21,580 bases of DNA. Origin: a virus. Each line of letters starts with the position of its first letter. The first letter of the stretch is position 1. The position numbers and the translations under genes were made by a program. Of the stretch, positions 1-21,580 are shown in pieces. The stretch covers positions 1 through 21,580 of the IMG/VR virus record IMGVR_UViG_3300042691_041805. The stretch is one strand, 5' to 3'. Below the pieces are notes generated by a model. The model did no database searches. It was not told the origin of the DNA and saw only the letters and a list, made by a program, of their open reading frames with translations.

Positions 1-575
1 AATTAATTGCAATGTATTTGAATGAAGAATTAGGTGATAAATCAGTTTTCATTGATGTTTCAGAACTCAAAATTTTTCCTTGTGAAGGAAATGTCTCAAG
101 AAAAGAAGGTAACACTTGTGGACTTTTAAAGGCATTACTTAAAGATGATAAGAAGAATCCTTCAGGATATCACAGATGTTGGGCTAGTTTAAATAATAAA
201 ACAGATGAACTTTGGAAGATATCCAAAGAACTTTTTGAGTCCGATGCTGTAATATTCTTTAGTTCAGTAAGATGGGGACAGGCTAATATGTTTTATCAAA
301 ATCTGATTGAAAGATTAAATTGGATTGAAACCCGACATACTACTTTAGGTGAAAAAAATATAGTTGAAGACATTGAAACAGGATTTATTTGTGTTGGACA
401 AAATTGGAATGGTGAGAATGTCACAGAAACTCAAATGGAAGCTCACAAATTCTATGGATTTAAACCAAATAAGAAACTATATTGGAACTGGCAATATACG
501 ACAGATGTTAATGACGAAAGTAAATCTTCTTACAAAAAGTCCCACAAAAAATTCATTGATGATATGGGACTATGA
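1..575 (+). CDS. Flavodoxin-fold NAD(P)H-dependent oxidoreductase, 5'-truncated by window edge
   Basis: This is probably an FMN-binding oxidoreductase of the NADPH-dependent FMN reductase / flavodoxin-like superfamily. The first ATG in view is at 12, but the frame is open to the left edge, and the residues ahead of it (L-I-A) continue what looks like the first helix after the FMN phosphate-binding loop. The true start is therefore probably outside the window and about 20 residues may be missing. Visible family features are the segment FPCEGNVSRKEGNTCG after the second strand and the strand-loop-helix DAVIFFSSVRWGQANMFYQNL, which matches the 'ADgii..sPvyfg.....lK.fiDR' pattern that contacts the flavin. 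The Cys spacing does not fit the iron-sulfur flavoprotein CxxCxxC set. Next to virion genes it could be a phage-carried metabolic gene, or host DNA if this were an integrated element. Its substrate cannot be told from sequence. Confidence 0.7.
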   Translation, partial: LIAMYLNEELGDKSVFIDVSELKIFPCEGNVSRKEGNTCGLLKALLKDDKKNPSGYHRCWASLNNKTDELWKISKELFESDAVIFFSSVRWGQANMFYQNLIERLNWIETRHTTLGEKNIVEDIETGFICVGQNWNGENVTETQMEAHKFYGFKPNKKLYWNWQYTTDVNDESKSSYKKSHKKFIDDMGL

Positions 576-747
576 GGTAGGTTATTATAGGTACACCTCA
601 AAAGAAAAACCAATTGTGGATTGTTTAAATTATTATCCAATTAACGATTTTATAACAGAATATTTGTTAAAACAAAAATTTGTAGAATTTGAATACGAAA
701 ACAACAGTCCAAAAACTATTAATGGTAAAATTATTGTTTTGATTTGA
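559..747 (+). CDS. Small hypothetical protein (62 aa)
   Basis: This is a 62-residue reading frame starting MIWDYEVGYYRY and ending KTINGKIIVLI. It overlaps the end of the oxidoreductase gene by 17 bp in another frame. I chose the ATG at 559 because codons upstream of it in this frame (back to an ATG at 364) lie wholly inside the oxidoreductase gene and read as a shadow. From 559 on, the composition looks like a normal acidic/aromatic small protein. The overlap suggests translational coupling. No family is recognised and there is no signal peptide or membrane segment. It ends directly before an intrinsic terminator, which supports its being the last gene of the preceding transcript. Existence is likely but not certain. 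Confidence 0.5.
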   Translation: MIWDYEVGYYRYTSKEKPIVDCLNYYPINDFITEYLLKQKFVEFEYENNSPKTINGKIIVLI

Positions 748-770
748 CCCAATACACATTGGGATTTTTT
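748..770 (+). terminator. Rho-independent terminator
   Basis: CCCAAT (748-753), a 4-nt ACAC loop and ATTGGG (758-763) form a perfect 6-bp stem, followed by ATTTTTT and further T-rich sequence. The first C is the base after the TGA stop of the 62-residue gene. This is the clearest terminator in the window and separates the oxidoreductase transcript from the structural operon. Confidence 0.85.
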
Positions 771-808
771 ATTTTATTTAAAATTTTACAACATTATATT
801 TATGTAAT
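771..808 (+). promoter_or_regulatory. Probable promoter/leader region of the structural operon
   Basis: These 38 bases are almost pure A/T and lie between the terminator and the first structural gene. A promoter is expected here because transcription from the left should stop at 770. The best box is TATATTTA at 795-802, which resembles the Bacteroidota -7 element TAnnTTTG but lacks the final G. The only TTG upstream (759-761) is too far away for a normal -33 box, and there is no exact T4-type late box TATAAATA. The location is inferred from context; the element itself is weak. Confidence 0.25.
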
Positions 809-1270
809 ATGCCAAGCCCAATAACATACGGTATTAATTTTCCATTTAGAGATTCTCCATATGGGTTCTATTTAGATTTGTCAGAAACTTCTGATGAGGA
901 AATTAGAAGTAGTTTAATCCATTTAATTTTAACTAGAAAAGGTTCAAGGTATTTTTTACCTGAATTTGGCACAAGAATTTATGAATACATTTTTAATCCA
1001 TTAGATGGACTTTCTTTTGGGGACATTGAAGCAGATATCAGAACTGCTTGTGAAACTTACATGCCAAATTTATTAATCACGTCTGTTAAGGTTTATGCTG
1101 CGACAGATGAAGAATTTGATAAAGTTGTACTTAGTAATGGGGCAGTTATTAACAATACGTATAATGTACCTGGACAAGGGGTTAGAGACTATACTGCAAA
1201 AGTTAGGATTGATTATAAAATAAAAAATAATACTTTTGCAAGTAGTGATTTTATTATAATTAATATTTAA
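809..1270 (+). CDS. gp25: Baseplate wedge protein, gp25-like (GPW_gp25 family)
   Basis: At 153 residues it is slightly longer than T4 gp25 (132). The family signature is visible: a helix EEIRSSLIHLILTRKGSRYF followed by LPEFGTRIYEYIFNPLD (about residues 30-66), the 'i.liL.T..GeR...PefGs.l...lf.p' pattern of gp25/W-type wedge proteins. In contractile machines this small protein sits at the inner baseplate, bridges the wedge to the sheath, and is normally encoded next to the gp6/J-type protein, as it is here. The C-terminal 40 residues (from VRDYTAKVRIDYKI) add beta strands. The start at ATG 809 lacks a Shine-Dalgarno box. The gene ends in a tandem TAA-TAG, 7 bp before the next gene. The family is also found in type VI secretion and phage-like injection systems, but the partner gene is phage-type. 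Confidence 0.88.
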   Translation: MPSPITYGINFPFRDSPYGFYLDLSETSDEEIRSSLIHLILTRKGSRYFLPEFGTRIYEYIFNPLDGLSFGDIEADIRTACETYMPNLLITSVKVYAATDEEFDKVVLSNGAVINNTYNVPGQGVRDYTAKVRIDYKIKNNTFASSDFIIINI

Positions 1271-1277
1271 TAGAAAT

Positions 1278-3116
1278 ATGGCAAACAAAAAAATATCATA
1301 TACAGTAAAAGATTTTGAAGCAATAAGAACTGAGCTCATCAACTTTACAAAAACTTATTATCCGACAGTAGTTCAAAATTTCAATGACGCTTCAATTTTC
1401 TCAGTTATGATGGATTTGAATGCCGCTGTAACTGATAACCTTTATTATAATATTGATAGAAGTATACAAGAAACTGTATTACAGTACGCTCAACAAAGGT
1501 CTTCTATTTATAATATTGCAAGAACTTATGGTTTAAAAATACCTAATGTTAGACCATCAGTTGCAATACTTGATATTAGTATTACTGTACCTGCATTAGG
1601 TGACCAAGAAGATTTAAGATACTGTGGATTTTTAAGAAGAGGTGCTCAGTTTATTGGTGGTGGTCAAGTTTTTGAAACTGTGGATGATGTTGATTTTTCA
1701 TCACCATTTAATTCATTAGGTAATCCTAATAGATTAAAAATACCAAATTTTGACAATAATAATAATTTAATAAATTATACCATTACCAAAAGAGAAACTG
1801 TTGTTAATGGAACAACTAAAGTTTTTAGACGTTCAATTAACGCTCAAGACGCTAGACCTTTTTTAGAGGTATTTTTACCTGAACAAAATGTTTTGTCAAT
1901 TACAAGTGTGATTTTAAAAGATGGTACAAATTATAATGGTATACCTTCTTACGATGATTTTTTAACTCCTGTAAATAAATGGTATGAGGTAAATTCTTTA
2001 GCTGAAGACAGGGTATTCATTGAAGACCCAACTAAAGTTTCTGACAAACCTGGTGTTAAAGTTGGAAGATATATAACAACTAATACAAGATTTGTTTCGG
2101 AATATACTCCATTAGGTTATTGTAAATTAACATTTGGTGGAGGTAATACTTCGGCGGATGATTTATTGAGAGATTTTGCGAGAAATGGAACTCCATTGGA
2201 CTTATCAAGATACCAAAATAATTTTGGATTAGGGTCAACATTAAAATCAAATTCAACACTATTCATACAATATAGAATTGGTGGAGGTTCAGGAAGTAAT
2301 TTGGGTGTAAATGTTATTAATCAAATAGGTACAGTTACGTTTTTTGTGAATGGTCCTAGTCAAACAATCAATACAAATGTAGTTAATTCTTTGTCATGTA
2401 ATAATGTGACAGCAGCAATTGGAGGGTCTGACGCACCAAGTATTGAAGAGGTTAGAAATTATGTTTCTTTTAATTTCGCGGCACAACAAAGAGCGGTTAC
2501 AATTAATGACTATCAGTCTTTGATTAATACAATGCCATCTAAATTTGGGGCACCAGGTAAAGTTGCAATTGTTGAAGAGGAAAATAAAATTAAAATTAAA
2601 GTATTATCATATGATAGTACAGGAGCTTTAACTAGTTTGGTATCAAATACGATACAACAAAATATTGCAAATTATTTATCAAATTATAGAATGTTAAATG
2701 ATTATATTTCTGTAGAATCTGCTCAAGTAGTTGATTTATCATTTCAAATCAGTGCGGTTTTAGATTCAAGTCAGAATCAAGGTAACGTTATCTCTTCTAT
2801 AGTTGAGATTGTATCAACGTACATGAGTCCTGCTAATATTGAAATGGGTGAGAACGTATATATTTCTGAAATAAAAAGACAAATACAAAGTCTAAATGGG
2901 GTTATAAGTGTTACTGAAGTTTTAGTGTTTAATAAAGTTGGTGGAGAATACTCTTCAAATCAAACATCTATGAGTTACAGTAACTCATCGACAAAACAAA
3001 TCTCGTTAGTTGATGATACATTATTTGCGGAACCAAGTCAAATTTATCAAGTAAGATTCCCAAATAGGGATATAACAGTACAAGTTAAAAACTTTAAAAC
3101 TGTCAATTTCTCGTAA
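1278..3116 (+). CDS. gp6: Baseplate wedge protein, gp6-like (baseplate J family)
   Basis: At 612 residues it is close to T4 gp6 (660). The N-terminus YTVKDFEAIRTELINF, then NFNDASIFSVMMDLNAA and ETVLQYAQQRSSIYNIARTYGL (residues about 8-90), is the conserved start of T4-like gp6 and baseplate J proteins. Other signatures are the QYRIGGG loop at about 331-337 and the block SIEEVRNYVSFNFAAQQRAV ending in TINDYQSLINTMP (about 388-420), typical of the J-like core. gp6 dimers form the inner ring that joins six wedges and partner with gp25 and gp7. The start at ATG 1278 follows the gp25-like gene by 7 bp, with no Shine-Dalgarno motif. It is followed by a palindrome rather than an immediate next gene. 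The assignment is firm at family level. Confidence 0.9.
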   Translation: MANKKISYTVKDFEAIRTELINFTKTYYPTVVQNFNDASIFSVMMDLNAAVTDNLYYNIDRSIQETVLQYAQQRSSIYNIARTYGLKIPNVRPSVAILDISITVPALGDQEDLRYCGFLRRGAQFIGGGQVFETVDDVDFSSPFNSLGNPNRLKIPNFDNNNNLINYTITKRETVVNGTTKVFRRSINAQDARPFLEVFLPEQNVLSITSVILKDGTNYNGIPSYDDFLTPVNKWYEVNSLAEDRVFIEDPTKVSDKPGVKVGRYITTNTRFVSEYTPLGYCKLTFGGGNTSADDLLRDFARNGTPLDLSRYQNNFGLGSTLKSNSTLFIQYRIGGGSGSNLGVNVINQIGTVTFFVNGPSQTINTNVVNSLSCNNVTAAIGGSDAPSIEEVRNYVSFNFAAQQRAVTINDYQSLINTMPSKFGAPGKVAIVEEENKIKIKVLSYDSTGALTSLVSNTIQQNIANYLSNYRMLNDYISVESAQVVDLSFQISAVLDSSQNQGNVISSIVEIVSTYMSPANIEMGENVYISEIKRQIQSLNGVISVTEVLVFNKVGGEYSSNQTSMSYSNSSTKQISLVDDTLFAEPSQIYQVRFPNRDITVQVKNFKTVNFS

Positions 3117-3121
3117 TTTAT

Positions 3122-3165
3122 TTATTTTTTTAAAATAGTTCATAAACTATTTATTAAAAAAATAA
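3122..3165. promoter_or_regulatory. 44-bp AT-rich palindrome directly before the giant gene
   Basis: The arm at 3122-3140 pairs with 3145-3165 around a CATA loop. All 19 bases of the left arm pair and the right arm carries a 2-nt bulge. The core is AATAGTT/AACTATT, and the outer part pairs a T7 run with an A7 run. The hairpin ends one base before the ATG at 3167, so in RNA it would bury the start region. There is no T-tract after the core stem on the + strand, so it is not a classical terminator. Possible roles are attenuator, RNA-processing site, translation control or transcript stabiliser. The structure is certain; the role is unknown. Confidence 0.6.
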
Positions 3166-3166
3166 C

Positions 3167-6100
3167 ATGAATTCGTCATATAGAGTAAGAACGCAGGTCG
3201 GTGTAGATAAATCAGTTCAAGTTGATTTACAACAAGATTTTGAAACTTTAGAAATTTTGTCTCTTAAACTGTACCAAAGAGACATCTACACTAGAGTCTG
3301 TTCGGACTATGGAGTTATTTGCGGTAGGGTTTTCGCTAATAATGGGTTTGGGGTACCAAATGTAAAAATTTCATTATTTATTCCTTTAAGTGATGAAGAT
3401 TCAAGAAATCCTGAAATTGCAAATATATACCCATTTAGTAATATTTCTAATTTAGATGTTAATGGTTACAGGTATAATTTATTACCTAAAGAAGAATCAC
3501 ATTCAGGTCATGTCCCAACGGGAAGTTTCCCAACAAGAGAAGAAATTTTAAAAGAAAAAAATTATTCTGAGGTATATGATAAGTATTATAAATTTACTGT
3601 AAAAACTAATGATTCTGGTGATTACATGATTTTTGGAGTCCCTGTTGGGTCATTCACAATATTTTTAGATTTAGATTTAAGTGATATTGGGCAATTCTCA
3701 CTAAACCCACAAGATTTGATAAGAATTGGATTGGCGACTGAAGGACAAGTTTCAGGAGTTAAATTTAATGCGTCAACTAACTTAAATAGTTTACCTCAAA
3801 TTATAAGTTTAACAAAACAAGTTGAAGTGTTACCTTTGTGGGGTAATCAGGAAATTTGTCAACCATCTATTACAAGAACAGACTTTGATTTAACTGCTGA
3901 GGCAAATATTGACCTGACGCCTACTGCGGTATTCATGGGTTCAATTATGAGTACTATTGATGAAGCAAAAATTGATAATAATTGTAAGATAGATAAAAAA
4001 GTTGGAGATTTTTGTAGTTTAGTAACAGGACCTGGACAAATATTAGCAATAAGGCAAACAATCAATTATGATACTGATATAAATTCTCAAACATTTGGTT
4101 TCCCTCAATTAGAAAAATATAATTTACAAAATGATGGATATGTCATAGATGAAAACGGAGCTTGGTTACTTGAGGTACCAATGAACTTAGATTATATCTA
4201 TACAAATGAGTTTGGGGAACAAGTAATATCTACTGACCCGACAATTGGGGTACCAACTAAAGGGAAATATCGTTTTAAAGTAAAATGGAATCAATCACCT
4301 TCATTATCTGAACAAACAAGAAGGGCGTATTTTTTAGTACCTAATGTTAAAGAATGGGGATGGGGAGAACCTGGGAATACATATAACGATGATGAGAACC
4401 CAGCATTTTATCCTGAGTATTCTACCAACGACAATTATTTAAGATACCAACAGTCATATGCATTCAGTTTAGATTGGTACGATTACGGAGACCCTACAAC
4501 ATCTGAGGGATTAGAAATGATACAAGATGCGATTAATTGTGAAGATAGATTTTATTTGTTTGAATTTAAAAAAGTTTATACTGTTTCACAATTAATGGAT
4601 AAATACAAAAATGGTAATAGACTAAGATTTATAGGTATAAAAAATATTCTTAATGATGAATGTAGTGCTGAAAATAACAAATATCCTGTAAATGACGCGT
4701 ACAGAGGTAGCAATATAATGTTTTTAATGTTTAGATATTTGTTATCAGTAACAAAACTTTTATTATTCCCACTGATTGTTGTAATGCATGCAATTTCATT
4801 GGTTTTGTATATTGTAAACTTTATATTACAAATAATTGTTTGGTTAATTTACGCTCCAATTTATTATTTTATCGCCGCGGTTGTTGCGGTAGTTAATTTC
4901 TTATCACCTGGAGCTCCGTTAAATAATCCATTAAAAAAGACCCCTGCTGAACTATCAAGAATTATTTGGGACAAATTAAGAATAAAAAAAATACCATTAC
5001 CATTATTATTACAATCTGAAAATGAATGTACTTTTTGTGAATGTAAAGAAGGTGAAGACTCTCAAGAATATACAAACTCAGCGGCTGGAGCACTTCTTTC
5101 TGAATTAGGAAACAGTTGTCATTTCCCATTAAATGATGGTGGTGCGGTGACTCCAACACTTGATATACCTGGAGAACAACAACAAAATTTCCCACAGGTA
5201 ATTGCCGGTTTGGCTAATTCAGGTGGAAATTGTAGTGCAAGAATTCCTACGTCAGCATATAATAGTCCGTGGGCGACAGGTGGTTTAACCTATGATGATG
5301 AGAGAGAATTTTTATTTTCAAACAGTTTAACGTTTGCTGAGAGAATAAATTTATCTAATACAAAACAAAAATATTTTAGGGAATCTACTGCAATTAGAAC
5401 ATATGTTGAACCTGATTTAAACGGTAATCAATTCCACACTGATAATGTATTGGTTACACTGATACAGGGGTGTGATGACATTTATCAGCCAGGAGCTTTA
5501 ATTACATTCCAAGACCCAAGTTTATCTACCGACCCTAATTTTGAATTAGGAATTAATGAAACTGCGGATGGATTATATCAGATATCAGGAACCTCAACAT
5601 CTGCAACGTCGATAACTGTAAGTTATTGTACTTTAGATAATAATACTTTAACAGGTACTAAAGTTTATAATTTACCACTTAAAGACTCTGACGAATACTT
5701 AACATTTGCTAGGTATAGATTTGATATAGAATATTTCCAAGTTGTAACCGCAATTACGTATTCTCAGTTTATTTCTTTAGGTAATGGTTCTGCCAGTGAT
5801 TTAAGTTCTCATGGAACTTTTTATCATAGAATATTTAAAACGCCAATGTCGGTAATGTTCGCTAAAGACACTTCGGGTAATCAATCTCAATTTGAAGCCG
5901 AATTTAAGGGGTCAGTTTTTTGTAATGAAAGTTCATTTTCTGAATTAGCAAATTCAAAAATAGTGATAATGGTTAGAGGTGTAGACCCTTATTCTCCAAA
6001 ATATAAAATTAAATACGATATAAGTCGTATATTAAATCGAGGTTATGGACAAGTTGTAGTTGGTGGAGGTGAAGATGTAATGTTTAAATTAAACATACCT

Positions 6101-8551
6101 GTACAACCAGGAGGAACCTCTACAAGTGATAAAAAAAGGTCAGTACGACACAATCAAATTGTTAATAATAATTCGGCTGACCAATTCGGAGGAAGAATGT
6201 TTTTCCCGTCATGGTTTTTCCAACCTGGAACTGAGTTCCAACCATTTCAGACTGAATTAACTAAATATTATGGTAGTATGGATGCGAGTTTAATTAACGC
6301 ATTTAATGTGATACCATGGGAAACATCGTCTACAAATTTAAATTCACTACAGGTGATTCAAAATTCAGAAGGGTATCTTCTTGTAAGAATGAAAGGTGAG
6401 ACATTACAATGTGAAGAAGATATGCAATCTAGTACTGGTTATGGATGTAACGCGTTCACTGCTCACTATGAATGGGAAGGTGACAATAAATGGGGGTTTC
6501 CACCACAGCCTAATGATAATGCACTTGTTAATGGTGTAGGTGAAAATGGAGGGGCTACTTGGGGTGGGTCAGCATATATGTTACACTATGCTAGTGGAGA
6601 TTTAATGGGTGATTCGGTTGATGGATGTTCTTTTATGTATATGCATTTTGGTGGTGATAATAATGAATGGAAAAAAAGTAGGTCAGTTTATTATTCACCG
6701 TCTTATTTAAATGGGGCTCCTCTTGGAACGTATGGTAATTTTGGTAAAACTTTAATAGATAATCCTACAAATATTGTTTTTCGTTCAGACAGACTACCAA
6801 CATCTACTACCACGACTACCGCTCAACGTAACCATTTTTTATTTTTCCAAAATAGAAATTTCTCGGCATTTAGGATTTCAGACACAGGTGAGGTATATGC
6901 TTCTTCAAGTAGTGTTGATGGTATTGAGTTAGAAACTGCATTATTTTCTGACGGTTCTACTTTAGGGTCGTTGAATGACCAAGTAGTTGCAAGTTTTAGT
7001 GAATGTGCAAGTGCGGTGCCTTTGAAATGTTATAACATTGATAATGATGGAGTTGTTATAATTGATGATTTTCCTGACTGTACTACGGGACCATTAGGGG
7101 TACCGTATTTTCAAAATGGTAAAGGATGTTATTCGTTGGTAACCATACCGATTATTGGTATTCCTTGGGATTTTTTCAGGGTTAATGAATGGTATAAGAG
7201 AACAATAACAAGTTTGTTTTTATGTATGGAAGGTATTCAGTATCACTTCTTTAATAATTGGGTTAGTGGTAACCTATTTATGCCAACATTTTATAGTATT
7301 ACTGAATTAAATGATGACGGGTTTCCTATCAGAAAATATTGTGACGATATTATTGTCTTTCATGAAGACTCAAAAAATTATTATTATAGAAGTAGTCCTT
7401 ATAGGTACGGATATGGTTTTATAGGTGGTAGGACTCGACAAAGAAATGAAATTGCTGGATTTAATAATTACGTAAGGGGAAACTTTAGAAATTTAAAAAC
7501 TCCAACAACAATCATAAATTTAGGACCAATTACTAATTATACCCAAGAATTAGTTCAAGGAGTGGGATACTCGGGATATATTGCGAATACGTTAACACCG
7601 TCAAGTTTCAGAGACATTACCGATATTGTCAATTTTTTTGTGGCATCAAGACAAATTGAAACTGCGTATGAACAGGCCGTAAACACATTTGTTGCAATAA
7701 GTTTGGCTATAGTAAATCCTTCAGTACTTTTATTAGTTGGTGGAGGAGACCCTACCAAAAACTTTTTTGGAGATAGAAACTCAAGAGAGCCGGATAAAAT
7801 AAATGCTGATTTAGCTCAAATGATTTCAATTAATTCGGAATACGGTGTTAAACCTTTTAATCCTGCTGGATACCCATCGGCAAATTCAATAAGAATTATA
7901 CCAATATATAATCTTTTTGATATTAATGTATTGTTAACTGCATTGGCGTCAGGAGGTGTTGCTGCACTCTTAACACCGGCAAAATTCACGATAGGTATTT
8001 TCTTCCAAAGTGATAATGGTAAGAGAGATGCAATTAGTCCAAAAAGAATTGTATGGAATCAAAACGCTCAATTACCATTCCAACCAAATGATGTTACATT
8101 ATATACTCAAGTAAGTCAATCTGTACCATTTTATCAATGGCAGAATGATTATATGACAAGAGCCGAATTTATAGAGTTACCGTTAGGGATTAATATTCCA
8201 TACCCTTTGTTAGGACAAGAAGTTATTTTTGGTTCACATAAGAATGATTGGTACACAGAACCAATAAATAGTAATACCACTACATTCTTCCAAAGAAATA
8301 TACAGTACTTAGACAGGACCGAAAATACTTCAAGATATTTTATGGCGGAATCTAATCAAGCAAAATACATGAAAGGGTTTATTTATAATGTAGATAGTGA
8401 TGGTAATTTAAGAGAAGATTTAGGTAATATAACTGAAGACAAATATACAGTTGGTTCACCTTATCATTTTTATTTTGGATTAAAAAGAGGTAGAACTGCC
8501 GTAGATTTATTCTACATAAAATATGTTGATAGTGAAATTGTAATTGAATAA
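3167..8551 (+). CDS. Giant predicted virion/baseplate protein with internal hydrophobic block (1794 aa)
   Basis: The position between gp6-like and gp7-like genes makes this a virion, probably baseplate-associated, protein; its exact function is not recognised. Residues about 48-170 read as a carboxypeptidase-regulatory-like beta-sandwich: ICGRVF, GVPNVKISL, then DSGDYMIFGVPVGSFTIFLD, with a loop insertion of about 80 residues. Residues about 518-579 are an unbroken hydrophobic block (FPLIVVMHAISLVLYIVNF and onward to VVAVVNFLSP), enough for two or three membrane helices, with a Cys cluster C621-x2-C624-x-C626 soon after. Weaker hydrophobic stretches lie at about 1505-1527 and 1584-1613. A Thr run (STTTTT) near residue 1210 marks a linker. 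No signal peptide is seen. Tape-measure or membrane-contact proteins carry such helices, but the gene position argues against a tape measure. It could be a membrane-penetrating tip or hub component. It is far longer than T4 gp7 (1032). Confidence 0.75.
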   Translation: MNSSYRVRTQVGVDKSVQVDLQQDFETLEILSLKLYQRDIYTRVCSDYGVICGRVFANNGFGVPNVKISLFIPLSDEDSRNPEIANIYPFSNISNLDVNGYRYNLLPKEESHSGHVPTGSFPTREEILKEKNYSEVYDKYYKFTVKTNDSGDYMIFGVPVGSFTIFLDLDLSDIGQFSLNPQDLIRIGLATEGQVSGVKFNASTNLNSLPQIISLTKQVEVLPLWGNQEICQPSITRTDFDLTAEANIDLTPTAVFMGSIMSTIDEAKIDNNCKIDKKVGDFCSLVTGPGQILAIRQTINYDTDINSQTFGFPQLEKYNLQNDGYVIDENGAWLLEVPMNLDYIYTNEFGEQVISTDPTIGVPTKGKYRFKVKWNQSPSLSEQTRRAYFLVPNVKEWGWGEPGNTYNDDENPAFYPEYSTNDNYLRYQQSYAFSLDWYDYGDPTTSEGLEMIQDAINCEDRFYLFEFKKVYTVSQLMDKYKNGNRLRFIGIKNILNDECSAENNKYPVNDAYRGSNIMFLMFRYLLSVTKLLLFPLIVVMHAISLVLYIVNFILQIIVWLIYAPIYYFIAAVVAVVNFLSPGAPLNNPLKKTPAELSRIIWDKLRIKKIPLPLLLQSENECTFCECKEGEDSQEYTNSAAGALLSELGNSCHFPLNDGGAVTPTLDIPGEQQQNFPQVIAGLANSGGNCSARIPTSAYNSPWATGGLTYDDEREFLFSNSLTFAERINLSNTKQKYFRESTAIRTYVEPDLNGNQFHTDNVLVTLIQGCDDIYQPGALITFQDPSLSTDPNFELGINETADGLYQISGTSTSATSITVSYCTLDNNTLTGTKVYNLPLKDSDEYLTFARYRFDIEYFQVVTAITYSQFISLGNGSASDLSSHGTFYHRIFKTPMSVMFAKDTSGNQSQFEAEFKGSVFCNESSFSELANSKIVIMVRGVDPYSPKYKIKYDISRILNRGYGQVVVGGGEDVMFKLNIPVQPGGTSTSDKKRSVRHNQIVNNNSADQFGGRMFFPSWFFQPGTEFQPFQTELTKYYGSMDASLINAFNVIPWETSSTNLNSLQVIQNSEGYLLVRMKGETLQCEEDMQSSTGYGCNAFTAHYEWEGDNKWGFPPQPNDNALVNGVGENGGATWGGSAYMLHYASGDLMGDSVDGCSFMYMHFGGDNNEWKKSRSVYYSPSYLNGAPLGTYGNFGKTLIDNPTNIVFRSDRLPTSTTTTTAQRNHFLFFQNRNFSAFRISDTGEVYASSSSVDGIELETALFSDGSTLGSLNDQVVASFSECASAVPLKCYNIDNDGVVIIDDFPDCTTGPLGVPYFQNGKGCYSLVTIPIIGIPWDFFRVNEWYKRTITSLFLCMEGIQYHFFNNWVSGNLFMPTFYSITELNDDGFPIRKYCDDIIVFHEDSKNYYYRSSPYRYGYGFIGGRTRQRNEIAGFNNYVRGNFRNLKTPTTIINLGPITNYTQELVQGVGYSGYIANTLTPSSFRDITDIVNFFVASRQIETAYEQAVNTFVAISLAIVNPSVLLLVGGGDPTKNFFGDRNSREPDKINADLAQMISINSEYGVKPFNPAGYPSANSIRIIPIYNLFDINVLLTALASGGVAALLTPAKFTIGIFFQSDNGKRDAISPKRIVWNQNAQLPFQPNDVTLYTQVSQSVPFYQWQNDYMTRAEFIELPLGINIPYPLLGQEVIFGSHKNDWYTEPINSNTTTFFQRNIQYLDRTENTSRYFMAESNQAKYMKGFIYNVDSDGNLREDLGNITEDKYTVGSPYHFYFGLKRGRTAVDLFYIKYVDSEIVIE
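4718..4903 (+). other. Coding region for the hydrophobic, candidate membrane-inserting segment
   Basis: This stretch encodes residues 518-579 of the giant protein. Apart from a few polar residues near the start (Arg, Ser, Thr, Lys, His), it is made of Leu, Ile, Val, Phe, Ala, Tyr and Trp. It is followed by a basic run (DKLRIKKIPLP) and the C621/C624/C626 cluster. Such length and hydrophobicity are unusual inside an otherwise soluble beta-rich virion protein. Confidence 0.6.
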
Positions 8552-10331
8552 CGATAATAAAATATCTATTGTCCTACCTACTGAAAGGTTTCAGGGGGCA
8601 CCTGAATTGGATAGTTATGTTGACATAAGTCTGCAATCTAAACAAAAAGAAATCATTGAGTATGACAGGAATTATAATCTTTTCTTAAATGATGTTTTTG
8701 ATAAAGAGAGACAAGAGTCTACTAATTTTAATCTATCTTCAAAACTGTCCGTAATTTTTCAAAATACGTATACTGGTAAGACTAATTATACTCAATTTAG
8801 AAATAATCTTTATTATGTTAATGAAAATTATTACCAGCAATTGAGTTTCCAACCTAACTATGATGGATATTGGGGAGGATACCCTGAGTTTAAAGAATTT
8901 GATTTAACGAGAAATGATTATAATGTAAGTGGTTATACTACATTTGGTACCCCTCACTTATTATTTCCTCAAAATAAAGCTGACACTTTAAATTGGTCTT
9001 TTTATATTTCTTATCCATATCAAAATAATTACACTAAGATTCTATCAAATTATAATAGTTATTATACTAATTGGGTTGTTGGAGATGGAATCCCATTTAA
9101 AACTTACTACTCACAAATTAATGGTGAAAATTTAATAACCTTTGAGTGTTTTGTCAAACATGGACTATCAGTTGGAGAAAATGTTCAACTATCTGTATCG
9201 TATACTAACCCATCAAATAATACTGTTACTAATATATTTGAAGTTTATTTTTTAGGTAATGAAACAGTTGGGTCTGAGGAATATTATTTCTCAATTCAAA
9301 ATATAGGATATCTAAATGGATTCTTAAATGCTGATACTATTGGTACGTTCAAAAGAGTTATTGACCCTGATAATTTAACTGAAACTACCTCAAAATATTA
9401 TATTAGAGAACATATCATTTTAAATGATTATGAAAATTTAGTAATAACTCCGGCAGGATTTGAAAGACAAATATTTTCTGATAATGGTAAATTTTTTCCA
9501 GCTGCTTTAACTACAAATAATTTAAATAAAGTAGCATTTAAAGAAGGTACCACAGTTTATAATTTAACAAATAAATTTAAAATTGATATTAATGGGATAA
9601 AAGATAATCAAAATAGACCATTAACTGAGTTATATTATACAATAATAAATAAAGGTTCGTTTGGGTGGTTTAATGAACCAGTTAATCAGGGTAATACTTC
9701 TCTTAAACAAGGATGGGAATTTAATATTGACTATGAAAATTTATCACCCTATTGGAGAAGAAACCCAAATAATAGTAATTCCGACACTTCAATAACTGTT
9801 TCAAGTTATCAAAAAATCGATAACGGGAACACTTTTACATTTTATTATAATGATAATCTAAATGTTGGTGATTTTTTAGATGGGGCGTTTTGTGAATGGA
9901 ATGATTTCGAACAAAAAGAAAGAGAAATTTCTGAAATTTATCACAAATTTGTTTTAAATCGAAACATTTTAATAGATGATAACGCAACAATTGCATCACA
10001 AATTAATCCAAAAGGTTATTATTATAAACCACATTATAAATTCACTCTTAGAGTTTTTTCTGATTATATTGAAACTGCTCCAATAACTGAAAATGTTGTT
10101 GATATTCCTGATTACGCGTTTTATTCGCAATCAGAACAAGAATATCGTTGGAGGGATTTGTATCCTTATGGGTATATTGATTCCAATAATGTTGGGGTTG
10201 ATAATCCGTTTACAAATAATAGTCATTATGTTCACGATAATTTTATATTTAAAATTTTACCTGAGGGGTCAAATATTGCGAACAATAACATAAACTTTAT
10301 TAATCAACCAATATCTGATGACTGTGAATAA
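8544..10331 (+). CDS. Hypothetical structural protein with no internal Met, TTG start (595 aa)
   Basis: No family is recognised. The protein is rich in Tyr, Asn, Phe and Thr and looks beta-stranded and soluble, like virion proteins. The last third has aromatic clusters (PKGYYYKPHYKF, YRWRDLYPYGY). There is no ATG anywhere in its frame. The frame is closed by a stop at 8541-8543, and the first plausible initiator is TTG at 8544, giving an 8-bp overlap with the giant gene's stop. The alternative is that it is reached by a +1 frameshift from the giant gene, but I see no obvious slippery site in the short overlap. Its end overlaps the next gene by 14 bp. Context says baseplate or baseplate-periphery component. 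Existence is near certain from length; the start is less so. Confidence 0.72.
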   Translation: MNNDNKISIVLPTERFQGAPELDSYVDISLQSKQKEIIEYDRNYNLFLNDVFDKERQESTNFNLSSKLSVIFQNTYTGKTNYTQFRNNLYYVNENYYQQLSFQPNYDGYWGGYPEFKEFDLTRNDYNVSGYTTFGTPHLLFPQNKADTLNWSFYISYPYQNNYTKILSNYNSYYTNWVVGDGIPFKTYYSQINGENLITFECFVKHGLSVGENVQLSVSYTNPSNNTVTNIFEVYFLGNETVGSEEYYFSIQNIGYLNGFLNADTIGTFKRVIDPDNLTETTSKYYIREHIILNDYENLVITPAGFERQIFSDNGKFFPAALTTNNLNKVAFKEGTTVYNLTNKFKIDINGIKDNQNRPLTELYYTIINKGSFGWFNEPVNQGNTSLKQGWEFNIDYENLSPYWRRNPNNSNSDTSITVSSYQKIDNGNTFTFYYNDNLNVGDFLDGAFCEWNDFEQKEREISEIYHKFVLNRNILIDDNATIASQINPKGYYYKPHYKFTLRVFSDYIETAPITENVVDIPDYAFYSQSEQEYRWRDLYPYGYIDSNNVGVDNPFTNNSHYVHDNFIFKILPEGSNIANNNINFINQPISDDCE

Positions 10332-11115
10332 TTTTAAAATAATACAAAATACCAACAATGAATATAAAATAGTATTTCCTGTTGAGACGGATAATACTTA
10401 TTTAGGTTTAGATATGGGTGTTGAGGTCATTCAAAATGAGGTAGTTAACGAAATAATTGGAACACCTAAGAATTATGAAATTACAAGGTTTGAACCTAAA
10501 CCAATTTCCCCATTTGGTGTTTACTCGGGGTCCAGTCTTAATTTTAAATTTAATTTTTATAGTGGACCATTAAATGGATGGGTTTTAAGTTACTCTCCAA
10601 TATTTGAATACCAACAAATTTATTACAATACAAATTCATTTTCAAATTCTTTTTACAAGTTAGATTTTTATGACTCTCGTGAAAAAAAGAACCAAAAAAT
10701 AGTTTTCACAGTAATAATACCTACGCAACAAGGTGAAATAGTTTCAGAACAGATATTTCCAAGTTGGTATGCTAATGATGGGTTTGTTAATTTAAAGATA
10801 CCATATCTAAAATTAGATTATTTAAAAGATAAAGAAGGTTATTTTATTTATTTTTTATCAGACCCGACACTATTAAACATAAATGAATTTTATGCAAGTT
10901 TTAAATTTTTTGATGGGACTAAAGGAAATTTTAAAAGTTTTTTAACAATTAACCCGTCAACATTTACTAATAATAATTTTAATCCTGATGAGTATTCTTT
11001 TTTAAAAGTTGTGTTAAACTATTCGGATTATACATACCAATACATAGATAATAATAATAACCCAATAGGTAGTGACACCGCACCAATAAATCTTTATGAA
11101 TATGTTAACCCATAA
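10318..11115 (+). CDS. Hypothetical structural protein (265 aa)
   Basis: No family is recognised. The start is ATG 10318, inside the end of the preceding gene (14-bp overlap). A GTG two codons later is an alternative. The protein alternates short hydrophobic strands with Asn/Tyr/Phe-rich turns and shows no signal peptide, membrane helix or Cys. This suggests an all-beta virion component. Its last strand region is DYTYQYIDNNNNPIG. The stop overlaps the next start by one base (TAATG), so the two products are probably translated in coupled fashion and may act together. Confidence 0.65.
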   Translation: MTVNNFKIIQNTNNEYKIVFPVETDNTYLGLDMGVEVIQNEVVNEIIGTPKNYEITRFEPKPISPFGVYSGSSLNFKFNFYSGPLNGWVLSYSPIFEYQQIYYNTNSFSNSFYKLDFYDSREKKNQKIVFTVIIPTQQGEIVSEQIFPSWYANDGFVNLKIPYLKLDYLKDKEGYFIYFLSDPTLLNINEFYASFKFFDGTKGNFKSFLTINPSTFTNNNFNPDEYSFLKVVLNYSDYTYQYIDNNNNPIGSDTAPINLYEYVNP

Positions 11116-12215
11116 TGGAAACTCAATATTATAGATATAAAATCTCACCTGAAGTTATTACTGGAGATGTTAGAACAGTTATTGTTGATAACGTTTCTTA
11201 TGGTGTGATATCAGGTATGACTAATATTTTAAGTGGAGGAACTAACGGGGACTCGTTACTAACAGATTTAAGTTTACCAATTCCATTATTTCAAACTGGA
11301 ATTGATTACGGTTATTACGATGGGTTTGATGGTGATTTATTACAAAAGGATGTTGTTACTAATTTTTTATTTACTCAAACCGATGGGTCATATAATGTAG
11401 AATTATTTAACACGTCTGAGATGGTACAAAAAAAATTACTATCAGAATCTACATACCAAGTAGATTGGGGTGACGGTTCACCACTACAAACTATTTCTGT
11501 GGTTGCTCCAACACCTGTTTCTCATACCTATCTTTCAGTACCTTATACATATACTATTAAATTAATTCAGAGAAATCCATGGGGTATAATTGAAGTTGGT
11601 AAAAAAATAACTGTTCCATATGAATTAATACCTAATAACAATCCTTACGGAGAAGTTACATTTACCCCTCAGGGAGGGTCATGGTCAGATATTCCAGTTA
11701 GTTATGATTTTATTTTTAATGGGGACGCTGAAAATACAATTTCACAACAAGTAAGTTCAAATTATGTTTCAGTACCATTTTATGTTACGGCAAATACGAA
11801 GTCACAACTTTCAGAACTATCTCTTTACGGACCCCAAAAATATATAGTTAATCAACCTATATATTCAGGTGTGGGAGTAAACTCAATTTATAAAGGTGTT
11901 ATTTTTGGAATTGACCCAAATGGAACATATACCGGGTATACAATTAATAATATTGACTACTATGATTTTAATGATGGTACCACAATTTCTTATGCTCAAA
12001 GTAGTGGATTAACATCTGAAATGTTGATTCAATCGGCAATTACAAAAAATGAATATCTTTTAGGTGTAATTGACCAACCGGAAATTTACTCAAATGTATT
12101 TATTGAAAGAGGAAAAGATTCAGGTATTGAAACAACCCAAAGATTAGGGGAAGTACAAAATATGGGAGACTTGATTAAATACGGATATAAATTCTTCAAA
12201 ATTAAACAATATTAA
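11115..12215 (+). CDS. Structural protein with PKD-like domain (366 aa)
   Basis: Residues about 95-170 look like a PKD/immunoglobulin-like beta domain: YQVDWGDGSP (the W/F-G-D-G turn at 118-121) followed by SHTY at 136-139 and the strand YTYTIKLIQRN. PKD-like domains are common in surface and virion proteins, where they act as spacers or carbohydrate/protein contact modules. The N-terminus (YRYKISPEVITGD) and the C-terminal half (from SLYGPQKYIV, ending GDLIKYGYKFFKIKQY) are not recognised. The start is a 1-bp TAATG overlap, and the next gene follows after 2 bp. No signal peptide or transmembrane segment is seen. It is probably part of the baseplate or a short peripheral fibre; the precise role is unknown. 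Confidence 0.65.
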   Translation: METQYYRYKISPEVITGDVRTVIVDNVSYGVISGMTNILSGGTNGDSLLTDLSLPIPLFQTGIDYGYYDGFDGDLLQKDVVTNFLFTQTDGSYNVELFNTSEMVQKKLLSESTYQVDWGDGSPLQTISVVAPTPVSHTYLSVPYTYTIKLIQRNPWGIIEVGKKITVPYELIPNNNPYGEVTFTPQGGSWSDIPVSYDFIFNGDAENTISQQVSSNYVSVPFYVTANTKSQLSELSLYGPQKYIVNQPIYSGVGVNSIYKGVIFGIDPNGTYTGYTINNIDYYDFNDGTTISYAQSSGLTSEMLIQSAITKNEYLLGVIDQPEIYSNVFIERGKDSGIETTQRLGEVQNMGDLIKYGYKFFKIKQY

Positions 12216-12217
12216 TT

Positions 12218-13126
12218 ATGGCAATAGGTTCATACGGTACAATACGACCCTCAGATGTTTCACCAGCGGATGTTGAAATAATACTACATTATACTCCATC
12301 AAGAGACTATACTGAAAATTTTGTATTAAAAAAATTAGATTCTTCAACATTACTAACCCCTTATTTTAATAATAGTAGTACAGGGGGGAATCCAAATGTT
12401 GAAATATTAGGAGGGTTGTACAATTTAAAACTACCGTCAAATGAGTTTAATAAATTAGGAATTTATACTTTATACTTACGACCAGTTCAAATTAGAACTG
12501 AAATAAGTGATTGTGGAGTTCTATCCGCACTTCCAAATGTTAAAGGTATTATTATTGATATTTCAAATGTTCCGAGCCAATATCGTAATAAATTTGTTAC
12601 ACAAGGATTAGTTGGATTTAGAGTCGAATATTTAAACACTGACGGTACTAAAGTACCTAATTTTTTTAGATACATTACCTCAAGTTTTTACTGTGAACCT
12701 GTAACTCAAAATCTTACTACAACACAACAAAAAGTTGTTAGGTATAGATATGTTGATAACGCGTCTAATTTAATGTTTTGTACATTAACACCGTCATCGG
12801 CACCAACAAATAAACCTAATGCAACACCATACATTGGAGTACCTGGACAAAGTATTATAATTACTAATACTTTTTTTAATCCTGTTACTTTAGATGTAGA
12901 GATTGTCGAACATGATGCTTCGACATTAGCATTGGCTCTTTATGGTAATCAAACTAAGTCAATGGATGATGGTATATACACTATCTATGACTCAAGTAAT
13001 AATATATATAAACAATACAACTTATACGAAATCAGAGACCAATTTAATGAACTTCTTTACGAGGTTAGACAAGATAGAGATGGTAATATCGATTTCAGTA
13101 AAAGTTATGACAATATAATCGCTTAA
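12218..13126 (+). CDS. Hypothetical virion protein beginning MAIGSYGTIRPSDV (302 aa)
   Basis: The product is a compact, mixed alpha/beta-looking protein without membrane or signal sequences. Notable stretches are VEIILHYTPSRDYTENF, GLYNLKLPSNEFNKLGIYTL, the core ISDCGVLSALPNVKGIIIDI, and the polar C-terminal tail DGIYTIYDSSNNIYKQYNLY. I do not recognise a named family. Position and size (near T4 gp8, 334 residues) make a wedge accessory role possible, but no gp8 motif is seen and I do not claim it. It starts 2 bp after the PKD-like gene and ends in a TAATG overlap with the gp7-like gene, consistent with coupled production of baseplate parts. Confidence 0.6.
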   Translation: MAIGSYGTIRPSDVSPADVEIILHYTPSRDYTENFVLKKLDSSTLLTPYFNNSSTGGNPNVEILGGLYNLKLPSNEFNKLGIYTLYLRPVQIRTEISDCGVLSALPNVKGIIIDISNVPSQYRNKFVTQGLVGFRVEYLNTDGTKVPNFFRYITSSFYCEPVTQNLTTTQQKVVRYRYVDNASNLMFCTLTPSSAPTNKPNATPYIGVPGQSIIITNTFFNPVTLDVEIVEHDASTLALALYGNQTKSMDDGIYTIYDSSNNIYKQYNLYEIRDQFNELLYEVRQDRDGNIDFSKSYDNIIA

Positions 13127-16100
13127 TGGCTGTAACAAAGTATACATGTCCACCACAGACCGCCGCAGGTTCAGGGACCTTCTCCAATAACTTAGTTGGT
13201 TTCCAACTTGTACAGGGGGGTGGGTTTACGCAAGGTAATTTCCAATTTACAAATTCTATCACTGAAAAATCTAACAGAACTTTTGAAACTGGAGTTTTTT
13301 CAAGTCCGATATCTTTGGAAAGTATGAATACAACTCTTGGTCAAACAAGAGCCATCACGTCTAACAATTTTGAAGTTTATCCAAATCTTGATTTAAGTGA
13401 AGTAACAAGTTTTACATTATACGGACCATTAAATAAAAGATTTTCGGCATCAATTGAACACATAGTTAATTATTTCCCTGCTGCTTTAGAAATCAGTCAA
13501 AATAGACCTGATTTTACTACAGGTATTACCGCTAATAATATAATTTTTGACACAACGGAAAATCTTACAGAGTTTGAAATTGATGTTGAATCGATTAGTA
13601 ATCCATTTGGAATTGATTTCACTACCAACTCAACGGTTAATTTGTCAAGTAGGGAAATAAAAGTTTCAGATTTAAGAAATTTAACTGTAGAATTTTCAAA
13701 TTATATTTTAGTAGTTAACGGAGAAAATTACCAAATAAATAACATTATACCAACAAGTTCATTAACTGCTGGAACATTAACTGTTTTTGTTGAAGGTAAC
13801 CCATTTAACTTTAATCCATTTACTTATGATTATTTAATTATAAGACCAAATGATGATGTTGTTAATAAAGTATTTAATTTAGAATTAGATTATGTTGACA
13901 ATTTTATTTTAGATAGGTCAACAACTCCAATATATACGTCACAGTTTACAGTACCATTAGAAAGTGATAGTGGTAATGTTTATAATTCTACTGATAAAAT
14001 TACATGGCCATTATTTGGACAATGGAATTTGGACATTTTAACTGACTCGTTTACAGTTTATTTAGAAAAATTAAATGAAATTGCTGAAAATTTTGATAGT
14101 TATAAAACTAATTTAATTGCAAGATTTTTAATTACCGATTCTTTAATTGAATTTGACACTCCTGACCAAAAATTAGATAAAGTTTTAAAAATTTACGGGA
14201 GAAGTTTTGATGAAACAAGAGTGTTTATTGATGCTCTCGCGAATATGACTTCAGTAAATTACAACATTGGGAATGATATACCATCTCAACTATTAAAAAA
14301 TTTAGCACAAACTTTAGGATGGAATACGGATATATCACCAATCACAAATGATAATTTTTTAGACTCTTTATTTACAACTAATCCAACACCTCTTTTTGAT
14401 GGTATAAGTTCGAATCCAACTCCTGATGAATTAAATTATCAATATTTTAGAAATTTGATAATGAATTCCGCTTATCTTTTTAAATCTAAAGGTACTAGAA
14501 AATCTATAGAAAGTTTATTAAGATTAATAGGTGCCCCTGATGCGATAGTTGAATTTAATGAAACAGTATACGTTGCTGACCAAAAAATTAATATTAGTGA
14601 GTTCAATCAAAGATATGAATTAATTGCTGGAGGGTCGTATATACAGGAGTCTGTGGTCTTGAATCCAAACTCGACATATTCAATTCAAGGAAACATATAT
14701 ACTGCGTTTACCATAACAAATACTGTAATAGAAACTGATACTACAAGAACTGATTATCCTGTGGATGAGCAAGGATTCCCTTCTATGGTGAATGCAAGTG
14801 ATAGTTATTATTTTCAAATAGGTGCCGGATGGTTTGAATCTACACCTGTTCATAGAAGTTCTGAAATAATAAATTACACTACAAGTGTCTTTACCGGGCA
14901 AAATTTTAATGTACAAACAGAATTGTCGCCATTTACATATGGTTACCCATATCTACAAAGATATATGGATTTTCCATATTTAAATTTTGGGTTTGGATTA
15001 CAAAAAATTAATGACAATAAAAAAAGTTGGGTATCGACTGACACAACTAGAATAAATTCCGATGCAGGATTTAATTCTGATTATTATGTTGGTGACGATA
15101 GATTAATACTTAACGTTAAAAATGTTGATTTATATTTAAATCCAGCACAAGGATTACTTTATGATGTTTGGTATGTTTCTCAGACTTCAAATTTCCCAAT
15201 ACCAAATACGGGATTACCGGATTTCTCATCGGAGAATTATTTAAATGGATTTAATTTAGGTAATTGTAACTACACTGCAGGAACAAGTGTTAATGGTTTG
15301 GTTTATTGCGGATTCCAATTTGACAGAACTGTAATTAATCCTAAACCTCAGAAAAAAACATTTTTTGAATTTGCTCAAGATTTTATCAAAAACATGATAA
15401 ATGTTAGAGATAGATTGTTTATAACTGACGGTAAAACAGGAGGGTATCCAAAATTACAATCAATATTTTGGCAATATCTTTTATCTAATCAGGCGGTTAA
15501 TATTCCAACAAACCAATTTTCATATCAAAATTTAATTGAATACGTTGAAGGGTTGGGTGACTATTGGATTAGATTAATTGAACAAATGGTTCCCGCTACA
15601 ACAATATGGAACACAGGTGTTAAATTAGAAAATTCAGTTTTTCATAGACAAAAATATGTTTATAGAAGACAACAAGGTTGTGAAATAATTCCAGTACCAT
15701 GTGAGACCTGTAATGCGACCGGACCTTTATTTTCATACGATTGTAATTATGAAACTATTAGTTGTTCAATTTATCCTTGGGATAACGGGTTAACTTCAGT
15801 ACCATCATTTGGAGATGTGTTATATCAGACTTTAAATAATTACTTATCTGAGATTGGATTTACATTTACTGATTGTGATTTAAATAGTTTATATAGTATA
15901 TGGTATGTGGATATTAATGTTGGAGGAAATCAATTGATACAACAATCATTCTTTGAAGGATACGGGTTAACTGGACCGCAAGCTTACCCAACACAGGGTC
16001 AATGGGTTGTGGCACTTAACAATTATTTACCACAATTAAATAATTTTAATTTAAGTTATTATATTAGTAATTCTACACTTTATGTACAAAATTTGGATTG

Positions 16101-16170
16101 TGGGCAAGATTTTTTAAATCAAACGTTTAAATTAAACGTAGGTATAAACTTTTCATTAGCATGTAATTAA
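13126..16170 (+). CDS. Candidate baseplate wedge protein with tail-protein-I-like motif, gp7-equivalent (1014 aa)
   Basis: The middle of the protein carries a helical region: WPLFGQWNLDILTDSF, KIYGRSFDETRVFIDALANM, LAQTLGW, and then NLIMNSAYLFKSKGTRKSIE leading into LLRLIGAPDA at about 444-473. The 'KGT...iE.lLrliG' motif is the hallmark of P2 gpI-type tail proteins, whose T4 counterpart is gp7, the wedge partner of gp6. Length also agrees with T4 gp7 (1032). The N-terminal 300 residues are beta-rich (LTLYGP-like strands) and unassigned. The C-terminus has Cys pairs (VPCETCNATG) and a last domain of about 110 residues (905-1014) that resembles the end of the next protein. Junctions on both sides are TAATG. 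The motif is seen; equivalence to gp7 is inference. Confidence 0.62.
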   Translation: MAVTKYTCPPQTAAGSGTFSNNLVGFQLVQGGGFTQGNFQFTNSITEKSNRTFETGVFSSPISLESMNTTLGQTRAITSNNFEVYPNLDLSEVTSFTLYGPLNKRFSASIEHIVNYFPAALEISQNRPDFTTGITANNIIFDTTENLTEFEIDVESISNPFGIDFTTNSTVNLSSREIKVSDLRNLTVEFSNYILVVNGENYQINNIIPTSSLTAGTLTVFVEGNPFNFNPFTYDYLIIRPNDDVVNKVFNLELDYVDNFILDRSTTPIYTSQFTVPLESDSGNVYNSTDKITWPLFGQWNLDILTDSFTVYLEKLNEIAENFDSYKTNLIARFLITDSLIEFDTPDQKLDKVLKIYGRSFDETRVFIDALANMTSVNYNIGNDIPSQLLKNLAQTLGWNTDISPITNDNFLDSLFTTNPTPLFDGISSNPTPDELNYQYFRNLIMNSAYLFKSKGTRKSIESLLRLIGAPDAIVEFNETVYVADQKINISEFNQRYELIAGGSYIQESVVLNPNSTYSIQGNIYTAFTITNTVIETDTTRTDYPVDEQGFPSMVNASDSYYFQIGAGWFESTPVHRSSEIINYTTSVFTGQNFNVQTELSPFTYGYPYLQRYMDFPYLNFGFGLQKINDNKKSWVSTDTTRINSDAGFNSDYYVGDDRLILNVKNVDLYLNPAQGLLYDVWYVSQTSNFPIPNTGLPDFSSENYLNGFNLGNCNYTAGTSVNGLVYCGFQFDRTVINPKPQKKTFFEFAQDFIKNMINVRDRLFITDGKTGGYPKLQSIFWQYLLSNQAVNIPTNQFSYQNLIEYVEGLGDYWIRLIEQMVPATTIWNTGVKLENSVFHRQKYVYRRQQGCEIIPVPCETCNATGPLFSYDCNYETISCSIYPWDNGLTSVPSFGDVLYQTLNNYLSEIGFTFTDCDLNSLYSIWYVDINVGGNQLIQQSFFEGYGLTGPQAYPTQGQWVVALNNYLPQLNNFNLSYYISNSTLYVQNLDCGQDFLNQTFKLNVGINFSLACN

Positions 16171-18377
16171 TGGCAATAACGTTAAATTATGGATTACAAA
16201 TAACAGGTGATTGTCAGAACAATTCATCAGGTGCGTTAGGGTTAACAATATATGGTGGAACACCTAATTATACAATAACTTGGTTGTCTCCGTCTTTATC
16301 ACCTATTATATTAGCGGGTAGTGCGACAACAATAACTTCATTATCTGGAGGGTCGTATAGTTTTTATGTTAGTGACCAATCAATACCTGTTAACAACACT
16401 AATAATATTAGTTTTTATGTAAGTACGGGATGTTGTGTTTCGATAGATGTACAGGATACAACATGTAATTTACCAAATGGTTCATTAACCGCAACAACCG
16501 CTTACGCCTCTTCTTATGGTACTGCTTATTTATATAAAGAGGGTCAATATATCTCAAGCGCTTTAACAAGTTTTGTAACACAAGATGCTCCTCCACCTCT
16601 ATCACCAGTACCCGGACTTTTAACATCTGCGTATTTTGATGGTCTTTCGGCAGGTACTTATCAAGTTACTCTTTTCGATTATGGAGGATGTCAATGTTCA
16701 AGTCAGACTTGTATAATTAGAAATTCATCTGAATTTGATTTTGGTTTACTTGTCGCAAACGCTTCATCGTGTAATAATGGATATGGTCGACTTACAGTAA
16801 CAGGTAATACTGGAACAGGACCATTCCAATATCAGTGGTCTTCAAACGTACTAAACCCAAGTATTACTGCTAGTACTGTTAGTGGACTATCCGCAGGTAG
16901 TTATAGTGTGATAGTTACAGACTCAACTGGATGTCAAGTAACTAAATCTGCTATAATTAATACTGTACCCCCTTTAGGTTTAAATTATTATACTGCAACA
17001 CCTGCTAGTTGTTTATCTGACGATGGTACAATAACTTTTAATATTTCTGGAGGTACCCCACCTTATTATTATATTTTATCAAACGGGGATTCCGCAATTA
17101 GTTATTCTAATGTTTATACATTTTCAGGACTTGCGGCTAACACATACACTCTCCAATTGGTTGATTTAGCGATTTGTAATTTCTCACAAGATGTACAAGT
17201 ACCCATGGAAGGTAACTTTAATGTGATTTCAGTTGTAACAAATAATGTTACTTGTACTTCATACGGTTCATTATCTATTAATTTAATAGGTAACCCTCCT
17301 TTTACTTATATATTAGAAGACAGTAGTGGCGTGGTTAACACAATTGTTACACAAGTTAATAATTATCAATTTACAAATTTAACCGCTGACACCTATACGT
17401 TAACTATCTCAGATTATTTGGGTAGTTGTGAATATACGGATACGTACACTATTGAGCAATCACCCGATTTTTCAATGGAGATATCGTCAACAGGGACCAC
17501 ATGTAATTCTGAAAATGGTACTATTTTAGTAGATATAATACCTGTTAATTCTACATTATTTAGTTATGAATTACAGGGGATTGAAAATTCAGGTCTTATC
17601 AGTGATACCTCATATTTGTTTAGTGGTCTAAACACTGGTATCTATACTATAATTGTTACCGATGAGAATGGATGTACTCAAACTGATAGTATTATTTTAA
17701 GTAATCAATCACAGGTTGATTTTAATCTATATTCGACAGATTGTGGGTTAGGTTCCGATGGTACAGTTAGTGCGATTATAAATAATGGAACCCCACCATT
17801 TGATTTATATTGGAGTGCTAGTACAATTGAAGGTATATTATCAATAGGTTCACAAACCGGTATTTATTTAACTGGTTTAACGAGTAGTAACTATTATTTA
17901 ACGGTAACCGATTTAAATGGATGCGTGTTGACAAAATCAATATCAGTAACATGTGGTAATTTAGTTAGTTCATCCTATCAAATATTCAATATATGTGAGC
18001 AAGTGTTTACGGAAACCTCAAATCAAAAACGAGGTATACTACAGATGTATAATGAGGGATATCAGGATTTAACTGAGGGGTCTAATTGTATTTTAAATTA
18101 TGCTAATTTTATAACTGAAGTAACAATAGGGTCTCAAACCTACTCAACTTTGTTTTATACGTCATATTCATTGACTGACATACCAACTGATGGGTTATTT
18201 ATTGAATCAATACAATCCGCATTAAATGGTGCTTACGGAGTTGGAAATGTGTCAATAGATTCATCTATGAATATTGTTATAATATCTTCAGATTGTAATT
18301 TGAGTTATGATGTGTTACAAGATTTGGACATAAACATTGATTTAAAAATTGAGTACGATTTAGATTGTCAATCTTAA
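16170..18377 (+). CDS. Tail fibre/adhesin-like protein with seven SprB-like repeats (735 aa)
   Basis: Residues about 8-596 are seven tandem beta modules of roughly 75-95 residues. Each has a Cys and Gly-containing opening (e.g. ASCLSDDGTITFNISGGTPP), a central GxPP[FY] turn and a closing strand pair with GLSAGSYSVIVTDSTGCQV-type sequence. This is the SprB repeat pattern of Bacteroidota gliding adhesins. Here there is no signal peptide and no type IX sorting domain, and the gene sits inside a phage structural operon, so it is a virion protein rather than a host adhesin. A C-terminal domain (about 597-735) lacks repeats and resembles the end of the preceding protein. The start is ATG 16170 (TAATG overlap). 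The stop is a tandem TAA-TAG. A stalk or receptor-contact fibre extending from the baseplate is likely. Confidence 0.8.
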   Translation: MAITLNYGLQITGDCQNNSSGALGLTIYGGTPNYTITWLSPSLSPIILAGSATTITSLSGGSYSFYVSDQSIPVNNTNNISFYVSTGCCVSIDVQDTTCNLPNGSLTATTAYASSYGTAYLYKEGQYISSALTSFVTQDAPPPLSPVPGLLTSAYFDGLSAGTYQVTLFDYGGCQCSSQTCIIRNSSEFDFGLLVANASSCNNGYGRLTVTGNTGTGPFQYQWSSNVLNPSITASTVSGLSAGSYSVIVTDSTGCQVTKSAIINTVPPLGLNYYTATPASCLSDDGTITFNISGGTPPYYYILSNGDSAISYSNVYTFSGLAANTYTLQLVDLAICNFSQDVQVPMEGNFNVISVVTNNVTCTSYGSLSINLIGNPPFTYILEDSSGVVNTIVTQVNNYQFTNLTADTYTLTISDYLGSCEYTDTYTIEQSPDFSMEISSTGTTCNSENGTILVDIIPVNSTLFSYELQGIENSGLISDTSYLFSGLNTGIYTIIVTDENGCTQTDSIILSNQSQVDFNLYSTDCGLGSDGTVSAIINNGTPPFDLYWSASTIEGILSIGSQTGIYLTGLTSSNYYLTVTDLNGCVLTKSISVTCGNLVSSSYQIFNICEQVFTETSNQKRGILQMYNEGYQDLTEGSNCILNYANFITEVTIGSQTYSTLFYTSYSLTDIPTDGLFIESIQSALNGAYGVGNVSIDSSMNIVIISSDCNLSYDVLQDLDINIDLKIEYDLDCQS
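16191..17957 (+). repeat. Seven tandem SprB-like protein repeats
   Basis: By residue, the units fall at about 8-88, 91-185, 190-266, 270-345, 351-430, 434-512 and 517-596. Shared landmarks are an opening Cys, a G-T-[ILV] strand, a GTPPY/GNPPF turn, and a closing GL-x2-G-x-Y-x-[LVI]-x-VTD-x-x-GC. Units 3, 6 and 7 match best; units 1 and 2 are divergent and unit 2 carries an insertion (APPPLSPVPG). At DNA level the units are well diverged, so this is an old array, not recent slippage. Confidence 0.78.
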
Positions 18378-18380
18378 TAG

Positions 18381-19418
18381 ATGTGTTTAATAAATTTAAA
18401 TATTATTACAGGAGAACCTCCCTACACAATTGAGGTTTGTGATTATTTTGGAGTTAATTGTCAAGTAATTGGTTATTATGATTCATACATACCGCCCAAT
18501 TTAATATTAGCAGTTCCTGAACCTTATAGTTTGGCCCCAATTGTTTTAGTTAGAGTTTATGATGCTAATGGTTGTATTAGTCAAAATACATTAACAATGT
18601 TAACACCAACCCCATCAATTACAGTTTCACCCTCTTCTCAAAGTCCGACACCAACGACTACAAATACTGCAACACCAACGATTACACCCTCTTCTCAAAG
18701 TCCGACACCAACACCAACTAATACTCCGACCCCACAAACACCGACACCAACACCAACTAATACTCCTACAATTACCATAACTCCAACTGTAACTAAAACT
18801 AACACACCGACAACCACTTTAACTCCTACTGTCACTCCATCATTATCCCCATTACCACCAACTAAAGCGTTTTTATTTATAGAACCACAATCTGGTAGTA
18901 CAAATATTGGTCAATGGATGTTTGATAATTCACAAACTTTTTATGGATTTACTAATAGTAGTACACCTGCACTTAATCAAAGTAAATTTAATCAAGAGTT
19001 AAATATTTATGTTAATTTCTCAGGATGGACTTCAGGGTTGTTCCCGTCAATTATAAATCAAGATGTTCCGCAAACAACGGGTGGAAATGATTCATTTGGT
19101 AATGCGATTGTTGCTTATAATTTTAAAACGACTAAAGTCCCTAAGGACACTGTTTCGGGTAAAGCGTGGTACACTTGGATGATTCCAACCGGAATGACCA
19201 ATGGATTATACCAAACTAAAATTGATTATAACACATCAAGTCCATCAATGCCTCCTACAACTGTAAACACCGAACCAACAATATACTCTTATTATTTTAC
19301 ATATACTGGAACTACAATACCTCAAACAACATATAGGGTATATACGACTTACCCGTCAACAAATTTTAATTTATTGAATACTTCGGACATATACTTCAAA
19401 GGAAACACAGTAAGTTAA
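18381..19418 (+). CDS. Modular tail-fibre-like protein: SprB-like N-domain, Thr/Pro hinge, variable tip A (345 aa)
   Basis: There are three parts. Residues 1-74 form a small domain with ITGEPPYTIEVCD near the start and VRVYDANGCISQNTLTM at the end. This is the GxPPY turn and closing 'DxNGC' strand of a SprB repeat, so it reads as a single divergent SprB-like module. Residues 75-161 are a Thr/Pro/Ser hinge. Residues 162-345 are a beta-rich domain with no recognised family (KAFLFIEPQSGSTNIGQWMF, then GKAWYTWMIPTGMTNGLYQ, ending IYFKGNTVS). The first two parts recur in the gene starting at 20293; the tip does not. There is no signal peptide. It starts 3 bp after the SprB-repeat gene and ends 12 bp before the next. 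Probable role is a baseplate-attached fibre or decoration whose tip contacts the host surface. Confidence 0.7.
   Translation: MCLINLNIITGEPPYTIEVCDYFGVNCQVIGYYDSYIPPNLILAVPEPYSLAPIVLVRVYDANGCISQNTLTMLTPTPSITVSPSSQSPTPTTTNTATPTITPSSQSPTPTPTNTPTPQTPTPTPTNTPTITITPTVTKTNTPTTTLTPTVTPSLSPLPPTKAFLFIEPQSGSTNIGQWMFDNSQTFYGFTNSSTPALNQSKFNQELNIYVNFSGWTSGLFPSIINQDVPQTTGGNDSFGNAIVAYNFKTTKVPKDTVSGKAWYTWMIPTGMTNGLYQTKIDYNTSSPSMPPTTVNTEPTIYSYYFTYTGTTIPQTTYRVYTTYPSTNFNLLNTSDIYFKGNTVS
18628..18766 (+). repeat. Exact direct repeats in the Thr/Pro hinge region
   Basis: A 28-bp sequence (18628-18655; core CCTCTTCTCAAAGTCCGACA) recurs exactly at 18685-18712, offset 57 bp. A second 26-bp sequence (18702-18727) recurs exactly at 18741-18766, offset 39 bp. 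Both offsets are multiples of three, so recombination or slippage between copies would lengthen or shorten the hinge in frame. They encode SSQSPTP and TPTPTNTP blocks. Confidence 0.9.
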
Positions 19419-19430
19419 TAATTATAGTAT

Positions 19431-20276
19431 ATGTCTACATTTCCATATAAAAACCCAATAAGTTCAGAACAACTAAACGGAGTACAATCTGTTGAAAGGT
19501 CCGAAACATTCGGAACTAATTTTTCTGTACTTGGTGTCGGTGGATACATGGAAGTATTTAATCTTACTGATTTAGTATACACCATACCACCAGCAACATT
19601 TGGACCAATTGAGTTTAGTGGTAATACAATACCGATTCAATTTACAAAAGGTACCGGTGCGGTTTTTTCACCTGATGTGTTAACACTTAATTCTGATAAC
19701 ATATCTTCAGGAAGAAGAAGGCTAGGTATGTTAGCTTATGTTTACGAGGATGACCAAATTTATCAATTCAGAATTGATAACTATGAATCATTATGGACCG
19801 CAGTTACTGCGACAACCGCGGTCACAATCTATGATTTTGGAACACTAATAAATAATACAACCGCCGCGGGACAAAATTTTATAAATGCTTGGACTGCGTC
19901 TACAATTGAAGACGTTAGCGGCGCAACACACTCAAGTGCGGTTTGGAAAAAATTTAGTTCAGGTAGTGGGGGAACCGTTACATCTGGAGTCACAGGTTCA
20001 GGAACTGTGAATTATATTCCTAAATGGACAGGATTAACCTCAATTGGTAATAGTCAAATTCAGGATAATGGGGTTACGGTGTCAATTGGTTCCCCATCAA
20101 GTACTGCTGCAATATTAGAAGTTGCATCTACCTCACAGGGTGTATTGTTCCCAAGAATGACTCAAACACAAAGACTATCAATTTCATCACCGACCTCTGG
20201 ATTAATTGTATATCAAACAGATTTTTCTGATGGTCTTTATATTTATAAAATCAGTGGATGGATACAAATGATTTAA
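19431..20276 (+). CDS. Tail fibre protein with GVLFPRMTxTQR C-terminal module (281 aa)
   Basis: Residues 1-175 form an N-terminal part typical in look of virion-attached fibre bases (FSVLGVGGYMEVFNLTDLVY; GRRRLGMLAYVYEDDQIYQF). A Gly/Ser/Thr linker follows at about 176-190. Then GSGTVNYIPKWTGLTSIGNS and QIQDNGVTVSIG lead into ASTSQGVLFPRMTQTQR (about 232-248) and SGLIVYQTDFSDGLYIYKIS. This last block is the 'GvlfPRmt..qR..is.p..GliiYqtd...l..y....W' module common in Bacteroidota surface proteins and their phage fibres, often ahead of an intramolecular chaperone domain; no such chaperone follows here. The gene starts at ATG 19431 after a 12-bp gap and separates two paralogous hinge-bearing fibre genes. 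A short fibre or receptor-binding role is likely. Confidence 0.72.
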   Translation: MSTFPYKNPISSEQLNGVQSVERSETFGTNFSVLGVGGYMEVFNLTDLVYTIPPATFGPIEFSGNTIPIQFTKGTGAVFSPDVLTLNSDNISSGRRRLGMLAYVYEDDQIYQFRIDNYESLWTAVTATTAVTIYDFGTLINNTTAAGQNFINAWTASTIEDVSGATHSSAVWKKFSSGSGGTVTSGVTGSGTVNYIPKWTGLTSIGNSQIQDNGVTVSIGSPSSTAAILEVASTSQGVLFPRMTQTQRLSISSPTSGLIVYQTDFSDGLYIYKISGWIQMI

Positions 20277-20292
20277 TTAATATTTATCGTTA

Positions 20293-21580
20293 ATGAGTTG
20301 TTATATAACAATATCAAATATAACAGGAGAACCTCCTTATGTGATTACGGTTTGTGATAATTATGGAAATAATTGTTTTTTAGCTGCTTACGAATTATCG
20401 TATGTTCCACCAACAATATATGTAGATATACCATCGGATTGGTCATTATTACCATTTGTTCAAGTTACCGTTGAGAGTTCAGAAGGATGTGAAGAATTAC
20501 AATTTGTACAAACAACGCCCACACCAACACCTTCGAACACACCAACCCCAACTCCCTCCCCATCCGCACCACTTACCTCCCCAACACCTACCCCAAGTAT
20601 TACCCCAAGTATAACTCCAAGTCAATCAGTTCCAATTCCTCCATATTTCCAAGTTCAAAATATTAATGGTTTAAATCCTCAGTCAATAACTTTAAACGCT
20701 AAATTAAATAGTAAATTTACGGTAGATTTTGGAGATGGGACCGCTCCGTTAAATTATTCAATTACTAACCCTTCTTACACTGGCGCTACAAATTTAGTCG
20801 CATTAAGTAAAAGTTATGTACCTTCAGATTATATTACAACAATATATGATTTAAGATATGGGTCACCTACTTTTCCAAATTCCGCTGACGGTTTAAGGGA
20901 TATATATGTGGATAAAATATCTGAAATTTTTGTAAATAATTATACCTTTACCGCGTTTACTAGTTTGGACGGAATATATATTACTAATTCTACTGTAGAC
21001 ACTTTTAAATTTTCACTTACAAGTGCGTTTGACGTTTTTAGTTATCAATATAACTCGGCAACTACTTTTGATTTTGAAATATTAAATCCAACATCAATTA
21101 CTCAATTACAGAATGTTTTTTATAACTATAATAATTTTACCTCGGCGACTATTAATTATTCGGGATATACTACGGCTTCACGACCTACGAGAATGGATAT
21201 TGTTGGAAACTCAAGTTTAACAAATCTTAACTTCGCGCCTCCTCAAACTGGAGGTGTTTTTTACATATATAGTAACGGTCAATTAAGTGATATAAATTTT
21301 TTAACACCACTTAGTTCTAGTACTACAGTTTCAAGAATTGATTTACATGCAAATCGTTTTACAGGATGGACAACAAATTTCCCAACACAAGTTTCCATAA
21401 TTGATATGGAACAACAACAGGGAGGACTTAGCTTAGGTGTTAATTCATTTAAATATTTCTCACCTGATTTGTCAAATAACACAGGGTTAACACAATTGAA
21501 TTTATATACCAATAGTTTAACTAGTATTACTGAAACTATATCAGGTTGCACATCATTGACCGATTTAAGAGTTGATAGAA
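20293..21580 (+). CDS. Modular tail-fibre-like protein: SprB-like N-domain, Thr/Pro hinge, PKD-like and leucine-rich-repeat tip (3'-truncated)
   Basis: The frame is open from ATG 20293 to the right edge (429 codons, incomplete). Residues 1-73 are a paralogue of the N-domain of the gene at 18381: SNITGEPPYVITVCDNYGNN, then YELSYVPP and VTVESSEGC. Residues 74-117 are a Thr/Pro/Ser hinge. From about 118 a beta domain starts, with FTVDFGDGTAP (the FGDG turn of PKD-like folds at 146-149). From about 300 on, Leu/Ile-patterned repeats appear (LTNLNF, RIDLHANRFTGW, TGLTQLNLYTNSLTSI, then CTSLTDLRVDR), consistent with a leucine-rich-repeat solenoid. There is no signal peptide. Leucine-rich repeats are protein/glycan-binding folds, so this tip is a candidate receptor-binding domain. 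It follows the short fibre gene after 16 bp. The LRR class (BspA-like or other) cannot be fixed from the fragment. Confidence 0.72.
   Translation, partial: MSCYITISNITGEPPYVITVCDNYGNNCFLAAYELSYVPPTIYVDIPSDWSLLPFVQVTVESSEGCEELQFVQTTPTPTPSNTPTPTPSPSAPLTSPTPTPSITPSITPSQSVPIPPYFQVQNINGLNPQSITLNAKLNSKFTVDFGDGTAPLNYSITNPSYTGATNLVALSKSYVPSDYITTIYDLRYGSPTFPNSADGLRDIYVDKISEIFVNNYTFTAFTSLDGIYITNSTVDTFKFSLTSAFDVFSYQYNSATTFDFEILNPTSITQLQNVFYNYNNFTSATINYSGYTTASRPTRMDIVGNSSLTNLNFAPPQTGGVFYIYSNGQLSDINFLTPLSSSTTVSRIDLHANRFTGWTTNFPTQVSIIDMEQQQGGLSLGVNSFKYFSPDLSNNTGLTQLNLYTNSLTSITETISGCTSLTDLRVDR
20512..20640 (+). repeat. Thr/Pro/Ser low-complexity hinge region
   Basis: This stretch encodes about 43 residues made almost only of Thr, Pro and Ser (PTPTPSNTPTPTPSPS, later SITPSITPSQS). 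The + strand here is C/A-rich, unlike the T/A-rich surroundings. It is the shorter counterpart of the hinge at about 18603-18863; the two differ in length (about 43 against about 87 residues) and in repeat order. Confidence 0.8.

What the first reader, a model, noticed from the sequence alone, without database searches (positions are those of the whole stretch)
18381..21580. Two neighbouring fibre genes share an N-terminal module and Thr/Pro hinge but carry unrelated tips
The genes at 18381 and 20293 both start with a 73-74-residue domain with the same landmarks: ITGEPPY, VCD-x-[FY]-G-x-NC, Y-x-x-SY-[IV]-PP, and a GC near the end. Both then enter a Thr/Pro hinge at almost the same residue (74-75). 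After the hinge one has an unrecognised beta domain and the other a PKD-like plus leucine-rich-repeat tip. This looks like a dock-hinge-tip design in which the tip is exchanged, possibly a phage strategy for displaying several different binding heads on one type of anchor. A different fibre type sits between them. More copies may lie to the right of the window.
Basis: partly seen in the sequence, partly recalled or inferred. Interest (0 to 1): 0.75.

Follow-up and report, generated by a model that had tools for sequence, protein, structure and literature searches.

The report
Swappable tips on shared phage anchors
A group of uncultured freshwater phages builds its probable tail adhesins from a small shared anchor, a flexible threonine-proline stalk and an interchangeable tip, and DNA comparison shows one tip being passed between phages with the joint at the stalk.

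Summary
The genes at 18381 and 20293 share a ~72-residue N-terminal domain (33/76 identical, E 3e-20), then a Thr/Pro hinge, then unrelated tips. The domain ('dock A') is a phage family without a Pfam or convincing PHROG match: 89 distinct proteins in related loci, N-terminal in all 89; 42 stand alone, 47 go on, 39 of those 47 with a Thr/Pro/Ser-rich hinge. It is predicted as a six-stranded, Ig/FN3-like sandwich; its profile resembles SprB-type repeats of neighbouring genes.

Tip exchange is visible. Between the window phage and L006 the leucine-rich tip matches at 85% of four-fold sites, the dock at 42%, two flanking genes at 55% and 44%; the change lies at the hinge-tip junction. Elsewhere one dock slot is empty or holds a beta-propeller, DUF285 repeats or another tip, and one DUF285 tip sits on two dock subtypes.

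Qualifications: at the window's own docks each tip family is kept in the relatives found; recent exchange there is of alleles. Virion location, dock partner and ligands are inferred. Anchors with swapped tips are a known kind; this is a new variant.

The parts
18381..18596 (+). Dock A, copy 1 (residues 1-72)
   Evidence: Homologous to copy 2, E 3e-20; six strands at pLDDT about 87
18597..18866 (+). Thr/Pro-rich hinge 1 (about 90 residues; 89-111 in orthologues)
   Evidence: a 39-base tandem repeat at 18670-18763
18867..19418 (+). Tip 1, unassigned domain of 183 residues
   Evidence: No Pfam/PHROG hit, no phage-record match; orthologues in relatives
19431..20276 (+). Gene between the two; much longer in relatives (e.g. 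1,974 aa in L024)
20293..20508 (+). Dock A, copy 2 (residues 1-72)
20509..20637 (+). Thr/Pro-rich hinge 2 (38-42 residues in orthologues)
   Evidence: 12-base tandem repeat at 20589-20622
20638..21580 (+). Tip 2, leucine-rich-repeat tip, cut by the window end (complete protein 792 aa in L003)
20640..20700 (+). 5' limit of the stretch shared with L006 (hinge-tip junction); the 3' limit lies beyond the window, near codon 20 of the next gene (L003 about 10490)
16170..18377 (+). 735-aa SprB-repeat protein directly upstream; its repeats resemble dock A by profile
   Evidence: PF13573 E 1.6e-8
809..1270 (+). gp25-like baseplate wedge protein (context)
   Evidence: PF04965 E 7.7e-10; phrog_261 E 3e-15
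1278..3116 (+). gp6/J-like baseplate wedge protein (context)
   Evidence: PF04865 E 4.6e-8; phrog_219 E 1e-19

Best explanation
Dock A is a small Ig/FN3-like anchor, perhaps related to the SprB-type repeats of the neighbouring structural protein, that fixes adhesin subunits to a common site on the tail or baseplate of a clade of large freshwater phages (probably of Bacteroidota). The Thr/Pro hinge is a disordered stalk that spaces and frees the tip. The tip (LRR, unknown domain, DUF285 repeats, beta-propellers and others) contacts the host surface. Because dock and tip are joined only by a repetitive, probably unstructured segment, recombination near the hinge and near the conserved start of the next gene can replace a tip without harming assembly; stand-alone docks are anchors without a tip. 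Shown here: the dock family, its N-terminal place, the hinge, several tip kinds, docks without tips, and one tip transfer with its approximate limits. Inferred: virion location, the dock's partner, hinge disorder, tip-receptor contact, what stand-alone docks do, the host.
For: N-terminal in 89 of 89 distinct proteins; 42 stand-alone, 47 longer, 39 of 47 with hinge. Genes lie in a tail cluster with gp25- and gp6-like wedge proteins, and the related annotated phage immuto has genes named tail fibre and tail spike after its wedge gene. One slot with docks 81-83% identical is a stand-alone 75-aa gene in L125, 474 aa in L077, 1,185 aa in L080. One DUF285 tip (55% over 651 aa) on docks that are 34% identical. 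LRR tip of the window phage against L006: 85% of 284 four-fold sites, versus dock 42% of 24, hinge 55% of 22, tail gene 55% of 236, SprB gene 44% of 271; DNA identity rises at the hinge-tip junction and falls near codon 20 of the next gene.
Against: No evidence here of virion location or binding. Most dock-tip pairs are co-inherited (185 of 188). Docks recombine too: between the closest pair, L003 and L004, four-fold identity is 86% in the tail gene but 43% in dock 1, 50% in tip 1 and 52% in dock 2, so the whole region recombines and the hinge is not its only joint. The dock site count (24) is small. The L080/L105 tip is no closer than their tail proteins (55% v 54%), so it shows a tip on two dock subtypes, not a recent move. 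The dock is modelled less well in the 792-aa protein (block pLDDT 57-79) than in the 345-aa one.
Confidence: 0.6

Rival explanations
1. The region simply recombines often and tips are under selection; dock, hinge and tip are not special units, and tip diversity among docks is old paralogy.
For: 185 of 188 pairs of docks at 50% or more identity share a tip cluster; docks and whole genes also recombine between L003 and L004.
Against: In L003 v L006 the shared stretch runs from the hinge-tip junction to the start of the next gene; docks 81-85% identical occur with and without tips in one slot.
Confidence: 0.2
2. Head decoration: dock A is a capsid-binding Ig-like domain (Hoc-like) and the tips are head fibres that hold particles to surfaces or polymers.
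For: The SprB neighbour hits Hoc-like head-decoration PHROGs (6e-7 and 5.2e-5) and the next hinge gene in L003 hits a head-and-packaging PHROG (1.1e-6); the fold prediction is Ig/FN3-like.
Against: Position behind wedge genes; no dock itself hits a head PHROG: the best of 34 docks is one weak hit to a tail-fibre family (0.0069).
Confidence: 0.15
3. Not virion proteins: the proteins are made for the infected cell's surface or are secreted.
For: SprB repeats are known from bacterial surface adhesins (recalled); relatives carry genes that look like surface-modification enzymes between the two docks (by eye).
Against: Position inside the structural cluster; the conserved N-terminus is a folded domain. 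No signal-peptide prediction was run.
Confidence: 0.05

Closest known systems
Anchor-type receptor-binding proteins of T7/K1F and Klebsiella phages (PMC6872550, passages read)
   Same: Conserved N-terminal anchor, unrelated distal parts moved horizontally
   Different: Anchors are unrelated by name and size (about 140-154 residues in the T7 type); distal parts there are depolymerases; no long Thr/Pro stalk or stand-alone anchor is mentioned in the passages read
Branched tail-spike complexes of Ackermannviridae and CBA120 (PMC11414711, abstract and outline; PMC10253068, passages)
   Same: Several adhesins in one phage with homologous N-terminal domains and different distal parts; tsp genes can be acquired
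   Different: N-domains build a branch; here the dock's partner is unknown, and LRR, DUF285 and propeller tips replace the enzymes
Phage domain mosaicism survey (PMC10684548, passages read)
   Same: Documents near-identical N-termini with non-homologous C-termini in tail fibres, and N-terminal Ig-like domains among recently shuffled ones
   Different: Dock A was not looked for in its data; none of the passages read concerns this family
SprB repeats (PF13573)
   Same: Profile similarity to dock A; a SprB-repeat protein lies next door
   Different: Dock A is single, N-terminal, has three conserved cysteines, and no dock of 34 hits PF13573
Uncultured Caudovirales phage proteins A0A6J5L892, A0A6J5L8W1, A0A6J5L5Q5
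   Same: Relatives by structure and sequence: 334 aa, 46% identity; 92 aa, 31%; 73 aa, 30%, TMt 0.81
   Different: Deposited as uncharacterised proteins

Membership tests
Modular receptor-binding protein (conserved anchor, variable tip) | Conserved N-terminal domain shared by proteins with unrelated distal parts | tested here: met
Modular receptor-binding protein (conserved anchor, variable tip) | Distal part replaced at a conserved anchor | tested here: met
   slot; allele transfer
Modular receptor-binding protein (conserved anchor, variable tip) | Anchor bound to the tail; tip bound to a receptor | not testable with these tools
   Only gene position is available
SprB repeat family PF13573 | Match to the Pfam model | tested here: not met
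   0 of 34 docks at E up to 1
SprB repeat family PF13573 | Profile similarity to SprB-type repeats of the same phages | tested here: met
   hhalign probability 82, score 29.4; 200 column shuffles at most 18.6; reversed 8.1. The ten repeat segments were picked by hand
Ig/FN3-like fold | Structural match to solved Ig/FN3 domains | tested here: inconclusive
   Best Z 6.8 with many tied FN3/Ig rows; Foldseek none at E 0.001 or better
T9SS cargo C-terminal domain | C-terminal position | tested here: not met
   Dock A is N-terminal in 89 of 89, though T9SS complexes are Foldseek's top rows at E 0.03
Hoc-like head decoration | Capsid binding | not testable with these tools
   Neighbours hit head PHROGs; no dock does above 0.0069
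Diversity-generating retroelement target | Reverse transcriptase in the same genome | tested here: inconclusive
   PF00078 in 0 of 26 records; the records are fragments or of unknown completeness
Leucine-rich repeat (tip 2) | Match to LRR models or fold | tested here: met
   Fold matches E about 1e-7; Pfam scores just under cut-off

The most novel reading that the evidence does not exclude
A combinatorial display platform: a phage clade keeps a bank of interchangeable anchors (dock A and other short N-domains before Thr/Pro hinges), fills them with tips drawn from a shared pool, leaves some without a tip, and uses the Thr/Pro-coding repeats and the conserved start of the next dock gene as recombination joints, so that a whole tip cassette is replaced in one event.
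Probability: 0.35. Interest if true: 0.75.

Novelty: new variant of a known kind. Interest (0 to 1): 0.6.

Why it matters
If right, these phages show in natural sequence how adhesins are re-tipped: the joint, the cassette limits and the anchors without tips can all be read. Dock A gives a handle for finding adhesins in uncultured large phages whose fibres otherwise share little, and predicts which part of each gene meets the host.

Tried and rejected
Searches of 50,697 deposited phage records gave no match for three docks, the LRR tip, tip 1 or the 727-aa tail protein; only the wedge gene reached 6 records at 24.6-28.0% identity. GTDB genomes: 77 stretches matched a dock pattern, none was confirmed. 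Dock profile against PDB sequences: 27 rows, mostly zinc fingers aligned over 15-20 positions (best E 2.1e-4, no stretch passing alone), taken as chance. Kre9_KNH, an Ig-like Pfam family, hits 5 of 34 docks (best 3e-4); taken as a fold echo, not followed up. T9SS complexes were Foldseek's top rows (E 0.03), but VIA ties them with FN3 rows. Reverse transcriptase: 0 of 26 records. The 18381 tip could not be modelled. Thr/Pro hinges: 0 in the 3 loci of annotated relatives. Script 54 (segmenting SprB repeats by a pattern) printed nothing.

Literature: 8 searches, listings only except the four papers cited. 'phage' with 'SprB repeat' gave one paper, on bacterial toxins; 'threonine-rich linker' with 'phage' and 'tail' one fungal paper. 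I saw nothing on this dock family in those listings; the library holds open-licence papers only.

Limits of the counts. Tip clusters are single-linkage and join proteins through one shared domain; pairs are not independent. Loci overlap; 169 ORFs became 89 by removing contained sequences. The tool kept the best 80 of 258 tail-protein loci. In one search the flag for tails cut by locus ends flagged none and may have missed some. Of the 42 stand-alone docks at least one (L039:6643) is interrupted by a stop codon and one (L054) is cut at its start. Of the 9 DUF285 proteins counted without dock A, 4 start at a locus edge, so their N-part is unseen; one of the 2 such proteins with the 87-residue tip is the second half of a frameshifted gene. 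The Fisher tests (tip v dock 5.8e-6, v tail gene 1e-13, v SprB gene 1e-24) used counts rebuilt from percentages, and sites are not independent. L006, L007 and L008 are 100% identical, so they are one lineage.
Full report
WHAT IS THERE. The window is a 21,580-base IMG/VR virus fragment with a contractile-tail cluster: gp25-like and gp6/J-like wedge genes, several large unnamed proteins, a 735-aa protein with SprB repeats (PF13573 E 1.6e-8), then the two genes of the finding with a third gene between them. The N-terminal domains are homologous (33/76 identical, E 3e-20). A longer record with the same sequence (L003; 100% over the 3,200 bases compared at 18381-21580) shows that the second protein is 792 aa and is followed by another hinge protein with a different N-domain.

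THE DOCK FAMILY. Searches of the viral collection with each dock and with a six-row alignment found 7, 4 and 10 loci. Nine of 12 records searched whole carry 1-3 copies; the three without are annotated phages that I had reached only through the wedge gene. Six further records all matched. Going through a conserved 727-aa tail protein gave 80 loci, the best of 258. An iterated profile over 128 sequences (127 overlapping loci and the window) found 169 ORFs with a dock, 89 after removing contained copies. In all 89 the dock begins within the first 17 residues of the called ORF (70 of 89 at residue 1). Forty-two have under 35 residues after the dock; 47 go on, and 39 of these have a Thr/Pro/Ser-rich stretch within 25 residues. 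By dock subtype (50% identity): 40 members, 33 stand-alone; 20 members, 1 stand-alone; 9 members, 4 stand-alone; the window's two subtypes, 6 and 5 members, none stand-alone; 9 singletons. In 35 larger records that I chose (77-321 kb), 33 have 1-4 copies. P15, C21, C28 and C66 are invariant over 34 aligned members; at least one more distant member lacks the cysteines (L124:167-403).

FOLD. AlphaFold2 gives residues 1-72 of the 18381 protein six strands at block pLDDT 79-92; in the 792-aa protein the same region reaches only 57-79. Solved-structure matches are FN3/Ig-like domains of many proteins at Z up to 6.8, which is not specific; Foldseek has none at E 0.001 or better. The dock profile resembles ten hand-picked SprB-type repeats of these phages: hhalign probability 82, score 29.4, against at most 18.6 in 200 column shuffles and 8.1 reversed. 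No dock hits PF13573 itself. The predicted-viral-protein library has three matches at E 0.001 or better, all uncharacterised proteins of uncultured phages.

HINGE AND TIPS. The hinge is 89-111 residues in six gene 1 orthologues and 38-42 in five gene 2 orthologues. It is common in these phages: 266 ORFs, 154 distinct N-parts; dock A is the largest N-part cluster (40), and 13 smaller ones were printed, one of them the conserved tail protein. Tips on dock A include the LRR tip, DUF285 repeats (PF03382 E 1e-275 and 3.4e-182), DUF5122 beta-propeller repeats (E 1.7e-71), an NHL-type propeller (E 7.8e-5, over its cut-off), an 87-residue domain on a second dock subtype (18 distinct proteins), and tip 1, unassigned.

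EXCHANGE. Three lines. First, one slot: directly upstream of a second dock, the same dock subtype is a stand-alone 72-75-aa gene in L125, L101, L107, L087 and L109, and has 474 aa in L077 (propeller), 1,185 aa in L080 (propeller, hinge, DUF285) and 218 aa in L062 (another tip). The docks of L077, L080 and L125 are 81-83% identical, their tail proteins 90-92%. Second, one tip on different docks: the DUF285 parts of L105 and L080 are 55% identical over 651 aa, their docks 34% over 61 (their tail proteins 54%, so this is not necessarily recent); the LRR tip also sits on a protein without a detected dock A in L102 (32% over 464-578 aa); DUF285 occurs on 9 further proteins without a detected dock A, 4 of them cut at a locus edge; one, L085, has by eye a SprB-type N-part. 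Third, a transfer at the window's own second gene. Against L006 the LRR tip has 85% identical four-fold sites (284), the dock 42% (24), the hinge 55% (22), the tail gene 55% (236), the SprB gene 44% (271). In 45-base steps DNA identity is 0.60-0.82 through dock and hinge, 0.89 at the junction and 0.98-1.00 just after; it varies between 0.81 and 0.99 along the tip in 150-base steps and falls about codon 20 of the next gene. L005 shows the converse: four-fold identity 60% in the tail gene but 38% in the tip. The allele is in the window/L003 and L004 on one side and in L006-L008 on the other. L006-L008 come from three metagenomes but are 100% identical, so one lineage; an assembly chimera is unlikely, not excluded.

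AGAINST. Most dock-tip pairs are co-inherited: 185 of 188 pairs at 50% or more dock identity share a tip cluster, 25 of 715 below. The window's two docks keep their tip families in what was found. Docks recombine too: L003 against L004 has four-fold identity 86% in the tail gene, 83% in the SprB gene, but 43% in dock 1, 50% in tip 1, 52% in dock 2, 29% in hinge 2 and 85% in tip 2. Head decoration is not excluded. Nothing here shows binding or virion location. The host is a guess from the SprB repeats and the distant match of the wedge gene to Flavobacterium phage immuto (24.6%); the same gene also matches a Microcystis phage record (25.4%) and an uncultured phage (28.0%).

KNOWN OR NEW. Conserved anchors with exchanged tips are well described: T7/K1F and Klebsiella phages (PMC6872550, passages), Ackermannviridae (PMC11414711, abstract and outline), RaK2 and CBA120 (PMC10253068, passages), and a survey of phage mosaicism (PMC10684548, passages). 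What differs here is the anchor family, its frequent stand-alone form, the Thr/Pro stalk at the joint, and the kinds of tip. I rate it a new variant of a known kind.

Noticed in passing
window 19431-20276; L024:13322-19246: The gene between the two docks is 281 aa in the window but a protein with the same start is 1,974 aa in L024; a short variant of a long fibre-like gene.
   Followed up: partly
L004:5816-7954, L005:4628-7978: Relatives carry genes between the two docks that by eye look like sugar or sulfate transfer, SET-domain and kinase genes; the window lacks them.
   Followed up: no
L067:5720-7089 (G027) against L068 (G015): In one of seven records with this gene the reading frame breaks inside the Thr/Pro hinge (114 against 459 aa open frame): an assembly error or slippage in the hinge repeats.
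   Followed up: no
G012:C1:72588-72794 (L039): A second dock copy directly upstream of a complete dock gene is interrupted by a TAG codon.
   Followed up: no
L115:8145-9065 and upstream: A dock with tip 1 has no ATG, GTG or TTG in frame before the dock; an unusual start codon or a sequence error.
   Followed up: no
L003:10429-12528; L033:1732; L039:9027-9860: Other short N-domains precede the same kind of Thr/Pro hinge, e.g. a CC-containing domain and a roughly 60-residue domain; further anchor families are likely.
   Followed up: partly
window 3167-8551: A 1,794-aa protein after the wedge genes with no PHROG match; Pfam was not run on it.
   Followed up: no
window 11115-12215: A 366-aa protein with a VDWGDG motif like the one read as PKD in the LRR gene; no PKD model hits it.
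   Followed up: no
L003:14743-15336: A RuvC-like resolvase gene follows the conserved 727-aa tail protein (phrog_827 E 1.3e-5).
   Followed up: no
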